From Sutcliffiella horikoshii (GTDB lineage: Bacteria; Bacillota; Bacilli; Bacillales; Bacillaceae_I): a stretch of DNA of 64,000 nucleotides. Each line of letters begins with the position of its first letter. The first letter of the stretch is position 1. The translations under genes were made by a program, and so were the position numbers. The DNA is taken from assembly GCA_001636495.1 (NCBI GenBank), contig KV440964.1, positions 3,364,666-3,428,665 on the forward strand. Reading direction: 5' to 3'. The notes beneath the pieces were generated by a model. The model was not told where the DNA came from. It did no database searches and saw only the letters and a program-made list of their open reading frames with translations. This document shows positions 1-64,000 of this stretch, piece after piece.

Positions 1-748
1 CGCGCCAACCGGCCATATTAAAAGTTTTCGACAATGTGTATATTTCAATGCCGACATCTTTCGCACCAGGCGTCTGGAGAAAACTTTTTGGTTTTTTCCC
101 ATCAAATCCGATAGCACCATAAGCGAAGTCGTGTACGACACAAATATCGTGCTGATTTGCAATGTCCACCGTTTTTTTAAAAAACGCAGAAGTCGCCACA
201 GCCCCTGTCGGATTATTGGGATAATTGAGGAACATTAGCTTTGCTTCCGCTAAAACTTCCGGATTGATATCTTCATAGTTTGGTAAAAAGTGATATACTT
301 CTTTTAGTGGCATATATTCCATTTTCGCTTTCGCCAATGCCACACCTGACCAATAATCGGGGTAGCCTGGATCTGGGACTAGCACAGTATCTCCTTCATT
401 CAATAAACACTGAGGTATTTCCACAAGTCCCGCTTTCCCACCAAAAAGGATGGCTACTTCTGTATTCGGATCTATGTCGACATCGTATTCCCTTTTATAG
501 AATGTCGCAATGGCTTCTTTGAAAAAAAGATGCCCCTGAAATGGGGAGTATTTGTGATGACTCGGTTTTTCCACAGCCTCTTGCAATGATTTTACAATAT
601 GTTCAGGTGTGGGTTGGTCCGGGTTCCCTTGTCCAAGATTGATGACATCATGACCTTGTGCCATGACATTCCCCACTTTTTCAACCAAAGAGGCAAAAAA
701 CTGTTTCGGCAGTGTATTCAACAATTCAGATTGTTGGAAATGTTTCAT
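1..748 (-). CDS. mtnE: Methionine (KMTB) aminotransferase MtnE, 3' end outside window
   Basis: PLP-dependent class I aminotransferase. In methionine salvage it transaminates 4-methylthio-2-oxobutyrate to methionine. The frame opens at ATG 748 (MKHFQQSELL) and stays open to the left edge, giving about 249 of roughly 395 residues. Visible motifs are NLGQGNPDQPTPEH, DPGYPDYWSG, NYPNNPTGA and the PLP-lysine region TLSKTFNMAGWR close to base 1. It is divergent from mtnU, as in B. subtilis (ykrV/ykrU). The short leader to the predicted promoter holds no S-box. Family assignment is firm; the salvage role rests on the neighbours. Confidence 0.9.
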   Translation of the reverse strand, partial: MKHFQQSELLNTLPKQFFASLVEKVGNVMAQGHDVINLGQGNPDQPTPEHIVKSLQEAVEKPSHHKYSPFQGHLFFKEAIATFYKREYDVDIDPNTEVAILFGGKAGLVEIPQCLLNEGDTVLVPDPGYPDYWSGVALAKAKMEYMPLKEVYHFLPNYEDINPEVLAEAKLMFLNYPNNPTGAVATSAFFKKTVDIANQHDICVVHDFAYGAIGFDGKKPKSFLQTPGAKDVGIEIYTLSKTFNMAGWR

Positions 749-772
749 CTTGTTCACCTACTTTAAAAATTC

Positions 773-800
773 TTGAAATCCTAGTCACAAATCATATATG
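773..800 (+). promoter_or_regulatory. Predicted sigma-A promoter of mtnU
   Basis: TTGAAA, 16 bases, TATATG on the plus strand, about 47 bp before the mtnU start. The -10 is imperfect. It shares bases with the divergent mtnE promoter. Confidence 0.35.
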
Positions 801-819
801 GTTAGATTCAACTTGTAAA
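791..819 (-). promoter_or_regulatory. Predicted sigma-A promoter of mtnE
   Basis: On the minus strand TTTACA, 17 bases, then TATGAT. It lies about 45 bp upstream of the mtnE start and overlaps the predicted mtnU promoter on the other strand, so the two genes may compete for polymerase. Prediction by eye only. Confidence 0.45.
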
Positions 820-846
820 GTATTTTTTCAACGGAGGGATATTCCT

Positions 847-1629
847 ATGAAATGGAAAATAACGTGTGTGCAATTTGATGTAGCCTTCGGTGATCCCGAA
901 GCGAATATAGAAAAAGTATGTGAGCTTTTGACAGTAGCAGGCAAGGATCGTCCTGATATCATTGTTCTTCCTGAACTTTGGTCCACAGGCTACGACCTTG
1001 GACGCCTCGATAAGATTGCTGATTCAGGCGGCTTCGTTACCACTAAGTTCCTTAAATCCGCCGCAAAGGAGTTACATAGTCACATTGTTGGTGGTTCGGT
1101 TGCAAAAAAAACGAACAAAGGGATTTATAATACAATGATTACTGTAAATAACAATGGAGAGGTTGCCGGCGAATACAGCAAGCTGCATCTGTTCCGGTTA
1201 ATGGACGAACATCACTTCCTTCAACCTGGCAAGACCGATGGCATGTTTGAACTAGATGGGGAAACCTGTGCTGGTTTCATCTGTTATGATATCCGCTTCC
1301 CCGAGTGGATTCGCGCCCACACTACAAAAGATGCAAAAGCAATTTTCGTAGTTGCTGAATGGCCACTGGCAAGGGTCGATCATTGGCGTACATTGCTTAT
1401 TGCCCGTGCCATCGAAAATCAGTGCTATGTGATTGCATGTAACCGATCTGGTGCAGACCCGAAGAATACCTTCGCAGGGCATTCCATGATCATCGATCCT
1501 TGGGGCGAAATACTGGCTGAAGCCGGTGAAGGAGAAGAAATCATTACAGCTGAAATCGACTTGGCAAAAGTGGATGAAGTGAGAAAAAGAATTCCGATTT
1601 TCGAGGATAGAAGACCGCAGTATTATTGA
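847..1629 (+). CDS. mtnU: Nitrilase-family omega-amidase MtnU
   Basis: Carbon-nitrogen hydrolase of 260 aa, the usual length for YkrU/MtnU. It probably hydrolyses the 2-oxoglutaramate released when MtnE uses glutamine as amino donor. The Glu-Lys-Cys catalytic triad is visible in VLPELW, EYSKLHLF and FICYDIRFPE. The start was set at ATG 847 because GGAGGG lies just upstream and the protein then begins MKWKITCVQFD, as in the family. The frame is open upstream to 712, but that stretch lacks homology and holds the promoter. A shared terminator with the convergent cold-shock gene follows. Confidence 0.92.
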   Translation: MKWKITCVQFDVAFGDPEANIEKVCELLTVAGKDRPDIIVLPELWSTGYDLGRLDKIADSGGFVTTKFLKSAAKELHSHIVGGSVAKKTNKGIYNTMITVNNNGEVAGEYSKLHLFRLMDEHHFLQPGKTDGMFELDGETCAGFICYDIRFPEWIRAHTTKDAKAIFVVAEWPLARVDHWRTLLIARAIENQCYVIACNRSGADPKNTFAGHSMIIDPWGEILAEAGEGEEIITAEIDLAKVDEVRKRIPIFEDRRPQYY

Positions 1630-1689
1630 TTCGGTGTATGACCGTTCCTTTCCGCTGCAGGCAAAAAAAACACATATTCAATCCAAAAT

Positions 1690-1718
1690 AAAAAGGACCC
1701 CTAAATGGAGTCCTTTTC
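1690..1718. terminator. Bidirectional terminator between mtnU and the cold-shock gene
   Basis: AAAAGGACCC and GGAGTCCTTTT form a stem flanked by A and T runs, so it can work for both convergent genes. Confidence 0.75.
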
Positions 1719-1731
1719 TATTTGGCTAGCA

Positions 1732-1947
<216 letters not shown>

Positions 1948-2047
1948 TTAACCCACGTAAATATTACTATTCTTGCTCTTTGAAACATTTCAAGACGAAA
2001 ACTTGTTTCTGACTTTCCATATATTCACGAACAAAAATAATAGTTTA

Positions 2048-2076
2048 ATAATAACAGGTGCCCATTATTTTTTCAA
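2048..2076 (-). promoter_or_regulatory. Sigma-A promoter of the cold-shock gene with long leader
   Basis: TTGAAA, 17 bases, TATTAT on the minus strand. The expected transcript begins near 2041, which leaves a leader of about 110 nt before the start codon. Confidence 0.6.
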
Positions 2077-2211
2077 GGTTTTAACCACACAATTCTCACA
2101 ATTCTACTCATTTTTTCGAAATAATCAGATATCTGTAATTCACTCATAAAAACACAACACGTCCTTTGAAAAGGTTCTTTTCCTGAGAAAAAATAACTTT
2201 CAAAAAACCTG

Positions 2212-2241
2212 TTGACATTCCTCCTCCCACCTTGTTATTAT
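2212..2241 (+). promoter_or_regulatory. Promoter of the mtnK-mtnA operon
   Basis: TTGACA at 2212 is followed by TATTAT (2236, spacing 18) or TTATTA (2235, spacing 17). It sits about 60 bp before the SAM riboswitch. Confidence 0.6.
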
Positions 2242-2300
2242 TTTTAACAAGCAATAATTTTCACACAATTAAATACATTCGCAATATATTTTATTGCGAT

Positions 2301-2460
2301 CTCTTATCAAGAGCAGGTGGAGGGATTTGGCCCGATGAAACCCAGCAACCGACCGTAATACTGTTGTGAGACAGGGCGTTACAAGTATGTATACGCCGAA
2401 CGTAATCGTTCATAAGGCACGGTGCTAATTCCAGCAGAAGTTATTTCTGGCAGATAAGAG
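2301..2460 (+). promoter_or_regulatory. SAM-I (S-box) riboswitch
   Basis: S-box aptamer. P1 arms CTCTTATC and GATAAGAG close the element. The core GGAGGGATTTGGCCC, GATGAAACCCAGCAACC, GGCACGGTGCTAATTCC and CAGATAAGAG are all present. SAM binding favours the downstream terminator and switches off the salvage kinase and isomerase. It belongs to mtnK-mtnA, as in B. subtilis. Confidence 0.96.
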
Positions 2461-2477
2461 GGGAGAAGTCTACTCTT

Positions 2478-2514
2478 CAAGCCTCTTTCTTATGGAAAGG
2501 GGCTTTTATTTTTG
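2478..2514 (+). terminator. Riboswitch expression-platform terminator
   Basis: AAGCCTCTTTC and GGAAAGGGGCTT pair and are followed by TTATTTTT. The stem lies directly after the S-box aptamer, so this is the regulated terminator. Confidence 0.85.
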
Positions 2515-2573
2515 ACATAATCGCCCCGCTCTAAATTTTCACAACAAATCATAACCCGGGGGGAAATTAATAT

Positions 2574-3770
2574 ATGACGATCACCGCAACTACAAGCTAT
2601 GAACCATTAACAGAAACTACAGCCGTATCATTGGCGAAGGACCTTGAATTTTTCAAAGAAGGCGCACTGTTGCATTGCCAGGAAATCGGCGATGGCAACC
2701 TAAACCTTGTTTTTCATATCAGAGATGAAAACAATACAGGAATCATCATCAAACAGGCACTGCCTTATGCCAAAGTGGTGGGTGAAAGCTGGCCTCTCAC
2801 CTTGCACCGTGCCACCATTGAGGGAGACTATTTGAAGAATGCGGCAACACTTGTCCCTAATCTTGTTCCGAAAGTATATTATACAAACGAAGAATTGGCG
2901 ATTACGATTATGGAAGACCTTTCTCATCTTGAAATCGTGAGAAACGGTTTTATTGGCGGCAAGGACTATCCTCTTCTTTCCAAGCACATCGGGGAATATT
3001 TGGCCAAAACATTATTCTATACATCAGATTTCGGTTTGAACCAGCAGGAAAAAAAGAAGTTACAACAGCAATTTGCCAATCCTGAACTTTGTAAAATTAC
3101 AGAAGATCTTGTTTTCACAGACCCTTTCTTCGACAGCGAGACGAACAGCTATGAGCCAGAACTTCTTGGTGCAGTTGAAGAACTTTGGAAAAATGAAACA
3201 TTAAAACTTGAAGTGGCGAAACTGAAATACAAGTTTCTGACAAATGGGGAAGCACTTCTACATGGAGATCTTCATACCGGAAGTATTTTTGCCAACGACA
3301 TTGATACAAAGGTGATTGATCCTGAATTTGCTTATTTTGGGCCTATCGGGTTTGATATTGGTCAATTCTTTGCGAACATTTTACTGCAAGCCATCACCCG
3401 ATCAGACGATGAAAGAGTCGCTATTACAACCCATCTTCATCAAGTATGGGAGGTTTTCACTTCCACTTTCTCTGACCTATGGAAAACGGCCAGTGTGGAG
3501 CAGTTCACTACAACACCAGGTTATTTGGATTATGTGCTAAAGAAAGTGTTTGCGGAGGCATCCGGTTTTGCGGGGTGTGAAGTTATCAGGCGCACCATTG
3601 GATTGGCACATGTAGCAGACCTGGACACTATCCAGCCTTTCGCCAAGCGCATTGCAACAAAGCAAAAAGCTCTGGAGCTTGGGAGACTTCTAATCTTGGA
3701 TGCAACAAACTTCAAGAACACCAAAGAGATAGAATCTGCATTTGAGAATGTATTAAAGGGGAATGAATGA
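2574..3770 (+). CDS. mtnK: S-methyl-5-thioribose kinase MtnK
   Basis: Phosphorylates methylthioribose to methylthioribose-1-phosphate. The protein has 398 aa (family about 397) with an APH-like kinase fold. The catalytic loop HGDLHTGSI and the metal-binding stretch VIDPEFAYFGPIGFDIG are present. GGGGGGAAA precedes ATG 2574. It is first in an operon under the S-box, with mtnA starting 3 bp after its stop. Confidence 0.96.
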   Translation: MTITATTSYEPLTETTAVSLAKDLEFFKEGALLHCQEIGDGNLNLVFHIRDENNTGIIIKQALPYAKVVGESWPLTLHRATIEGDYLKNAATLVPNLVPKVYYTNEELAITIMEDLSHLEIVRNGFIGGKDYPLLSKHIGEYLAKTLFYTSDFGLNQQEKKKLQQQFANPELCKITEDLVFTDPFFDSETNSYEPELLGAVEELWKNETLKLEVAKLKYKFLTNGEALLHGDLHTGSIFANDIDTKVIDPEFAYFGPIGFDIGQFFANILLQAITRSDDERVAITTHLHQVWEVFTSTFSDLWKTASVEQFTTTPGYLDYVLKKVFAEASGFAGCEVIRRTIGLAHVADLDTIQPFAKRIATKQKALELGRLLILDATNFKNTKEIESAFENVLKGNE

Positions 3771-3773
3771 CTT

Positions 3774-4823
3774 ATGACTGCAACTACAAGCCTTCCACTA
3801 TCTGTAGAGTGGAAGGATACGTATATTCAACTATTAGATCAACAGAAATTACCTCAGGAAACGGTTTTTCTTGAGCTGAAAACCATTGATGATGTGTTTG
3901 ATGCCATTGTCACTTTAAAAGTAAGAGGTGCACCGGCTATTGGGATAACGGCCGCATACGGACTTGCGCTTGCCGCAAATTCCTATGAGACTGAGAGTCT
4001 TGAAGATTTTCATATACTATTAAAAAAGGATAGGGACTACTTGGCTACCTCCCGCCCAACCGCGGTCAATCTGTTTTGGGCGATTGACCGTCTAATCCAG
4101 ATCTCTTTGAATGCTTCCTCTGTAAACGAAGCCAAAACAAATCTTGTCCATGAAGCCATTCAGATTCAATTGGAGGATGAAACCACTTGCCGACATATCG
4201 GAGAGCACGCCCTTTCCCTTTTTCAAAAGAATGATAAGGTCCTGACAATCTGCAATGCAGGGTCCATTGCAACAGCCAGATACGGCACAGCATTGGCTCC
4301 TTTCCACCTTGCAAAAGAACAGGATTTCCCTATCAGTGTCTATGCAAGTGAAACTAGGCCTGTTCTACAGGGAGCACGCTTAACGGCATGGGAGCTGCAA
4401 CAATCCGGGGTGGACGTCACCTTGATTACCGATAATATGGCAGCACATACCATCAAAACCAAGAACATTAGTGCCATCATTGTCGGCGCAGACCGAATTA
4501 CCGCAAACGGAGATACTGCGAACAAAATTGGCACATATGGTCTTGCCATTCTTGCAAAATCGTTTGGCATCCCTTTTTATGTTGCTGCTCCATTGTCTAC
4601 TTTTGACCTTTCCAGAAAGACCGGGGAAGAGATTGAAATTGAAGAAAGAAATCCAAGGGAGATTACCCACCTTGGAGACCAAGCAATCGCACCTGAGGGC
4701 ATTCCTGTCTTCAACCCGGCATTTGATGTCACACCAAATGACCTGATTACCGCCATCATTACGGAAAAAGGAATCATCCGAGGCAACTACACCGAAGCGA
4801 TTCCAACCTTATTCCATAACTAA
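3774..4823 (+). CDS. mtnA: Methylthioribose-1-phosphate isomerase MtnA
   Basis: Converts methylthioribose-1-phosphate to methylthioribulose-1-phosphate. It is an eIF2B-alpha-like protein of 349 aa. Substrate and catalytic regions are visible: [14 protein letters not shown], the cysteine in [14 protein letters not shown], and the aspartate in [16 protein letters not shown]. It is the second gene of the S-box operon. The later steps (mtnW, X, B, D) are not in the window and probably lie beyond the left edge. Confidence 0.96.
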
Positions 4824-4827
4824 CATT

Positions 4828-4862
4828 AAGAAAAACCGTGCAGAAACCGCCCGGTCCTTTTA
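4828..4862 (+). terminator. Terminator after mtnA
   Basis: ACCGTGC, AGAAACC and GCCCGGT form an imperfect hairpin followed by CCTTTT. A near copy with a perfect stem is at 18636, and there too a dyad repeat follows. Confidence 0.55.
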
Positions 4863-4887
4863 ATGCTAAAAAACTTTAGTTGTAGGG

Positions 4888-5081
4888 TTAATCACCGCTG
4901 TTCCTTTTCGCAAATAGCTACGCTTTCCGCGGGGCGACCTTGAGCCTCCTCGGCAAGCCTGCGGGGTCTCAAGATTGTCGCTACTCCCCCGCTGGAGTCT
5001 ACGCTATTTGCTCCAATCCACAGCTGGAAATGACAAAAACTTAACTTAATAAGCGAAGCGCCTGGAACGGAAATCAACCGG
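4888..5081 (+). repeat. Dyad repeat, copy A
   Basis: Intergenic element with the family core CTTTCCGCGGGGCGACC, CTTGAGCCTCC, GCGGGGTCTCAAG and GTCGCTAC. The core folds on itself through CTTGAG/CTCAAG and CGAC/GTCG. An inverted end piece (AAGCGAAGCGCCTGG) follows at 5051, so this copy looks composite. It fills most of the 379-bp gap after mtnA; no gene was seen there. Confidence 0.8.
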
Positions 5082-5202
5082 ATTATATGCTCTCATATAT
5101 TTCAATCAAAGGACAAAAGGATCCATTACAGCACAATGGATCCTTAAAGTATGTATGGAAAGTAGCACTTCCATAGTTCTGATGTTGTTGTCCTCACATT
5201 TC

Positions 5203-5793
5203 TTACTTGGCCCACATTTCCCTAGGGTTCAATTCATAAATACCGGCTTCCCTGTACATATAATGATTGATGATAAATTCCCTTCTGATTGTTGCATAGT
5301 CTTCATGAAACTGTTGGATATGTTCATTTATTTCCTTCTCACTATACTTCTTCCCAAGCTCCAATCCTTTAACAATGTGTTCAAAAATAATCAATTTCTT
5401 CTTCCTTTGCGCCGGGATAGTCTTTAACGTTCCATCCTTGGCCAGGAAGTTTTGCAGGATCTGCTCCCTTTCTTTCTGATCTTCCATACTCTTATCCCCT
5501 TTGCCACTTCTACTTAAAACGGTAAACAAGCCTTCATGGTGAATCTCCAAAGCTTTCTGATTCAAATAGTAGTAAACAGTATTTTTTTCTCTTCTTTCAT
5601 AAACCGCACTTATCTCTTTTAGCTTTGCTATGTGATGGGAGATAGTGGGAGGTTTTACCCCTAGCCTTTCTGCAAGCTCTTGTCCACTTAGAGGTTCTTC
5701 TTCCGAAGCCAATAAGACCAACAGCTTGATTCTTGTCGTATCACCCATCACCTTATAGAAATTCACTAGCTTATCCAGTTGCAGAATTACCAC
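5203..5793 (-). CDS. ArsR-type HTH regulator with DUF2087-like C-terminus
   Basis: Residues about 5-85 form a winged helix of the ArsR/HTH_5 type (TTRIKLLVLL, LSGQELAERLGV, TISHHIAKLKE). Residues about 110-190 resemble DUF2087 (KTIPAQRKKKLIIFEHI). No metal-binding Cys/His pattern of classical ArsR sensors is visible, so the ligand is unknown. The given start is GTG 5793, but the only ribosome site (AAGAGGTGG) overlaps it and would better serve a CTG at 5784. A palindrome lies just upstream and suggests autoregulation. Confidence 0.8.
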   Translation of the reverse strand: MVILQLDKLVNFYKVMGDTTRIKLLVLLASEEEPLSGQELAERLGVKPPTISHHIAKLKEISAVYERREKNTVYYYLNQKALEIHHEGLFTVLSRSGKGDKSMEDQKEREQILQNFLAKDGTLKTIPAQRKKKLIIFEHIVKGLELGKKYSEKEINEHIQQFHEDYATIRREFIINHYMYREAGIYELNPREMWAK

Positions 5794-5815
5794 CTCTTAA
5801 AATAAATTCGACGAC

Positions 5816-5839
5816 CATCTAATTAGATGTTAATCTAAT
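5816..5839. promoter_or_regulatory. Operator-like palindrome upstream of the ArsR-type gene
   Basis: CATCTAATTAGATG (5816-5829) is a perfect palindrome, and ATCTAAT recurs at 5833. It lies about 25 bp before the regulator's coding region, a common arrangement for a self-repressing ArsR protein. Binding is inferred. Confidence 0.45.
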
Positions 5840-5851
5840 CATTTAAAACTT

Positions 5852-5962
5852 TCAACCCTTTTTCTTTTCTTTTTTTAAAATTGCTTCTTTATCTTGTTCA
5901 CTAATAATATTTAGCTTTGTTAGTACCTCTGTATAAAAGATGAGTTTATTTGTTCTCCCCAC
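5852..5962 (-). CDS. Possible 36-aa basic small protein
   Basis: A GTG-start frame preceded by CAGGAG encodes MGRTNKLIFYTEVLTKL, continues NIISEQDKEAI and ends in a Lys/Glu tail. Spacing from the ribosome site is about 9 bases; another in-frame GTG lies at 5968. The composition is protein-like and the frame fills the gap between ogt and the ArsR-type gene, but I recognise no family. Confidence 0.35.
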   Translation of the reverse strand: MGRTNKLIFYTEVLTKLNIISEQDKEAILKKEKKKG

Positions 5963-6118
5963 TGTCACCAACTCCTGTTTTGCCCTTAAGCAACTTTTTT
6001 TATCTTAGTAAATTATATGAAGAAAAATAAGAGATGATACAGGTTAGCGGAATGAATGCAAAAAAAATACGATAGATTTAGATCTACCGCACAAGTCATA
6101 ATAAAAGACTGCTCTCTT

Positions 6119-6607
6119 CTATATCAACACACCTTCTAGCTTCAACAGTTGTTCTTTCATGCCGATTTTATCTCCAGCATAACCAACCATTGCCTTATTC
6201 TTTCCGATGACACGATGGCATGGAATGACAATCGGCAACGGATTTCTTCGGTTCGCCTGTCCGATAGCCCTAACCGCCAACGGCCTATTAATCTCTTTTG
6301 CTATGTCCTGGTAGCATTTCACTTCTCCATACGAGATATTACTTAATGCCTGCCAAACTTCCATCTGGAAATCTGTTCCCTTCATTTTAAACGGAACATC
6401 AAAGGTGGAACGCCTTCCCAGAAAATACTCCTCCATCTGGCTGGTCACACGTTTTAATACAGGATGATCCGGGTCATACATAAACCGTTGCTTAGAAGAA
6501 TCAGGTTGGAGGAAATCATCATTCCATTCAATTTTGACAAGATGGTTCTCCTCACAGATCATATATATTTTACCGATTGGTGTATCAAGCCCATTATAAT
6601 AGAACAT
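6119..6607 (-). CDS. ogt: Methylated-DNA--protein-cysteine S-methyltransferase
   Basis: Removes O6-alkyl groups from guanine onto its own cysteine. The acceptor motif IVIPCHRVIG is intact, with the helix-turn-helix before it (SYGEVKCYQDIAKEI) and the binding-loop region VGYAGDKIGMKEQLL after it. The start chosen is ATG 6607 (MFYYNGLDTPIG, 162 aa), which matches the family N-terminus; ATG 6637 would add ten unrelated residues. It follows the kinase gene by about 50 bp, as ogt follows kinE in B. subtilis. Confidence 0.92.
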   Translation of the reverse strand: MFYYNGLDTPIGKIYMICEENHLVKIEWNDDFLQPDSSKQRFMYDPDHPVLKRVTSQMEEYFLGRRSTFDVPFKMKGTDFQMEVWQALSNISYGEVKCYQDIAKEINRPLAVRAIGQANRRNPLPIVIPCHRVIGKNKAMVGYAGDKIGMKEQLLKLEGVLI

Positions 6608-6654
6608 GTTCACTTCCCCTTTTCCAACTAGGTTCATAAGGCCTCTCTCTTATA

Positions 6655-8865
6655 TCAATGCACAGTCGGAGATCCTATAGGCAGCCTTATATGAAAGGTC
6701 GTACCCTTTCCGAGCTCGCTGTTCACTTCAATGTTACCATTGTGCTCTTCTACTATTTTATAGCTTACCATAAGCCCCAATCCTGTTCCACGATCCTTTG
6801 TCGTATAGAACGGCTCACCTAGCTTCTTCAGTTTATCCTCCGGTATGCCGATTCCTTCATCCATAATGGAAATGAGCACTTGCTCTCCCTCCACTTTTGA
6901 GAGCGCTACTGAAACGGTACCACCTTTTGGCATCACTTCTATCGCGTTTTTAAGTATATTAATAAATACCTGTTTTAATTGATTCGGCTCGCAATAGATT
7001 TCCGGTAACCCATATTCAATGGAAGTCTCAAATTGAACATTTTCCAGTGATGCCTGCGCACTCAACAGGTCTAACGTTTCCTTCATGATAACCGCTACAC
7101 TTTTTCTTTGATAGGAGATTGCCTGCGGTTTGGCCAATACCAGAAACTCGGTAATGATGGATTCTATCCTCTTCAGCTCGGAGGTGATCACATCAAAATA
7201 CATCCCATATTGGTCTTCTTTCATGCTACTTTGCAGTAATTGAATAAAGCCTTTCAATGCCGTCATCGGGTTTCTTATCTCATGGGCGATACCTGCAGCC
7301 AGTTCCCCCACGACGGTAAGAGTATCTGACTTTCTAAGCTGATCCTCCATCTCCTTTTTTTCCGTAATGTTACGGAAGATGGTCATGTGTAGCCCTTCAA
7401 TGACATTTTTCTTTGCGGAATATTCAATGATTTGCATGCCAGCCTCAGTCTCGAGGCTTACTTCTCCACTCAGCTCTTCGCTTTCAGGACATACTTGCCA
7501 TTGGTTCTGTATATCTTGTAGCTGATCATGCTGAATATAATAATGTAGATAGTTCGCCATCAACTCCTCTTTGGATAGATTCAAAATCTTGCTGGCATTC
7601 GGATTCGCATCAATGATGTTACACCTATTATCCCATAAAAGGATCCCATCCATGGCGTTATCAAAAATCTTCCTGAATTTCTGCTCACTTTCCCTTAGGT
7701 CCTTCTCCATTTTCCTGCGTTCACTGACATTACGGAAAATGATCATATTATAACCATCAATAATGCCCTTATTAGCTGTAAATTCAAGAAGTTTCTTTTG
7801 ACCGTTCGGCATATGAAACTCCAACTCTTCCCTAATTTCCCCATTTGCAACAAACTGTTTCATGATGGAAAATACTTTCTTATTCTGCCTTGGCACAAAA
7901 CAGTGAAGCTTGGAATGAATTAGCTCATCCAACGGAAGTTCGAATGCTCTGCTTGCAGCCGGGTTTGCCCGCATGATTTCCCCGCTATTATCTACCAGCA
8001 CAATCGCATCCAGGGCATGTTGGAACATTTCCCTGAATCTCTCTTCACTCTTCTGAAGCTGAAGCTCCATGTTCCGTTTTTCCGTCACATCCCTCATGAT
8101 GGCAAGGTAATAGTCATCATAGATGTTCGCTGTGATGGTCACTTCGAATGTCTTACGCTCACCTGTATGAAGAATTACCGGAAGCTCCCCTCTCACTCTG
8201 CCATGATTATCAAGAAGGTTCCAGATTTTCTTCATTTTGTATTGAAAATCCTCTTCGACAAAATCATCCAGCTTGGACTGAAGAAGATCGAGTTTCGGCA
8301 TGGCAAAATTGGAACAGAAAGCCGGGTTTACGTCAATAAAATACCCCTCCCTATCAAACACAACAATGCCATCCACCGCCCGATTAATGACATCATGATA
8401 CATTTGCTTGCTTTTGTTCGACTCTTTCTCCAGTTTCTTTCTGGCGGTTATATCACGGATGATGCATATGTCCAGCCCGCTTTCATCCGGGTTCCTCACT
8501 GCCGAATACTCCACCATTTTTATCGTTCCATTATCCAAGCGAACAATCAATTCATTTTTCAATTCACCTAGTTCATCCAATTGTGCTTCTTGAAGCTCCA
8601 CTTCCTCTTTCGGCATCAAATCTAGAAAATCATGCAGGTTTCTTTTCAACAGCTCCTCCTTTGATAATCCAAAAAGCTCACAAGCCTTCTGGTTCACCTG
8701 GAAGAATTCCACATTTTCATTGAACAATATAATGGCATCATTGGCATGCTCAAATGTAAGTTGCAGAAATCTGTTTTCCTTTTCAAGCTTGTGAAGCTTG
8801 TTTGTCAGAGTCTCTATCTCTACCTCCAACTTTTTGGTCTCTTCCTTCACCATGTGTTGGATCAT
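6655..8865 (-). CDS. kinE: Four-PAS sensor histidine kinase, KinE-like
   Basis: Cytosolic kinase of 736 aa (B. subtilis KinE 738). After an N-terminal coiled coil (about 5-35) come four PAS domains, roughly 36-150, 155-270, 280-395 and 400-515. The phospho-acceptor His528 lies in GIAHEIRNPM. The ATPase boxes are N (FINILKNAIEVM), G1 (DEGIGIP) and G2 (GTGLGL). There is no membrane segment and no response regulator beside it, consistent with an orphan phosphorelay kinase feeding Spo0F. The kinE-ogt neighbourhood of B. subtilis supports the name. The signal is unknown. Confidence 0.88.
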   Translation of the reverse strand: MIQHMVKEETKKLEVEIETLTNKLHKLEKENRFLQLTFEHANDAIILFNENVEFFQVNQKACELFGLSKEELLKRNLHDFLDLMPKEEVELQEAQLDELGELKNELIVRLDNGTIKMVEYSAVRNPDESGLDICIIRDITARKKLEKESNKSKQMYHDVINRAVDGIVVFDREGYFIDVNPAFCSNFAMPKLDLLQSKLDDFVEEDFQYKMKKIWNLLDNHGRVRGELPVILHTGERKTFEVTITANIYDDYYLAIMRDVTEKRNMELQLQKSEERFREMFQHALDAIVLVDNSGEIMRANPAASRAFELPLDELIHSKLHCFVPRQNKKVFSIMKQFVANGEIREELEFHMPNGQKKLLEFTANKGIIDGYNMIIFRNVSERRKMEKDLRESEQKFRKIFDNAMDGILLWDNRCNIIDANPNASKILNLSKEELMANYLHYYIQHDQLQDIQNQWQVCPESEELSGEVSLETEAGMQIIEYSAKKNVIEGLHMTIFRNITEKKEMEDQLRKSDTLTVVGELAAGIAHEIRNPMTALKGFIQLLQSSMKEDQYGMYFDVITSELKRIESIITEFLVLAKPQAISYQRKSVAVIMKETLDLLSAQASLENVQFETSIEYGLPEIYCEPNQLKQVFINILKNAIEVMPKGGTVSVALSKVEGEQVLISIMDEGIGIPEDKLKKLGEPFYTTKDRGTGLGLMVSYKIVEEHNGNIEVNSELGKGTTFHIRLPIGSPTVH

Positions 8866-9206
8866 AACTTTCCCCCACTTATCATTTATTTTCCATTGGT
8901 TTTTATATTTAGGTGACTCGATACTGTTTCATCCATATTTTTACTTTCTGTGATTAAACCGCACTTCTGCTCTTCATAAAATTCTACGTCTCCCATCTAA
9001 AATCCTTTCTTCTACATTTAACGCAATAAAAAAGTCATTTCAGAAATCTTTTTGTAATATTTACTACTTTCCTGTTGATAATGGAAGAAGGAGGAAAGTT
9101 TTGCTAGTGGCAGAAAATATCCGGCAAACCATGACTCCCGCATTTCAATTATGATAAACTGTATTAGTTATAGAATTTTTTTCACTAGGAGTATGATGGA
9201 TTTACC
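8866..9206. other. Intergenic region between kinE and the radical SAM gene
   Basis: 341 bp, AT-rich, between divergent genes. It must hold both promoters. I saw no RNA gene, no long hairpin and no dyad repeat in it. Confidence 0.5.
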
Positions 9207-10970
9207 ATGAAAATAATTGCTACCACTTTAAATGCAAAATATATCCACACCAACCTCGCTATTCGTTACCTAAAGGCATATGCCGAGCCAGAGTATGCAG
9301 TGGATTTAGTCGAATATACCATTAAAGATCCGGTTATGAATATCGTGTCGGACTTGATTCAAAGAAAGCCTGACGTCATAGGATTCAGCTGTTATATATG
9401 GAACATAGAAGAAACAATCAAAGTCATGAGCATGTTGAAAAAAATCAATCCTGATCTAATACTTGTCCTTGGTGGTCCTGAAGTGACATATGACGTAACA
9501 GAGTGGCTGGACCGCTTGTCAGACGTTGACTTTATTGTTCTAGGCGAAGGGGAGATCACATTCAAGCAGCTTCTTCAGGAATTGGAGGGAGAAAGGAATT
9601 TCGATTCCATTAGCGGCTTAGCTTACCGTGAAGGAATGGAAAAGAAAATATCCCCACAACGAAACAAAGTGGATTTGAAGGAACTTCCTTCTCCTTATCG
9701 CTTTGAAGAAGATCTGGCACAGCTGGGTAAAAGGGTGACATACTTTGAAACGAGCAGAGGCTGTCCGTTCAGCTGTCAGTTCTGTCTATCTTCTATTGAA
9801 GTCGGCGTGCGTTATTTTGACCGCGAAAAAGTAAAAGAGGACATTCGTTTCTTGATGAACAACGGAGCAAAGACTATCAAATTTGTCGACCGTACCTTCA
9901 ATATCAGTCGCAGCTATGCCATGGAAATGTTCCGTTTCCTTATTGATGAGCACCTCCCTGGGACCGTCTTCCAATTTGAAATCACAGCTGACATCATGCG
10001 ACCGGAAGTCATTGAATTCTTGAACCAGGAAGCCCCTGTTGGCTTGTTCCGTTTCGAAATCGGAGTACAATCAACCAACGATGCAACAAACGAGCTTGTC
10101 ATGCGGAAACAGAACTTCTCCAAGCTCTCCCGTACTGTGACCATGGTCAAGGATGGCGGAAAGATCGATCAACATCTTGATTTAATTGCAGGGTTGCCCG
10201 AAGAGGATTACCATTCCTTTAAGAAAACGTTTAATGATGTATTTGCACTACGTCCTGAAGAACTTCAACTTGGCTTTTTGAAAATGCTTCGTGGAACGGG
10301 GCTTAGAATTCGCTCAAAAGAGCATGATTACATTTATATGGACCATGCCCCATATGAGATTCTAGGTAACAACATTTTGAGTTTTGATGATATCATCCGT
10401 ATCAAACAGGTAGAGGACGTTCTGGAGAAGTATTGGAACGACCATAGAATGGATGCTACCGTTGAGCACCTAGTGTCAGGAGTATTTGAAACGCCTTTCG
10501 ATTTCTTCCAAAACTTTGGATCTTATTGGGACAAACAAGGGTGGTCCAGAATCGGTCATCAATTGGAAGATCTGTATAAACGCCTTTTTGCCTTTTTACA
10601 AGAGGAGGACGTGGCTACGCTAGGTGTTGTAGAAAGTTTGTTGAAATATGATTACTTGCGCCACCAGAAGTTCAAGCCTCGTAAACCTTGGTGGCAGGAC
10701 CGTTTAGAGAAAGACGTTAGAACCGGCATTTACAAACAGATTCTTCATACACCGGATGTGTTGGGGGAAGAATTTGCAGCTTTGCAATTAAACGAAAAAG
10801 AGCTGTATAAGCATACCATGATTGAATCCATTCATTTCGATTTGTCCGTTTACTTGGAAACAGGGCAACTCAAGGAAGAAGAAAGCTTTGTTTTGGTGTA
10901 CTTCAACCAGACAACAAACAAGACAGCGATCTACCCTATTGCATCAGAAACAAGAAAAACTGCCAGCTGA
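9207..10970 (+). CDS. B12-binding-domain radical SAM protein (DUF4080 type)
   Basis: 587 aa. Residues 1-125 form a B12-binding-like Rossmann domain (VIGFSCYIWN, LVLGGPEVTY, FIVLGEGE). The radical SAM core follows with the 4Fe-4S motif CPFSCQFC and a TIM-barrel part to about residue 400. The rest matches the C-terminal DUF4080 region. The substrate is unknown. The first domain lacks the DxHxxG cobalamin motif, so cobalamin binding is uncertain. The gene is monocistronic and ends at a terminator shared with the small convergent gene. Confidence 0.88.
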   Translation: MKIIATTLNAKYIHTNLAIRYLKAYAEPEYAVDLVEYTIKDPVMNIVSDLIQRKPDVIGFSCYIWNIEETIKVMSMLKKINPDLILVLGGPEVTYDVTEWLDRLSDVDFIVLGEGEITFKQLLQELEGERNFDSISGLAYREGMEKKISPQRNKVDLKELPSPYRFEEDLAQLGKRVTYFETSRGCPFSCQFCLSSIEVGVRYFDREKVKEDIRFLMNNGAKTIKFVDRTFNISRSYAMEMFRFLIDEHLPGTVFQFEITADIMRPEVIEFLNQEAPVGLFRFEIGVQSTNDATNELVMRKQNFSKLSRTVTMVKDGGKIDQHLDLIAGLPEEDYHSFKKTFNDVFALRPEELQLGFLKMLRGTGLRIRSKEHDYIYMDHAPYEILGNNILSFDDIIRIKQVEDVLEKYWNDHRMDATVEHLVSGVFETPFDFFQNFGSYWDKQGWSRIGHQLEDLYKRLFAFLQEEDVATLGVVESLLKYDYLRHQKFKPRKPWWQDRLEKDVRTGIYKQILHTPDVLGEEFAALQLNEKELYKHTMIESIHFDLSVYLETGQLKEEESFVLVYFNQTTNKTAIYPIASETRKTAS

Positions 10971-10988
10971 GTACAGCTAGCAGTTTTT
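10955..10988. terminator. Bidirectional terminator
   Basis: AAAAACTGC and GCAGTTTTT flank AGCTGAGTACAGCT. The stem overlaps the last codons and stop of both convergent genes. Confidence 0.75.
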
Positions 10989-11162
10989 CTTTTTATCTTT
11001 TTTGTTCTTCTTGTTGTTGGATTCAATTGCATTTTCAAAAGCTTTCGCAGCATTAGGGTCTCCGAATTCAGGACCGAATTCCTCATTCAAACTGTCACGT
11101 GAAATCGCATGTTCCTCTTTGTGTGCCTGCTTCTGTTTTTTCTTCTTTGTATTTTTATCCAT
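10977..11162 (-). CDS. Small Lys-rich hydrophilic protein
   Basis: 61 aa, with lysine-rich ends and an acidic middle (NEEFGPEFGDPNAAKAFENA). AAGGGGG lies 7-8 bases before ATG. It follows a similar small gene by 14 bp and is probably co-transcribed with it. Composition recalls small Bacillus spore or dehydration-related proteins, but I cannot name a family. Confidence 0.65.
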   Translation of the reverse strand: MDKNTKKKKQKQAHKEEHAISRDSLNEEFGPEFGDPNAAKAFENAIESNNKKNKKDKKKNC

Positions 11163-11176
11163 CCTAGAATCCCCCT

Positions 11177-11332
11177 TTACTTCCCTTGTCGACCTTTTTT
11201 GGAATTACGGTTTGCACCGCGAATCATATCCTCTTGCTGATATTCAGCAGAAAACTCCGTATCCGGCAAACTTTCCTTCGGTGTTTTGTTATTATTTTTC
11301 GCTGCATCGTGGGCAACTTTTCTCTTTGCCAT
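11177..11332 (-). CDS. Small hydrophilic protein, 51 aa
   Basis: Begins MAKRKVAHDAAKNNN and contains PDTEFSAEYQQED and a basic tail NSKKGRQGK. GGGGGTGATAGAA precedes ATG 11332. The opening resembles the KRK-start of minor acid-soluble spore proteins, and the middle weakly resembles YfhD-type proteins. Neither assignment is secure. Its stop lies inside the ribosome site region of the next gene, so the two form an operon. Confidence 0.6.
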   Translation of the reverse strand: MAKRKVAHDAAKNNNKTPKESLPDTEFSAEYQQEDMIRGANRNSKKGRQGK

Positions 11333-11367
11333 TTCTATCACCCCCATGAAAGTAGGTTGCCCCTATG

Positions 11368-11499
11368 TCATTTTTCACATTCTTCATAGGCAATTAAAAC
11401 AATTTCTTCCCCGATTTCCTCCCGTAACTTTTGCTCATATTTCGTAATCTGTTCCAGCTTGTCCTGTGAAAGGTGTGCTATCTCAAATTTCTTCGCCAT
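11368..11499 (-). CDS. Small hypothetical protein, 43 aa
   Basis: MAKKFEIAHLSQDKLEQI, continuing with a charged helix and IGEEIVLIAYEE. AAAGGAGGAAGG lies upstream with good spacing. One helix dominates and there is no signal or membrane segment. It is likely the first gene of the minus-strand cluster of small proteins. Family not recognised. Confidence 0.65.
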   Translation of the reverse strand: MAKKFEIAHLSQDKLEQITKYEQKLREEIGEEIVLIAYEECEK

Positions 11500-11582
11500 T
11501 TGATCCTTCCTCCTTTTTATTGGTACATACTTATTTATTTAAAACAAATGCTAAAAGTATACATCCCGTGGAGGTGAAAGGT

Positions 11583-11930
11583 ATGAAAGAAAAAGATGAA
11601 TCACTGGAAGTACCTTATATGGAGGAGACGATGCCGCATCAAATCAACTCCCCTTCTTTTAAAGGCTCCAATATGAAAATGCAGCCACCGTTTGTCAACG
11701 ATCATGGAGTCGTCATCGGGGACAGCAAATACAATTCCGAGGGGTCCCCCTTAAATAATTGGAGCGACGACGTTGACCCAGCCATTATGGCAGGGGAGGA
11801 ATGGGTGCATCCAACCAATGATATCGGATGGAATTCATCTGAAAACCGGGAACTTGTGGAGAAATCCAAAAAACCTCAAGGTGTACCCTTTACACACCCA
11901 GATAAAGATGTGAGCTATGGTAGAGATTGA
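11583..11930 (+). CDS. DUF3905-type protein
   Basis: 115 aa, rich in Asn, Pro and acidic residues, with the conserved-looking stretches HGVVIGDSKYNSEGSPLNNW and EWVHPTNDIGWNSSENREL. The start at ATG 11583 is set by GTGGAGGTGAAAGGT just before it; an upstream open frame to 11466 overlaps the divergent small gene and is not believed. Function unknown; the family is found in spore-formers. Confidence 0.75.
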   Translation: MKEKDESLEVPYMEETMPHQINSPSFKGSNMKMQPPFVNDHGVVIGDSKYNSEGSPLNNWSDDVDPAIMAGEEWVHPTNDIGWNSSENRELVEKSKKPQGVPFTHPDKDVSYGRD

Positions 11931-11952
11931 GGAATAAAAAAATCAAAAAAAT

Positions 11953-11984
11953 TCCTTTGGGGGTCAGACCCCCAAAGGATTTTT
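11953..11984. terminator. GGGGGTCAGACCCCC hairpin terminator
   Basis: TCCTTTGGGGGTC and GACCCCCAAAGGA form a near-perfect palindrome flanked by A and T runs. It ends the DUF3905 gene. A second copy of the same hairpin is at 47441. Confidence 0.75.
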
Positions 11985-11997
11985 CACTTTAACGTCG

Positions 11998-12025
11998 AAA
12001 CCCGCCTCTGTATAGGCGGGTTTCG
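11998..12025. terminator. Terminator of the sugar-uptake operon
   Basis: AAACCCGCC, TCTGTATA, GGCGGGTTT. It lies 26 bp past the last permease gene on the minus strand. Confidence 0.75.
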
Positions 12026-12050
12026 TTAGGTAGTATGCTTGCTTGCGTTT

Positions 12051-12878
12051 TTACTTGCCCCCCGTAAAGGAGATCCCTTTAATGAAATAGCGGTTAAAGA
12101 AGCCGTATATGAGCAGTACTGGGAGGGTGAATACCATGGACGCTGCCATGATATAGTTCCAGTAACTGATATACTGGCCTTTGAATGTGTTCAACCCGAG
12201 CGGTAATGTGAACATTGATGGATCCGACAGAATAATCAACGGTCGCATAAAGTCATTCCAGAAGCCCATGAATACGAATATTGCCTGTGCAGCTAGGGCT
12301 GGTTTTGCCAATGGGAGCACAATCTTAAAGAATGTACCGAATCTGCTAAGTCCATCCATTTCCGCTGCCTCTTCCAGTTCTTTCGGAAAGTTGATGAAGA
12401 ATTGTCTCATCATAAAGATAAAAGTAGCATTGATCATCGCAGGTACAATCATCCCTTGGTAGGAATTCAACCACCCCAGTTCACGAAGAATTAAGTAGTT
12501 AGGAATCATTGTAACCTGTGCAGGGATCATTAATACTGCAAGTATAATGATAAACAGAGTTTTACGTCCTGGAAAGCTAAGCCTTGCCAGGGCATACCCT
12601 GCCATTGAGTTGAATAACAGGTTCAATGAAGTACCCGCCAATCCGATAATCAAACTGTTCAACAACCAACGAGGGAATAGCTCCTGTTCTAAGAAAATCT
12701 GTTTATAGTTATCAAATGTGAAATTTCTCGGTATGAAATTGATCGTCCCACTAACAATTTCTTCTAACGTTTTAAAGGAAGAAGAGACTGCCCATATAAA
12801 TGGAACAAGGGTAATAACCGCATACAGAACGAGAATACCATATAAAAATGCTTTTCCGATACTAAGCTTCTTCTTCAC
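12051..12878 (-). CDS. CUT1 sugar ABC transporter permease (MalG type)
   Basis: Inner-membrane permease of 275 aa with six predicted segments. The EAA motif EEAAEMDGLSRFGTFFKIVLP is present and contacts the ATPase. The start is GTG 12878, preceded by GAGGGGG. It is the last gene of the operon, 12 bp after the MalF-type permease. No ATPase is encoded here, so the system presumably shares an MsmX-type ATPase encoded elsewhere. Confidence 0.92.
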   Translation of the reverse strand: MKKKLSIGKAFLYGILVLYAVITLVPFIWAVSSSFKTLEEIVSGTINFIPRNFTFDNYKQIFLEQELFPRWLLNSLIIGLAGTSLNLLFNSMAGYALARLSFPGRKTLFIIILAVLMIPAQVTMIPNYLILRELGWLNSYQGMIVPAMINATFIFMMRQFFINFPKELEEAAEMDGLSRFGTFFKIVLPLAKPALAAQAIFVFMGFWNDFMRPLIILSDPSMFTLPLGLNTFKGQYISYWNYIMAASMVFTLPVLLIYGFFNRYFIKGISFTGGK

Positions 12879-12890
12879 GATGCAGCCCCC

Positions 12891-13796
12891 TCAATATAGA
12901 GATTCTTCTTTGGAAAATTTACGTTGCAATAAAGTTGCGACCAGAATAACAAGGGATAGCATAACTGCAATAGCTGCAGCATAACCCATGGTCCCCAGAC
13001 TCTTAAAGGCATACTGATAGATCAATAATACAACTGTCAATGTAGAGTTATCCGGTCCGCCAGATCCCCCTGAAAAAATGAAGGACTGATCAAACAGCTG
13101 GAACGTCCCAATCAAGCCCATGATGACAACAAAGGATGTCACCGGACGTAAGTTTGGTACTGTAATGTAGATGAACTTCTTGAAAGCGTTGGCTCCATCA
13201 AGTTCTGCCGCTTCGTATAGAGATTCAGGAATATCCTGGAGGGCAGCAAGATAGATAACCATAAAGAACGGTGCCGTAGCCCAAATATTCATAATCATAA
13301 TTGCTATTAACGCTACACTCGGATCTCCTATCCAATTATAGGTAGGTAGTCCGACCGTAGATAAAATTTTATTCACTAATCCATTCTGATTGTACATCCA
13401 CATGAAAATCAAAGTTAATACTGCAGAGGATGTCAGTGTAGGAAGGAAGTAGACGATTCGGAAGATGCTTTGCCCTTTCAAGCCTGCGTTTAACGTTGCA
13501 GCAAGAATGAGTGCAAGCAATGTCTGAATTGGAACTACTATAATGACATATTTAAAAGTATTCCATAGCGCACGTAGAGCTCGGCCGTCATCCGATATAT
13601 TCGTGAAATTGCTTAATCCTACAAATTCATATGTCGCCGTACCTAATAGCTGTACCTTATGGAAAGATAAGAAAAATGCATAAATAATCGGGCCGACAAT
13701 GAATAATGCAAGCACGAAAATGGTTGGCGCCATAAATGAATAGCCTTGTGTAGCCTCTCGTAGTGTCCGCTTTGAATAGGTACGTTTTTTCTTCAT
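12891..13796 (-). CDS. CUT1 sugar ABC transporter permease (MalF/UgpA type)
   Basis: About 301 aa with six membrane segments and the EAA loop YEAAELDGANAFKKFIYITVP. AAGGAG lies 3 bases before ATG 13802 and 9 before ATG 13796; the latter spacing is more usual, giving MKKKRTYSKR. It forms the heterodimeric channel with the next permease. Confidence 0.92.
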   Translation of the reverse strand: MKKKRTYSKRTLREATQGYSFMAPTIFVLALFIVGPIIYAFFLSFHKVQLLGTATYEFVGLSNFTNISDDGRALRALWNTFKYVIIVVPIQTLLALILAATLNAGLKGQSIFRIVYFLPTLTSSAVLTLIFMWMYNQNGLVNKILSTVGLPTYNWIGDPSVALIAIMIMNIWATAPFFMVIYLAALQDIPESLYEAAELDGANAFKKFIYITVPNLRPVTSFVVIMGLIGTFQLFDQSFIFSGGSGGPDNSTLTVVLLIYQYAFKSLGTMGYAAAIAVMLSLVILVATLLQRKFSKEESLY

Positions 13797-13914
13797 TTTC
13801 ATTCACTCCTTTTCCCTTCCAAGAGTTCTTTTTATCTACATGAACTCTTTCTAAAGAAGAAAACCCTTGCATTTCCTCTTCACAAAGAAGTCAGTAGTGA
13901 CTCCACAAGTTAAG

Positions 13915-13953
13915 TGCCTGACTGTCCGTCAAACCCAGACAGACAGCCTGGCA
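13915..13953 (-). other. Imperfect hairpin between binding protein and permease genes
   Basis: TGCC-TGACTGTC can pair with GACAGACA-GGCA across a CGTCAAACCCA loop, with one mismatch and a bulge. Such intercistronic stems often protect the abundant binding-protein mRNA; that role is inferred here. Confidence 0.3.
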
Positions 13954-13984
13954 TAAGGGAGTCAAATCAAACTTATAGCTTAAA

Positions 13985-15232
13985 CTACTCGCCAATCTCT
14001 CTGTTTGCTTGTTTTTCCGCATCTTTCAATGCTTCATCCAGTGGGCGCTGTCCAAGGAAGGCAGATACAAATTGATTGTTAAAATTATTCATGATTGTCG
14101 GTAGATTTACACCATTAGCCCATACCGTTGCGTAGGATGCACCAGACACAAGTGCTGCGCGTTTTTCATCCTGGTCAAAGCCCAGTTTCTCTGCTACAGA
14201 CTTCCTAGTAGGCAACGCAAACCCTTTGGACGTCCATATTTCCATTCCTTCAGGACCAGTCAGGAACTCAATCAACTTCCATGACGCTTCTTTTTTCTCA
14301 GATCCTGCATTCATAACGTAGGAAACTGTGTATGCCATCGTGTTTTGCTCGCCGTTAATTGTTGGAAGTTCCGCGGTTCCATAATCGACATTAGGGAAGG
14401 TATCTTCAAGGAAAGGAATAGCCCAGTTCCCCTCGATTACCATTGCAGCTTTTTCCTGACCGAACATTTCTCCACCCCAGTTTGCACCTACATCGGTAGC
14501 TTGGGCGGCAGTTTTATCTTCGTTACGCTGGTCGATAATGGGCTGTAATGCTTCAATAACTTTGTCATCTCCAAAGTTTGCTTTACCCTCCTTCACCACT
14601 TCTCCGCCTAATGATTCTGCAATATAATACATTCTCGCAAGCTCTGGTGCCACACCAAGACCAACAACACCGTCTTTCGTCAACTCCTTGGAAACCTCAC
14701 GGACTTCATCCCATGTAGTTGGAACTTCTACTCCTGCTTCTTCAAACATCTTTTTATTGTAAAATAAAGCAAGCGTGGAATAGTCTTTTGGGAATCCATA
14801 TGTTACTCCATCCTTTTGGAAAGCTTCCAAAAGCGGTTGTTCAAAATCTTCTACATCAAATTCGTCTGTTACATAATCATCAAGTGGCTCAAGCACCCCT
14901 GTTTCAATAAGCGCCGGGGATTCAAAAGCATCCAAATAAAATACATCAGGTGCTTCTCCACCAATAAGACGTGTTTTCATAACATCCATATACTGATCAG
15001 AAATGACTTCATGCTTCACTTTGATATTCGGGTTTTTCTCTTCAAAAGCATCCAAAGCTTCTTTTAGAAGACGGGTTTCGGATGGATTACCACCCCATCC
15101 GGCAAGAGTGATTTCCACATTACCATCGGAATCCTCAGAAGAACTGCTGCTTCCACCGCTACAACCTGATAATACTCCCCCAACAAGCATTGTCGTCACA
15201 CCTAATGCCGCCAACCATTTTTTTGCTTTCAT
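13985..15232 (-). CDS. Extracellular sugar-binding lipoprotein of ABC transporter
   Basis: Family 1 solute-binding protein of 415 aa. The signal peptide ends in a lipobox (LVGGVLSGC) followed by a Ser/Asp linker, so it is anchored outside the membrane. Typical features are ITLAGWGGNPSE near the N-terminus, DVFYLDAFE and VIEGNWAIPFLE. ATG 15232 is preferred because AGAGGGG lies 8 bases upstream; ATG 15253 would add MRKRGYK. It is second in the operon after the glucosidase. The gene pair suggests an alpha-glucan oligosaccharide as substrate. Confidence 0.92.
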   Translation of the reverse strand: MKAKKWLAALGVTTMLVGGVLSGCSGGSSSSSEDSDGNVEITLAGWGGNPSETRLLKEALDAFEEKNPNIKVKHEVISDQYMDVMKTRLIGGEAPDVFYLDAFESPALIETGVLEPLDDYVTDEFDVEDFEQPLLEAFQKDGVTYGFPKDYSTLALFYNKKMFEEAGVEVPTTWDEVREVSKELTKDGVVGLGVAPELARMYYIAESLGGEVVKEGKANFGDDKVIEALQPIIDQRNEDKTAAQATDVGANWGGEMFGQEKAAMVIEGNWAIPFLEDTFPNVDYGTAELPTINGEQNTMAYTVSYVMNAGSEKKEASWKLIEFLTGPEGMEIWTSKGFALPTRKSVAEKLGFDQDEKRAALVSGASYATVWANGVNLPTIMNNFNNQFVSAFLGQRPLDEALKDAEKQANREIGE

Positions 15233-15278
15233 CTTATAACCCCTCTTCCTCATGCTTTATTTTAGTAGTATTAAAAAA

Positions 15279-17378
15279 CTAATTTTGAACCACTTCATAA
15301 CCTGTAGTGTTTTCCTTGATGGTAAGCTCCACACTGCCTTCCTCATTCCTAACAGCTGTAACCGATAAATGGCCATTCCCGATTTTAACTCTCTCCACTT
15401 CCAATAAATTCATCCCATTTGGAAATACCGGTGACAATACTATCTTTTCTTCCAATGCATCTGGGAAAAGACCTAAAATTGTTTGAACCATTACAAGTGG
15501 TGTCCCCGCGGCCCAAGCCTGCGGTGAACATGCAACAGGGTACTTGACCGCTTTTCCAACAGAACGGTCATAACCGCAGAACAATTCCGGCAAGCGATCA
15601 TACTCGAAGTGGGCTGCCGCTTCAATAAGACCTTCAATTACGACATTAGCTGCTTCTTGCTCTTTGATTTTTGACATTCCCAGCAATACCATACTGTTGT
15701 CATGTGGCCAAATACTGCCGTCATGATAACTCATCGGATTATAACCTGCTTCCCCAGTTCCCATTGTACGAATTCCAAATCCTGAAAACATTTTAGGGGA
15801 GATAAGGGTTTCGATGACCGCCTTCGCTTTCTCCTCATCCAACATCTCCGAGAATAGTACATGTCCAGGATTGGAAGTTATCGTTCCTACCTGCTGTTTA
15901 TCGCGGTCCAAAGCAATCGCATAGTAATTGACATCATCCATCCAGAACGCTTCATCAAATTTAATCTTCAGCTTTTGGCTTTCTTCTCTTAATGCTTCAG
16001 CCTTTGGATTCCCAAGCTTGTCATAGATAGAAGCCAATCCCATTTTCGCTTGGAACACATAGCCCTGTACTTCGGAAAGGGCTATGGGAGTCGTAGCATA
16101 ATCACCACTGCGATGGACGATGGAATCTCCTGAATCCTTCCAACCTTGATTGGCAATTCCTTTACTTGCTTCTTGGTGATATTCCACAAATAGATCTCCA
16201 TCTCTATCTCCATACTGGTCTATCCAGGTTAGTGCCGCTTCTATATTTGTTTCCAAATCCTCTACCACTTGAAGATCTCCAGTCCATTTGACATACTCTG
16301 TCAAAAGAATCAAAAACAGTGGAGTTGCATCGATTGTTCCGTAATAAGGTGTGAAGGGAATTTGCTCAGTAGTTGCTAATTCCCCAAAGCGAATTTCGTG
16401 AATAATTTTTCCTGGCTGTTCATCCCTCCAAGGATCCACTTTTGCACCTTGTTTACTTGCCATTGTGTAAAGGGTTCCTTTGGCCACTTCCGGCTGAAAG
16501 GCCAACATCTGAAGAGCGGCAATCAAACTATCTCTTCCAAAAGGAACACCAAACCAAGGTAAGCCTGCCACCGGGAACTTGCCGTATCCAAGATCGGTCA
16601 ACAATACTCGTAGATCCCCTAACCCCCGGTCCACCAAACGTTGCAATGGGAGACAATCCGTTCTCACCTTTGTAATATCCTTATTCCAGCCGTTGTAAGA
16701 CTTCTTTAACTTCTCCAAAGCCTCAGGTGCCGAAAGTATAGTAGCTGCCACTTGTTCTCCATGCTGCGGTTGTACCTTTAACGTAATCGACTGCTCTTCC
16801 TCATGCCCCAGCTCAAAATGGAATTGAAGAGCACCTGATTCTGGATCTGTTGATTTTGCTTCCCTGTCCCATTCAATGTACGTCCTGCGTGAGAGATTAT
16901 CAGTTCCTTCGTAATGGAACGTCAACGACTTTTCATCCGATGTCTGACCGGTTCTTTTTCCTATATCCCCATTCTGAAATCCGCGGACAATGAACATATC
17001 TGCAAAATCCACGTCCATATGGACACTTAAATCAAAGCTCACATTTTTAGGAAAATAGTTTTTAACTGCCAGTTTCTCATAGAAAACATCTTTGTAGATG
17101 TAGCGGGTACGCTTGATTTCTACTGACTCCCTCCATAAAACAAGCTCTCCGTTATTTTCCATATGAGGGTTTGTCATCAGAATGGTCGCCATATAATTAT
17201 CCGCTGCATCTGAGTGCAGTAGAATTGGCTCTTCTCCATTAATCTTTATATCTAGTTTGCTTAAGAAACGAGTATCCTTTGTATATAGCCCCAGCCCGTA
17301 TGGGTGATTTTCGGGGATATTCCCATTTTTATCTGTAAGAAGAAACAAATCATTTTCTTTTATAACTCTATAATCCAT
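15279..17378 (-). CDS. Amylo-alpha-1,6-glucosidase / debranching-enzyme-type glycosidase
   Basis: 699 aa, no signal peptide, so it acts on imported sugars. Residues about 1-215 are a GDE_N_bis-type beta domain (GLYTKDTRFLSKLDIKING). Residues about 250-690 form an (alpha/alpha)6 barrel (GLPWFGVPFGRDSL, NQGWKDSGDSI, YHDGSIWPHDNS). These Asp/Glu-containing loops are where the catalytic acids should lie. The start is ATG 17378 because GGAGGT lies just upstream. Two LacI-type operators precede it. The exact linkage specificity is not readable from sequence. Confidence 0.85.
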   Translation of the reverse strand: MDYRVIKENDLFLLTDKNGNIPENHPYGLGLYTKDTRFLSKLDIKINGEEPILLHSDAADNYMATILMTNPHMENNGELVLWRESVEIKRTRYIYKDVFYEKLAVKNYFPKNVSFDLSVHMDVDFADMFIVRGFQNGDIGKRTGQTSDEKSLTFHYEGTDNLSRRTYIEWDREAKSTDPESGALQFHFELGHEEEQSITLKVQPQHGEQVAATILSAPEALEKLKKSYNGWNKDITKVRTDCLPLQRLVDRGLGDLRVLLTDLGYGKFPVAGLPWFGVPFGRDSLIAALQMLAFQPEVAKGTLYTMASKQGAKVDPWRDEQPGKIIHEIRFGELATTEQIPFTPYYGTIDATPLFLILLTEYVKWTGDLQVVEDLETNIEAALTWIDQYGDRDGDLFVEYHQEASKGIANQGWKDSGDSIVHRSGDYATTPIALSEVQGYVFQAKMGLASIYDKLGNPKAEALREESQKLKIKFDEAFWMDDVNYYAIALDRDKQQVGTITSNPGHVLFSEMLDEEKAKAVIETLISPKMFSGFGIRTMGTGEAGYNPMSYHDGSIWPHDNSMVLLGMSKIKEQEAANVVIEGLIEAAAHFEYDRLPELFCGYDRSVGKAVKYPVACSPQAWAAGTPLVMVQTILGLFPDALEEKIVLSPVFPNGMNLLEVERVKIGNGHLSVTAVRNEEGSVELTIKENTTGYEVVQN

Positions 17379-17404
17379 CGTTGTACCTCCTAGGCTATAA
17401 TGCA

Positions 17405-17420
17405 TCCGAAACGTTTTGGA
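17405..17420. promoter_or_regulatory. LacI-type operator O1
   Basis: TCCGAAACGTTTTGGA, a near-perfect palindrome centred on CG, 27 bp before the glucosidase start. Same motif as at 17471 and 18535. Confidence 0.7.
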
Positions 17421-17470
17421 TTTTCGCCATACTTCTAATTACCAGCAAGTGATTTGCATCTTCTTCTTTT

Positions 17471-17486
17471 TCCAAAACGTTTCGGA
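17471..17486. promoter_or_regulatory. LacI-type operator O2
   Basis: TCCAAAACGTTTCGGA, 66 bp from O1 centre to centre, which suits looping or double occupancy at the glucosidase promoter. Confidence 0.7.
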
Positions 17487-17498
17487 TATTCTGGTTGT

Positions 17499-17524
17499 AA
17501 AAAAGCACTCGTATAGTGCCTTAT
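17499..17524 (-). terminator. Terminator of the lacI-type repressor gene
   Basis: GCACTATACGAGTGC stem followed on the minus strand by TTTTTT. It separates the repressor gene from the regulated operon. Confidence 0.65.
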
Positions 17525-18526
17525 TTACGTGGACTCTCTTATGATGAGTTGCGTGTCAATAATTCTTGAATGTGATTGCTCTTTTCCTTCCAACATGTCA
17601 ATTAAAAGAATCGCCGCTTCATACCCCAGTTTAAATTTGTCCTGGCGAATGGTTGACAAACTTGGATTAGAATAGGATGCCAGCATAATGTCATCATATC
17701 CTATCACTGCAATATCTTCAGGTACTTTCTTACCGATGGCCTTTATGGCTCGCAAAACACCTAATGCCATCAAGTCACTTGCACAGAAAACAGCTGTAAT
17801 GTCAGGGTTGGCAGTTAAAAGTTCCATTGCCACTTCTTCTGCTACTTTTTCTTTGAACTCACCGTTCCGGATCCAATCCTGTCGGAAAGGCAGCTCCTCC
17901 TCATTGATAGCTTCAAGATACCCTTGCAAACGTCTCATGCTTACATCCGCTTTCTCATGCCCGTTTATCATGGCAATATTGGTATGTCCATGTTTTATCA
18001 AGTGGGCCACCGCTTTTTTGGCACCTTCCACATTATCTGTCGTAACATATCCAACAGTATCGGACTCCTGGGGGATATCTACCAGTACACAAGGGATGTC
18101 GCTTTCCACTACCTCTTGCAAATAAGGATCATTCATCTTTATTCCTTGTAAAATAACCCCATCTACCCGCCTTTCCCTACAAAGCTGGGTGTACGTCTTT
18201 TGACTCTGCTTTGTGGAGGTAGTACTAAAAAGTACCAGGTCGTAGTCGGAATTCGCTGAAGCTTCATTGATTCCACAAAGCACCTCAAAAGTGAAATTAT
18301 CCTTAACTCCTTCCCTGTTCATATCAGAAACAAGGAGTCCAATCGTTTTGGACTTTTTCATCACAAGGCTTCTGGCAACCGTGTTGGGACTGTAATTCAA
18401 TTCCTTTGCTACCTCTTCAATTCTTTTCCTCGTTTTTTGATTTACATCAGAATAACCGTTTAGTGCTCTTGAAACAGTTGTGACAGAAACACCAGCCACC
18501 CTTGCTATATCTTTTATCGTTGTCAT
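17525..18526 (-). CDS. LacI-family transcriptional repressor
   Basis: 333 aa. The N-terminal helix-turn-helix and hinge are textbook (TTIKDIARVAGVSVTTVSRA; SPNTVARSLV). A periplasmic-binding-like sensor domain fills 60-333. GGGAGG lies 6 bases before ATG. It sits upstream of, and in the same direction as, the glucosidase-transporter genes. The same palindrome lies before its own start and twice before the glucosidase, so it most likely represses both. The inducer is probably the imported oligosaccharide or a product of it. Confidence 0.92.
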   Translation of the reverse strand: MTTIKDIARVAGVSVTTVSRALNGYSDVNQKTRKRIEEVAKELNYSPNTVARSLVMKKSKTIGLLVSDMNREGVKDNFTFEVLCGINEASANSDYDLVLFSTTSTKQSQKTYTQLCRERRVDGVILQGIKMNDPYLQEVVESDIPCVLVDIPQESDTVGYVTTDNVEGAKKAVAHLIKHGHTNIAMINGHEKADVSMRRLQGYLEAINEEELPFRQDWIRNGEFKEKVAEEVAMELLTANPDITAVFCASDLMALGVLRAIKAIGKKVPEDIAVIGYDDIMLASYSNPSLSTIRQDKFKLGYEAAILLIDMLEGKEQSHSRIIDTQLIIREST

Positions 18527-18534
18527 GGCATCCT

Positions 18535-18550
18535 CCCAAAACGTTTCGGA
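18535..18550. promoter_or_regulatory. LacI-type operator O3 (autoregulation)
   Basis: CCCAAAACGTTTCGGA, nine bases upstream of the repressor start codon. It matches O1 and O2 in 14 or more of 16 positions. Confidence 0.7.
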
Positions 18551-18635
18551 AAACTTCTTACAAGAAGATTAACATGAATATGTAAGCGATTGCAATACAT
18601 TTCTTAGAATTTCTTTTCATTATATAATCATAAGA

Positions 18636-18666
18636 AAAACCGGGCAGAAACCGCCCGGTACTTTTA
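18636..18666. terminator. Strong GC hairpin terminator
   Basis: ACCGGGC, AGAAAC-loop, GCCCGGT, with A and T runs on both sides. It has close similarity, including the following about 40 bases, to the hairpin after mtnA at 4828. On the minus strand it is a second stop after the ktrD-like gene. Confidence 0.6.
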
Positions 18667-18689
18667 AAGCAAAAACTTCAGTTGTTTGG

Positions 18690-18812
18690 TTAATCCACCG
18701 CTGTTAGATAGTTTTAGTTATCTTTTAGACCAATGGTATTTCCCCGTTGATTGGAGTGGAAGGCGCGCAGACGCCCGCAGGCAAGCGAAGCGCCTGGAAC
18801 GGAAATCAACCG
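18690..18812. repeat. Dyad repeat, copy B (internal deletion)
   Basis: The left end matches copy A (TTAATCCACCGCTGTT). The right part GTTGATTGGAGTGGAAGGCG to AAATCAACC is an inverted relative of copy G. The CTTGAG core is missing. It occupies most of the 335-bp gap between the repressor and ktrD-like genes; no gene seen there. Confidence 0.6.
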
Positions 18813-18840
18813 AATTATATACTTTCTTATTCCTAAATAA

Positions 18841-18864
18841 AAGAGAGACCCTAGAGTCTCTCCC
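18841..18864. terminator. Terminator after the ktrD-like gene
   Basis: GAGAGAC, CCTA, GAGTCTCTC stem 22 bp past the stop codon on the minus strand. Confidence 0.65.
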
Positions 18865-18885
18865 TTATTAACTTAATAAATCTAG

Positions 18886-20244
18886 CTAGCCTATGATTAC
18901 CCGCTCAACAGGATAATGATATTTAGGCGGCTTTTGCTTGCTTTCAAGGATGAAGAGGAAGGTCAAGAGTCCTACCCGACCAATGAACATCAGACATATA
19001 ATAATTAATTTTCCAATAGTTGAAAGGTCCGGTGTAATCCCCATGGACAGACCTGTTGTTCCGAAGGCCGAACAGACTTCAAAAATAATTTGAATCAATT
19101 CAAACTCCTCGGTCACACTGAGGACGATAATGGACGAAAAGCAAATGAGGATGGCAAGTAACAATACAACCAAGGATTTAATGATGTCTTCCTCATGGAT
19201 TTCGCGTCCAAACAATTTAATATTTTTATTCCCTCTTGCAAAGTGGAAAAGGAACAGAATATTCAACGCAAAGGTAGTGGTTCTGATCCCCCCACCGACC
19301 GAACTCGGAGATGCCCCGATGAACATCAGTCCACACATTACTAGCAATGTCGGCATGGTAAATTCACTGACATCCATCGTTGCAAGTCCGCCACTTCTTG
19401 TTGTAACAGATTGGAACATGGCATAAAAGAGCGATTCATGCCATGTCATTCCTTTAAAATAATGATTGAATTCCAGTATGAGAATTGCAACTGTTCCCAG
19501 TGTAATCAGACAAGCAAATGTAATACTTGTAATTTTAGTAAACAAAGAAAAGCGGAACCGTCCTCCCTTATGAACGATAAATTGCTTCACTTCGACCAGA
19601 ACCGGAAACCCGATCGCTCCTGCTGTAATCAGGATCATCACAATGAATTGCACAAAATAATCATTCGCAAAAGGAATTAGCGATTCACCAGTTATATCAA
19701 AACCTCCATTTGTCGTCGCACTTACAGAGGCAAAAAAGCCATGGAAGAAAGCTTCCTGCCATGTATCATAGTAGGACAGAAAATAAGTACCCAGTATTAG
19801 TGCACCAAGCAGTTCAATCGTAAGGATTAAAACAAGTATCTGTTTAATTAGTTTTACTATCCCGGAAAGGTTGGACTGGTTCTGATCAAGCATCATCAGC
19901 CTTCTCTCGCGTAATCCGATTTTCCTTCCAAGAAGAAGCCAGATGAAAGTCCCCACCGCCATGACACCAACCCCACCGAATTGGAGCACAAAAGCCAGGA
20001 TGAAAACTCCTGGGACCGTAAAGGTTTCTGCTGTGTTGACTACCGTCAGTCCTGTAACACTTACTGCACTAACAGCGGTAAAAAGAGCGTTGATAAAACT
20101 CCAATCGACTCCATCAAATCTTGCAACAGGTAGGCTCAACAAGGATACCGCCACCAAAACAGCAATGAAGTAGAAGCTGACGATGAGCTGAGCAGGTGAG
20201 AGACTATGTATTTTCTTGCTAAACGAATTTTTAAATTTTATCAT
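18886..20244 (-). CDS. ktrD: Ktr-type potassium channel subunit (KtrD-like)
   Basis: Membrane-embedded K+ uptake subunit of 452 aa (TrkH/KtrB family). The four pore-loop filters are visible: SVTGLTVVN, ATTNGGFDI, TRSGGLATM and FGTTGLSMG. ATG 20244 (MIKFKNSFSKKIHSLSP) is chosen because GAAAGGG lies 6 bases upstream. KtrB and KtrD are hard to separate; the KtrD name rests on proximity to sspD, rsgI and sigI, as with ykrM in B. subtilis. The regulatory KtrA/KtrC subunit is not in the window. Confidence 0.85.
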   Translation of the reverse strand: MIKFKNSFSKKIHSLSPAQLIVSFYFIAVLVAVSLLSLPVARFDGVDWSFINALFTAVSAVSVTGLTVVNTAETFTVPGVFILAFVLQFGGVGVMAVGTFIWLLLGRKIGLRERRLMMLDQNQSNLSGIVKLIKQILVLILTIELLGALILGTYFLSYYDTWQEAFFHGFFASVSATTNGGFDITGESLIPFANDYFVQFIVMILITAGAIGFPVLVEVKQFIVHKGGRFRFSLFTKITSITFACLITLGTVAILILEFNHYFKGMTWHESLFYAMFQSVTTRSGGLATMDVSEFTMPTLLVMCGLMFIGASPSSVGGGIRTTTFALNILFLFHFARGNKNIKLFGREIHEEDIIKSLVVLLLAILICFSSIIVLSVTEEFELIQIIFEVCSAFGTTGLSMGITPDLSTIGKLIIICLMFIGRVGLLTFLFILESKQKPPKYHYPVERVIIG

Positions 20245-20354
20245 AATTGCCCTTTCACATATCCATAAAGTTCTTTTGCTCCCCTTATTTGAGAAGCGTC
20301 CAGTCATGGTTTATTAATCCCCACTAATATTACAGTATTTGTCTAATACTTTCC

Positions 20355-20384
20355 AGTATGGATTATAAAGAAAATCTCATACTA
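20355..20384 (+). promoter_or_regulatory. Predicted sigma-G promoter of sspD
   Basis: AGTATG, 17 bases, CATACTA. The -10 matches the forespore sigma-G consensus exactly, as expected for a SASP gene. Confidence 0.55.
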
Positions 20385-20455
20385 ACTTTACAGCTTTCAT
20401 AAGAAAGTTACAGCAACTTTTATTAAGAAGCTGAACTAAAAAAGGAGTGATAGGA

Positions 20456-20644
20456 ATGGCACGTAGCAATAAATTGCTTGTACCTGGAATCGAGCAGGCT
20501 CTTGACCAAATCAAATACGAAATTGCACAGGAGTTTGGTGTATCCCTTGGCTCTGATACTGCTGCACGCTCCAATGGTTCTGTTGGTGGAGAAATTACAA
20601 AGCGTCTAGTAGCTCAAGCTCAATCTCAATTACACGGAAAATAA
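20456..20644 (+). CDS. sspD: Alpha/beta-type small acid-soluble spore protein
   Basis: 62 aa, made in the forespore; it coats DNA and protects it from UV and heat. The GPR protease cleavage site (YEIAQEFGV) and the second conserved block ([13 protein letters not shown]) are present. ATG 20456 follows AAAGGAG by 8 bases. The location beside rsgI-sigI matches sspD in B. subtilis. Confidence 0.95.
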
Positions 20645-20660
20645 TTTAATATCAATGGAT

Positions 20661-20694
20661 AGAACCCAGAGTGTAGACACTCTGGGTTCCTCTT
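20661..20694. terminator. Terminator after sspD
   Basis: GAACCCAGAGTG, TAGA, CACTCTGGGTTC, perfect arms, followed by CTCTT. Confidence 0.8.
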
Positions 20695-20740
20695 ATGTAA
20701 GATCGTGTTGCTATAGATTATGAATAAATAATTGCTGGAA

Positions 20741-21925
20741 TTAATTGTTGCCTTTTTTATTCTCTTGCTTCTTTTCATCCCGCTTGTTTTTACCGTGGGC
20801 ATTCCCACGATCATCTTTATTTTTTTCTTTGGCATGGTGGCCTTTTGGGGGATGATTCTCCCTTTCCCCTTTTTGACCTTTTCCATTTGTATTACCATGC
20901 TTATTGTGTTCCTTTGGTTTCTCTTGTTTCTCTTTTCTCTCTGGTTTCTCTTGTTTCTCTTTTCTCTCTGGTTTCTCTTGTTTATGTTGCTCTTTTTTCT
21001 CTTGTTTGCGATGACCTTTGAATTCCTTTTGCTCTTGCTTCCGTTGATCTTTGAATTCTTTTCTCTCTTCTTTACGCAATTCTTTTCGTTCTTTTTCTTC
21101 TTTGCCGATATTTTTCTTCACTTGTAGCTCATCATCTGTAACATTATCTTTCACATCGGCGTGCTGGACGTTGAGAGGCTTTTGGTTCGGTTTATGGTTT
21201 AATGGTGTGGTAGGGACTATCTCCGTTTTGGAAGTGTCTTCACTATCCACCAACTCTGTTTTTTGTTCCTTTTGAATGTATTTCCCCGGGGACATTCCCT
21301 CTTTTAATGCCTCCGATCGTTCCTGTATAGTAGTTTCAAGTGTAGTGATACTGACCTTATCCTGTTGGATCTTCTCGGAGATGGACGTAATCTTTGATTG
21401 CATTAATGAATTCCATCCTACGTTCTCTTTTCGGGTCAGAACAGAAGCGATCAGCACTTCACTGTTTTCGGTAAGGTATCCTTTTTCGCGGAAGATATCA
21501 AATATTTGAGAAGAAACGCTTGTAAGATCTTTGTTCTCCCATTCCACCAGTTGTTCAATAATGTCCTTGCCTTCTTCATTGTAGGCCACCATGGAGATTA
21601 CCTCCATGTCTTTATTTACCCCTAATTCAATGCTTGGATTTACGTCAACAGAAACATACGCATATACCTGGTTACTAGCATACTTAGGATACAGAGAGAA
21701 TGCCAGAATGATGGCTGTCAATACACTGATTACAGCCCATTTCGCACGAAAAATGGAACTTAATGTCCCTTTTCTCTCCGTCTCTGCCCTATGTAAAGGA
21801 AAAAAAACGATTTCTTCCCCTAAATCAAATTGCCCCTTTTGTTTTCTTGACTTTAAAAACTCGCCCTCAGGGGTCAGAATGGTGACATGTTCATCATGAA
21901 CTTCGAGCACAATCCCTTTTTTCAC
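20741..21925 (-). CDS. rsgI: Anti-sigma factor RsgI
   Basis: 394 aa. The N-terminal cytosolic domain (about 1-55, KKGIVLEVHDEHVTILTPEG) should bind SigI. One membrane helix follows (about 65-85), then an extracytoplasmic region with VNPSIELGVN (the PA14-independent RsgI core). The tail from about 220 is rich in Lys, Glu and Gln and includes a 9-residue tandem repeat. The start is GTG 21925 with AAGGGGCG upstream. It overlaps the end of sigI by 32 bp, so the two are translationally coupled. Confidence 0.92.
   Translation of the reverse strand: MKKGIVLEVHDEHVTILTPEGEFLKSRKQKGQFDLGEEIVFFPLHRAETERKGTLSSIFRAKWAVISVLTAIILAFSLYPKYASNQVYAYVSVDVNPSIELGVNKDMEVISMVAYNEEGKDIIEQLVEWENKDLTSVSSQIFDIFREKGYLTENSEVLIASVLTRKENVGWNSLMQSKITSISEKIQQDKVSITTLETTIQERSEALKEGMSPGKYIQKEQKTELVDSEDTSKTEIVPTTPLNHKPNQKPLNVQHADVKDNVTDDELQVKKNIGKEEKERKELRKEERKEFKDQRKQEQKEFKGHRKQEKKEQHKQEKPERKEKQEKPERKEKQEKPKEHNKHGNTNGKGQKGERENHPPKGHHAKEKNKDDRGNAHGKNKRDEKKQENKKGNN
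20916..20985 (-). repeat. 27-bp tandem repeat inside rsgI
   Basis: About 2.6 copies of a 27-bp unit encoding the repeat KQEKPERKE in the low-complexity tail of RsgI. Copy number is likely variable between strains. Confidence 0.75.
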
Positions 21926-22676
21926 TCGTAATCGCCCCTTTTAAATAATCTTTCAAATATATATAATCCCCCGATAATATAATGGAAACGGCAATAATGT
22001 ATTTACGGTTGCGTTCTATTGTTTTTCTGCTCACATCCACCAGGTCCTCCAGCTGTTTCATTGGCAGCATCTTTTTCTCGAATAGATGCTTTTTCAGATC
22101 CTGGTTCTGTACGAGTGTATGTGCAACCTCTATGGCATTTTGTCTAGCATCAGCATGTTTAGGAGAGCATTCCAGAAGATCGGCAAAACTCATGCCGAAT
22201 TCCTTTAGCACCGTTTGATAATAGATTATCTCTTCTCTCCGATGCTCCTGGTCGATCTGCTTATTGAATTCCTCCACCGAAAGCGTCGCTTCTATCTTGT
22301 TGGACGCATAATCATCCTGTTCCACTTCCTGCTCAGACATCGTAACGGTTGAATTTTTACTTTCTTTCCTTATATAGTCAATGACTCTTCGCTTGATGAT
22401 GAGGTCTGCAAAAGAAATCAAAGAACTCCCTTTGTCTTTGGAGTACTTCTCTATAGCTTCATTGAAAGCAATCAAACCAATACTGAATTCGTCATCCGTT
22501 TCACTTATGTACCTTTTACACACGGATGACACTGATTTGGCGATAAAAGGTTTATATTTATCAATAAGATTGTTTTGTAGTTGAATGTTGCCAGCTTGTA
22601 TTTCCAGCACTTCATCTTCAAGAGTCTTCGTGCGTCGTTTGCCAAATTTAAAAAGTAGGCTCAGCACTGGCTTCAC
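21894..22676 (-). CDS. sigI: RNA polymerase sigma factor SigI
   Basis: 260 aa, very close to B. subtilis SigI at the start (MKPVLSLLFKFGKRR) and in region 2 (VCKRYISETDDEFSIGLIAF). It directs genes for heat and cell-wall stress and is held inactive by RsgI. The start is GTG with GGGGGAGAG upstream. Confidence 0.94.
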   Translation of the reverse strand: MKPVLSLLFKFGKRRTKTLEDEVLEIQAGNIQLQNNLIDKYKPFIAKSVSSVCKRYISETDDEFSIGLIAFNEAIEKYSKDKGSSLISFADLIIKRRVIDYIRKESKNSTVTMSEQEVEQDDYASNKIEATLSVEEFNKQIDQEHRREEIIYYQTVLKEFGMSFADLLECSPKHADARQNAIEVAHTLVQNQDLKKHLFEKKMLPMKQLEDLVDVSRKTIERNRKYIIAVSIILSGDYIYLKDYLKGAITSEKRDCARSS

Positions 22677-23173
22677 CTCTCCCCCTGCTTATATAAAATG
22701 CGTTTTTATTAAGTATCTGTATTTATAAGCATGTATTAAGAAGGAGGCTTTTTCATCTATAGAAAAAGTCACCTGTCTATATATAAAGGTGTACTTTTAT
22801 CTATAAAATGTCAATGTAAAAACCTGTTAAGAACTCTCTTGATGTAATATAAAGGTAATATGAGTAATATAATTCCATTGCTAAAAATTCAGAGGTTGTT
22901 TTAGTTAATCTTAAATTGCTGTTTCATTTAAAAAAAGTAGTGCATTTATTGCTTTTTATCCTCCCTCCCTTACATTTGTGGTTATTTCTCAAGGACTAGT
23001 CATTTAAATGTTACGTGAATGTTTCAATTTTTTCGGGGGAGAGTCAAAAAATAATTTTATAATACTTCGAAATACCTAATAAATATTCCTTCTAGTTCTT
23101 TCGTTCAGTAATACTCCCAAAAAGAAGGTTTGCATGATATTTATTCCAAGAGTTTTGCCAAGTAAGTTTAACT
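22677..23173. other. AT-rich intergenic region upstream of sigI
   Basis: About 500 bp without a convincing gene on either strand. A short inverted repeat (AGGAGGCTTTTTC with GAAAAAGTCACCT) lies near 22742-22774. A TTGACA-like -35 on the minus strand near 22818 has no matching -10. The sigI promoter must lie here but I could not place it. Confidence 0.4.
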
Positions 23174-23301
23174 CCTAGAGATTTTCGTTCCAGGTGTTCG
23201 CTTTCCACGGGGCGGTGCTTGAGCCTCCTCACTTCGTTGCGGGGTCTCAACCTACCGCTACCTCCCGTAGGAGTCTCACACCTTGCACTACAATCTCTAG
23301 G
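23174..23301 (+). repeat. Dyad repeat, copy C
   Basis: Outer arms CCTAGAGATT and AATCTCTAGG are perfectly complementary. Inside is the family core CTTTCCACGGGGCGGTG, CTTGAGCCTCCTCACTTCG, GGGGTCTCAA and CTACCTCCCGTAGGAGTC. Confidence 0.85.
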
Positions 23302-23335
23302 GGAATCTATTTTGACATGTATTTTGTTTAAACAA

Positions 23336-23358
23336 AAAAGAAGCTAGGGTAGCTTCTT
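23336..23358 (-). terminator. Terminator of the SDR gene
   Basis: AAGAAGCTA, CCC, TAGCTTCTT, followed on the minus strand by TTTTTGTTT. It lies directly after the stop codon. Confidence 0.75.
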
Positions 23359-23359
23359 C

Positions 23360-24448
23360 TTAGGAGATATGAATATGCTTCATTTCATCATATTTATGAT
23401 CATTATAATACTTCACCATAGTGTCGGCAGTTAAATGGAATGGGGGGCAGACAATCCCCGCTTCTTCTAAAATGCTTCTTGCCTCTGTGCAATCTAAGCT
23501 CCCTTTCCATGTAAAGTAATCCAAGGCTTCCCGTTCCACTTTCATCCATTTCCTGGCCGTCGGAACACGGAGAAATGTCTTTGCCAAGGGAAGCGGAATG
23601 GAGCCTTTTGGTGCCTTTTTTAGCAATTTATCCATCAAGACCGTGTATGCCTCTCTAATTGTGATGGGTTCAGGGTTCGTCAGGTGGAGCGTTTTGCCTA
23701 ATGCACGCTCTGAATGGGTAAGAAAGCATGTACTTTTGACAATATAATCAATTGGGACTACATTGAACTCCGCGTCACCTTTCCCCAAATGTGGGATCAA
23801 TGGCAGGAATCGGAGTGAGTGAAGGAAATTCAACATGAGATAGGGACCATCAAATTTGATGGTTTCACCAGTTTGACTGTGCCCTTTGACTATTCCCGGA
23901 CGGATAATGGTTATAGGCAGATTTACTTTTTCGTTTTCCACCAGAACCTCCGCCAAGTATTTCGTCTCTTCATAATGGTTTTTGAAAGAGCACTTATGAA
24001 CCAATTCATCCTCTCGTATCTTCCCTTCCCTTTTCCCTGCAACATAGGCGGTACTGAAATACATGAAGCGTTTCAGATTCGGCAAACTCTTCAGCCAATA
24101 AAGTACTTCCTTCGTCCCATTAACATTTACTTGAAAAGCTATTTCTTTTTTGACGGCGAGATCATAGATGGCTGCCAAATGAAAAACAAATTCCGTTCGT
24201 TCTCTGATCAATTCCTGATCCTCTGTCTTCATCATTAAATCCGGCTGTGTAATATCTCCCTCTATAAGGTGAAAAGCTGTCTGCGGATACAAGCGCTCAT
24301 AGGTTTGTATGACGGGTAGCGACATGCTTTTTTGCGTAGGAAGCACTAACAGAAAGATATCTGATATTTCTTTTTTTGTTGCTAAAAGCTCACGAACTAA
24401 CTCCTGACAAATAAAACCCGGAAATCCAGTAAAAAAATACCCACTCAA
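23360..24448 (-). CDS. SDR-family NAD(P)-dependent reductase (NAD_binding_4 type)
   Basis: 362 aa extended SDR. The dinucleotide loop TGFPGFICQELV is at the N-terminus, then VFHLAAIYDLAV and the catalytic YxxxK (HYEETKYLAE). The architecture resembles thioester or fatty acyl-CoA reductase domains, but no carrier domain is attached, so the substrate is unknown. The start appears to be TTG 24448 with AAGGGG upstream. It is divergent from ku. Confidence 0.8.
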   Translation of the reverse strand: MSGYFFTGFPGFICQELVRELLATKKEISDIFLLVLPTQKSMSLPVIQTYERLYPQTAFHLIEGDITQPDLMMKTEDQELIRERTEFVFHLAAIYDLAVKKEIAFQVNVNGTKEVLYWLKSLPNLKRFMYFSTAYVAGKREGKIREDELVHKCSFKNHYEETKYLAEVLVENEKVNLPITIIRPGIVKGHSQTGETIKFDGPYLMLNFLHSLRFLPLIPHLGKGDAEFNVVPIDYIVKSTCFLTHSERALGKTLHLTNPEPITIREAYTVLMDKLLKKAPKGSIPLPLAKTFLRVPTARKWMKVEREALDYFTWKGSLDCTEARSILEEAGIVCPPFHLTADTMVKYYNDHKYDEMKHIHIS

Positions 24449-24564
24449 CGGCTCTATCCCCTTCCATTATTTATAATACTTATCTTTTACAATAAGGATA
24501 AACTACAACTGAGCACGTGAACAGTGCTATTGTCAAAATTTTAAGATAGATTAGGTGATAAAGC

Positions 24565-25455
24565 ATGCACACAATGTGGAAAGGCTCCATCAGTTTCGGC
24601 TTAGTCAATATTCCAATCAAGATGTTTTCCGCAACGGAAGATAAAGACATTAAGCTCAGAACCTTGCACAAGGAATGTAACAGCCCCATCAAATATGAGA
24701 AAGTCTGTCCAAACTGCGAAAAAGAAGTGGAACAAAGTGATCTAGTTAAAGGATATGAGTATGTCAAAGGTAAATATGTCATTTTATCGGACGATGAGTT
24801 AAAGCAACTGAAAGAAGAGCATGAAGATAAAAGTGTAAAGATCATTGATTTTGTAAAACTCGAGGACATCGATCCCATCTACTTCAACCGTTCCTATTTT
24901 CTTGGCCCTGGAGAAAACGGAAGCAAGGCGTATTCTTTGTTACGAGAAGCGTTGGCAGATACGAAAAAGATTGGCGTTGCTGAAATCACCATTCGCTCCA
25001 AGCAGCAACTCGCCATCGTACGTGTCTATAAGGACTGCCTCGTTATGGAAACGGTTCATTACCCAGATGAAGTACGAAATGTTTCAGAGGTCCCTAGTGT
25101 ACCGGAAAGAAAAGATGTGGATAAGAAAGAACTAGACACCGCCATCACTTTAATCGATCAATTAACAACCGAATTTGATGCGGAAAAATATCATGATGAC
25201 TACCGAGAGGCCGTCCTTCGACTTGTCCAAGAAAAAATCAATAAAGAAGAAGGAACCACCACACCGACAGATGCTGATAAGACTAATGTGGTGGACTTGA
25301 TGAGCGCCCTGCAAGCTAGCATAGAACGGACAAAGGATCAAGGAGAGAAACCAGTTAAGAAGAAAACGGAAGCAAAAGCTTCATCCGGGGAGACTGAACC
25401 GAAGGATACGAAACCGAAGAAGCGCACAACCAGAAAGAAGAAAGCATCTAGCTGA
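24565..25455 (+). CDS. ku: Non-homologous end-joining protein Ku
   Basis: Binds double-strand DNA ends and recruits LigD. 296 aa: the beta-barrel core runs to about residue 200 (MWKGSISFGLVNIPIKMFSA, YVILSDDELKQL, YFLGPGENGSKAYSLL). A lysine-rich, Thr-rich tail ends KKRTTRKKK. GGTGATAAAGC precedes ATG. In B. subtilis ykoV-ykoU form a spore-expressed pair. Here the same pair is separated by a dyad repeat. Confidence 0.95.
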   Translation: MHTMWKGSISFGLVNIPIKMFSATEDKDIKLRTLHKECNSPIKYEKVCPNCEKEVEQSDLVKGYEYVKGKYVILSDDELKQLKEEHEDKSVKIIDFVKLEDIDPIYFNRSYFLGPGENGSKAYSLLREALADTKKIGVAEITIRSKQQLAIVRVYKDCLVMETVHYPDEVRNVSEVPSVPERKDVDKKELDTAITLIDQLTTEFDAEKYHDDYREAVLRLVQEKINKEEGTTTPTDADKTNVVDLMSALQASIERTKDQGEKPVKKKTEAKASSGETEPKDTKPKKRTTRKKKASS

Positions 25456-25500
25456 TAGGTTAGATGTTTTCTACTATCCAATAGTTTTCCGGTTAATCAT

Positions 25501-25628
25501 CGCTGTTGATTTCCGCGCCAGGCTTCGCTTTCCGCGGGGTGGTGCTTGAGCCTCCTCACTTCGTTGCGGGGTCTCAACCTACCACTACCTCCCGCAGGAG
25601 TCTTCGCCTTTCGCTACAATCACCAGCT
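25501..25628 (+). repeat. Dyad repeat, copy D, between ku and ligD
   Basis: Carries the family core (GGCTTCGCTTTCCGCGGGG, CTTGAGCCTCCTCACTTCG, GGGGTCTCAA, CCCGCAGGAGTC). Outer arms GCTGTTGATT and AATCACCAGC are mostly complementary. The open frame reaching upstream from ligD into it is an artefact. Confidence 0.85.
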
Positions 25629-25677
25629 GATATATTCTATTCACAGAATCCGACTAACTTCAAAGAGGTGTCGATGT

Positions 25678-27519
25678 ATGATTAAGCCTATGCTTCCCAC
25701 CCTTCACCGTGATGCACCTACCGGGAAGGAATGGGGATATGAAGTGAAATACGATGGATTTCGTTGTGTAGTGACGATAGAACAAGATTCCGTCATGCTT
25801 CAAAGCAGAAATGGAAAAGACCTTAATACATCCTTTCCAGACATTTTAACCTACATAGAAAAGCAGATAAAAAATAAGGACTTTTATGCTATGCTCCCTT
25901 TGACATTGGACTGTGAACTTGCCGTCCTTACCTCTACTTATAAGGCAGATTTTTCAGGAATCCAAAAGCGAGGAAGAACGAAGAGCAAGGATAAGATCGA
26001 TAACCTTGCAAAGGAGCTACCAGCAATCCTATTAGCTTTTGACCTGCTTAACTGGAAAGGTGTCAATCTTATTCTTGAGAGTTATAAAGAACGGAAAGAA
26101 AAACTATATCAGCTATTTGATCAACTTGACCTCCCACTCTTCCCTGTGGTTTCAGGTGAAGAAAGGCTCCAGTATGTCCCATTTTTCTCCAACCTTGATG
26201 AACTTTGGCCACAAGTTCAACTTGAAGATGGAGAAGGCATAATTGCCAAAAAAATAAGCAGTACATACAAAAAAGGTAAAAGAACCACAGACTGGATCAA
26301 AGTGAAAAATTATAAAACCGTTACGTGTTTTATCACCGCCTATCAAAAAGAAAACGGGTATTTCCATGTGGGAGTGTTCGATGGCGAAGAAGTCAAAGAG
26401 CTGGGTCTGTTTACACATGGTATGTCATCAGAAGAAAAATCCGCTCTCATAGCTGTCATTAAACAAAACAGCGTGAGGGAAGATAAAGATTATTTTTATG
26501 TACAACCAGGAATTTGTCTCGATATATTTTATTTGGAGTTGTACCAGAATCAGCTTCGGCATCCTGAGTTCAAGCAGTTCCGGTTTGATATGGATGTGAA
26601 GGAGTGTAACATGAATCAATTCTCTAAGGTCTCTCTTCCTACATCTGTAACGATTACTCACCCTGACAAACCGTTGTGGAAGGAACCGTTGGTCACTAAA
26701 CAGGATTATCTGCACTTTCTTTCTGCCTGTGCTCCATTTGTACTTCCATTTCTTAAAAACAGACCTCTTACTGTCATCCGATATCCACATGGTATGTATG
26801 GAGAAAGCTTTTATCAAAAGAACTGTCCTGACTATGCCCCTGCTTTTGTTGAGACTTTCACAAATCAGGAAATCAATTATATGATGTGCAACAATTTGGA
26901 AACCTTGATATGGCTAGGGAATCAACTAGCCCTGGAGTTCCATATCCCATTTCAAACAATCCTTACATCCGAGCCGAGTGAAATTGTGTTTGACCTTGAC
27001 CCTCCCTCTAAGGAACATTTTTCAGTGGCTGTGAAGGGAGCTTTAATGATGAAAGAAATATTTGATCAGCTTGAATTAGAATCTTTCATTAAAACTTCTG
27101 GCAGAAAAGGGCTACAAGTGTATATTCCATTGCCGGAAGCTAGGTTTACCTATGAGGATACGCGAAAGTTCACGGAATTCATTGCAACCTATCTGGTGTC
27201 AAAACAACCTTCCCTATTCACAGTTGAACGCCTTAAAAAGCATAGAGGGGAAAGAGTCTATGTTGACTATGTCCAACATGCCGAGGGCAAGACAATCATT
27301 GCTCCATATTCCTTGAGGGGAAATGACCTCCCGACTATAGCTACCCCCCTCCACTGGAATGAGGTCAAGGAAAGTTTAAAACCAGAGATTTTTACTCTAT
27401 TTACAGTATTGGAAAGATTAAAAGAGTCTGAAAATCCATTTCAAAGATTTTCCGCATGCAAGGAGAATCAGCCTTTTGAGAAGGTGCTATCCTTTCTCAA
27501 GAATAAAGATAATGTATAA
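25678..27519 (+). CDS. ligD: ATP-dependent DNA ligase/polymerase LigD
   Basis: 613 aa (B. subtilis 611). The N-terminal ligase domain carries the adenylated Lys24 in EVKYDGFR, and further ligase motifs GEGIIAKK and WIKVKNYK. The C-terminal AEP polymerase domain (from about 325) has HPDKPLWKE, IVFDLDPPS with the metal-binding Asp pair, and KTSGRKGLQVYIPL. There is no nuclease domain, as usual in Bacillus. The start ATG 25678 follows AGAGGTG. Confidence 0.94.
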   Translation: MIKPMLPTLHRDAPTGKEWGYEVKYDGFRCVVTIEQDSVMLQSRNGKDLNTSFPDILTYIEKQIKNKDFYAMLPLTLDCELAVLTSTYKADFSGIQKRGRTKSKDKIDNLAKELPAILLAFDLLNWKGVNLILESYKERKEKLYQLFDQLDLPLFPVVSGEERLQYVPFFSNLDELWPQVQLEDGEGIIAKKISSTYKKGKRTTDWIKVKNYKTVTCFITAYQKENGYFHVGVFDGEEVKELGLFTHGMSSEEKSALIAVIKQNSVREDKDYFYVQPGICLDIFYLELYQNQLRHPEFKQFRFDMDVKECNMNQFSKVSLPTSVTITHPDKPLWKEPLVTKQDYLHFLSACAPFVLPFLKNRPLTVIRYPHGMYGESFYQKNCPDYAPAFVETFTNQEINYMMCNNLETLIWLGNQLALEFHIPFQTILTSEPSEIVFDLDPPSKEHFSVAVKGALMMKEIFDQLELESFIKTSGRKGLQVYIPLPEARFTYEDTRKFTEFIATYLVSKQPSLFTVERLKKHRGERVYVDYVQHAEGKTIIAPYSLRGNDLPTIATPLHWNEVKESLKPEIFTLFTVLERLKESENPFQRFSACKENQPFEKVLSFLKNKDNV

Positions 27520-27570
27520 CATGACAAGCTGATGGCAAAAATGGGGACTAAAAAAGAAAAGGTGACTGTA

Positions 27571-27846
27571 GTGAAAGCCTTTGCCGTTGTCCACCCAATT
27601 GTCGAATTTGAAGATACCCTCATTATCGAATTCATAGATGAAACCGAACCTGAGGACAGTCGCAGGTATCGGTTGTTTATAGAAAAACAGATACTACAAG
27701 CATCAAAGCTGATTGTCCACCGTCCAAAGCTTGAAACTTGGCAGGATATCACTTCCATGATTTCCCCATTCTATCTCGCATCTTTAAGAACGAGACTATT
27801 AGAACAAACAGCTGATCATATAGATAAGAAAGATGCTATTTCCTGA
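27571..27846 (+). CDS. Hypothetical protein downstream of ligD
   Basis: 91 aa if translation begins at GTG 27571, which has AAAGGTGA at good spacing. ATG 27532 and 27541 are in frame but lack a ribosome site. Sequence KAFAVVHPIVEFEDTLIIEF then an alternating charged/hydrophobic pattern suggests a small alpha/beta domain. No family recognised. The 50-bp gap suggests co-transcription with ligD. Confidence 0.65.
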   Translation: MKAFAVVHPIVEFEDTLIIEFIDETEPEDSRRYRLFIEKQILQASKLIVHRPKLETWQDITSMISPFYLASLRTRLLEQTADHIDKKDAIS

Positions 27847-27860
27847 AGGATAGAATATAA

Positions 27861-27901
27861 AAAAGGGCTCTAATCTAATTAACATCTAGATTAGAGCCTT
27901 T
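27861..27901. terminator. Bidirectional terminator
   Basis: AAGGGCTCTAATCTA and TAGATTAGAGCCTT form a long stem between the convergent hypothetical and yeiH-type genes. Confidence 0.85.
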
Positions 27902-27915
27902 CTATGTTGTATACC

Positions 27916-28893
27916 TCAAACCAAATACAAAATTAATAATAAACTGAAGACACCAACAAATAAGGATGCAGTCAATCCAGCAATAAACGGCTTCATGCCA
28001 AGGCTACGGATATTCTTCCATTGTACCTGCAGGCCTACACCGGCCATGACCATCAATATCAAGAATTTAGCTGTTGTACCTAGGTAGGCACTAATATTTT
28101 CCGATATCAGCCCGAATGAATACGCACCACTCATAAGCAGAAAACCAAGAACAAATAGCGGAAACGCCCCTTTAAGACTTGTTGTCCCCTCGTTTTTGCG
28201 AACGGCAATAAAAGCGATGGCAAGGACTATCGGAAGAATGAACAATGTCCTTACAAGCTTTACTGTTGTGGCAACCTCCCCTACATCATCTCCAAGTAAA
28301 TAACCCACCGCTACTACAGAAGATGTATCGTGGATGGAGACACCTGCCCAAATTCCCATTTGCAGTGCTGACAGTTGCAGCCAATGTCCAAAAACTGGAT
28401 AAAGAAATGTTGCCATGATATTAAAAAAGAAAATGGTAGAGATGGCATAAGCCACGATTGATTCCTTCGCATGTAAGACACCTTTTATGACGGAAATGGC
28501 TGTTGCTCCACAGATGCTCGTGCCTGCCCCGATCAGTAAAGCTAATGTGTGGTCAATCTTCAAGAGTTTTCCCACGAATAAAGTGACTAAGATCCCTCCT
28601 GCAACCACAAATAAGATGACCAGAATGGAGTGTGCACCTATGTCCAGGATACTCCTGAAGCTCAATGTTGCTCCAAGCAAAATGATGGCTGCCTTCAGCC
28701 ATTTTTTCACGACAACGTCTATTCCATCATTATATTTTTCATCTATATTCACACTGTTTGTAATGATTATCCCAATTAGCAGAGCGAATATCACACCGCC
28801 TATAGAAGGGAAGAATTCTCCAAGAACCTTTGACAATATGGAAATTACCAGTATCAATAGAACCCCTGGAATCATTGTTTTAACATTTTTCAT
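27916..28893 (-). CDS. YeiH/UPF0324 family membrane transporter
   Basis: About 325 aa with ten or so hydrophobic segments. Family marks are GASICGATAI, WAGVSIHDTSSVVAVG and VKLVRTLFI. The family is annotated as putative sulfate exporters; the substrate is not proven. ATG 28893 is chosen since AGGGGT lies 7 bases upstream; GTG 28911 is an alternative. Confidence 0.85.
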   Translation of the reverse strand: MKNVKTMIPGVLLILVISILSKVLGEFFPSIGGVIFALLIGIIITNSVNIDEKYNDGIDVVVKKWLKAAIILLGATLSFRSILDIGAHSILVILFVVAGGILVTLFVGKLLKIDHTLALLIGAGTSICGATAISVIKGVLHAKESIVAYAISTIFFFNIMATFLYPVFGHWLQLSALQMGIWAGVSIHDTSSVVAVGYLLGDDVGEVATTVKLVRTLFILPIVLAIAFIAVRKNEGTTSLKGAFPLFVLGFLLMSGAYSFGLISENISAYLGTTAKFLILMVMAGVGLQVQWKNIRSLGMKPFIAGLTASLFVGVFSLLLILYLV

Positions 28894-29091
28894 AGTATTG
28901 ACCCCTAACACCTATAAATGAACACTTCTCCTATTTTATAGAATAAGAAAAAGACTGTCGAGAACTTTCGAGGGTCCCTCCCCCTCTAAAGGCTACTCGT
29001 TGAAATCTAGTAGACTTCGTAGTAATATAGTGATTTATGATAGTCTCACCCACTAAAATCGATGAAACTATTAATAGATTGCTTATTTTAT

Positions 29092-29226
29092 AGCTGGTGA
29101 TTGGAGCAATAGGCGTAGACTCCAGCGGGGGGGATAGCGACAATCTTGAGACCCCGCAGGACGTAGCCCGAGGAGGCTGAAGGTCGCCCTCTGGATAAGC
29201 GAAGCCGCTTGCGGAAATCAACAGCG
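29092..29226 (-). repeat. Dyad repeat, copy E (inverted orientation)
   Basis: Read on the minus strand it gives CGCTGTTGATTTCCGC, GGCTTCGCTTATCC, GCCTCCTCGGGC, GGGGTCTCAAGATTGTCGC, GGAGTCTACGCC and CCAATCACCAGC. It lies in the about 400-bp gap before the MscS gene; the rest of that gap shows no gene. Confidence 0.85.
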
Positions 29227-29291
29227 GTGTTTAAAAGAGTCTAATATAAAAAAGTATAAACGGATGCACCCACCCAAAGGAGGTCTGTGCT

Positions 29292-30431
29292 TTGAACAAA
29301 ACAATCGATTGGTTTTCCAATCTTATCGCTGCCGAATATTGGACAGATTTAGATTTCTGGTTGGATGTAGGAGTTTCTATCGTCATCCTGCTACTCTTCC
29401 TTTTATGGCGAAAGCTTTTCACTAAATATTTCTTTAAAAGTATTCTAGCTGTCTCGAGAAAAACACCTACTGACCTATTTACTTATATTGTTTTGGCTTT
29501 TGATAAGCCTGTAAGGATGTTTTTCGTTATTCTGGGGATATTTTTCGCATTAAAAACAGCTCCATTTACCGTGATGGAACCAGCAACTCTATCCAAACTG
29601 ATGCGCTCATCGGTTATCGGACTGTTTTCATGGGGAATCTTCAACTTTATCCCTTATTCATCCAATCTGTTCACCAACCTGACCCATCGGCTTGAATTTG
29701 AAGTAGATAAGATTGTCATGCCTTTTGTCACAAAAGTATTGCGTTTTATTCTACTGGCATTGACCTTCAGCATTGTACTGGATGTCTGGGGATATGATGT
29801 AGGGGGAATTGTGGCAGGTCTTGGACTTGGTGGGCTGGCCTTTGCATTGGCCGCTCAGGAATCTTTAAAAAACCTTTTAGGAGGATTCATCATCGTGACC
29901 GAGAAACCTTTTACAATGGGAGATTGGATTAAAACTCCTAGTGTAGAAGGTGTGGTCGAGGACATCTCCTTCCGCAGTACGCAGATTAGAACATTCGCAC
30001 AAGCGGTGGTAACCGTACCGAATGCAACCTTATCCAACGAACCTATCACAAACTGGTCCAAAATGGGGAAACGTCAAATCACCTTCAAATTGGGGGTGCA
30101 ATACGATACCTCCAGAACTAGCCTGGAAAGAGTGGTCCGTCGGATCGAAAACATGCTTCGCAACCATGATGATATCGACCAAGAGACAATTCTAGTCCGT
30201 TTTGATAGCTTTGGTGCTAGCAGCTTGGATATTTTCACCTACTTCTTCACCAAGTCCGTCATGTGGGGAGAATATCTACAGGTAAAAGAAGATATCAACT
30301 TTAAAATCATGGAGATTTTAGAGGAAGAAGATGTAGTCGTTGCCTTCCCTACGAGAACTTTGCATTTTGAAAAAGGCGCTCAGGAAGAGAAAGTAGTTAA
30401 AGAATATAGCATGAGAGGCGAAAAGGCATAA
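29292..30431 (+). CDS. MscS-family mechanosensitive channel
   Basis: 379 aa. N-terminal membrane helices (about 25-45, 65-90, 100-125, 145-165) are followed by the pore helix region GLGLGGLAFALAAQESLKNL. The cytosolic beta domain is LGGFIIVTEKPFTMGDWIKT. It opens under membrane tension after osmotic downshock. The start is TTG 29292, fixed by AAAGGAGG 8 bases upstream. Confidence 0.93.
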   Translation: MNKTIDWFSNLIAAEYWTDLDFWLDVGVSIVILLLFLLWRKLFTKYFFKSILAVSRKTPTDLFTYIVLAFDKPVRMFFVILGIFFALKTAPFTVMEPATLSKLMRSSVIGLFSWGIFNFIPYSSNLFTNLTHRLEFEVDKIVMPFVTKVLRFILLALTFSIVLDVWGYDVGGIVAGLGLGGLAFALAAQESLKNLLGGFIIVTEKPFTMGDWIKTPSVEGVVEDISFRSTQIRTFAQAVVTVPNATLSNEPITNWSKMGKRQITFKLGVQYDTSRTSLERVVRRIENMLRNHDDIDQETILVRFDSFGASSLDIFTYFFTKSVMWGEYLQVKEDINFKIMEILEEEDVVVAFPTRTLHFEKGAQEEKVVKEYSMRGEKA

Positions 30432-30460
30432 CCCAGTGGCAACTGGGTCATGCCTTTTTT
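30421..30460. terminator. Bidirectional terminator, mscS / fbpA
   Basis: AAAAGGCAT-AACCCAGT and ACTGGGTC-ATGCCTTTTTT form one long stem that overlaps the 3' end of the channel gene. Confidence 0.8.
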
Positions 30461-30633
30461 AATGGGGTCACTTTTATACTTGGTACATCATAAAAAAAGT
30501 AGTGATACTCCGTTTTTAATTCAGTTGTCGTCATTCCATCGAGAACAAGTGAATCATACACACCTATCAAAAGGAGCTTGTTAATATAATACTCTCGTTG
30601 TTGCTCAAGAGCCTTTTGAAGCTTCTTGCTCAT
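30448..30633 (-). CDS. fbpA: FbpA-like Fur-regulated basic protein
   Basis: 61 aa: KALEQQREYYINKLLLIGVYD followed by the ELKTEYHYF element typical of the FbpA family. FbpA takes part in the FsrA iron-sparing response in B. subtilis. No perfect Fur box was seen, but an AT-rich inverted repeat lies just upstream. GGGAG lies 10 bases before ATG. Confidence 0.75.
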   Translation of the reverse strand: MSKKLQKALEQQREYYINKLLLIGVYDSLVLDGMTTTELKTEYHYFFYDVPSIKVTPLKKA

Positions 30634-30654
30634 CAGCCGTCAACTCCCATTTTT

Positions 30655-30689
30655 CAATATTTATTTAGAATTGTACCCAATAAATATTG
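30655..30689. promoter_or_regulatory. AT-rich inverted repeat upstream of fbpA
   Basis: CAATATTTATT (30655-30665) and AATAAATATTG (30679-30689) are perfect arms around a 13-bp spacer holding GTACAATT. A third copy of AATATTTATT is at 30711. Possibly an operator; not a good terminator because it lacks a T-run. Confidence 0.35.
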
Positions 30690-30725
30690 ATGGAGGATAA
30701 AGCTACTGTAAATATTTATTAAAGT

Positions 30726-33017
30726 TTATTTTACGATGAAATTTTGCCATTCAGGTGGCAGCAAGGATCGATATTTAGATTGAAAATAACGGTCGTCCAT
30801 AAAAAGGATAAAGCCTGTATCATCCTCGCTTCTGATCAGCCTCCCCCCTGCTTGCTGCACTTTGTTCATTCCCGGATATACATAGGCAAAATCAAATCCA
30901 TTTTTCCCCTGTTTTTGATAGTAATCCTTCATAACATTTCTCTCATGAGTGATCTTCGGCAACCCCACCCCGATGATTCCCACACCATTCAAACGATCCC
31001 CCTTTAAATCTATCCCTTCTGAAAAAATCCCTCCAAGTACAGCAAAAGCGATAAATGTACCTTCCCTATCAACAGTAAACTTCAACAAAAATTGTTCCCT
31101 TTCTACTTCTGTCATGACTGGCTCCTGGATGGCAATTTCAATGGAATCAACTAAAGCATGTTCCTTATAGATTTCATAGACCTGGGCCATATATTCGTAA
31201 GATGGGAAAAAGATAAGAAAATTCCCCTTTTTAGAATGAAATGTTTCTTGTATGGAATGAATGATGGGTATGATGGACGATTCCCGATCTTTATATTTAG
31301 TAGATACCTTCTTGGCGAAAACTTCGATCTGCTCCTGCTTAAATGGGCTCGGTATTGAAAGATAGTAATCTTGCTCCTCCCCACCAAGTACAGCCTGGAA
31401 GTATCCCAGTGGATGTAAGGTCGCAGAGAAGTAGATGGTGGACACAGCCTTCCCTGTCATCCTTCTGATTGCAGCCGAAGAATCCATGCACGCAAGTTTC
31501 ACCATCACTTCACTTTTAAAAACGGTGACAATGGTCTTATAGCGCAAATCATATTCCTTGGCAATCCGCAGAAAATCCTGCCCCTCAAAATAGGCGTTCA
31601 ACACTTCCTGATGAGCAATGCCGGATGAATGATTTACAAGCCATTTCTCACACGCTTCCACCGCTTCCTGCAGTACTTCGATGATCGCCGCAGGCTTTTC
31701 TTCAAAAACAAACTCATTTTTGACAATCAACTCTTTTTTCAAATTGAGGAGGGCATCATTTACCGCTTTGAGCTTCACATATAGCTCATTATCCACCTTC
31801 TTCACTTCTCTGCTCGCCTGTAGATAAAGTGATTTTGTCAAGGTTGCCGAAAGCATCTCCCTAGACCTGTCCACGAGGTTATGCGCTTCATCAATTAGAA
31901 GGATGGCTTCCTTATGAAAATCCCCCCAACGTTGCAACTTAACTTTCGGATCAAAAAAATAATTGTAGTCACAGATGACAACATCAGCAAACATAGCAAG
32001 ATCTAATGAGAACTCAAATGGACACAACTGATGCTTTCTAGCATACGCTTCTATCGTTCCCCTGTTCATCATATTCTCATTGTGCAGAATATCAAGAATA
32101 CCATCCTTCAATCTATCAAAATGACCATCTGCAAAAGGGCAGAATTCTTTTTGGCATAACGTTTGTTCCTGAAAGCAAATCTTTTCTTTTGCAGTTATCG
32201 TGACAACTTTTAGGACTAGTCCTTTTTCCAATAACAATTTAAACGCGTCTTCGGCTACCTGCCTGGTGATTGTTTTGGGAGTCAAATACATGATTTTTTC
32301 TCGTTTCCCCTCTTGTAGGGACATAACCGCTGGAAAAATGGTTGCAATTGTTTTGCCAATCCCAGTGGCCGCTTTTGCAAAAAGACGTTTTTCTTCGGTT
32401 ATTGTTTTATAGACCGCTTTTGCAAGGTCCCTTTGTCCAATTCGGTAGGAGCGATAAGGAAAAGAAAGATTGTTGATACTCTCCGTTCTTTCTTCTTTAT
32501 AAGCGAGTAAGTTCTTATGAAATTCCATGTATCCTTCTGTCACTTCCTGAACAAAGGCGTAAAGCTCGGTCATTTCAAAATTCTTCTCGAAGGTCTTTAC
32601 CTCAAAGCTCGTCCTTTTCGCATACACCATGTGCACCGTTATCTTTTCAAGATGGTGCTGCAGGCAATAAATAAAAGCATACATTTTCAACTGAGCCCAA
32701 TAAGAAGGGTAATCCTGTTCGGTAAGTTCATTCATATCCTTTGCAGTTGTCTTGATTTCTTCTATGATGACTTTATTTTCTGTGTGGTATATTCCATCGC
32801 ATCTACCTTCAATATGTAACTCGTATTCATCCACCACAATATCAGTAGAAAGGAAAACCTCTTTTTCATAGTTTTCCCCTCTGCTCCCCTGCAGACGTTG
32901 ATGGGTTTTCGTGCCTTCCAGCATGACATTTGCCCCTCTAAACCTACTGTCTATGCTCCCACCCATCATCACAAATTCTACAAGCTTTCTTACTGAAACA
33001 GATAATCTCTTCATCAT
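30726..33017 (-). CDS. DinG/XPD-type helicase with N-terminal PD-(D/E)XK nuclease domain
   Basis: 763 aa. The first about 180 residues carry a RecB/Cas4-like nuclease core (HIEGRCDGIYH then VIIEEIKTT). The helicase follows with Walker A ATGIGKTIAT, an iron-sulfur Cys cluster (KICFQEQTLC, EFCPF, QLCPF), the DEAH box LLIDEAHNL, and motifs V/VI (GIFSEGIDLKG, QAGGRLIRS). ATG 33017 has GGGAG 6 bases upstream; ATG 33038 is an alternative. Probably a DNA-repair helicase. It is not the YoaA/DinG of B. subtilis, which has an exonuclease domain instead. Confidence 0.87.
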   Translation of the reverse strand: MMKRLSVSVRKLVEFVMMGGSIDSRFRGANVMLEGTKTHQRLQGSRGENYEKEVFLSTDIVVDEYELHIEGRCDGIYHTENKVIIEEIKTTAKDMNELTEQDYPSYWAQLKMYAFIYCLQHHLEKITVHMVYAKRTSFEVKTFEKNFEMTELYAFVQEVTEGYMEFHKNLLAYKEERTESINNLSFPYRSYRIGQRDLAKAVYKTITEEKRLFAKAATGIGKTIATIFPAVMSLQEGKREKIMYLTPKTITRQVAEDAFKLLLEKGLVLKVVTITAKEKICFQEQTLCQKEFCPFADGHFDRLKDGILDILHNENMMNRGTIEAYARKHQLCPFEFSLDLAMFADVVICDYNYFFDPKVKLQRWGDFHKEAILLIDEAHNLVDRSREMLSATLTKSLYLQASREVKKVDNELYVKLKAVNDALLNLKKELIVKNEFVFEEKPAAIIEVLQEAVEACEKWLVNHSSGIAHQEVLNAYFEGQDFLRIAKEYDLRYKTIVTVFKSEVMVKLACMDSSAAIRRMTGKAVSTIYFSATLHPLGYFQAVLGGEEQDYYLSIPSPFKQEQIEVFAKKVSTKYKDRESSIIPIIHSIQETFHSKKGNFLIFFPSYEYMAQVYEIYKEHALVDSIEIAIQEPVMTEVEREQFLLKFTVDREGTFIAFAVLGGIFSEGIDLKGDRLNGVGIIGVGLPKITHERNVMKDYYQKQGKNGFDFAYVYPGMNKVQQAGGRLIRSEDDTGFILFMDDRYFQSKYRSLLPPEWQNFIVK

Positions 33018-33142
33018 TGATAACTCCCAAGGTTTCATAATGCTTTAAGTATAACAAAAGAACTTCTTGGCTCATGCATAAATAAACCAATTTGATAGGA
33101 AAATATAGTAAACCGAAATTTCTAAAGGATGTGAAAGAGACC

Positions 33143-34567
33143 ATGATGAAAAATGACCCCCTTGTTCTTACTACGAAGCTTGAGGAGAACCTGCTTCATA
33201 TAAGGGAAGCCTTTGTCCATACAGAGGATTTTATTATGGAATCTCTTCACAGGTATGATGAAGAAGCTTACTTACTATACATTGATACAATCATAGATAA
33301 AAAAATCGTGGAAGAAAAAATTATAAAGCCATTTTCCGAAACAGGCTATGCCACTCAAGCATTGGTCAAAGAAACGAACAGCATGAAAGAAGTGGAACGC
33401 TATTTATTACAAGGAAATTGCGTCCTATTAAACAGAAACTCAAACCTTGCACAGGTGTTTGAAGTTTCTTCCATCAAAACAAGGGATATATCAGAGCCGG
33501 CAACGGAAGGGGTTATCCGTGGATCGCACGAAGGGTTTATAGAATCGTTAAGTACAAATATTTCCCTAATACGAAAGCGTCTACACAATTCAAACTTGAA
33601 GATCAAATATTTCACAGTCGGTAATGAATCTCACACAAAAGTGTGTATGATTTATCTTGATCATATAGCTAATAAAAAGACGGTTGCATCCATAGAAACG
33701 AAAATATCTGAAATTGATATCGATTTCATTCTCGCACCAGGTCATATTGAAGAATTTCTAAGTGATAATTTTTCCATTTTTCCGACTTTGCTAAGTACGG
33801 AAAGGGCTGATCGTACTGTTGCCAACATAATGGATGGAAGAGTGGCGATCCTTGCTGATAACAGTCCAGGAGCCCTAATCGCTCCAACAACATTTTTTAC
33901 TTTCTATCAATCACCAGATGATTATAACAGCAGGTGGTATTTCGGATCTTTCATCCGTTTCTTGCGTATAATAGGATTTTTAATTTCTGTTGCGCTACCT
34001 GCACTGTATATTGCCATTGTATCCTTTCATTATGAAATTTTACCTACTGAAATAGTATTTTCCATAAAATCATCTCTTGAATATGTACCTTATCCACCTC
34101 TAGTAGAGGCATTGTCGATGCAGATTACATTGGAAATCTTAAGGGAAGCTTCTATCAGGCTTCCAAGTAGGATAGGTCAGACGATAGGTGTTGTGGGAGG
34201 ATTGGTAATCGGGACAGCAGTTGTAGAAGCTAACCTTGTCTCCAATACCATGATTATCGTGGTTGCCATTACAGCCATTTCCTCATTCATTGTTCCAATT
34301 ACAGAAATGGGCTCCTCTATCAGATTATTAGGTTTTCCATTTATGATTGCAGCATCTATGTTTGGGTTGATTGGAATGAGCTTTCTGTTCATGTTCGTGC
34401 TCATTCACCTTTGTAAGTTGGAGTCTTTTGGGACCCCTTATTTTGCTCCCTTTTCCACTTTAAAGTGGGCAGAGATGAAAGATACGCTAATTAGAGTACC
34501 TTTACCATACTTTAAAACACGACCGGATGATACTGTGCCGCAAAAAAAGAAAAAGACGTTTAAGTAA
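33143..34567 (+). CDS. GerA-type spore germinant receptor, A subunit
   Basis: 474 aa. Cytosolic N-terminal part, then five membrane segments from about residue 270. Family motifs are VTEPATEGVIRGSHEGFIES-like (DISEPATEGVIRGSHEGF), DGRVAILADNSPGALIAPT and LPSRIGQTIGVVGGLVIGTA. Start ATG 33143 is chosen over TTG 33092; its ribosome site is modest. First gene of a three-gene operon; the product sits in the spore inner membrane. Confidence 0.92.
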   Translation: MMKNDPLVLTTKLEENLLHIREAFVHTEDFIMESLHRYDEEAYLLYIDTIIDKKIVEEKIIKPFSETGYATQALVKETNSMKEVERYLLQGNCVLLNRNSNLAQVFEVSSIKTRDISEPATEGVIRGSHEGFIESLSTNISLIRKRLHNSNLKIKYFTVGNESHTKVCMIYLDHIANKKTVASIETKISEIDIDFILAPGHIEEFLSDNFSIFPTLLSTERADRTVANIMDGRVAILADNSPGALIAPTTFFTFYQSPDDYNSRWYFGSFIRFLRIIGFLISVALPALYIAIVSFHYEILPTEIVFSIKSSLEYVPYPPLVEALSMQITLEILREASIRLPSRIGQTIGVVGGLVIGTAVVEANLVSNTMIIVVAITAISSFIVPITEMGSSIRLLGFPFMIAASMFGLIGMSFLFMFVLIHLCKLESFGTPYFAPFSTLKWAEMKDTLIRVPLPYFKTRPDDTVPQKKKKTFK

Positions 34568-34577
34568 GGAGAATCCC

Positions 34578-35690
34578 ATGCTAAAGGTCCATGAAAAAAG
34601 TTTAAGTCAAGGTCAGTTGTTTTTTCTTATCATTCAAGCTCAAATTGGGGTCGGCATTCTCTCCTTGCCTTTCGCCGTCCATAGCACCGCGAAAGGGGAC
34701 GGTTGGATTTCCACCTTACTGGCAGGGTTCGTTATCCAGCTCTGGATGTTTATCACTTTAAAGCTAGCTAAGTTCTATCCCGAAAAAAATCTCTACCAGC
34801 TATTACTGCATCTTTTCGGAAGGTTTATTGGTAGTATATTTATAATTTTATACACGTTATATTTTATAGCTATTGCTGGACTGGTAACTGCTTTGCAGAC
34901 AGGACTGATTAACAAATGGATCCTTGCCTTGACTCCTTTTTGGGTTATCTACATCTTGATTATGATTGTTGCTGTCTATTTGGCTACCGACAACATCCTT
35001 ATGATTGCTCGCTTTTTTAGCCTGTCTACAGGGGTGATTGTCTTTTTTGTCCTTCTGGTTGCTACTGTATATGGAGAAGCTAATCTTTCCTATATCCTCC
35101 CCGTAGGACATGGGGGTTGGAAAAATATATTCTTTGCCATAAAGGATGTCCTCATTGCCTTAACTGGCTTTGAACTTATACTTATCATTTACCCGATGCT
35201 TAAACGTACTAAAGGAACTTTGAAAACACTTACGTATGCTAACATCACAACTGTTGGTATCTATACGTTTCTTGTATTTACAAGTTTGATCATTTTCAGT
35301 CCTGAAGAAATGACACTTGTTCCAGAACCGGTGCTCTATATGCTTAAAGCAATTACATTTGAAGTTGTAGAGAGGTTGGATCTCATTTTTCTTTCCATAT
35401 GGGTCATCCCAATGACAAATTCCTTCATTATTTATTTGTATCAGGCCAGCAAAGGCTTAAAGGAATTATTCCATAAAGAGTCTCATGCACCATTTGTACC
35501 TATTATATGTGTACCCATTTTTATATCGGGATTTTTCTTGCAGGATAAGTTTTTGATGGAAGACATAGGAAAAGTCTTTCAATACATTGTATTCTCTTTT
35601 GCCTTTATTCTTCCTCTATTCCTTCTGGTGATTGCCTGGATGAAAAAGAAATTAGAAAAGGGGAATAAAAATCATGTTTCATCATCGTAA
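34578..35690 (+). CDS. GerA-type spore germinant receptor, B subunit (permease-like)
   Basis: 370 aa with ten predicted membrane segments, of the APC-like spore permease family. Opening LSQGQLFFLIIQAQIGVGIL is typical and this subunit usually sets germinant specificity. The start ATG 34578 has TAAGGAG 7 bases upstream and lies 10 bp after the A-subunit stop. It overlaps the C-subunit gene by 17 bp. Confidence 0.92.
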   Translation: MLKVHEKSLSQGQLFFLIIQAQIGVGILSLPFAVHSTAKGDGWISTLLAGFVIQLWMFITLKLAKFYPEKNLYQLLLHLFGRFIGSIFIILYTLYFIAIAGLVTALQTGLINKWILALTPFWVIYILIMIVAVYLATDNILMIARFFSLSTGVIVFFVLLVATVYGEANLSYILPVGHGGWKNIFFAIKDVLIALTGFELILIIYPMLKRTKGTLKTLTYANITTVGIYTFLVFTSLIIFSPEEMTLVPEPVLYMLKAITFEVVERLDLIFLSIWVIPMTNSFIIYLYQASKGLKELFHKESHAPFVPIICVPIFISGFFLQDKFLMEDIGKVFQYIVFSFAFILPLFLLVIAWMKKKLEKGNKNHVSSS

Positions 35691-36813
35691 ATTTATAAGT
35701 TTAATATGTATCTTTCTGTCGGTATTGCTTTTAACTGGTTGCTGGGATCAACGATTATTAAAAGATTTGAAGCTTGTGTTTACTGTTGGATTCGACTTGG
35801 GTGAAAACGGGGAGATAAATTCCCATGTCGCCATCCGTGAGACAAAAAAGCTCAGTATCGGCGGAAAACCTGGCGAAGCGACAGTTGCAGTTGTAGAAGG
35901 GGATGGCATCACCCTAAGAGACACCAGGTTAATGTTAGACAGACGGATACCTGGTGAATTTTCACCAAGTAAGATGAGGATATATATGATAGGTGAAGAA
36001 CTAGCGAAGCAGAATTTATACTCTATCTTAGATATTCTATATCGTGATCCCAAGGCACCACTCGGAGCAAAACTTGCAATAGTGCAAGGGAAAGCAGAAG
36101 AAGTCATCCATATGCAAACAATTAAAGAAACCTTGTTGACAGAAGCAATTACCGACCTGTTAGTAAACTCCCAAGATCATACTATCGTTCAAAATGAAAC
36201 CGTTCAGACGGTTTGTCCTGTCATGTTCGATCCCAGTGCCGATTTTTCTCTTCCCGTTATTAAAAAAATAGAAACGCATGATATTGAGACCGTTGGTATG
36301 GGACTGATTAGTGAGAGGAAATTCACAGGTGTAACGTTGGACGCTGAACACTCCACCATATTATTGTTAATTGCGAATAAAAAAGGCAAGATTGCACAGT
36401 TGAATATGATGGTCATGCCTGAAGAAGAGAACATCCGGAACCGCTATATGACATTAAATATTGGAAAAGCAAAAGCAAAGATGAAAGCTACAGTAAATTC
36501 TCCTTCAGATATCAAGGTTACCATTGACTTAAAGATAAAAGGTACTATTGCAGAGTATCCAAAAAATCATTTAGTTGATAAAAAAGTGGTGAAGGAACTA
36601 GAAGAAAAAGCGACAGAGCACATCCAAGCTCAGTCAGAAGAAGTGATAAAGATTATCCAAGAAGCAAATAGTGACATACTGCAAATTGGTCAGCATTTAA
36701 AAGTGCACCATAATAAAACATGGAAAGAGCTTAAATGGCGAGAGGTTTACCCCTCCATCGAGATTGTTCCGAATATTAGTGTGGACATAACAGGAACAGG
36801 TATAATAAATTAA
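35674..36813 (+). CDS. GerA-type spore germinant receptor, C subunit (lipoprotein)
   Basis: 379 aa. Signal peptide with lipobox LLLTGCWDQR, the conserved opening of GerAC proteins. Middle and C-terminal domains (GITLRDTRLMLDRRIPG, KVHHNKTWKELKWRE) agree with the family. Start ATG 35674 has AAAGGGG upstream and is coupled to the B gene. The germinant is not predictable. Confidence 0.92.
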   Translation: MFHHRKFISLICIFLSVLLLTGCWDQRLLKDLKLVFTVGFDLGENGEINSHVAIRETKKLSIGGKPGEATVAVVEGDGITLRDTRLMLDRRIPGEFSPSKMRIYMIGEELAKQNLYSILDILYRDPKAPLGAKLAIVQGKAEEVIHMQTIKETLLTEAITDLLVNSQDHTIVQNETVQTVCPVMFDPSADFSLPVIKKIETHDIETVGMGLISERKFTGVTLDAEHSTILLLIANKKGKIAQLNMMVMPEEENIRNRYMTLNIGKAKAKMKATVNSPSDIKVTIDLKIKGTIAEYPKNHLVDKKVVKELEEKATEHIQAQSEEVIKIIQEANSDILQIGQHLKVHHNKTWKELKWREVYPSIEIVPNISVDITGTGIIN

Positions 36814-36911
36814 TTAAGCTCTTTTCTAACATTAATTAAAAGAGGAGAAGGGACAGGGAACTATCCTGAACCTACTCCTCATATTTATTTGTTCAAGAGC
36901 TATTAAGTTTG

Positions 36912-37634
36912 TTAAAAGCTCCTAACAACCCCTTGGACTATCCGTTTCCATTGTTCCTCCTTCGGAATTTCCGCCTCATTATCCCCTTTTTGCAACCCAT
37001 AATCACCGAACTGTGAATGATTGCCACCCTGTATGATAATAGTGTAGGTCTGGGACGGCAGACGTGCATCTCCTTCCGTTAGTGCCACCTCGTCAATCAC
37101 ACCATCAAGCTGCCCTTCTATCGTGATGACATCTCCCTTAAAGGAAGTAAGATCATCTGCTTCCGGTGGGTAGGCTGCCATCAGAATAAGGCCTGCAACC
37201 TTATTAGGATTATTTTCAACGTATCTTGCCGCCATCGCCCCACCGAGGGAATGACCAGCAATAACCCACTCTCTGTCACCAAATCTTTTAATTACTTTAT
37301 CAGCTTTATTAGGGTTCAACACAGCGAGATGAAGGGGCATTTTCGCTATAATAAACGGTACACCTTCTTCAGCAGCCATTTTGGCAATTGGCGCATATGC
37401 TGCCGCCTCCACTCTTCCTCCAGGGTAAAAAATCACTCCGATTTCCTCATTTTCTTCTGTTGGAAAAAAGGAAATCCAACCGCTATCTTCTTTCACGATT
37501 ACTTCGTCTGTGGATTGCATACTTTCTTGATCGACTAGTTTATAAGGTGTAGCAAGAAGGTAGAGACAGGCAGCTACTACTACACCAACAATGATACCTA
37601 TGGTAACCAATATGTTCTTTTGCCATTTTTTCAT
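36912..37634 (-). CDS. Membrane-anchored alpha/beta hydrolase
   Basis: 240 aa. An N-terminal helix (about 8-28) anchors it, facing outward. The nucleophile elbow is AGHSLGGAMAARYV; the acids are likely in EGQLDGV and the histidine in GGNHSQFGDYG. Substrate unknown. AGGTGAGGG precedes ATG. Single gene. Confidence 0.85.
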   Translation of the reverse strand: MKKWQKNILVTIGIIVGVVVAACLYLLATPYKLVDQESMQSTDEVIVKEDSGWISFFPTEENEEIGVIFYPGGRVEAAAYAPIAKMAAEEGVPFIIAKMPLHLAVLNPNKADKVIKRFGDREWVIAGHSLGGAMAARYVENNPNKVAGLILMAAYPPEADDLTSFKGDVITIEGQLDGVIDEVALTEGDARLPSQTYTIIIQGGNHSQFGDYGLQKGDNEAEIPKEEQWKRIVQGVVRSF

Positions 37635-37727
37635 TTTTGACCCTCACCTAAATAGATTAGGTCTATTGTATGAAAACATGGAGGGGAAAGCAAATTTTGA
37701 CAGTTAATTTGTGTTTCCTCTTAAACT

Positions 37728-37856
37728 CCTGTTGACTTTCGTTCCGGGTGTTCGCTTTCCGCGGGGCGTGTGCTTGAGCCTCCTCACTTCGTTGCGGGGT
37801 CTCAACCTACCGCTACCTCCCGCAGGAGTCGAACACCCTGCACTACCGTCAACAGG
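37728..37856 (+). repeat. Dyad repeat, copy F
   Basis: Outer arms CCTGTTGAC and GTCAACAGG are perfectly complementary. The core matches copy C closely (GTTCGCTTTCCGCGGGGCG, CTTGAGCCTCCTCACTTCG, GGGGTCTCAACCTACCG, CCCGCAGGAGTC). Confidence 0.87.
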
Positions 37857-37878
37857 GGAGCGGGGTTTTTCATTTAAT

Positions 37879-38502
37879 TTAATTCTTTACCAATATCGCT
37901 CGGACGGGGCTTCCGTCTGTGCGTTTTAGTTTTAGTGGGAGGGCGATAAGCTCGTATTCCCCTTCCTCTACCTCCCTCAGGTCTAACCCTTCAAGGATAG
38001 AGATATTTGCTTGGTGCAGGGCATGGTGAATCGGCAACTCTTTGCTATCAAGGTCATCCACACTTGGTAAATCCACGCCGATAAGAGGTGTTTGCATTTT
38101 TCCCAATAGCTTCACCACATCCACTGATAATGTAGGGATGTTCGTAGGGAACTCCTCTTCCTTTTTCCATGCGTTTGTTTTAAAAAGAATTCTTTTTGTT
38201 GGATGCTGTGTAATGATATCTTCTACATGGGTTAGCTCCACGGTTTCATAAGAGCTTACATCCACTACAAAGGCTGGCCCCATGAAGATGGATAGATTCA
38301 ATTCGTCCATTCTTTTTCCATTCTCATCAAAATGAAATGGCGAATCGACATGTGTTGCCGTATGGACACTCATTTTGACACTTCCGACATTGACAGAGCC
38401 TGTGTGCTGCTTCGACCAATTAACCGTGTAACTGAAAGGAGTATCCCCCGGCCATGTAGGCGTGTTCTCCCCTAGTTGTCTTGATATATCGTATACTTTC
38501 AT
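37879..38502 (-). CDS. kynB: Arylformamidase (kynurenine formamidase) KynB
   Basis: 207 aa cyclase-family metal hydrolase that turns N-formylkynurenine into kynurenine. Metal ligands are in HTATHVDSPFHF; the opening VYDISRQLGENTPTWPGDTP is typical. AAGGAGG precedes ATG. It is 15 bp downstream of kynU, so one operon. Tryptophan dioxygenase (kynA) is not adjacent. Confidence 0.93.
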   Translation of the reverse strand: MKVYDISRQLGENTPTWPGDTPFSYTVNWSKQHTGSVNVGSVKMSVHTATHVDSPFHFDENGKRMDELNLSIFMGPAFVVDVSSYETVELTHVEDIITQHPTKRILFKTNAWKKEEEFPTNIPTLSVDVVKLLGKMQTPLIGVDLPSVDDLDSKELPIHHALHQANISILEGLDLREVEEGEYELIALPLKLKRTDGSPVRAILVKN

Positions 38503-38517
38503 TGCTTTACATCCTCC

Positions 38518-39789
38518 TTATGCCACTACTTCCCGTTCATTTGAGTATTGTTCATAGAGCTTTTCTTGCATAATCTGCTTTAAGATTCTGACCGTTTCAA
38601 ATACATCTTTATAAGTAGAGTAGAGAGCAACTGGTGCAAGTCGGATGATATTTGGATTACGGAAATCCGGCACAACCCCCTGCTCCTTCAGAGATTTACA
38701 GATCCGTGCCGCTTCCGGATGCTCGAGGCTGACATGACCGCCACGGCAAGCATCCTCTCCCGGATTTGCAAGTTGGAATCCGAAGCCAGAAAGCTCCTGA
38801 TCCATCAGCTCCATCAGTACTCTTGTCTGGTGGAGGGATTTTTGACGTATCTTCTGCATCCCTACCTCTTCAAACATTTGTAACGATCCAAGCAATGGTG
38901 CCATGCTGAATATGTGTGGTGTACCGATCTGGTATGCCCCACTCGTAGCTGCAGGGGTAAAGGTGTGCTCCATATCAAACTGCTTTTGCTTATCCGAGCC
39001 AAACCAGCCAGTTAAGCCGGGAGTCCTTCCAAGGTGCATCTCATGAACAAATAAGGCACCCACTCCCCCAGGACCGGAATTAAGGTATTTGTAATTGCAC
39101 CAATAGGCAAAATCCACATGCCATTGATGGAATTCATGCGGAATGGCACCAACAGAATGGCAACCATCCCATCCTACGATAATCCCTTTTTCATGAGCGA
39201 CCTTCGTAATTTTTTCAATATCGAACAGTTGCCCACTGCGATAGAGTACTGTCGGTAACACGAGGACAGCAACCTCTTCATTTAAGGATTGAATGATATC
39301 CTCCTCGTTGATGGTTCGCCCGTCTCGGCTTTTTACTCTTATGAGGTGCTCTTCCGGGTCCAGTCCTTTTACCTTCAGGATGCTCTGGATGGCATAGATG
39401 TCAGATGGAAAATTCAATTCATCCGCAACAATTTTCGTCCTGCGTCCTTCTGGTTGATAGAACGTTGCCAGTAACTGATGCAGGTTACTCGTTGTAGATC
39501 CCGTAACCATCACTTCTCCCTTTTTCGCTCCAACAAGAGGGGCACTCAGCTCCCCAAGCTTTTCCGCAAAATAGAACCAAGGCTCCTCCCCGCTTGTCCA
39601 TCCGTCTATTCCAAGATTCTTCCACGAATCCAGCAAGCTCAATAACGATGCCTCCGCTCTTTTCGATAATAGCCCTAATGAGTTTCCATCCATATAAATG
39701 GAATCTTCTTTTATGTAAAATTCATTACGATACTTCTTCAAGGAATCCCCTTCATCCCATTTTTGAATCTGTTCCATTGTTATTTGCAT
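38518..39789 (-). CDS. kynU: Kynureninase KynU
   Basis: 423 aa PLP enzyme that cleaves kynurenine to anthranilate and alanine. The PLP lysine is in [13 protein letters not shown]; substrate loops [12 protein letters not shown] and [14 protein letters not shown] are clear. AAAGGGGG precedes ATG. First gene of kynU-kynB. Confidence 0.95.
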
Positions 39790-39984
39790 TATATCGTCCC
39801 CCTTTGCTTTTCCATCTTATTATCTCATTTTTCTGTTAAAACGGACAAGAAATGATTTATACGAGACTGTTTTCGTATACTTTGTTGCATTTTCGTATTT
39901 TAAAGCCACCCGTAATATTCCTTGCTATCGTGCTCTTTTTCCGGCTATACGGATAGGTTTTATGCCTACCTTAGAATCTATATG

Positions 39985-40016
39985 CGGTAAAAAGTCCTAT
40001 TTCCGACTTTTTACAA
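39985..40016. other. Perfect hairpin upstream of kynU, past the ribokinase promoter side
   Basis: GTAAAAAGTC, CTATTTCC, GACTTTTTAC: 10-bp perfect arms in the gap between rbsK and kynU. It could end rbsK transcription reading leftward or act in the kynU leader; no clean T-run follows on either strand. The rest of the gap shows TTTTCGTAT repeated near 39869 and 39890. Confidence 0.4.
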
Positions 40017-40067
40017 GGGAATGGCAACAATCTTTGAGAAAAGAGCCTTATACGAAGACCATCCCGT

Positions 40068-40985
40068 TTATTTTCTATTTAAGAAATGATCAACCTCCTG
40101 TCTGGTTGGCATGGAGGCAGCCGTCCCAACTCTCGTAACCGACAATGCCCCTACTGCATTCGCATAGGTAAGGCTATCTACAAGGGATTTCTGCTGATCC
40201 AGACATGCAGCAAGCCCACCGTTGAATGCATCCCCTGCGCCGGTTGTGTCCACCACTTCAACAGAAAAACCAGGGATTAGGACACCTTTTTGTTGACCAT
40301 TGTACAAAAGGCAACCCTTGCTACCTAACGTAATTACGACGTTTTTGACTCCTTGTTGGTACAGGCTTTCTCCAGCCTTCCGGGCGGATGCCTCATCTTG
40401 GATGGGTATGCCTGTCAAGCCTTCCGCTTCCGTTTCATTTGGTGTCAGAAAGGTCACATCCTTCAGCCAGTGTTTGGGGAATTCATAGTATGGAGCAGGA
40501 TTCAAAATAATAGGTACAGCATGTTTTTTGCCCAGCCGAATTGCTTCTTCATTCGCCTCCAAACTTGTTTCCAATTGAAGGAGAATGACAGTAGAAAGTT
40601 TTATCTTTTCTTCCGCTCGCCGAACCTCTTCTTTCGTCAACTTCCCAGAAGCTCCAATCGCCACGATTATCATGTTTTCTCCATTGGAATCAACGGCAAT
40701 CAACGCGGCACCTGTTGCCTCTTCCACGCTTTTAACAATAAAGTCCGCATTGATATTTTCTTTAGAAAAGTGTTTCAGCGCTTGTTCCCCGAAAACATCA
40801 CTCCCGATTTTCGTCACCATATTCACCTTGATCCCTTGTCTTGCTGCTGCCGTGGCCTGATTGCTTCCTTTGCCTCCGTGACCAGATTGGAAAGGCCCAC
40901 CAAGAACCGTCTCCCCCGGTTTTGGCATATACGGAGTCCTGCTCATCAAATCTACTACATAGCTTCCTATCACAGTTACAGTCAT
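40068..40985 (-). CDS. rbsK: Ribokinase
   Basis: PfkB-family sugar kinase of 305 aa. GGKGSNQATAAAR at the N-terminus and the catalytic DTTGAGDAFNGG are intact. GAAGGAGG precedes ATG. It stands alone, without the rbs transporter or regulator, so ribose as substrate is a family inference. Confidence 0.88.
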   Translation of the reverse strand: MTVTVIGSYVVDLMSRTPYMPKPGETVLGGPFQSGHGGKGSNQATAAARQGIKVNMVTKIGSDVFGEQALKHFSKENINADFIVKSVEEATGAALIAVDSNGENMIIVAIGASGKLTKEEVRRAEEKIKLSTVILLQLETSLEANEEAIRLGKKHAVPIILNPAPYYEFPKHWLKDVTFLTPNETEAEGLTGIPIQDEASARKAGESLYQQGVKNVVITLGSKGCLLYNGQQKGVLIPGFSVEVVDTTGAGDAFNGGLAACLDQQKSLVDSLTYANAVGALSVTRVGTAASMPTRQEVDHFLNRK

Positions 40986-41110
40986 CCTTATCCCTCCTTC
41001 TCTTTTATCTAAATACTAGATGATCTTCACACTTTTCCCACGTCTTCTGGAACGGAAATATATAGGAGTTATATCTTAGCCTCAAAAAAAGAGACCCTGA
41101 ATAGGAGCCC

Positions 41111-41338
41111 CTAAAGTACATTATGAGTTAATTGAAGAAACAGCTCCTGCATTTTCTTTTCTGCAAGATTATTTACCTTATTTCTAGTTTGCAAGGAAGG
41201 ATTACCATTGATGCGGAAACTGTAGTCAAGAATTTCTGGATGCATTTCGGAATACATAAATTCAATTTTCACTTTATGTCCTTCTGATTCCATGATCAGT
41301 GTGCATACTTTATTGCCCATAAATTCTGTGATTTTCAC
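41111..41338 (-). CDS. Hypothetical protein, 75 aa
   Basis: Start GTG 41338 is set by GAAGGAGG 8 bases upstream; ATG 41371 would place the ribosome site inside the gene. The sequence (VKITEFMGNKVCTLIM, IEFMYSEMHPEILDYSFRIN) suggests a small beta-rich domain with a C-terminal helix. Family not recognised. Confidence 0.6.
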   Translation of the reverse strand: MKITEFMGNKVCTLIMESEGHKVKIEFMYSEMHPEILDYSFRINGNPSLQTRNKVNNLAEKKMQELFLQLTHNVL

Positions 41339-41479
41339 GACGGATTCCTCCTTCTCTCCTTTCACATACAATTATTATTTCTACAGATATGGACAAATCC
41401 CCTCTAAGTTTCAGCAAATTATTTGAATTTTTTGCAAAAAAAGAAGCGGATGTCGCATCCGCATTAAGATTTCACTTTA

Positions 41480-41609
41480 GCCGTTGATCTCCGTTCCAGG
41501 CACTTCGCTTTCCTGCGGGCGGTCCGTAAGCCTCCTCACTCCGTTGCGGGGTCTTACCTGTCCCTTCCTCCCGCTGGAGTCTGCGCGCCTTCCACTACGA
41601 TCAACCGGG
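41480..41609 (+). repeat. Dyad repeat, copy G
   Basis: Divergent copy. Arms CCGTTGATC and GATCAACCGG are complementary. The core reads GTAAGCCTCCTCACTCCG and GCGGGGTCTTAC, so here GTAAG pairs with CTTAC where other copies pair CTTGAG with CTCAAG. Confidence 0.83.
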
Positions 41610-41642
41610 TATAAGCATTATAAATTTAAAATTACTCAACAT

Positions 41643-42209
41643 CTAAAAATTCTGTTTTAGATAGTTATTTATTCTTCTTATTTCTCGGTTGTTGCCGAAT
41701 GCATGTGTGACGCCCCAGATGTTCGTTTCTCCTTGTTCTTCCGTGATTTCATTGAGCGATACATCTAGGTCATGGAAGATACGATGCAAGTATTTTAGCG
41801 CGGTCCTATCATCCTTTCTTTCGACAAGGGTGATGAGTGCATTGGCGTTTTCCATGTCATTCAACACTTTGGATGGAGCAAATCCCTCCGCTTTCATCCA
41901 GTTCACTGCCGCCTTCAGTTCCTTCCATTCATCGGACGTTTTCAGATTGCGGAGGTTGACCGTATCGGCGCCACCCCAGCCTGTTACATTGTTCAAATAT
42001 TTATGCTGGACAGACAATACTTCTAATGTAGTCTTTTCTCTATTTTCCTGATATATAATATCATCCTCGTATTCCTGATGATCAATCTCCTGAACACTTG
42101 CTAGAGTGGTCGAGGAAAACAACGATCCCCCATCCACATAATCATAATAATGATAGCCGATGACGCCAATGATAGAAACCATCATACATGCTGAGATAAA
42201 TTTTAACAA
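41643..42209 (-). CDS. Membrane-anchored hypothetical protein
   Basis: About 188 aa if started at TTG 42209, which has GGGAGTGAGG upstream; GTG 42218 is possible and the open frame reaches 42320. One membrane helix at the N-terminus (FISACMMVSIIGVIGYHYY). The exported domain contains NNVTGWGGADTVNLRNL and WGVTHAFGNNREIRRIN. Possibly of the DUF6241 type; not certain. It is divergent from, and partly overlaps in open frame with, a lipoprotein gene. Confidence 0.65.
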   Translation of the reverse strand: MLKFISACMMVSIIGVIGYHYYDYVDGGSLFSSTTLASVQEIDHQEYEDDIIYQENREKTTLEVLSVQHKYLNNVTGWGGADTVNLRNLKTSDEWKELKAAVNWMKAEGFAPSKVLNDMENANALITLVERKDDRTALKYLHRIFHDLDVSLNEITEEQGETNIWGVTHAFGNNREIRRINNYLKQNF

Positions 42210-42308
42210 AGTCCTCACTCCCAATATGTCTTGCCTATCTAACCCTTTGCTTTGCCCTCCACCTTGATTATTGGTAGGATAAAAAGAAAAAGCAATAGGT
42301 GAGAAATC

Positions 42309-42908
42309 ATGAAAAAACAACTTATTATTTCTATTATCGTCTGTTCCCTGATAATGTTAACAGCCTGCGGGGAACAAAAAGAAACAAATGAGCCCGGACC
42401 CCTTGATGGACTATTTGCGGGTACCGAGCTATCCTATGAAGAATACAAGTTCATCATGGAACACATCGTAGATCGCGCTAAGAAAATGGAGATAGAAGAC
42501 AAAGTGATAGAAAAATGGGTAATCCGAGCAATCGGTGATGAAAGGCTTATGAATAAAAGAGACCTAACCAAAGAGGAAGCCCTGGAGAAAGCAGAAGATA
42601 ACCACAACTATTATGAAGCATTTATTTCAGTCGCTGAAAACATATATGGTATTTCCGTTTCAGAAGAAGAACTCGATGCGTGGATAGCCGAAGGGCCTGA
42701 TCAAAGTGAGTTCCCGCAGCAAAAAGCATATGCTGAAGCTTTAGGAATGACTCTTGAGGAATTGAATCATGAGTACGACAGGGACTTATATAAGCAAACA
42801 GTGATGATGGAAAAACTCCAACCAGTGCTACAAAAGGAGTACGGGACAACTGATGGGGATGAGGTTAACAAGAAATTCAATGAGGAAATAGAGGATCAGC
42901 TGAAATAG
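42309..42908 (+). CDS. Predicted lipoprotein
   Basis: 199 aa. Signal peptide and lipobox IMLTACGEQ. The mature part is helical and acidic (ELSYEEYKFIMEHIVDRAKK, VSEEELDAWI), somewhat like the helical N-domain of SurA/PrsA proteins but without a PPIase domain. AATAGGTGAG precedes ATG. Function unknown. Confidence 0.75.
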   Translation: MKKQLIISIIVCSLIMLTACGEQKETNEPGPLDGLFAGTELSYEEYKFIMEHIVDRAKKMEIEDKVIEKWVIRAIGDERLMNKRDLTKEEALEKAEDNHNYYEAFISVAENIYGISVSEEELDAWIAEGPDQSEFPQQKAYAEALGMTLEELNHEYDRDLYKQTVMMEKLQPVLQKEYGTTDGDEVNKKFNEEIEDQLK

Positions 42909-42933
42909 AACGGCCCGAATGGGACCGTTCTAT
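42906..42933. terminator. Bidirectional terminator
   Basis: TAGAACGG, CCCGAATGGGA, CCGTTCTA. It serves the convergent lipoprotein and PAP2 genes. Confidence 0.7.
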
Positions 42934-43674
42934 TTATTTCCTATGATGTATAAGGTCGGAAAGATATGCCCGCTTATCCTTGTCCCGATAGACTTTCATC
43001 ATTTCCATCGAGAATATACAACAGATCAGCCAGATCAGTCCGACCGCATACCCTGCCAATATGTCACTCGGATAATGGACATGGAGATAGACCCTACTTA
43101 GACCAATACTGATGATAAGAAGGGACAGTAGACTGATTGCAAGCATCCTTGTTTTAAAGAAGCGTTTTTCTCTTCCAATCAGATAGATGATGAACCCGTA
43201 TAAGATAAAACTCCCCAGTGCATGGCCGCTCGGAAAGCTAAATCCGTTCCCATCATATTCCGGAGCCAACGACGGCCGCTCCCGTTGGAAAACGTATTTC
43301 AAGGCAAAAATGAAAACGCCTCCACCCGCTATAGCCAATATGAAAAATATGACCCCAAGCACATCCCGCTTTTTCAACCAAAGGAATAGTACGGTAAGCA
43401 CGCTGACAGCCGTTATCCACCAGACAGAGCCGGCTTCTGTGATGATTTTAAATATATTGGTTAATGTCCCGCTTTCTACAGATTGAAAATAATCCATGAT
43501 AACATGATCGAACGTGAATTTTTCCTGCTCCCACACATCCTCTGCCAATTCAAAAAACAGAACAGTTGCGGCGACCATAAGTCCAATTCCGGCAAGGATA
43601 AGCAGCCCCGGCGCCCATACCTTGCTTAAATCTATCTGTTCTTTCCAGTAACGCGCTTCTTCTTTTAAGTTCAT
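42934..43674 (-). CDS. PAP2-family membrane phosphatase
   Basis: 246 aa, six membrane segments. The three phosphatase motifs are KYVFQRERP, FPSGH and SRVYLHVHYPSD. It probably dephosphorylates undecaprenyl pyrophosphate or a phospholipid phosphate outside the membrane. ATG 43674 has GAGGGG 6 bases upstream; an in-frame ATG at 43728 lacks one. Confidence 0.9.
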   Translation of the reverse strand: MNLKEEARYWKEQIDLSKVWAPGLLILAGIGLMVAATVLFFELAEDVWEQEKFTFDHVIMDYFQSVESGTLTNIFKIITEAGSVWWITAVSVLTVLFLWLKKRDVLGVIFFILAIAGGGVFIFALKYVFQRERPSLAPEYDGNGFSFPSGHALGSFILYGFIIYLIGREKRFFKTRMLAISLLSLLIISIGLSRVYLHVHYPSDILAGYAVGLIWLICCIFSMEMMKVYRDKDKRAYLSDLIHHRK

Positions 43675-43750
43675 CCTATCCCCTCGTTTATATAATAAGT
43701 TGCCTATTAGATTATTCCACCAAAGCAACTAGATAAAACTTTTTCGGGTG

Positions 43751-43814
43751 AAGTACGAAAGGAGTCTCACAGACCGTCCACCGGAAACGAAGCGCCTGTA
43801 ACGCAAATCAACCG
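43751..43814 (-). repeat. Dyad repeat, decayed copy H
   Basis: Only one end is left: GGAGTCTCACAGACCGTCC and GAAGCGCCTGTAACGCAAAT then CAACCG. It corresponds to the inverted end of copy G with several changes. Confidence 0.55.
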
Positions 43815-43875
43815 CTCTATGAAAACCATAGAAAAAGAGGCCACCCGATCACATCGAGCAGCCCCTTCTTGTCTA

Positions 43876-44808
43876 TTACTTATAAACTTTTACTTGAACT
43901 TCTTGTACACCATAGTTGACAGCATCTTGATGTTCTGGAATGAAGATATCAATTTTATTTCCTTTGATAGCTCCGCCAGTATCTCCGGCGATTGCTTCAC
44001 CATAGCCTTCAACCCAAACTTTAGATCCTAAAGGAATTACATCCGGATCAACTGAAATTACTTTCATGTCAGGGTTTTCTAATAGGTTGATTCCTGTTGC
44101 AGTGATACCAGAGCAACCTTCACATGATGCAGTATAAGCAGTCGCTGTCATCGTCAATTCTTGCGCTACTTCTGGATCAGCTGCTGTTTCTTCTTCTTGA
44201 GCAGGCTCTTCAGCTGGCGCTTCCTCTGCTGGTTCTTCTGTTACAGGCTCTTCAGCTGGTGCTTCTTCCGCTGGTTCTTCTGTTACAGGCTCTTCAGCTG
44301 GTGCTTCCTCTGCTGGTGCCTCTGTTACAGGCTCTTCAGCCGGTGCTTCTTCTGCTGGTGCCTCTGTTACAGGCTCTTCAGCCGGCGCTTCTTCTGCTGG
44401 TGCCTCTTCTTTGACAGGAGTTTCAACAGGGACAGGTTTTCCATCCACATAAATGACCAATTCGTCTCCTGCATAGATTAAATCAGGGTTAGCAATGGAG
44501 TTCCATTCTGCTAGTTTTTGATAGGTTACACCCTCGTAGTTCTGGGAGATTCCCCAAAGCGTATCTCCCTTTTCAATTTTGTAGCGTTCAGATAATGCTA
44601 CTTTCAATTGATCTTGCGGATAGATAACGTCGCTTGATAGTCCGTTCCAATCTTTGATGTCTTCAACTGATATGTTATTTGCTTTAGCGATGTCCCAAAG
44701 CGTGTCGCCTTTTTTTACTGTAACTTCTGCAGCAGAGGCATTCGCACCTAAACTAAACGTGCCTGCAATGGCCGCTGCCGTTACCAAGGATACCATGGTT
44801 TTTTTCAT
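43876..44808 (-). CDS. Secreted LysM and 3D-domain cell-wall protein (YocH-like)
   Basis: 310 aa. Signal peptide (1-27, ends ANASAA). LysM domains at about 28-71 and 75-120 bind peptidoglycan. A Pro/Ala/Glu linker of five 14-residue repeats covers 133-203. The C-terminal 3D domain (about 218-310) has MTATAYTASCEGCSG and AGDTGGAIKGNKIDIF, the RlpA/MltA-like catalytic fold. It likely cleaves or remodels peptidoglycan during growth. TAGGAGG precedes ATG. A WalR-like box before the promoter fits yocH regulation in B. subtilis. Confidence 0.9.
   Translation of the reverse strand: MKKTMVSLVTAAAIAGTFSLGANASAAEVTVKKGDTLWDIAKANNISVEDIKDWNGLSSDVIYPQDQLKVALSERYKIEKGDTLWGISQNYEGVTYQKLAEWNSIANPDLIYAGDELVIYVDGKPVPVETPVKEEAPAEEAPAEEPVTEAPAEEAPAEEPVTEAPAEEAPAEEPVTEEPAEEAPAEEPVTEEPAEEAPAEEPAQEEETAADPEVAQELTMTATAYTASCEGCSGITATGINLLENPDMKVISVDPDVIPLGSKVWVEGYGEAIAGDTGGAIKGNKIDIFIPEHQDAVNYGVQEVQVKVYK
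44200..44412 (-). repeat. 42-bp tandem repeat inside the LysM/3D gene
   Basis: Five copies of a 42-bp unit encoding TEAPAEEAPAEEPV with small changes (A to E at position 3 in the last two). High identity between copies points to recent expansion. Confidence 0.85.
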
Positions 44809-44844
44809 ACTAAATACCTCCTATGTATTTGACTCAGTGTTACC

Positions 44845-44872
44845 ATCATAACATGATTCTAGTAGTTTCAAA
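44845..44872 (-). promoter_or_regulatory. Sigma-A promoter of the LysM/3D gene
   Basis: TTTGAA, 16 bases, TATGAT on the minus strand, about 40 bp upstream of the start codon. Confidence 0.5.
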
Positions 44873-44888
44873 GAACAGTAGAATAACA
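44872..44888 (-). promoter_or_regulatory. WalR (YycF) box-like direct repeat
   Basis: TGTTAT, 5 bases, TGTTCT on the minus strand, directly upstream of the -35. The WalR consensus is TGTWAH-N5-TGTWAH; one mismatch. The position suits activation. Confidence 0.5.
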
Positions 44889-44930
44889 TTTAGGTTACGC
44901 ACATAACGGGTATATTAAGGGATTGTTACG

Positions 44931-44963
44931 AGTTTTCCTTATATTTGAAGGATAAGGAAAACT
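44931..44963. other. Strong 12-bp hairpin upstream of the LysM/3D gene
   Basis: AGTTTTCCTTAT, 9-base loop, ATAAGGAAAACT. It is perfect but lacks a T-run on either strand, and lies between the terminator at 44998 and the WalR-like box. Confidence 0.5.
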
Positions 44964-44997
44964 ATTCTAGTAGAGGATTATTGCACCATAAAAAATA

Positions 44998-45030
44998 GAG
45001 CTCAGCCTGGATTTCTCCAAAGCTGAGCTC
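44998..45030. terminator. Terminator after the methyltransferase gene
   Basis: GAGCTCAGC, CTGGATTTCTCCAAA, GCTGAGCTC, with an A-rich flank that becomes a T-run on the minus strand. Confidence 0.75.
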
Positions 45031-45042
45031 CTTTATCAAGGA

Positions 45043-46035
45043 TTATTTCAATTTGGTAAAAGTAATTTGATACCAGCCGCCCTCTTTGATGACCGGTTGC
45101 AATTTTTCCACTTTCAGATTTGCAGCATCCGCCAGATCTTTGAGGTCCTTCTCGGAAGGAAGAGGGTACAAATTGTCAAAGGCAGTAAAGAAGCTGTTGA
45201 ACACACTTGAAAACTGGCCACCGTGCTTTGAATTGTGAATAGGCGACACCACAGATAGAGTCCCTTTTGTTTGGAGCCACTCGCTTATGCTCTTGAACAA
45301 TTCAATCCGGTCATCCGGGGATATATAATGTAGAATATTGTTCAGCATGACAAAATCCACTTTCTCCTCAGGTAACCAATTATGAACATCCTCACAAACT
45401 ATCTCAATCTGTTCTTGTTTTTTGCAATTTTTGCTTGCTTCTTCCGCTACATCTTCATTCAGCTCTATTCCAAGCATCTTTGCTTTCGGGAACTTTTGTG
45501 AAAGCTTTAATAGATAGCCTCCACTGCCGCACCCGACATCCACGACCTTTTTCGGCTTGGATTTCTTCATGACCTTCATCACCCGTGGAATAGCCAACTG
45601 CTCGAGTAGGGAGGATGTCTGAGCGACGACCATCCCATGCTCTTTTTGATTAAACTGTTCCTTCTTGTCCGTCTTCATCATCTTTGGATACTTTATGAGC
45701 GTCGGTATATGCAGCTCCATCATTTCTTTTAACAGCACTCCCGTGGACCTAGGGTTGTGCTTGCTTGAAGGCACCATGAACTTTTGGACCGTCTGGTAGC
45801 GTTCTTTAGATTTTTTTTTCAAATAGCCGATAACACCACCTACCTCGACCCATCTTTTTAAAAGATCTTCCTTCAATTCTTGTTCCTGAGCAACTTCCAT
45901 AATGGTCTTCGGTTTCTTGAATGCCTCATATAAATCCAACTCATACCCAACATAGGCATGCCAACTATATAGGAAGGGCAAATTTCTTTTCATATACCCT
46001 CTCGCTTTAAAAAGTCTTACATATTCACTTATCAT
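45043..46035 (-). CDS. Class I SAM-dependent methyltransferase
   Basis: 330 aa. The N-terminal half is a dimerisation/winged-helix-like part as in small-molecule O-methyltransferases. The SAM-binding motif VVDVGCGSGGYLLKLSQ is near residue 165, followed by MLGIELNEDVAEEA and FVMLNNILHYI. ATG 46035 has AGGAGG upstream and lies 2 bp after the monooxygenase stop. The open frame extends to 46182, but that part overlaps the upstream gene. Likely modifies the same small molecule as the monooxygenase. Confidence 0.85.
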   Translation of the reverse strand: MISEYVRLFKARGYMKRNLPFLYSWHAYVGYELDLYEAFKKPKTIMEVAQEQELKEDLLKRWVEVGGVIGYLKKKSKERYQTVQKFMVPSSKHNPRSTGVLLKEMMELHIPTLIKYPKMMKTDKKEQFNQKEHGMVVAQTSSLLEQLAIPRVMKVMKKSKPKKVVDVGCGSGGYLLKLSQKFPKAKMLGIELNEDVAEEASKNCKKQEQIEIVCEDVHNWLPEEKVDFVMLNNILHYISPDDRIELFKSISEWLQTKGTLSVVSPIHNSKHGGQFSSVFNSFFTAFDNLYPLPSEKDLKDLADAANLKVEKLQPVIKEGGWYQITFTKLK

Positions 46036-46037
46036 CC

Positions 46038-47360
46038 CTATGCTTCCTCCTTCTTGTCCCTCCAAGGGTAATCTTCCTCTTCTGTAAAAAGATGACGCCG
46101 ATCGATCAGTTGATTTTCCCGGTCCTTCCTTTTCGGAGCCACCCCGGTCTGGATTACCCGGTCCACCAAAGACTCCTTCCATATGCCAAGTCCGGAAATA
46201 TTCAACATATGCTTTATATGAAGGACAGGATCATTGGTGAGCTGATTCATGACCTTGCTTCTCCAAGTCACTAGCGATTTCAGTGGCTTAGAATAGGCGA
46301 GAGCCGAAAGATGGCTTAATTTCAGTACATGATGAACCCTCGGCTTTCTCACTTTTTCATAATAGGAAAGTTCCTCGGTGCCATGCTGGTCCTTGTCGTA
46401 CATCCAGCACAGAAGTTCTCCCAGCACGTCCCCATCCTGAATGGCAAGATTCATCCCTTCGCCTGCCATCGGATGGACGCTGTGCGCGGCGTCTCCAAGC
46501 AATGCCACATTCCCCTTCACATAGTTGGAAACATGATAGTGTACCGGTATCATGAGTTGAATCTTTTTCCACGAATCTATCTGCTGGACATACCCATCCA
46601 ATTCGGGATATAGTTCCAGGTATTTTTCATAAAAAGCTTCCAGCCCATCTTCAATCATTTCCTTGTAGCTCCCTTTTGGGATTAAGTATACGGTCCGCAC
46701 AAGATTATCCGGCAACGGAAAAAGTCCAAGGAAGGTATGATCTGTGGAGATAATTTTCCCCTCTGTTAATGATTCAGGCCTTGGAAACGTAACTGTCAAA
46801 AAGTGATGGTCATACTTCTTCTCCTTTTTCGGTACTCCCATCGTTTCTCTGACCTTCGATTTCCGACCTTCAGCACTAATGTAATAATCTGCCTCAAGCA
46901 ATACTTCTTCCTTTTCTATTCTCACTTTCGCCTTTTTACCTTCAAAACCCATAAATCTTCCAGGCTGTATATATTTGAAGGAAGGATATTTCTCCGCTTC
47001 CTCCAAAAGAATTTTTTTCAATGTTTCATGGGGGATCATCAATGCATAGTTATATGGCTGCGGTAGTATGTTATAGCTCATGGATTGAATCGGTAGGTTG
47101 GGCTTTCTATCAAGCTTATTCTTTTCTATCAGCTCTATTTTGTTTATCGGGTGACCATGGTCCAATACACTTTCGAGAATTCCATTCTTCTCGAAAATCT
47201 GCAACGTCTTCGGTTGCACAAGTTCTCCCTTGTACATATGAGGACTGCCTTTGACCTGCTCCACAACCGTAACCCCAACCCCGCACTTCGCAAGCTTCAG
47301 CGCTACCGTCAATCCGCCAACACCGCCCCCAATCACCAACACATTCGCCTTCAACACCAT
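46038..47360 (-). CDS. FAD-dependent monooxygenase (UbiH/PHBH-like)
   Basis: About 440 aa. The FAD motif VLVIGGGVGGLTVALKLAK is at the N-terminus, DG-type EGRKSKVRE in the middle, and LGDAAHSVHPMAGEGMNLAI is the second FAD motif. It hydroxylates an aromatic or polyene-like substrate with NAD(P)H. The start is ATG 47360 with AGAGGTG. It forms an operon with the methyltransferase. No polyketide or quinone gene is adjacent, so the substrate is open. Confidence 0.86.
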   Translation of the reverse strand: MVLKANVLVIGGGVGGLTVALKLAKCGVGVTVVEQVKGSPHMYKGELVQPKTLQIFEKNGILESVLDHGHPINKIELIEKNKLDRKPNLPIQSMSYNILPQPYNYALMIPHETLKKILLEEAEKYPSFKYIQPGRFMGFEGKKAKVRIEKEEVLLEADYYISAEGRKSKVRETMGVPKKEKKYDHHFLTVTFPRPESLTEGKIISTDHTFLGLFPLPDNLVRTVYLIPKGSYKEMIEDGLEAFYEKYLELYPELDGYVQQIDSWKKIQLMIPVHYHVSNYVKGNVALLGDAAHSVHPMAGEGMNLAIQDGDVLGELLCWMYDKDQHGTEELSYYEKVRKPRVHHVLKLSHLSALAYSKPLKSLVTWRSKVMNQLTNDPVLHIKHMLNISGLGIWKESLVDRVIQTGVAPKRKDRENQLIDRRHLFTEEEDYPWRDKKEEA

Positions 47361-47440
47361 CACCACCTCTACTCATTTCATTCCACTAAACCACAAAAGC
47401 AAAACTTTGAAACTCTCTAAAAAGAGGAGAAAAAAATCAC

Positions 47441-47471
47441 TTTTGGGGGTCAGACCCCAGAAGGATTTTCA
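47441..47471. terminator. Second GGGGTCAGACCCC hairpin
   Basis: CTTTTGGGGGTC and GACCCCAGAAGG, followed by ATTTTC. Same sequence family as 11953, including AATGTCGAAG a few bases on (AACGTCGAAA in the first copy). Confidence 0.55.
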
Positions 47472-47521
47472 AAACCAATGTCGAAGTATCAAACAGCGTC
47501 CACACTCAAAAATCCAAAACA

Positions 47522-47563
47522 AAAAAACAACTTCTCCGGCCCAAAAGCCAAAAAAGTTGTTTC
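47522..47563 (-). terminator. Terminator after the VanW-DUF2164 operon
   Basis: AAACAACTT and AAGTTGTTT arms, with TTTTTTTGTTTTGG following on the minus strand. Confidence 0.65.
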
Positions 47564-47630
47564 CCTAAACTACTTCTTATTAAAGAAATAATTATTCACA
47601 TATTATTATAGTAGAAACTCGGCAAATCTC

Positions 47631-47885
47631 TTACCTGTACCTCCCGCCCCCAGTAGAGCGTTTTAACGCCTCCATGTCCTCTTCAACCGCTCCCCAACGC
47701 TCTTCTATCAAGGCCTTTGCATCAGCAATTCCTTGATTGTAATAGTAAGGTCCCAATTCTTTCATGAAGACGTCCAACAATAGGTCCGCTCCAAGCTCGC
47801 CGATCTCTTCGTCACGTTCCTCTTCAAAATACGCTTGAATCTTGCCGATCATCTGGTCTTTCATTTCTTTTGGAATGGAAATCAT
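47631..47885 (-). CDS. DUF2164 protein
   Basis: 84 aa starting MISIPKEMKDQMIGKIQAYF; contains ERDEEIGELGADLLLDVFM and YYNQGIADAKALIEER, diagnostic of the DUF2164 family. ATG 47885 has AAAGGTG about 10 bases upstream. It lies 30 bp after the vanW-like gene. Function unknown. Confidence 0.85.
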   Translation of the reverse strand: MISIPKEMKDQMIGKIQAYFEEERDEEIGELGADLLLDVFMKELGPYYYNQGIADAKALIEERWGAVEEDMEALKRSTGGGRYR

Positions 47886-47914
47886 TCTAATACACACACC
47901 TTTATACAAATGAA

Positions 47915-48742
47915 TTAGCCACTTTGCTCAGAAGCCTCCAATAGCGGCTCATACATCATAATAGCATGATTTTCCGTTACATATTGGTCCTCTATTTCTT
48001 TTCCGTTTAGATTCATGACTTTTCGATGAATGATGTTATGACGCAAATAGCCTCCCCAATATGCCGATGTGATGCTATGTTCTTTTTCATACACCTTATA
48101 TTGATGAAGGGGAGGGTTTGCCATTCTCCATTCCCCCACCAGATAGTCCCCTTCCAACCCTACACATAACTGGAAAGCCTGGTCGGTATCATTTCTAAGC
48201 TGCAGATCCAAGTAGTTATACGAACAGGTTGCTCCACTTCCAAAAGGCTGTGTCCTCCTGCTATCTGGAAACACATCAAAACTGTGGCGGTACCGCTCCG
48301 TAACGGTCAAGGGTGTATGCAACACCATCCAGTAGATTAGATTGGACAGTTGACACAAACCACCACCAAGTCCCGGCTTGAACGTACCATAAAAGAGCAC
48401 CATTCCATCCACATAGCCTTTTCTTTTGGTGGGCTTTCCGATCAACTTCCAATAGGAAAAGGTTTCTCCCGGTCTGATCACCAGACCATTCAGCTTTTCC
48501 ACAGCAAGTTTCAAATTAATCACTTTATTATATTGGTACCACATGTCCACATCCTTCAGCTTCCGTAGGGTTGGAGTTTTATGCTGGAAAGCTATATATG
48601 GGAGCATTTCGTTTGTTAACTCATCGGCATAGGTTTTATCTCCCTTTTTCCATTCCAACCAGCGTTTTACTATGTAAAATTGCGTTCCAAACCAAATACG
48701 TAATGCAGACCTTTTTTTGGGTCTAAGATCGACATGATTCAT
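47915..48742 (-). CDS. VanW-family protein
   Basis: 275 aa. The VanW core is clear: GLVIRPGETFSYWKLIG, GGLCQLSNLIYWM and RHSFDVFPDS. No signal peptide is evident. VanW occurs in some vancomycin clusters but is mostly a chromosomal protein of unknown function; no other van genes are present. GGAAGGGG precedes ATG 48742, with GTG 48745 possible. Confidence 0.88.
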   Translation of the reverse strand: MNHVDLRPKKRSALRIWFGTQFYIVKRWLEWKKGDKTYADELTNEMLPYIAFQHKTPTLRKLKDVDMWYQYNKVINLKLAVEKLNGLVIRPGETFSYWKLIGKPTKRKGYVDGMVLFYGTFKPGLGGGLCQLSNLIYWMVLHTPLTVTERYRHSFDVFPDSRRTQPFGSGATCSYNYLDLQLRNDTDQAFQLCVGLEGDYLVGEWRMANPPLHQYKVYEKEHSITSAYWGGYLRHNIIHRKVMNLNGKEIEDQYVTENHAIMMYEPLLEASEQSG

Positions 48743-48937
48743 CACATAGCCCCTTCCTTTGTTCTCCTAAAAATTAGACGTTTGAAGGGGGTGACAAGTT
48801 TCATAATTTTATAAAAATTCAAATCCTCAAAGCTGATAATGCTACTCCATAGTGTTTACATTATTTCTCACGGATATTTTTTCCCTTTTATAAAAAACTA
48901 ATATGGGAAAATAAAGAAACTAAAGCAGGTGAATCTT

Positions 48938-49195
48938 TTGGAATTGTATGAGCAGCCACAGTCATCCTCCCTGAAAGAGGGCGATGTCGTCTATCTATTT
49001 TATCGAAACCCCCACACACAGAATGTTGCCACTGTCCAGCAGGCTAGTATTGTGGCAAATCCATATGAGGATGGTCAACTATCTATTTTTTTATATGACA
49101 CCTACTATCCTTTATCCGACGAATTTGTTTTTTTCACTTCGCTAGAAGAAGCGGAAGCACTCTACAACGACTATTTCGGTCCAACATACGAATAA
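48938..49195 (+). CDS. splA: Transcriptional regulator SplA
   Basis: 85 aa TRAP-like protein (FYRNPHTQNVATVQQASIV, LFDTYYPLSDE-like stretch) that represses the spl operon in B. subtilis. The start is TTG 48938, because AGCAGGTGA lies 6 bases upstream; GTG 48929 would lie inside the ribosome site. splB begins 15 bp after its stop. Confidence 0.85.
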   Translation: MELYEQPQSSSLKEGDVVYLFYRNPHTQNVATVQQASIVANPYEDGQLSIFLYDTYYPLSDEFVFFTSLEEAEALYNDYFGPTYE

Positions 49196-49210
49196 AGGGG
49201 AGGGATTTTT

Positions 49211-50236
49211 ATGAAGCCGTTTGTTCCACAACTTGTCTACATTGAGCCACGGGCCCTTGATTACCCTCTTGGGATGGAACTGAAAAATAAGTTTGAAAAG
49301 ATGGGATTAGAAATTCGCGAAACCACTTCCCATAACCAAATAAGAGACCTACCTGGAGATAATGACTTCCAAAAATATAGAACCGCTAAATCAACACTTG
49401 TTGTCGGAGTAAGAAAAACATTGAAGTTTGATTCATCCAAGCCTTCCGCTGAGTACGCCATTCCCTTTGCCACAGGCTGTATGGGGCATTGCCACTATTG
49501 CTATTTGCAGACAACTATGGGAAGCAAGCCGTATATCAGGACCTATGTCAATTTGGATGAAATTTTTGATGCTGCCGATAAATATATGCAGGAACGTGCC
49601 CCTGAAATCACAAGGTTTGAGGCCTCCTGTACCTCCGATATCGTTGGGATTGACCATCTGACTCATTCCTTAAAAAGAGCGATTGAGTATTTCGGAAAAT
49701 CAGAACACGGACTTCTACGTTTTGTGACGAAGTTCCATCATGTCGATCACCTTTTAGATGCGGATCATAGGGGGAAAACGAGGTTCCGTTTCAGCGTCAA
49801 CGCTGATTATGTCATTAAAAATTTTGAACCGGGAACCTCTTCTCTTGATCTTAGAATCGAAGCAGCCGCCAAAGTGGCAGGTGCGGATTATCCGCTGGGG
49901 TTTATCGTTGCTCCCATCTACCTGCATGATGGTTGGGAGGAAGGATATAAGACATTGTTCCAGAAACTATATGATAAACTTCCACCAAAGGCAACAGAGG
50001 ACCTGACATTTGAGTTAATCCAGCACAGATTTACCAAGCCCGCCAAAAGGGTCATTCAGCAGAACTATCCGATGACCAAGCTTGAGCTTGACGAAGCAAA
50101 GCGTCAGTACAAATGGGGCCGTTACGGGATCGGAAAGTATGTCTATACAAAAGATGAAGCAACGGAGATAAAAGAAACATTATCTGAGTATATCCATTCG
50201 TATTTTCCACAGGCTCGGATTGAGTACTTCACCTAA
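49211..50236 (+). CDS. splB: Spore photoproduct lyase SplB
   Basis: 341 aa radical SAM enzyme that reverses the spore thymine photoproduct on germination. The cluster motif is CMGHCHYC. Flanking family blocks RFEASCTSDIVGIDH and KYVYTKDEATE are intact. AAAGGGGAGGG precedes ATG. Expressed in the forespore in B. subtilis. Confidence 0.96.
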   Translation: MKPFVPQLVYIEPRALDYPLGMELKNKFEKMGLEIRETTSHNQIRDLPGDNDFQKYRTAKSTLVVGVRKTLKFDSSKPSAEYAIPFATGCMGHCHYCYLQTTMGSKPYIRTYVNLDEIFDAADKYMQERAPEITRFEASCTSDIVGIDHLTHSLKRAIEYFGKSEHGLLRFVTKFHHVDHLLDADHRGKTRFRFSVNADYVIKNFEPGTSSLDLRIEAAAKVAGADYPLGFIVAPIYLHDGWEEGYKTLFQKLYDKLPPKATEDLTFELIQHRFTKPAKRVIQQNYPMTKLELDEAKRQYKWGRYGIGKYVYTKDEATEIKETLSEYIHSYFPQARIEYFT

Positions 50237-50243
50237 ATAGAAG

Positions 50244-50284
50244 AAAAAACAGCATCCCCTGCCGTTTAGGGAATGCTGTTTTTT
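50244..50284. terminator. Terminator after splB
   Basis: AAAAAACAGCATCCCCT and AGGGAATGCTGTTTTTT. It overlaps the 3' end of the convergent tadC remnant. Confidence 0.85.
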
Positions 50285-50843
50285 CATAATCCACTTTGGA
50301 TAATATATATTACCATCGGTCCGAGCAAAACGATAAAAATGGCAGGAAACACTAGAAACAACAATGGGAATACCATCTTAACCGGTGCTTTCATGGCATG
50401 TTCCCTTGCAGTGAATACGCGTTGTTCACGAATTCTGGTTGTAAGTAGGCTGACAGTTTTGGAAAGTCCCATTCCCAGCTGGTCAGCTTGGATCAGGGAA
50501 GTGATTGCCTGTTGAAAGGAGACTATTCTCACCAGTTCCCTCAAAAGCATGTATGCTTCTTTACGCGATTTTCCGAGCTTCATATCATCCATCATCTTCA
50601 TGAATTCATCTGACAGGGGGCCATCAAGTGTCTTAGCCACTTTTTGAAAAGAGGCATCCAATCCCATTCCCGCTTCCATAGACAAGTTCAACAGATCAAA
50701 GAAATCGGGCATCATTCTTTCCATTTGCTTCAAACGCTTTTTAATTTTTACACTTAGCATAAAATTGGGAATGTACAGACCGAATAAGCTTATGACAATC
50801 ACTATAAATAGGAGGGATGCAATGGAATCTGCTCCAGGAACTT
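50284..50843 (-). pseudogene. tadC remnant (type II secretion F-domain), N-terminal half missing
   Basis: The frame encodes about 185 residues that match the C-terminal half of TadC: LPNFML-like YIPNFMLSVKIKKRLKQ, PDFFDLLNLSMEAGMGLDAS, QADQLGMGLSKTV and two closing membrane segments. Intact TadC is near 300 aa. Homology runs upstream of the first GTG (50802) to about 50843 and is then cut by a TAA, with no ribosome site. TadA and TadB are absent. A remnant of a lost Tad/Flp pilus locus is the best reading. Confidence 0.6.
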
Positions 50844-50896
50844 AAAATTCTATATAATGAACAAAAAATAAGTTTTATTCCAAGGAGGCAATTATT

Positions 50897-51280
50897 ATGA
50901 TAAATGATCACAAACTCCTTATTAAAAGGGCTGACACCTTTGGTAAACGATTTAAAGGGCTTATGTTCAAACGTTCATTCTATAAAGAAGGACTTTTACT
51001 TGCTCCTTGTAATAGTGTCCACATGTTCTTTATGCGGTTTCCGATTGATGTTGTGTTTGTAGATCAAAACGGAGTGATTGTTCGATGTATGAGACGATTG
51101 AAACCTTGGAGAGTGTCGCCTATTGTAAAAAGCAGTTATTATGTGCTGGAATTGCCTGTCGGCTCCATAGATGAATTTTGTCTAGAAAAGGGGAAGCTTA
51201 TTTGTATCCCGGCGGATGGGAAGATTTTTAACTTCACTTACCAGAATGTAAAGAAACAAAAACACCAACAGATCCGCTAG
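50897..51280 (+). CDS. DUF192 family protein
   Basis: 127 aa. Family marks FKGLMFKRSFYKEGLLL, NSVHMFFMRFPIDVVFVD and YVLELPVGSID. DUF192 genes are often linked to tad pilus genes, which fits the tadC remnant next door. CAAGGAGG precedes ATG, and TATAAT lies just upstream. Function unknown. Confidence 0.85.
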   Translation: MINDHKLLIKRADTFGKRFKGLMFKRSFYKEGLLLAPCNSVHMFFMRFPIDVVFVDQNGVIVRCMRRLKPWRVSPIVKSSYYVLELPVGSIDEFCLEKGKLICIPADGKIFNFTYQNVKKQKHQQIR

Positions 51281-51299
51281 TGGATTTGTTGGTGTTTTT
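51258..51299. terminator. Bidirectional terminator
   Basis: AAAAACACCAACA and TGTTGGTGTTTTT around GATCCGCTAGTGGATT. Between convergent DUF192 and M42 genes. Confidence 0.85.
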
Positions 51300-51312
51300 C
51301 TTTCAACTGCCT

Positions 51313-52368
51313 TCAGTACTTCACCATCTCAGACAACAAATAATGATAGATCAGCATCTCTGTATTTCGGATGGAACTCTCGTGTGTTCGCTCAAACGCG
51401 TGAGAAGATTCGATTCCAGGCCCGATCAGACCGTGAATGATATCGTGTCCTGAGCGGATGGCAGCTGACGCGTCAGAGCCGTAGAATGGATAGATATCCA
51501 CTTTGTATTCGATGTTATTTTCCTTGGCAAGGTCGACCAGGTGCTTTCTTAGCCCATAATGGTATGGTCCGCTTGAATCCTTCACGCAGATGGAAACGGT
51601 GTATTCATCCGAAGATTGTCCATCCCCCAATGCTCCCATATCCACTGCGAGGTATTCCACTGTTTCTGGCGTGATATTGGAGTTTCCGCCGTAACCAATC
51701 TCTTCATTATTGGAAATCAAGAAATGTGTGGTGTATGGAAGGGTTATTTTTTCCGATTGTATGTATTTGATCAGTTTGAGCAAGATTGCAACGCTCGCTT
51801 TGTCGTCGAGATGCCTCGATTTAATATAGCCACTGTCTGTAACTTGCACACGCGGATCAAAGGAAACAAAGTCACCGACTTCGATTCCAAGTGCTCTTAC
51901 CTCATCAGCATTGGACACTTTTTCATCGATGCGCACTTCGATGTTTTCATCGTTTCTAGGTGCATCTCCCGCATTTTTATAGACGTGGACAGATGTCTGG
52001 TGCATCAGAATTGTACCCGTGTATATTTTCCCTGAAGAGGTTTCAATTTTGCAATATTCCCCTTCCACAGAATTCCAGCGAAAACCGCCCACTGTAGTAA
52101 GCTTCAATCTGCCATTGGACTTTACTTCTTTCACCATGGCACCAAGGGTATCAACATGCGCTGTCAGCATGCGATGCTCCTTGTCATTGCTCCCTTTTAT
52201 AGTAGCAATCAATCCTCCTTTTCTATTCCGGGTCGTCTCGACGCCGCATTCTCCAAGATATTTTTCGACATAGCCGATTACTTTCTCCGTGTTCCCAGAA
52301 GGGCTCGGAATGGAAACAAGTTCTTTGATTATCGAGAAGGTTTCCTGTACAGTTGGTTGATAGCTCAT
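51313..52368 (-). CDS. M42-family metallopeptidase
   Basis: 351 aa cytosolic aminopeptidase-like enzyme of the YsdC/YtoP/FrvX group. Metal ligands: AHVDTLGAM, RHLDDKASV, NNEEIGYGG and SSHAFERTH. They form the usual dinuclear site. CAAAGGAAG precedes ATG. Single gene. Some family members have glucanase or deacylase activity, so peptidase action is a family inference. Confidence 0.9.
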   Translation of the reverse strand: MSYQPTVQETFSIIKELVSIPSPSGNTEKVIGYVEKYLGECGVETTRNRKGGLIATIKGSNDKEHRMLTAHVDTLGAMVKEVKSNGRLKLTTVGGFRWNSVEGEYCKIETSSGKIYTGTILMHQTSVHVYKNAGDAPRNDENIEVRIDEKVSNADEVRALGIEVGDFVSFDPRVQVTDSGYIKSRHLDDKASVAILLKLIKYIQSEKITLPYTTHFLISNNEEIGYGGNSNITPETVEYLAVDMGALGDGQSSDEYTVSICVKDSSGPYHYGLRKHLVDLAKENNIEYKVDIYPFYGSDASAAIRSGHDIIHGLIGPGIESSHAFERTHESSIRNTEMLIYHYLLSEMVKY

Positions 52369-52510
52369 ATCGACACTTCCTTTGCTACTAATATTTACCT
52401 CCCTTAAGCATAAAAGAAAAAACGGTTCTTGTATAGCCTGTTGTCAAGGTGTTTTAAAGGCTATTTTTTCACATATGGTGATCATAGAAGTGCATTTCAA
52501 GGAAGAAGCA

Positions 52511-52538
52511 TTTGATTTTAAGGAAAATATAGTATACT
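52511..52538 (+). promoter_or_regulatory. Promoter of the B12-sensor gene pair
   Basis: TTTGAT, 16 bases, TATACT, about 35 bp before the start codon. Confidence 0.4.
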
Positions 52539-52572
52539 GTTAACAATTACTATTGATGATAGGAGGAGCCTA

Positions 52573-53253
52573 ATGAATGAAATCTCCAAGAAACTATCAG
52601 AATACCTGCTTGCGAAAGATTTACTTAAAGGATGGAATAGCGTAAAAGATTCAATGGATCAAGGATACAACAGTTCTTTTATCTATGATTTCATTCTTCG
52701 TGATGCCATGTACCAGATTGGTGAGATGTGGGAACAAAATCATATCACAGTCGCTCATGAACACCTTGCAACAGGTACATGTGAGTTAATTCTTTCAAAA
52801 TATCATTTAGAAAAATTAAGTAATAGATTAATAGAAAATAAAATCTCCGCTCCGCGCGCGATGTTCTTTTGCGTGGAAGGAGAAGAGCATGATTTGGGTT
52901 TAAAAATGGCCTCCTCCCTGTTTGAAGAATTCGGTTGGGATGTGTATGGCCTTGGTTCGAACCTTCCATTGGACTATGCAGAATATAGCCTTGGAAAATG
53001 GAAGCCGGAAGTCGTATGTATTTCTGTCTCCATCAGACATCACCTGCCCAAATTGAAAGAAACGCTTCAAAGACTAAAAGAAAAACGTCCTGGCACTACT
53101 TTCATAGTTGGAAGCCGCTTGCATGCCGAATCTGCCTTTCAATCTTGCTGTACAGCGGACACGATCATTGCTAAGGATACTTCTTTCCTTTTTCAATGGC
53201 TGGAAGATTATCAGAAGGAAGCCAAAGCCGTTGATAAAGGAGTGCTACTTTAA
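52573..53253 (+). CDS. Cobalamin-binding sensor protein with CarH-type W-x9-EH motif
   Basis: 226 aa. Residues about 1-90 form the helical B12_binding_2 part with Trp53, Glu63 and His64 spaced as W-x9-EH. Residues about 94-215 are the Rossmann B12 domain with ExHxxG at Glu104-His106-Gly109; His106 would be the lower cobalt ligand. There is no MerR DNA-binding domain. In T. thermophilus CarH the residue after the Trp is the histidine that ligates cobalt after light; here it is Glu54. A light or cobalamin sensor acting on proteins is inferred. AGGAGGAG precedes ATG. Its TAA overlaps the next ATG. Confidence 0.85.
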   Translation: MNEISKKLSEYLLAKDLLKGWNSVKDSMDQGYNSSFIYDFILRDAMYQIGEMWEQNHITVAHEHLATGTCELILSKYHLEKLSNRLIENKISAPRAMFFCVEGEEHDLGLKMASSLFEEFGWDVYGLGSNLPLDYAEYSLGKWKPEVVCISVSIRHHLPKLKETLQRLKEKRPGTTFIVGSRLHAESAFQSCCTADTIIAKDTSFLFQWLEDYQKEAKAVDKGVLL

Positions 53254-53795
53254 TGTACCGGATACCCGTACCCTATCTGAAGCTGACCGAGGACTTTCAA
53301 ATTGTGAATGTATCCAAACCGGTCACCCACCTCTTCTATCCAGTTTCTTCCTTTCTCGACCTTGTGGATTTAGATAGCAAAGCAAAGTTAAAACGAATCT
53401 TGACGATACCTTCTCCGGGAAAGATGGAGCTGAACTTGAAAACAACAAATTCTCCCACTTCCCTATTTACGGTGTATTTCAATTATCAGAGCAAGGAAAA
53501 GCTGATCCATCTGGTATGTTTGGATGAAACCTCTTCCTACAATCATGTACAAATGGAATACCAGCAATGGCGTCAGGCCGTTCAGACACGGGATTGGGAT
53601 GATGTTGTGTCAACACCAATCGAACAGGAAGCTGCAATTTCTGCCTTTGATAAAAAACAAGCCGAAAGTAAAATCAGCACCATTAACGACCTGCTCGGTA
53701 TTATTCAGGACGATCTATCAGAAGTCGGCAAACTCGAATACATCAAACTAATCCAATCCGAGCTTGAAGATATTAAAGGGATCATTCGTTCATGA
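53253..53795 (+). CDS. PAS-like partner of the B12 sensor
   Basis: 180 aa. The first about 105 residues look like a PAS fold (LTEDFQIVNVSKPVTHLF, FLDLVDLDSKAKLKR, LIHLVCLDETS). A helical, coiled-coil-prone tail follows (SAFDKKQAESKISTIND, LGKLEYIKLIQSELEDIKG-like). Its ATG shares a base with the previous stop (TAATG), so the two are translationally coupled and probably interact. No output domain is visible. I know of no named function. Confidence 0.7.
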   Translation: MYRIPVPYLKLTEDFQIVNVSKPVTHLFYPVSSFLDLVDLDSKAKLKRILTIPSPGKMELNLKTTNSPTSLFTVYFNYQSKEKLIHLVCLDETSSYNHVQMEYQQWRQAVQTRDWDDVVSTPIEQEAAISAFDKKQAESKISTINDLLGIIQDDLSEVGKLEYIKLIQSELEDIKGIIRS

Positions 53796-53800
53796 ATAGA

Positions 53801-53831
53801 AAAAACCCGTTCAATTGAACGGGTTTTTTTG
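53801..53831. terminator. Bidirectional palindromic terminator
   Basis: AAAAACCCGTTCAA and TTGAACGGGTTTTT, perfect arms, between the PAS-like and CheR-like genes. Confidence 0.9.
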
Positions 53832-53852
53832 GTATTAAAATTTCCGTAAATC

Positions 53853-54839
53853 CTATTGATCTTCCACCATAAAGCTCTCTATCGCTAGCTCCAGCTTCTT
53901 CATTTCCATAAGCATGGCACCCGCGTACTCCTCTTTATAGAACTCCTGCTTTTTGATAATTTGCAACAATCCCTTGGTAAAGAGAATCGGATGATAGGAG
54001 TCTATTTTAAGTGTTTCATATTTCCCTTCGTAATCCAAATGGATTTGCTCTAGCTTCGTTTGGAGGCTGTAAATACGTTCTTTAGCTTCCGTTAGCTCAT
54101 CCATCAGTTCTTGCTTGTCTTTCTCCTCTGCACTTTTATCCTGTATGGCATGGAGGCCTGCATCCTGGCTGCGATTACGTTCCGCGACTTCTTGCTTCTT
54201 ATATATCTTCCATCTTTTATTTATTGTGAGAAAAAGTTCTTTGAACTCCCCTACTGTTTCTGATTGTCCAAGAAACAAGTAACCATCCTCATTCAATGAG
54301 TGGTGGAAGGACGAAATGATTTTCTGCTGCTGTGTGGGCTGAAAATAATTTAGTACATTTCTGCAACTGATAAAATCAAGGTGATGAAACCCCGGGTCTT
54401 TTGCAATATTGTGTGGTGCAAAAATGATATGCTTTCTTATTTCTTTTTTCACTACATAGAATTCCTGCTTTTTGTCAAAATACTTGTTCAATATGGTGGG
54501 TAACACATTTTCAAATGCATAATCAGGATACACGCCTGCACCAGCAATCTTTACTGAATCATAATCCAAATCAGTGGCATAGATCTTGAAATTCATTTTT
54601 TGTTCCATGTTTAAGGATTCAATATGCTCTTTCAAAAGGATGGCCAAAGAGTAAACTTCTTGTCCAGTAGAACAACCGGCAATCCAAAGCCGTATTTCGC
54701 TCTTACGTAATTCCAGCTTCTTTCTTAAAATGCCTGCGAATACTTTATTCTGGATAAAATCAGCCAATTCATTGTTTCTAAGGAATTCTTCTGCACTACC
54801 TGAAGGTTGATTCAAATCTTTTAAGTTTTGACTTAACAT
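53853..54839 (-). CDS. CheR-type methyltransferase lacking the N-terminal helical domain
   Basis: 328 aa. SAM site LWIAGCSTGQEVYSLAIL at about 51-68, KIYATDLDYDSV, DFISCRNVLNYF and GYLFLGQSETVG are classical CheR elements. Only about 40 residues precede the SAM motif, so the usual N-terminal four-helix domain is missing. The tail after 215 is a coiled coil (about 235-280) and a helical end. No chemoreceptor gene is nearby. GGGAG lies 7 bases before ATG and a stop lies upstream in frame, so the N-terminus is genuine. Confidence 0.85.
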   Translation of the reverse strand: MLSQNLKDLNQPSGSAEEFLRNNELADFIQNKVFAGILRKKLELRKSEIRLWIAGCSTGQEVYSLAILLKEHIESLNMEQKMNFKIYATDLDYDSVKIAGAGVYPDYAFENVLPTILNKYFDKKQEFYVVKKEIRKHIIFAPHNIAKDPGFHHLDFISCRNVLNYFQPTQQQKIISSFHHSLNEDGYLFLGQSETVGEFKELFLTINKRWKIYKKQEVAERNRSQDAGLHAIQDKSAEEKDKQELMDELTEAKERIYSLQTKLEQIHLDYEGKYETLKIDSYHPILFTKGLLQIIKKQEFYKEEYAGAMLMEMKKLELAIESFMVEDQ

Positions 54840-54954
54840 ATCTAGTCTCCCTATAAATTGTTCATCTTGTTCTCTATCTTTTTTCTATTTTAACAAATTC
54901 CAAAAGGTTTCTGGCAAAAAAATTCCTACAAAAATCGAGTTTTATTTTATAGGG

Positions 54955-54982
54955 TTGACTTTTATTTTGTTTGATGTATAAT
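54955..54982 (+). promoter_or_regulatory. Strong sigma-A promoter of an unassigned RNA
   Basis: TTGACT, 16 bases, TATAAT. Near-consensus; among the best promoter matches in the window. The predicted start is about 54989-54991, at TTGGGTGCAAGCCCAA. Confidence 0.75.
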
Positions 54983-55040
54983 AAGAGTTTGGGTGCAAGC
55001 CCAACAACATTAGTAACTTGATATAGAAAGGAAGAACGTT

Positions 55041-55133
55041 ATGACATTCTTAAGCAATACCAACGTGTCACAAGGATGCACTGGCGTTCCATATAGTTTT
55101 TTACAGAGGCTTAATCGATCTGGCACGGCCTAG
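55041..55133 (+). CDS. 30-aa ORF inside the structured RNA
   Basis: ATG 55041 has AAAGGAAG 7 bases upstream. The product begins MTFLSNTNVSQGC and ends LQRLNRSGTA. It begins about 50 nt into the transcript, a typical place for a leader peptide. Composition is plausible for a peptide, but no family is recognised and no regulatory codon run stands out. Confidence 0.4.
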   Translation: MTFLSNTNVSQGCTGVPYSFLQRLNRSGTA

Positions 55134-55346
55134 GAGCCGTAAGGACGTATGAGAGGTAGGGCTTACGTTGTTTAAGTAAGGGAAACTACCATGGAATTAT
55201 ACCGCGGCAAACGAATATAATACTTTTATGTCATTTATAAATCATGTCCATGTAGCAGGACAACTTATAATGCTTGTGATGAAGCAAGTTACTAATTGCG
55301 CTATACATCATTAATTAGCGCCTTTATTCGAATAATAATAAGATAG

Positions 55347-55384
55347 AAGCAAGTTGTCCTTCGTGATAACTTGCTTTTATTTTT
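55347..55384 (+). terminator. Terminator of the structured RNA, with competing helix
   Basis: AAGCAAGTT (55347), 12-base loop, AACTTGCTT (55368), then TTATTTTTAT. Bases 55351-55360 can instead pair perfectly with 55257-55266, and AAGCAAGTT also occurs at 55282, so alternative folds compete. Confidence 0.75.
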
Positions 55385-55501
55385 ATGTCATAAAATTTGA
55401 AACTATTGTAAAACACCTGTATAATTATATGCTGATTGTCAAATATACTCGAATTAAAAAATAGATTGTAGATTTAGTTATGTATTTCAAGGGGGAATTG
55501 G

Positions 55502-56023
55502 ATGTCTTTCACAAGCTTATTCACGGCCGAAGAAGAGACAAAGGATAAAGAAGAAATCAAACAGGAACTGGACGATTTAGAATTTCAGATATTCCGTATG
55601 AAAGAGAACATGAAAGAAATTGCAAAGAAATGGCAAGTGATTGGCATCGACCAGACAAAAGAGGATAATTGGGTGGTCGTCTATACCAATTATGACAACA
55701 ACTCTTGCAAAATTATGCTTAATGATTGCGAATCAGCCTATCGGGGACATTGGGACTTCTCCATCCAAGCGACATATAAAGAAGATGACACTATTTTCAT
55801 CGGTGATATTAAAGGCCCGGAAAATAAAGGGTACGGCTCCATTTGCATGAACTATTTAAAGGAAGTGGCCAAGAATCAGAACATCCAGCATATAACCGGT
55901 GACATCGCCAAGCGCGACTGGGACCACGTGGACCGCCTTGTACACTTTTATGAAAAGCATGACTTCCAGGTGGATATCGACAAAGACTCAAAATCTGGTG
56001 AGATTGTTTGGCAACCATATTAA
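55502..56023 (+). CDS. GNAT-like protein with N-terminal coiled coil
   Basis: 173 aa. Residues about 10-45 form a charged coiled coil (EEIKQELDDLEFQIFRMKEN). The C-terminal part looks like a GNAT fold with the acetyl-CoA loop GPENKGYGSICMNYL and a closing LVHFYEKHDFQVDID. Substrate unknown. AAGGGGG precedes ATG. It is the first gene after the structured RNA and lies 24 bp before the CHY zinc-finger gene. Confidence 0.75.
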   Translation: MSFTSLFTAEEETKDKEEIKQELDDLEFQIFRMKENMKEIAKKWQVIGIDQTKEDNWVVVYTNYDNNSCKIMLNDCESAYRGHWDFSIQATYKEDDTIFIGDIKGPENKGYGSICMNYLKEVAKNQNIQHITGDIAKRDWDHVDRLVHFYEKHDFQVDIDKDSKSGEIVWQPY

Positions 56024-56047
56024 TTTATCATTAAGGGGATGGATGGA

Positions 56048-56368
56048 ATGACTGTTAAAATACATGGTTCCACGGTTGATGATCATACACGCTGCATCCA
56101 CTATCATTCCGAAACAGATATTATCGCCATCAAGTTCCATTGCTGCGGGGACTATTACCCTTGCTACCAATGTCACGAAGCGCACGCGAATCATCCTATC
56201 ATCGTATGGCCGAAAGAACACTTCCAGACCAAAGCTATTCTATGCGGGAACTGTAAGAACGAACTGACGATTCACGAGTACTTAAACAGCCATTCGATTT
56301 GCCCGGAATGCCATTCAAACTTCAATCCCGGCTGCCAATTACATTATCATCTATATTTTGAAAAATAG
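56048..56368 (+). CDS. CHY zinc-finger protein
   Basis: 106 aa with the CHY pattern: C-x-H-Y in TRCIHYHSE, then FHCCGDYYPCYQCHEAH, LCGNCK and SICPECHSNFNPGC. It should bind about three zinc ions. Homologous to Hot13-like proteins; function in bacteria unclear. ATG 56048 has AAGGGG 9 bases upstream. Confidence 0.87.
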   Translation: MTVKIHGSTVDDHTRCIHYHSETDIIAIKFHCCGDYYPCYQCHEAHANHPIIVWPKEHFQTKAILCGNCKNELTIHEYLNSHSICPECHSNFNPGCQLHYHLYFEK

Positions 56369-56398
56369 AGGCTTATCCGACTTTGGAACCTCTATTTT

Positions 56399-57403
56399 TT
56401 ATTCCTCACAAAGTTTATGGTCCACCTTAGTAGGCGGCTGCTCCAACCAACCATACTTGACCAACAGCTTCGCCCCATCGCCCGCATAGGTCATCACTTC
56501 TCCTATGATTCTCATATACATGAAAGCTAGATCCTTCCGAGGACTTACCGCCATGGATAATCCGTAGTTTGCCGTACCATATGTAATCAAGTGCGCCACA
56601 TGATTGAGCATAAAACGGTCTGAAAATGGCGAGATGGTTGTATCCATCACTTCACTGGCGTAAGTCGAAGGTACATTGCAATCTTCTTTCAGGAGAATCG
56701 TTGAAAACATCGTCACATATTTGTTCGCCAACAATTTCCCCTTTTCAAAATACGCACAAAGCTTTTTGTCGCCTGCCACCTGCATAAACCCTTTCAATAA
56801 AGCTTTCCCCAGTGCATTGGATCGCACATTCTGAAATAGCTGATTCATCTCCAATACTGTCAATGGACGTTTTTCATTCGTAAATCCGGCAAAAAAATGA
56901 CCACTTTTCACAAATTTAATGGTTTCCGGCGCAGAGATATAAGGAGGCCTTGAGTATATCCCCTTTTCCAGCAGTAGCCTCTTCCCCAACTCCGTAACTT
57001 GCTGCAAGGCATCAATATGAAGGTGAAACACTTCTCTGACATCCTTGCGTGATACCTCTGCCACAGCAAGGGCAAACCCATTTAGCGCAAACTTAGCCAT
57101 TCCATCAATATAATGTAAATAGAATACATCAGAAAAAAGCCGTGGCGCCGCTGTATTTATGTCTTCTGATGTAATCCCCCTCGGAATAGGGAAGTCCTCC
57201 TTTTTGAAGACATCCATGTACCGATGAACATGCCGTTTGGAAACATCTAGGCAATGTTCAACAAAATCAGCAATGTCCGGATCATCCACATGCACCAAGA
57301 AGTAACGAAACATATGGTGAACAGATGTTTCAAACAAGTAACTGCTCCATAAGTGTCCGACTTCCGCAGACGTGAGGCGAATATGTTCGTGGGAGTTCTC
57401 CAT
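56399..57403 (-). CDS. DUF3231 family protein
   Basis: 334 aa from ATG 57403 (MENSHEHIRLTSAEVGHLW), the usual family start and length. It has two tandem helical halves, each with a ferritin-like look (SSYLFETSVHHMFRYFLVHV; FSDRFMLNHVAHLITYG). Several DUF3231 proteins are spore-associated. The open frame extends to 57559 but would overlap the upstream gene. The ribosome site is weak. Confidence 0.82.
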   Translation of the reverse strand: MENSHEHIRLTSAEVGHLWSSYLFETSVHHMFRYFLVHVDDPDIADFVEHCLDVSKRHVHRYMDVFKKEDFPIPRGITSEDINTAAPRLFSDVFYLHYIDGMAKFALNGFALAVAEVSRKDVREVFHLHIDALQQVTELGKRLLLEKGIYSRPPYISAPETIKFVKSGHFFAGFTNEKRPLTVLEMNQLFQNVRSNALGKALLKGFMQVAGDKKLCAYFEKGKLLANKYVTMFSTILLKEDCNVPSTYASEVMDTTISPFSDRFMLNHVAHLITYGTANYGLSMAVSPRKDLAFMYMRIIGEVMTYAGDGAKLLVKYGWLEQPPTKVDHKLCEE

Positions 57404-57510
57404 TTGATGGTGGACCTGCCTTTCGCAATAAAAATTTACCATTAGTTTGTGTAAATTGTTGTAAATTATGTACGGAAAGATATCCACATGGAATATCTTT
57501 CTGCGAACCT

Positions 57511-57963
57511 TTACGTCGGAAGATCCCTTACACAAATCGAATAGGCACGACAGCGCCACGTAGGAGGATTTGTTACCTCTCCTATGGTTCCATTTGCCGG
57601 ATAGACTCTTACAAGAACCGGGTCGCCTAACATGTTAGTAGCCCAAACCAACATAGGGCATAGTGAAGCGCCTCCAGGTGAAGCTGTTAAACTACTTGCA
57701 ATTTGTTGTAATTCCATCACTGTTGGAGTTCGATAAACACCCGCACATAATGTTGAACTGTATCTAATTGGTTGATTGAAAAATCTAAATCCGAGGGCGC
57801 CTACCGTAACTTCACCACGAGCAGCAAGAGCTGCCCTCAACCCTGCACAAACTGGAGATTCATTCCAAAAAACAGGATTCGGACATCTATCCCTCTTATC
57901 ATCACAACAATCACAACAGCAATGATGTTTTCTCTCACAACATTCCACATAAACTATTCCCAT
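57511..57963 (-). CDS. Cys-rich protein with MGIVYVEC start
   Basis: 150 aa. The first 30 residues have eleven or so Cys/His (YVECCERKHHCCCDCCDD). The rest is a beta-rich domain (EVTVGALGFRFFNQPIRY, PMLVWATNMLGDPVLVRVYP). ATG 57963 has AGGAGGTGA 5 bases upstream. It shares its N-terminal motif with the gene at 58086. Probably a metal-binding or disulfide-linked spore surface protein; that is inference. Confidence 0.7.
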   Translation of the reverse strand: MGIVYVECCERKHHCCCDCCDDKRDRCPNPVFWNESPVCAGLRAALAARGEVTVGALGFRFFNQPIRYSSTLCAGVYRTPTVMELQQIASSLTASPGGASLCPMLVWATNMLGDPVLVRVYPANGTIGEVTNPPTWRCRAYSICVRDLPT

Positions 57964-58041
57964 ATTTTTCACCTCCTATTAAATTGCTACTATATGATAT
58001 GAGATACAGTAGACATTGCTTGTACATTTCTACCAAAAATA

Positions 58042-58077
58042 AAAAATAGACAAGCGATTTTTCGCTTGTCTATTTTT
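58042..58077 (-). terminator. Terminator T1 (AATAGACAAGCGA hairpin)
   Basis: AAAAATAGACAAGCGA and TCGCTTGTCTATTTTT, perfect arms. It ends the short Cys-rich gene. A near copy is at 58341. Confidence 0.9.
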
Positions 58078-58085
58078 GAACACTA

Positions 58086-58262
58086 TTAATCGTCGTATCT
58101 GTAATAGCGGGATGCCCCACTGTTACAGCCACATTTATGGTGATGTCGGTGTGACATCGTTCCCATCACAGCATTCTCTGTTTCAGGACGACGTCTGCAA
58201 TGATGATGACATTCACACTTTTTCTTGCAGCATTTTTTGCATTCTACATATAATACTCCCAT
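58086..58262 (-). CDS. Small Cys/His-rich protein with MGVLYVEC start
   Basis: 58 aa. Start ATG 58262 follows GAGGGGGTGAAAGAG. It contains YVECKKCCKKKCECHHHC, an Arg-rich link, and HRHHHKCGCN. It is paralogous at the N-terminus to the 150-aa protein. Metal binding or coat cross-linking is plausible. Confidence 0.7.
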   Translation of the reverse strand: MGVLYVECKKCCKKKCECHHHCRRRPETENAVMGTMSHRHHHKCGCNSGASRYYRYDD

Positions 58263-58340
58263 CTCTTTCACCCCCTCTATTGTTCTATTAAAAGTATATG
58301 CACTTTACTAGAAAACGACTGTGCCAATTAATTAATATCA

Positions 58341-58379
58341 AAAAAATAGACAAGCGAGTTTTCGCCTGTCTCTATTTTT
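58341..58379 (-). terminator. Terminator T2, near copy of T1
   Basis: AAAAATAGACAAGCGA, GTT, TTCGCCTGTCTCTATTTTT with two changes from T1. It ends the SCP2 gene. Confidence 0.8.
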
Positions 58380-58383
58380 CCTA

Positions 58384-58707
58384 CTATTGATATTTCTCTA
58401 ATGCGGATTGAAGCTTCAATGCCAATCCAAGATCACCTTTCACCTTCAGCTTTCCAGTCATATATGCCATAGTAGTATTAAAGTTACCTTCTATCATCTT
58501 CATAACGTTTTCGTCCGATAATTGTAGTGTGCAATCAGACACCATCTCTTCTCCGATTAGCATCTCTACTTTCCCATCTTTAAAAGAGAATTGGTACACC
58601 TTCCCATCATTCAAATCAAACTGATATACTGCATTTAACCGTTGAATCCCTTCAGGTTGCTCGTTCATTTTAACCTGAAGGTCTTGAAAAGCTCTTTCCA
58701 CACTCAC
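58384..58707 (-). CDS. SCP2 sterol-binding-domain protein
   Basis: 107 aa single SCP2-like lipid-binding domain: VYQFDLNDGKVYQFSFKDGK, CTLQLSDENVMKMIEG and TGKLKVKGDLGLALKLQ. Start GTG 58707 with AGGGGG upstream. Cytosolic; ligand unknown. Confidence 0.88.
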   Translation of the reverse strand: MSVERAFQDLQVKMNEQPEGIQRLNAVYQFDLNDGKVYQFSFKDGKVEMLIGEEMVSDCTLQLSDENVMKMIEGNFNTTMAYMTGKLKVKGDLGLALKLQSALEKYQ

Positions 58708-58852
58708 CTTTTAGTCCCCCTTTTGATTAAAACTTATATTCTTATTTCGTTATAACTTTTATATATCCTTTATTTCCCTTCCTAAATAACCGATTAAAAT
58801 AACCAATTGCAAAAAAACAGTCCGGAAATAATTCCAAACTGTAGATATGTGC

Positions 58853-59251
58853 TTATTCCATTGTTAATCCAGGACACTTACAAGGAGTTCCGATGATACT
58901 ATACCCAACAACCTCAATACCTTTTTTCTTTAAAAAACGAATACTTACGTTTTTTTCCTAATGACTGGATGCAAGAATAATCACTTTTCCCCCATTGAAT
59001 TGTTTATGATTACGTTGTAGGTAGGCAACTGGAATACTAATTGCATCCGGAACCGCATCCTGCACATAATTATAATCCCTTACATCAATAATTTTTGTGT
59101 GGACATCCATTTGATTCATATCCTTTACACAAGGTACACCCAAAACCGGAACATATCTATTGTATAGGTAAATAGAAATTATCATAAGTACCAAGACGAT
59201 AGAGATCACCAAAACCAATCCCCTCCAGAGGTAATATTTGTCCTTCAACAA
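58853..59251 (-). pseudogene. Rhodanese-like membrane-anchored protein broken by an in-frame TAG
   Basis: The frame starts at 59251 with a membrane helix (LVLVISIVLVLMIISIYLY), then a rhodanese-like domain (KIIDVRDYNYVQDAVPDAI). It hits TAG at 58958-58960 after VIILASSH. The same frame goes on without a shift for 33 codons (EKNVSIRFLKKKGIEVVGYS) to a TAA at 58853. The continuation reads like the missing end of the domain. No active-site cysteine is seen, so the intact form may already have been non-catalytic. Confidence 0.65.
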
Positions 59252-59384
59252 TATACCCCTTAGGGTATATTGTCAACTATTCAGGTCATAGGAAAAAGCA
59301 CATCCTGCATGAGAATGTTCTCTCGCATAAGTGTGTTACGAAGAAAATGAGTTAATGATTTTCGGCAAAGGCTCTGTTAAACGT

Positions 59385-59513
59385 CGCTGTTGATTTCCGC
59401 AATAGGCTTCGCTTTCCTCGGGGCGACCTTGAGCCTCCTCACTTCGTTGCGGGGTCTCAAGATTGTCGCTACTCTCCCGCTGGAGTCTACGCCTTTTGCT
59501 CCAATCACCAGCT
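59385..59513 (+). repeat. Dyad repeat, copy I
   Basis: Full-length copy: CGCTGTTGATTTCCGC, GGCTTCGCTTTCC, GACCTTGAGCCTCCTC, GCGGGGTCTCAAGATTGTCGC, GGAGTCTACGCC, CCAATCACCAGC. An extra 11-bp inverted pair, AAAGGCTCTGT (59367) and ACAGAGCCTTT (59542), encloses it. Confidence 0.87.
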
Positions 59514-59585
59514 AGAAACAGGTCATAATCAACTAACTTCCACAGAGCCTTTTAAAAAGACTCTTTTCTCAAAGAAAAACAGCCT

Positions 59586-59634
59586 TAAAAAAAGCTCCAA
59601 TCTCTTATAACAAAAGAGATTGGAGCTTTTTGTA
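59586..59634. terminator. Terminator after tRNA-Val
   Basis: AAAAAAGCTCCAATCTCTT and AAGAGATTGGAGCTTTTT form a long stem just past the tRNA 3' end. Confidence 0.85.
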
Positions 59635-59637
59635 TGA

Positions 59638-59709
59638 TGATCTGAGAGGGATTCGAACCCCCGACCCCTACCCTGTCAAGGTAGTGTTCTCCCACTGAAC
59701 TATCAGATC
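59638..59709 (-). tRNA. tRNA-Val (anticodon GAC)
   Basis: 72 nt cloverleaf: acceptor GATCTGA/TCAGATC, D-stem GTTC/GAAC, anticodon stem CTACC/GGTAG with loop TTGACAG (GAC at 34-36), T-arm GGGGG-TTCGAAT-CCCTC. CCA is not encoded. Confidence 0.93.
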
Positions 59710-59797
59710 TTGAATGCGACTGTAAATACTATTATAGATAGTTGTTGAACGTTTGTAAAGAAGATTTTCAAAAGAAAAAACCGCCCATTTCGAACGG

Positions 59798-60109
59798 TTA
59801 TACTTGCATTCTCTTTTCTTTTCTACCTGAAGCAAAAGCATCAAACATTAGAATAATTGCTGTTATAGTATGAAGAACCCAACCAAGGAAGAAGACCCAT
59901 CCTAAGCAGGATGCAACAATCCCCCAAATACTTCCGTGAAACTTTTGCCCTTCTTTCGCACTAAACACCAACGTGATGATATGTAAAATCAACATAATGC
60001 CTAATGGAGAATAGCCAAATCCCATCACTGTTAGACCCCCGAGAACTGGGATGGCCAAAAACGCCTCCATTCCTCCAGTTACCCATTTTAATGTGGTAGA
60101 TGGATTCAT
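59798..60109 (-). CDS. Small multi-pass membrane protein
   Basis: 103 aa with three or four hydrophobic segments (PVLGGLTVMGFGYSPLGIML, IWGIVASCLGWVFFLGWVL). No recognised family. ATG 60109 has GAAGGTGA 6 bases upstream. It is divergent from the WYL-like gene across a region with two LexA-like boxes. Confidence 0.7.
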   Translation of the reverse strand: MNPSTTLKWVTGGMEAFLAIPVLGGLTVMGFGYSPLGIMLILHIITLVFSAKEGQKFHGSIWGIVASCLGWVFFLGWVLHTITAIILMFDAFASGRKEKRMQV

Positions 60110-60170
60110 CAAAAATCACCTTCCCTCTCTTTATATTACAAGTATATTCCATCCGCGGCAGAAAACAACT

Positions 60171-60184
60171 AGAATAAACGTTCG
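60171..60184. promoter_or_regulatory. LexA/SOS box-like site 1
   Basis: AGAATAAACGTTCG: 8 of 10 fixed positions of the Bacillus SOS consensus CGAAC-N4-GTTCG. Confidence 0.45.
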
Positions 60185-60200
60185 TATTTTTCTTGAATAT

Positions 60201-60214
60201 AAAACATACGTTCG
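60201..60214. promoter_or_regulatory. LexA/SOS box-like site 2
   Basis: AAAACATACGTTCG: 8 of 10 fixed positions. It lies between the -35 (TTGAAT, 60193) and -10 (TATATA, 60215) of the WYL-like gene, 30 bp from site 1. Confidence 0.5.
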
Positions 60215-60243
60215 TATATACTATTATTAAAGGAGATGATGAC

Positions 60244-60468
60244 ATGAATCAATTGCTTGAACAGTATAAAGTGGCCAGGATTCCCATCGAAATGATTTAT
60301 ATGGCAAACAACGGATCGATTACGCAAAGAAACATCATGGTTATGGAAATCGCGGAGAAATCTATTATTGCATTTTGTTACCTACGTCAGACGAAAAGGA
60401 CATTTCTTCTACAGAATATATTATCCTTTCGACCACTTAAGAAAAAATATGTAAATGAAGTCATCTAA
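60244..60468 (+). CDS. Minimal WYL-domain-like protein
   Basis: 74 aa: IEMIYMANNGSITQRNIMVM and IIAFCYLRQTKRTFLLQNIL match the WYL fold, which senses nucleic-acid ligands in larger regulators. There is no DNA-binding domain. ATG 60244 has AAAGGAGATG upstream. Predicted promoter and LexA-like boxes suggest DNA-damage induction. Confidence 0.72.
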   Translation: MNQLLEQYKVARIPIEMIYMANNGSITQRNIMVMEIAEKSIIAFCYLRQTKRTFLLQNILSFRPLKKKYVNEVI

Positions 60469-60546
60469 TTACACACATATCTTGCACACTCCCTATGGAT
60501 TATGATATTCTATAAAGAAACACATTTTTCTAGGAGGGAGACTTTA

Positions 60547-61098
60547 ATGAGAGAAGTAACATTAACAGATATCTTTACACACCCAATTACACAGAAATAT
60601 TTGAAACGCTCCGGAATTGCCCATGCCCTTGAAGTGGCCAACCATGCCTTCCATTTGGCATTTAAATATAATGTAAGTGTCGACTTGGCTACAAAAGCAG
60701 CTTTGCTTCATGATATCGGCCATTATGAGTGGTATCGACAAGGGAAATGGGACTATGAGCTTTACAGAGAAAACGACATCCATGCCATTAAAGGTGCCGA
60801 ACGTGCGCACAAGCTTTTAATCCGCTTAGGCGAAAGCCCACAAAAAGCCAAACAGATCTCAGTTGCTATTCTACTACACACCGATTCCTACTTGCCTGAA
60901 ATTGACGTAAAAAGAAGTCCTTTGCAAAAGGTCGTGAAACTTGCGGATGAAATGGACGAGGAAACAGGTGGCAATCATCACTATAAACAAATAGATAAAG
61001 CCACCGCCCTTGAAAAAATTAACTATTTGGACCAACTCGTCGATCACTATCTACCAAAACAACAACTTTCTTCCCACTCGCACGAACAATCCATCTAA
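60547..61098 (+). CDS. HD-domain hydrolase
   Basis: 183 aa. Metal-binding residues: HALEVANHAFHLA, LLHDIGHYEWYRQG and LADEMDEETGG. Likely a phosphohydrolase of nucleotides; substrate unknown. The start ATG 60547 follows AGGAGGGAG; the frame upstream to 60502 has no ribosome site. Confidence 0.85.
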   Translation: MREVTLTDIFTHPITQKYLKRSGIAHALEVANHAFHLAFKYNVSVDLATKAALLHDIGHYEWYRQGKWDYELYRENDIHAIKGAERAHKLLIRLGESPQKAKQISVAILLHTDSYLPEIDVKRSPLQKVVKLADEMDEETGGNHHYKQIDKATALEKINYLDQLVDHYLPKQQLSSHSHEQSI

Positions 61099-61100
61099 AC

Positions 61101-61133
61101 AGAAAGAGGTAGCATATGCTGCCACCTCTTCAT
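61101..61133. terminator. Bidirectional terminator
   Basis: AGAAAGAGGTAGCA and TGCTGCCACCTCTT arms between the HD and SCO1 genes. Confidence 0.7.
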
Positions 61134-61168
61134 TTACACTATATTGAAAACCCTTACGTTGTGACCCA

Positions 61169-61753
61169 CTAGTCTGTAACTTTTTTCAAATCATCCATGA
61201 TTTCCTCCAAGGGCACTTCCAAGCCACTATAAGACTCCCGTACAAACCCTTCCTTGTCTACAAGGAAAATACTCGTACTATGCATATACTGGTCGGAACC
61301 TTCTTCTTTGGATGCTGGTACCATGAAAGATACATTTGCAAAGCGTTCAATCGTTTCTTGATCGTAACCTGTGACAAAATCCCATTGGGTATAATCTGCT
61401 TTATAAAGATCGCCATATTCCTTCAATGCGGCTGGTGAATCTTTCTCAGGGTCGATGCTGAATGAAACAATCGGCACTTCCACACCTGATTCCTTCATTT
61501 CACGTTGTACCCTTGCCATGTTTGCAGTCATTGGAGGACAGACAGTATCGCAATTAGTAAAAATGAAATTTACCAACCAAAACTCCCCAGCTTGATCAGA
61601 GGTTGAGAAAGACTGTTCGTCTTGATTAACCCCTTCGAGTTCACCAACTTCCAGTTTCATCGAGAATTCTTCATCTAAATTAACTTCACTGCTTCCGCAA
61701 CCAGCTAAAGCAAGCAAGAGTATAAATGATAATAACGGCCATATTTTTTTCAA
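61169..61753 (-). CDS. SCO1/SenC family copper chaperone lipoprotein
   Basis: About 194 aa. Lipobox LLLALAGCGSS. The thioredoxin-like domain has the copper motif FTNCDTVCPPM and the distal histidine in YMHSTSIFLVD. It delivers copper to cytochrome c oxidase CuA. GGAGG is too close to ATG 61759 but 7 bases before TTG 61753, which I prefer. Confidence 0.92.
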   Translation of the reverse strand: MKKIWPLLSFILLLALAGCGSSEVNLDEEFSMKLEVGELEGVNQDEQSFSTSDQAGEFWLVNFIFTNCDTVCPPMTANMARVQREMKESGVEVPIVSFSIDPEKDSPAALKEYGDLYKADYTQWDFVTGYDQETIERFANVSFMVPASKEEGSDQYMHSTSIFLVDKEGFVRESYSGLEVPLEEIMDDLKKVTD

Positions 61754-61772
61754 ACTCATTCCTCCAAACTCG

Positions 61773-61812
61773 TAAAAAAAGTGTCGAGACCATTATAGCC
61801 CGACACCCCTTT
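61773..61812 (-). terminator. Terminator of the ABC transporter operon
   Basis: GTGTCG and CGACAC stem, followed on the minus strand by TTTTTTT. It lies just past the binding-protein gene. Confidence 0.7.
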
Positions 61813-61818
61813 CTAATG

Positions 61819-62814
61819 CTAGTCAACAAACTGAGTATCAATGAATTCTGTAAAATCAGGTTTCTCTTTTAAGAATTTAAGATCAAAGGAAGAGTTGGCA
61901 AATTCCTGTACCACTTCCGCGTCCACTTCATGCGTGAAACGGATTCTTTCCCAAGCAGAATCGATAACTTCTTTAGATAACTCTTGATTCGTCAGCTCTT
62001 TAATCGAATTGATGGCAATCTCTTTGGACTCTTCCGGATTTTCCGAGATAAAGTCGACTGAATCTTGATGTGCATCAACAAGTTTTTGTACCAACTCATT
62101 ATTTTCTTCTATTAACTTTCCACTTGTAACAAAGATGGTGTTAGGTAGAGTCGTTCCAAATGAAATCTCATCACTATCCACTAGGATATTTGCACCATGT
62201 TCAATAGAAAGAAGAGAAGCCCACGGTTCTGGAACAGCTGCTGCATCTACACTTTTGGATTCGAACATTCCACCGTATTGTGCCGGGTTACCTGTTACAT
62301 GCTTCATACTTCCGCCAATACGCGCTGACGTCAATCCAAAGTCTTTCAGGAATGTTTCCATCTGTACATCATGTGTGCAACCAACCCCTGGCGTGATGAA
62401 TGTTGCCCCATCAAGTCCTTCAACGGATGTAATACCACTTTCCTTACTTGCGATGATTACCGTACCACCAGAAGAGGCTCCTGCCACAACCTTTACATCC
62501 GCTCCACTTACATAGTTGTTCATTGCCGGACCAGGTCCAACCAATCCTCCATGGATATCCCCTGTCTTTAATGCCGTCATGAATGCGCCACCGTCAGGGA
62601 AAGTTTTGTATTCCACTATATACTTGTCACCGAGAGCTTCTTCATACAAAGCCTTCTCACGCGCAACCATTGCTGGTACGTGATCGATATTTGGAAAATA
62701 TCCAATAACGACTTTCTCTTTTCCATCGGATCCACTCGTGCTTGATCCACAACCAGCGAGAACCCCCATTAATAGTAGAAACATTGCACTAACAACCAAC
62801 CAACCTTTTTTCAT
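61819..62814 (-). CDS. Substrate-binding lipoprotein of SsuABC/TauABC-type transporter
   Basis: 331 aa. Lipobox LLMGVLAGCGSS. NMT1/SsuA-like fold: VVIGYFPNIDHVPAMVARE, HGGLVGPGPAMNNYVSG, VAGASSGGTVIIASKESG and AAVPEPWASLL. The likely substrate is a sulfonate or a similar small anion. ATG 62814 has GGGAGG 8 bases upstream. Third gene of the operon. Confidence 0.9.
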   Translation of the reverse strand: MKKGWLVVSAMFLLLMGVLAGCGSSTSGSDGKEKVVIGYFPNIDHVPAMVAREKALYEEALGDKYIVEYKTFPDGGAFMTALKTGDIHGGLVGPGPAMNNYVSGADVKVVAGASSGGTVIIASKESGITSVEGLDGATFITPGVGCTHDVQMETFLKDFGLTSARIGGSMKHVTGNPAQYGGMFESKSVDAAAVPEPWASLLSIEHGANILVDSDEISFGTTLPNTIFVTSGKLIEENNELVQKLVDAHQDSVDFISENPEESKEIAINSIKELTNQELSKEVIDSAWERIRFTHEVDAEVVQEFANSSFDLKFLKEKPDFTEFIDTQFVD

Positions 62815-62838
62815 CTCTTTTCCTCCCATACTCTCTAT

Positions 62839-63594
62839 TTATGATTCTAAGCCCCATCGTTTGATAACATTTTTCTCAAAGCGCTGGAAGATAATTAAAT
62901 CTACTACAGAACCGATGACACAAATAATAATGATAACTCCAAAAACTAGACTCATTTGACCAAAATCAGCTGCATATTTCAGCGTGTATCCTAAACCAGG
63001 TCCCATACTCAGTAATTCAGCAGCCATAAGCGCTCTCCAAGCAAAAGCCCAAGCAAGCCTTGCACCAGTCACCGCATATGGAATGGAAGCCGGTAAAATG
63101 ATTTTCCAAAACATCTCAATGCCGGATGCCCCCATGGTAGAAGCGGCTTTTATATATAATGGAGGGACACTCTTGATTCCCATCCTCATATTAATTGTCA
63201 TAACTAGCGTTCCACCTAGAGTAACGATGAAGATGATCGCTGTCTCATTAAAACCGAACCAGATGATAGCAAGTGGTAACCATACGATACTTGGTACGCT
63301 TTGAAGAGCAAGTACGAGTGTTCCTACTGTTTCATCCGCTGTTTTTGACTTGGCAAGCCAGATGCCGAGCAGCGTTCCAATAGTTAACGCGAGTAATAAT
63401 CCGATTCCAAGCCTTTTAAAACTCGCAGCCAAATCATAAACTAACGTCATATCCATAAAACCCTGATATAGCGCCACCGCCACATTCGAAGGTTTCGGCA
63501 TGACAGCCGGTGACCACCCGATAAGCAACACGGCAACTTCCCAGATAATAAACAATGAGGCAAAAAATATGAGGCGCTTCACTCCTGCTTTCAT
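62839..63594 (-). CDS. ABC transporter permease (SsuC/TauC type)
   Basis: 251 aa, six segments, with the EAA loop GASGIEMFWKIILPASIPYAV. AGAGGAG precedes ATG. It overlaps the ATPase gene by 4 bp (ATGA). Confidence 0.92.
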   Translation of the reverse strand: MKAGVKRLIFFASLFIIWEVAVLLIGWSPAVMPKPSNVAVALYQGFMDMTLVYDLAASFKRLGIGLLLALTIGTLLGIWLAKSKTADETVGTLVLALQSVPSIVWLPLAIIWFGFNETAIIFIVTLGGTLVMTINMRMGIKSVPPLYIKAASTMGASGIEMFWKIILPASIPYAVTGARLAWAFAWRALMAAELLSMGPGLGYTLKYAADFGQMSLVFGVIIIICVIGSVVDLIIFQRFEKNVIKRWGLES

Positions 63595-64000
63595 CGGCTC
63601 AGCTCCTCTTGTACGACCTTGTCGATCTCTTTTTCCAGCATGGCACTAATTTGTGTTTCCAATTGCGCCACTTTTTCATTCGTACGTAAGCGCGGGCGTT
63701 CTGCATCCACTTTTATATCAGCAATAATGGTTCCGGGCCTCGTTCCCATCACCAGTATCCTATCTGATAGCTTGATAGATTCATGGATACTGTGTGTGAC
63801 AAACAGCACCGTTTTTTTAGTCTGGAGCCAGATAGTCTCCAATTCCTGCTGCATTCTTAAACGAGTTTGTTCATCAAGTGCACCGAATGGTTCATCCATT
63901 AAAAGGACTATCGGATCCATTGCTAATGCACGTGCAATGGAAACCCTTTGTTGCATCCCGCCGGATAGTTCATGAGGATACTGGTTTAGGTTACTACCAA
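63591..64000 (-). CDS. ABC transporter ATP-binding protein, 5' end outside window
   Basis: The frame is open to the right edge. It shows the signature NQYPHELSGGMQQR, Walker B VLLMDEPFGALDEQTR and the His switch VTHSIHESIKLSDR. The N-terminal half with Walker A lies beyond the window. First of the three transporter genes here, SsuB/TauB-like. Confidence 0.92.
   Translation of the reverse strand, partial: GSNLNQYPHELSGGMQQRVSIARALAMDPIVLLMDEPFGALDEQTRLRMQQELETIWLQTKKTVLFVTHSIHESIKLSDRILVMGTRPGTIIADIKVDAERPRLRTNEKVAQLETQISAMLEKEIDKVVQEELSR

Follow-up and report, generated by a model that had tools for sequence, protein, structure and literature searches.

What is encoded on the plus strand between positions 54955 and 55385 of the 64,000-nt stretch of Sutcliffiella horikoshii DNA analysed here (the window, to which all coordinates refer)? 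The original prediction, made from the sequence, described a structured RNA with its own promoter and terminator and put it forward as the window's best candidate for an undescribed RNA or attenuation system. A CheR-type methyltransferase gene (53853-54839, minus strand) lies divergent from the promoter of this RNA.

A sigma-A type promoter, TTGACT-N16-TATAAT, occupies 54955-54982 on the plus strand (-35 box at 54955-54960, -10 box at 54977-54982) and agrees with the consensus at 11 of 12 positions. Because promoter-like sites were no rarer than chance by count (9 found vs 9.9 expected in shuffles), the site is credible on account of its conservation, the TATAAT box being retained in all 18 rows of the alignment of the window's family. 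The intrinsic terminator at 55344-55385 on the plus strand, a stem at 55344-55379 followed by U residues, was not listed by the simple scanner that gave the promoter call, and a custom scan found it in 6 of 8 family loci (the exceptions being L015 and L019). In 11 homologues, 5 pairs of its stem have changed on both sides. Together, promoter and terminator would delimit a noncoding plus-strand transcript of about 396 nt (54989-55385). The fold of this region on the plus strand reached -109.4 kcal/mol with a z-score of -4.53, and none of 100 shuffles was as good; the minus-strand fold of the same region had a z-score of -2.18, with 2 of 100 shuffles as good.

By DNA search, all 18 genomes of the window's family, its own among them, contain the element, and the 18-row alignment retained the sequence of the terminal stem in most rows, along with long blocks of the core. 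This terminal stem, P1, was predicted by RNAalifold from 11 of the 18 family homologues (alignment A4) and would pair AUUAGUAACU (55009-55018) with AGUUACUAAU (55287-55296), both on the plus strand; it is nearly invariant in these 11 rows and hence without covariation. The conserved TATAAT box, the fold and the compensating terminator stem all support a structured RNA with its own promoter and terminator, as had been proposed.

Within the transcript lies a conserved three-way-junction core (55103-55184, plus strand; 85.9 bits with R1, a model built from this core). The junction is made of helix 1 (55110-55114 with 55172-55176; 91.6% of cells paired, two-sided changes at 4 of 5 pairs), hairpin 2 (55125-55140, in which 55125-55129 pair with 55136-55140; 93.3% paired, two-sided changes at 5 of 5 pairs) and hairpin 3 (55144-55169, in which 55144-55151 pair with 55162-55169; 96.2% paired, two-sided changes at 5 of 8 pairs), all on the plus strand, and the hairpin-3 loop AGAGGUAGGG (55152-55161, plus strand) is nearly invariant. 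Across an alignment of 95 of the 96 distinct cores (A2; L061 excluded), 94.1% of the cells are paired and two-sided changes occur at 14 of 18 pairs, counts that do not stand for independent events because the homologues are related. In the same 95 cores, 195 two-sided cells were counted vs a shuffle mean of 60, a number that none of 500 shuffles reached, and control structures slid along the alignment had at most 48% of cells paired. RNAalifold on the 95 diverse cores recovered the outer helix, hairpin 2 and most of hairpin 3, and the three-way junction was absent from the single-sequence fold and from RNAalifold on the 11 near-identical homologues. Homologues with covarying stems, for which the original prediction proposed to look, therefore exist.

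The loci from which the cores were taken are mostly best-scoring matches rather than a random sample, and they were turned to the plus sense of the window before core extraction. The core finder, a motif with at most 6 substitutions, favours well conserved cores and missed 14 loci (L092, L093, L111-L114, L117, L119, L120, L123, L125, L129, L130 and L133), which are in none of the alignments A2-A4; a looser finder later took some of them, such as L133 in the promoter and terminator count.

A loop pseudoknot between a downstream CUACC and the GGUAG loop of the window was rejected by eye, since loops reading GGCAG or GGAAG occur without a matching change; at a single locus, the short form L055, the downstream GCCUCUC fits the changed loop. 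The alternative pairing GUYGUUU-AAACGAC, also judged by eye, follows lineage and does not compensate. Support for an upstream helix Pa was mixed, with own pairing at -6.5, cross pairing at -6.0 and shuffled pairing at -5.7 kcal/mol, and in 22 of 33 loci own pairing was better than the mean of the shuffles.

The Rfam model RF01410 (BsrC), which matches this core, was found in 167 of 199 genomes of the order sample and in 153 of 299 genomes of the class sample. A BLAST search with 336 nt of the window RNA matched 131 of the 199 order-sample genomes, mostly through the core. In the phylum sample, R1 matched 15 of 398 genomes: 14 belong to the window's class (own genome included), and the one outside it has a weak partial match (G554; 20.1 bits, model positions 23-67 only, E = 7.6e-4 for this single genome of the 398) that is probably due to chance. 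Chance probably also explains a second R1 match in the window's own genome (17.7 bits, E = 0.024) and two weak ones elsewhere in the window (14.0 and 12.3 bits). B. subtilis was the sole match among 14 control genomes, and a scan of named genomes gave 5 loci, none of them titled B. subtilis. Because the named matches include Cytobacillus praedii, Bacillus timonensis and Paenibacillus xerothermodurans, we took the class to be Bacilli.

The homologues fall into long forms and short forms, the latter consisting of the core only. Long forms carry CGCGGC past the core (in the window as part of a CCGCGGC motif, 55202-55208, plus strand), and for the promoter, terminator, helix P0 and neighbour counts a long form was defined by CGCGGC 60-115 nt past the core; L019, which has an insertion between the core and CGCGGC, was counted as short in those tallies. 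CGCGGC is invariant in 34 of 34 aligned long forms (A3), which were chosen by reading and picked partly by this very motif, and CUGGCRUUC occurs 5′ of the core in 29 of these 34 (by motif). In the long forms a helix P0 encloses the core, in the window pairing 55086-55102 with GGGAAACUACCAUGGAAU (55180-55197), both on the plus strand: own pairing averaged -11.5 vs -8.9 kcal/mol for cross pairing. Of 42 long forms, 34 had an own pairing better than the mean of the cross pairings, and the other 8 showed no such advantage.

Simple, custom-made scores placed a promoter with at least 10 of 12 consensus positions on the sense strand of 41 of 46 long forms vs 3 of 46 in the antisense mirror, a promoter with at least 11 of 12 positions in 32 of 46 vs 0 of 46, and a terminator over the score cut in 29 of 46 vs 0 of 46. 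The same scores gave promoters with at least 10 of 12 positions in 15 of 83 short forms vs 3 of 83 antisense, and terminators in 12 of 83 vs 1 of 83. Judged by these signals, the long forms look like separate genes. Because a clear promoter is rare among the short forms (15 of 83), some of these may be part of mRNAs.

Searches for a mobile origin of the element led to the rejection of two candidates. Neither the long nor the short form had a match in 50,697 phage records, and among plasmids the short form occurred in 3 records, with the window form in 2 of these, all of 0.7-2.7 Mb and labelled non-mobilizable. An exact-pattern scan of viral contigs (IMG/VR) returned a single contig, L184, on which a CarD-like gene and the short form lie beside amidase-like lysis genes; by eye, this appears to be host DNA that borders a prophage.

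The surroundings of the short forms give rise to the alternative that survives best, in which these would be a cis element or a 3′ UTR-derived RNA of cold-shock or CarD-like genes and the long form would have become independent later. Such a gene lies within 900 nt of 58 of 92 short forms, the nearest one being on the strand of the RNA in 58 of 58 cases (5 short forms have a second, farther cold-shock gene on the other strand), and few short forms have a clear promoter of their own. The gene is located upstream in 34 and downstream in 24 cases, however, and none of the 46 long forms has one within that distance, and we consider this origin unlikely. Pfam supports the CarD-like and cold-shock labels with one example each. 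In the accessible part of the BSGatlas publication (PMC8208703), a second BsrC match is placed between cspC and ydeB, which is the kind of neighbourhood, beside a cold-shock gene, that we found for the short forms.

Two RNA elements of the window itself were also recorded. An Rfam cspA thermoregulator match of 82.6 bits lies at 1688-2036 on the minus strand, cold-shock genes being what short forms adjoin elsewhere, and a SAM riboswitch at 2301-2460 on the plus strand spans 160 nt vs the 108 positions of its model and so contains a long insertion. At the locus L150, three tandem cold-shock protein genes, alike in the part compared, lie upstream of the core on the strand of the RNA.

A cis-acting leader or attenuator that governs the downstream 173-aa gene (55502-56023, plus strand) by termination or readthrough is less probable still. 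The RNA does lie upstream of this gene in the window's family (13 of the 46 long forms have it no more than 900 nt downstream, as does L019), and a local CUUG-CAAG pairing, noted by eye, could compete with P1. Yet the gene is preceded by its own promoter-like site, TTGAAA-N17-TATAAT (55397-55425, plus strand), whose TATAAT is kept in 13 of 17 relatives, and the terminator sits between the RNA and this site. None of the four tested genes was present within 900 nt in 31 of 46 long forms, the 173-aa gene lies upstream of the RNA instead in L158, and outside the window's family the long forms are without a constant neighbour; the constant downstream gene that would mark a cis attenuator was thus not found across the homologues. 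Attenuation of a GNAT-like gene is thus not supported. The name "GNAT-like" comes from the original prediction only, and the 173-aa protein had no Pfam or NCBIfam match at the thresholds used. In several relatives, this gene is followed by a CHY zinc-finger gene (56039-56368, plus strand, in the window).

The third alternative starts from Rfam. The BsrC model matches 55094-55180 on the minus strand with 77.5 bits vs a gathering threshold of 38, and in cmscan this 87-nt core scored far above gathering both in the window and in all 17 long-form loci scanned (a set in which L019 is treated as long), always on the strand opposite to the RNA. The model covers 87 of about 396 nt and contains one helix region, not the three-helix junction. 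The functional RNA could be minus-strand BsrC as it stands in Rfam, with the plus-strand signals incidental, and the minus-strand loops are C/U-rich, as is common in sRNAs of Gram-positive bacteria that occlude ribosome binding sites. Against this stands the wobble asymmetry. Over the 18 pairs of the three helices in the 96 distinct 82-nt cores, related sequences whose wobbles are not independent events, we counted 240 G-U and 10 A-C cells; the A-C total would be 84 with pair 27-33 (74 A-C cells), which was rejected as a non-pair and lies outside the 18-pair structure. Since A-C is the wobble expected if the reverse strand were the RNA, the structure is placed on the plus strand. The scarcity of antisense promoters (3 among 46 long forms, 3 among 83 short ones) and of terminators on that strand (none among 46, 1 among 83) likewise speaks against a minus-strand RNA, which we regard as very improbable.

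As far as comparative sequence evidence can tell, then, the locus is one that encodes a structured RNA on the plus strand, with a core held by compensatory changes, and this core is reverse-complementary to the BsrC model of Rfam. By score it belongs to RF01410; by the modelled strand it does not, as the wobbles, promoters and terminators are on the other one. The claim that the RNA matches no known class consequently needs qualification: the RF01410 match is formally significant in cmscan, yet it is confined to the opposite strand and to the core.

Other known classes gave little. A permissive Rfam scan of 54900-55500 found, besides BsrC, nothing better than E = 1.8, and in the 17 long forms BsrC was the sole family over the core, with two sub-threshold matches elsewhere in L103. 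For RNase P, 6S and SRP RNA there was no Rfam match above gathering for this RNA, and ARAGORN called no tRNA or tmRNA in 54800-55500. A short UGG...ACCGCGG stretch 3′ of the core is reminiscent of the T-box riboswitch (RF00230), UGGAAU...ACCGCGGC being what we take to resemble T-box sequence. Unlike a T-box riboswitch, however, the RNA lacks a constant downstream gene, and Rfam scans of the window and of the 17 long forms gave no T-box match. OLE, ROOL, GOLLD and raiA are large orphan bacterial ncRNAs whose function was unknown at discovery; the present RNA resembles them in its length of hundreds of nucleotides, its complex conserved fold and its apparently standalone nature, and none of the four had a match in the same scans. 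A Bacillaceae-1 RNA match was observed at L127:1400-1466, just upstream of a long-form core.

The one tiny ORF that had been noted within the RNA is present (55041-55133, plus strand, 30 codons), but its translation probably serves no function. That the locus is a small-protein gene or a dual-function RNA, with an ORF of 24-30 aa after AAAGGAAG, has a close to negligible probability. The window's family does conserve an SD-like sequence and the ATG, and a 24-codon version occurs in 13 of its 18 aligned members. However, a 1-nt deletion breaks the ORF in L012, the window, L011 and L014 have a shifted ORF end (4 of 18 rows in all), and the ORF is inconspicuous, as read by eye, in the long forms of other families.

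On present evidence, all four of these alternatives rate below a standalone, probably trans-acting noncoding RNA that is encoded on the plus strand and is not an attenuator of the next gene, an explanation that we favour as a whole with modest confidence. Its first part, a standalone plus-strand noncoding RNA, is highly probable, and action in trans is reasonably probable. RNA polymerase with sigma-A would make the plus-strand RNA, which would then fold and act in trans rather than on a neighbour, most likely held by a protein. Hfq would be the best candidate for this protein because the BsrC region of B. subtilis was strongly enriched with Hfq (RPKM ratio of 53.6, a region-level value given without strand in the accessible part of PMC3574147, Table 1), although we put its involvement forward only tentatively. 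The hairpin-3 purine loop GAGAGG-N-AGGG and the AAGG junction strand would be shown to a conserved partner, which would probably be a C/U-rich single-stranded RNA; contact through the purine loops is plausible, if somewhat short of an even chance.

In B. subtilis, BsrC sits between ydaG and ydaH, in a region that is expressed but joined to the upstream gene (Rasmussen et al., PMC2784878, accessible part), and it is cited as expressed in vegetative, not stationary, growth in the accessible part of PMC4634765, where a BsrC homologue went undetected in B. amyloliquefaciens dRNA-seq, a result that counts against the favoured explanation. The accessible part of PMC5670726 lists a transcript of Paenibacillus riograndensis that bears the label BsrC and, at 322 nt, exceeds the 87-nt model. 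The accessible literature contained neither a function of BsrC nor a discussion of its strand. Apart from the 322-nt Paenibacillus transcript, we found no description of the long form in Rfam scans or in that literature, and the part of the original prediction that spoke of an undescribed RNA is to this extent upheld for the long-form structured RNA, the part concerning attenuation of the GNAT-like gene being unsupported.

The RNA thus looks widespread and easy to overlook, with Rfam listing the core only and on the apparently wrong strand. If the Rfam model is on the wrong strand, the sequences of BsrC matches reported for other genomes are the wrong ones, and any targets predicted from them would be misleading. 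Because the core is present in such large parts of the order and class samples (167 of 199 and 153 of 299 genomes) and its loops are nearly unchanged, its role is presumably an important one. It is conceivable, if doubtful, that this large structured RNA serves throughout the Bacilli in a dedicated ribonucleoprotein that acts in translation or transcription, with historical ties to cold-shock and CarD-like genes. If so, a ribonucleoprotein RNA would have been overlooked, of which Rfam holds the core alone, on the wrong strand. As B. subtilis carries a match, the function could be tested in that species.
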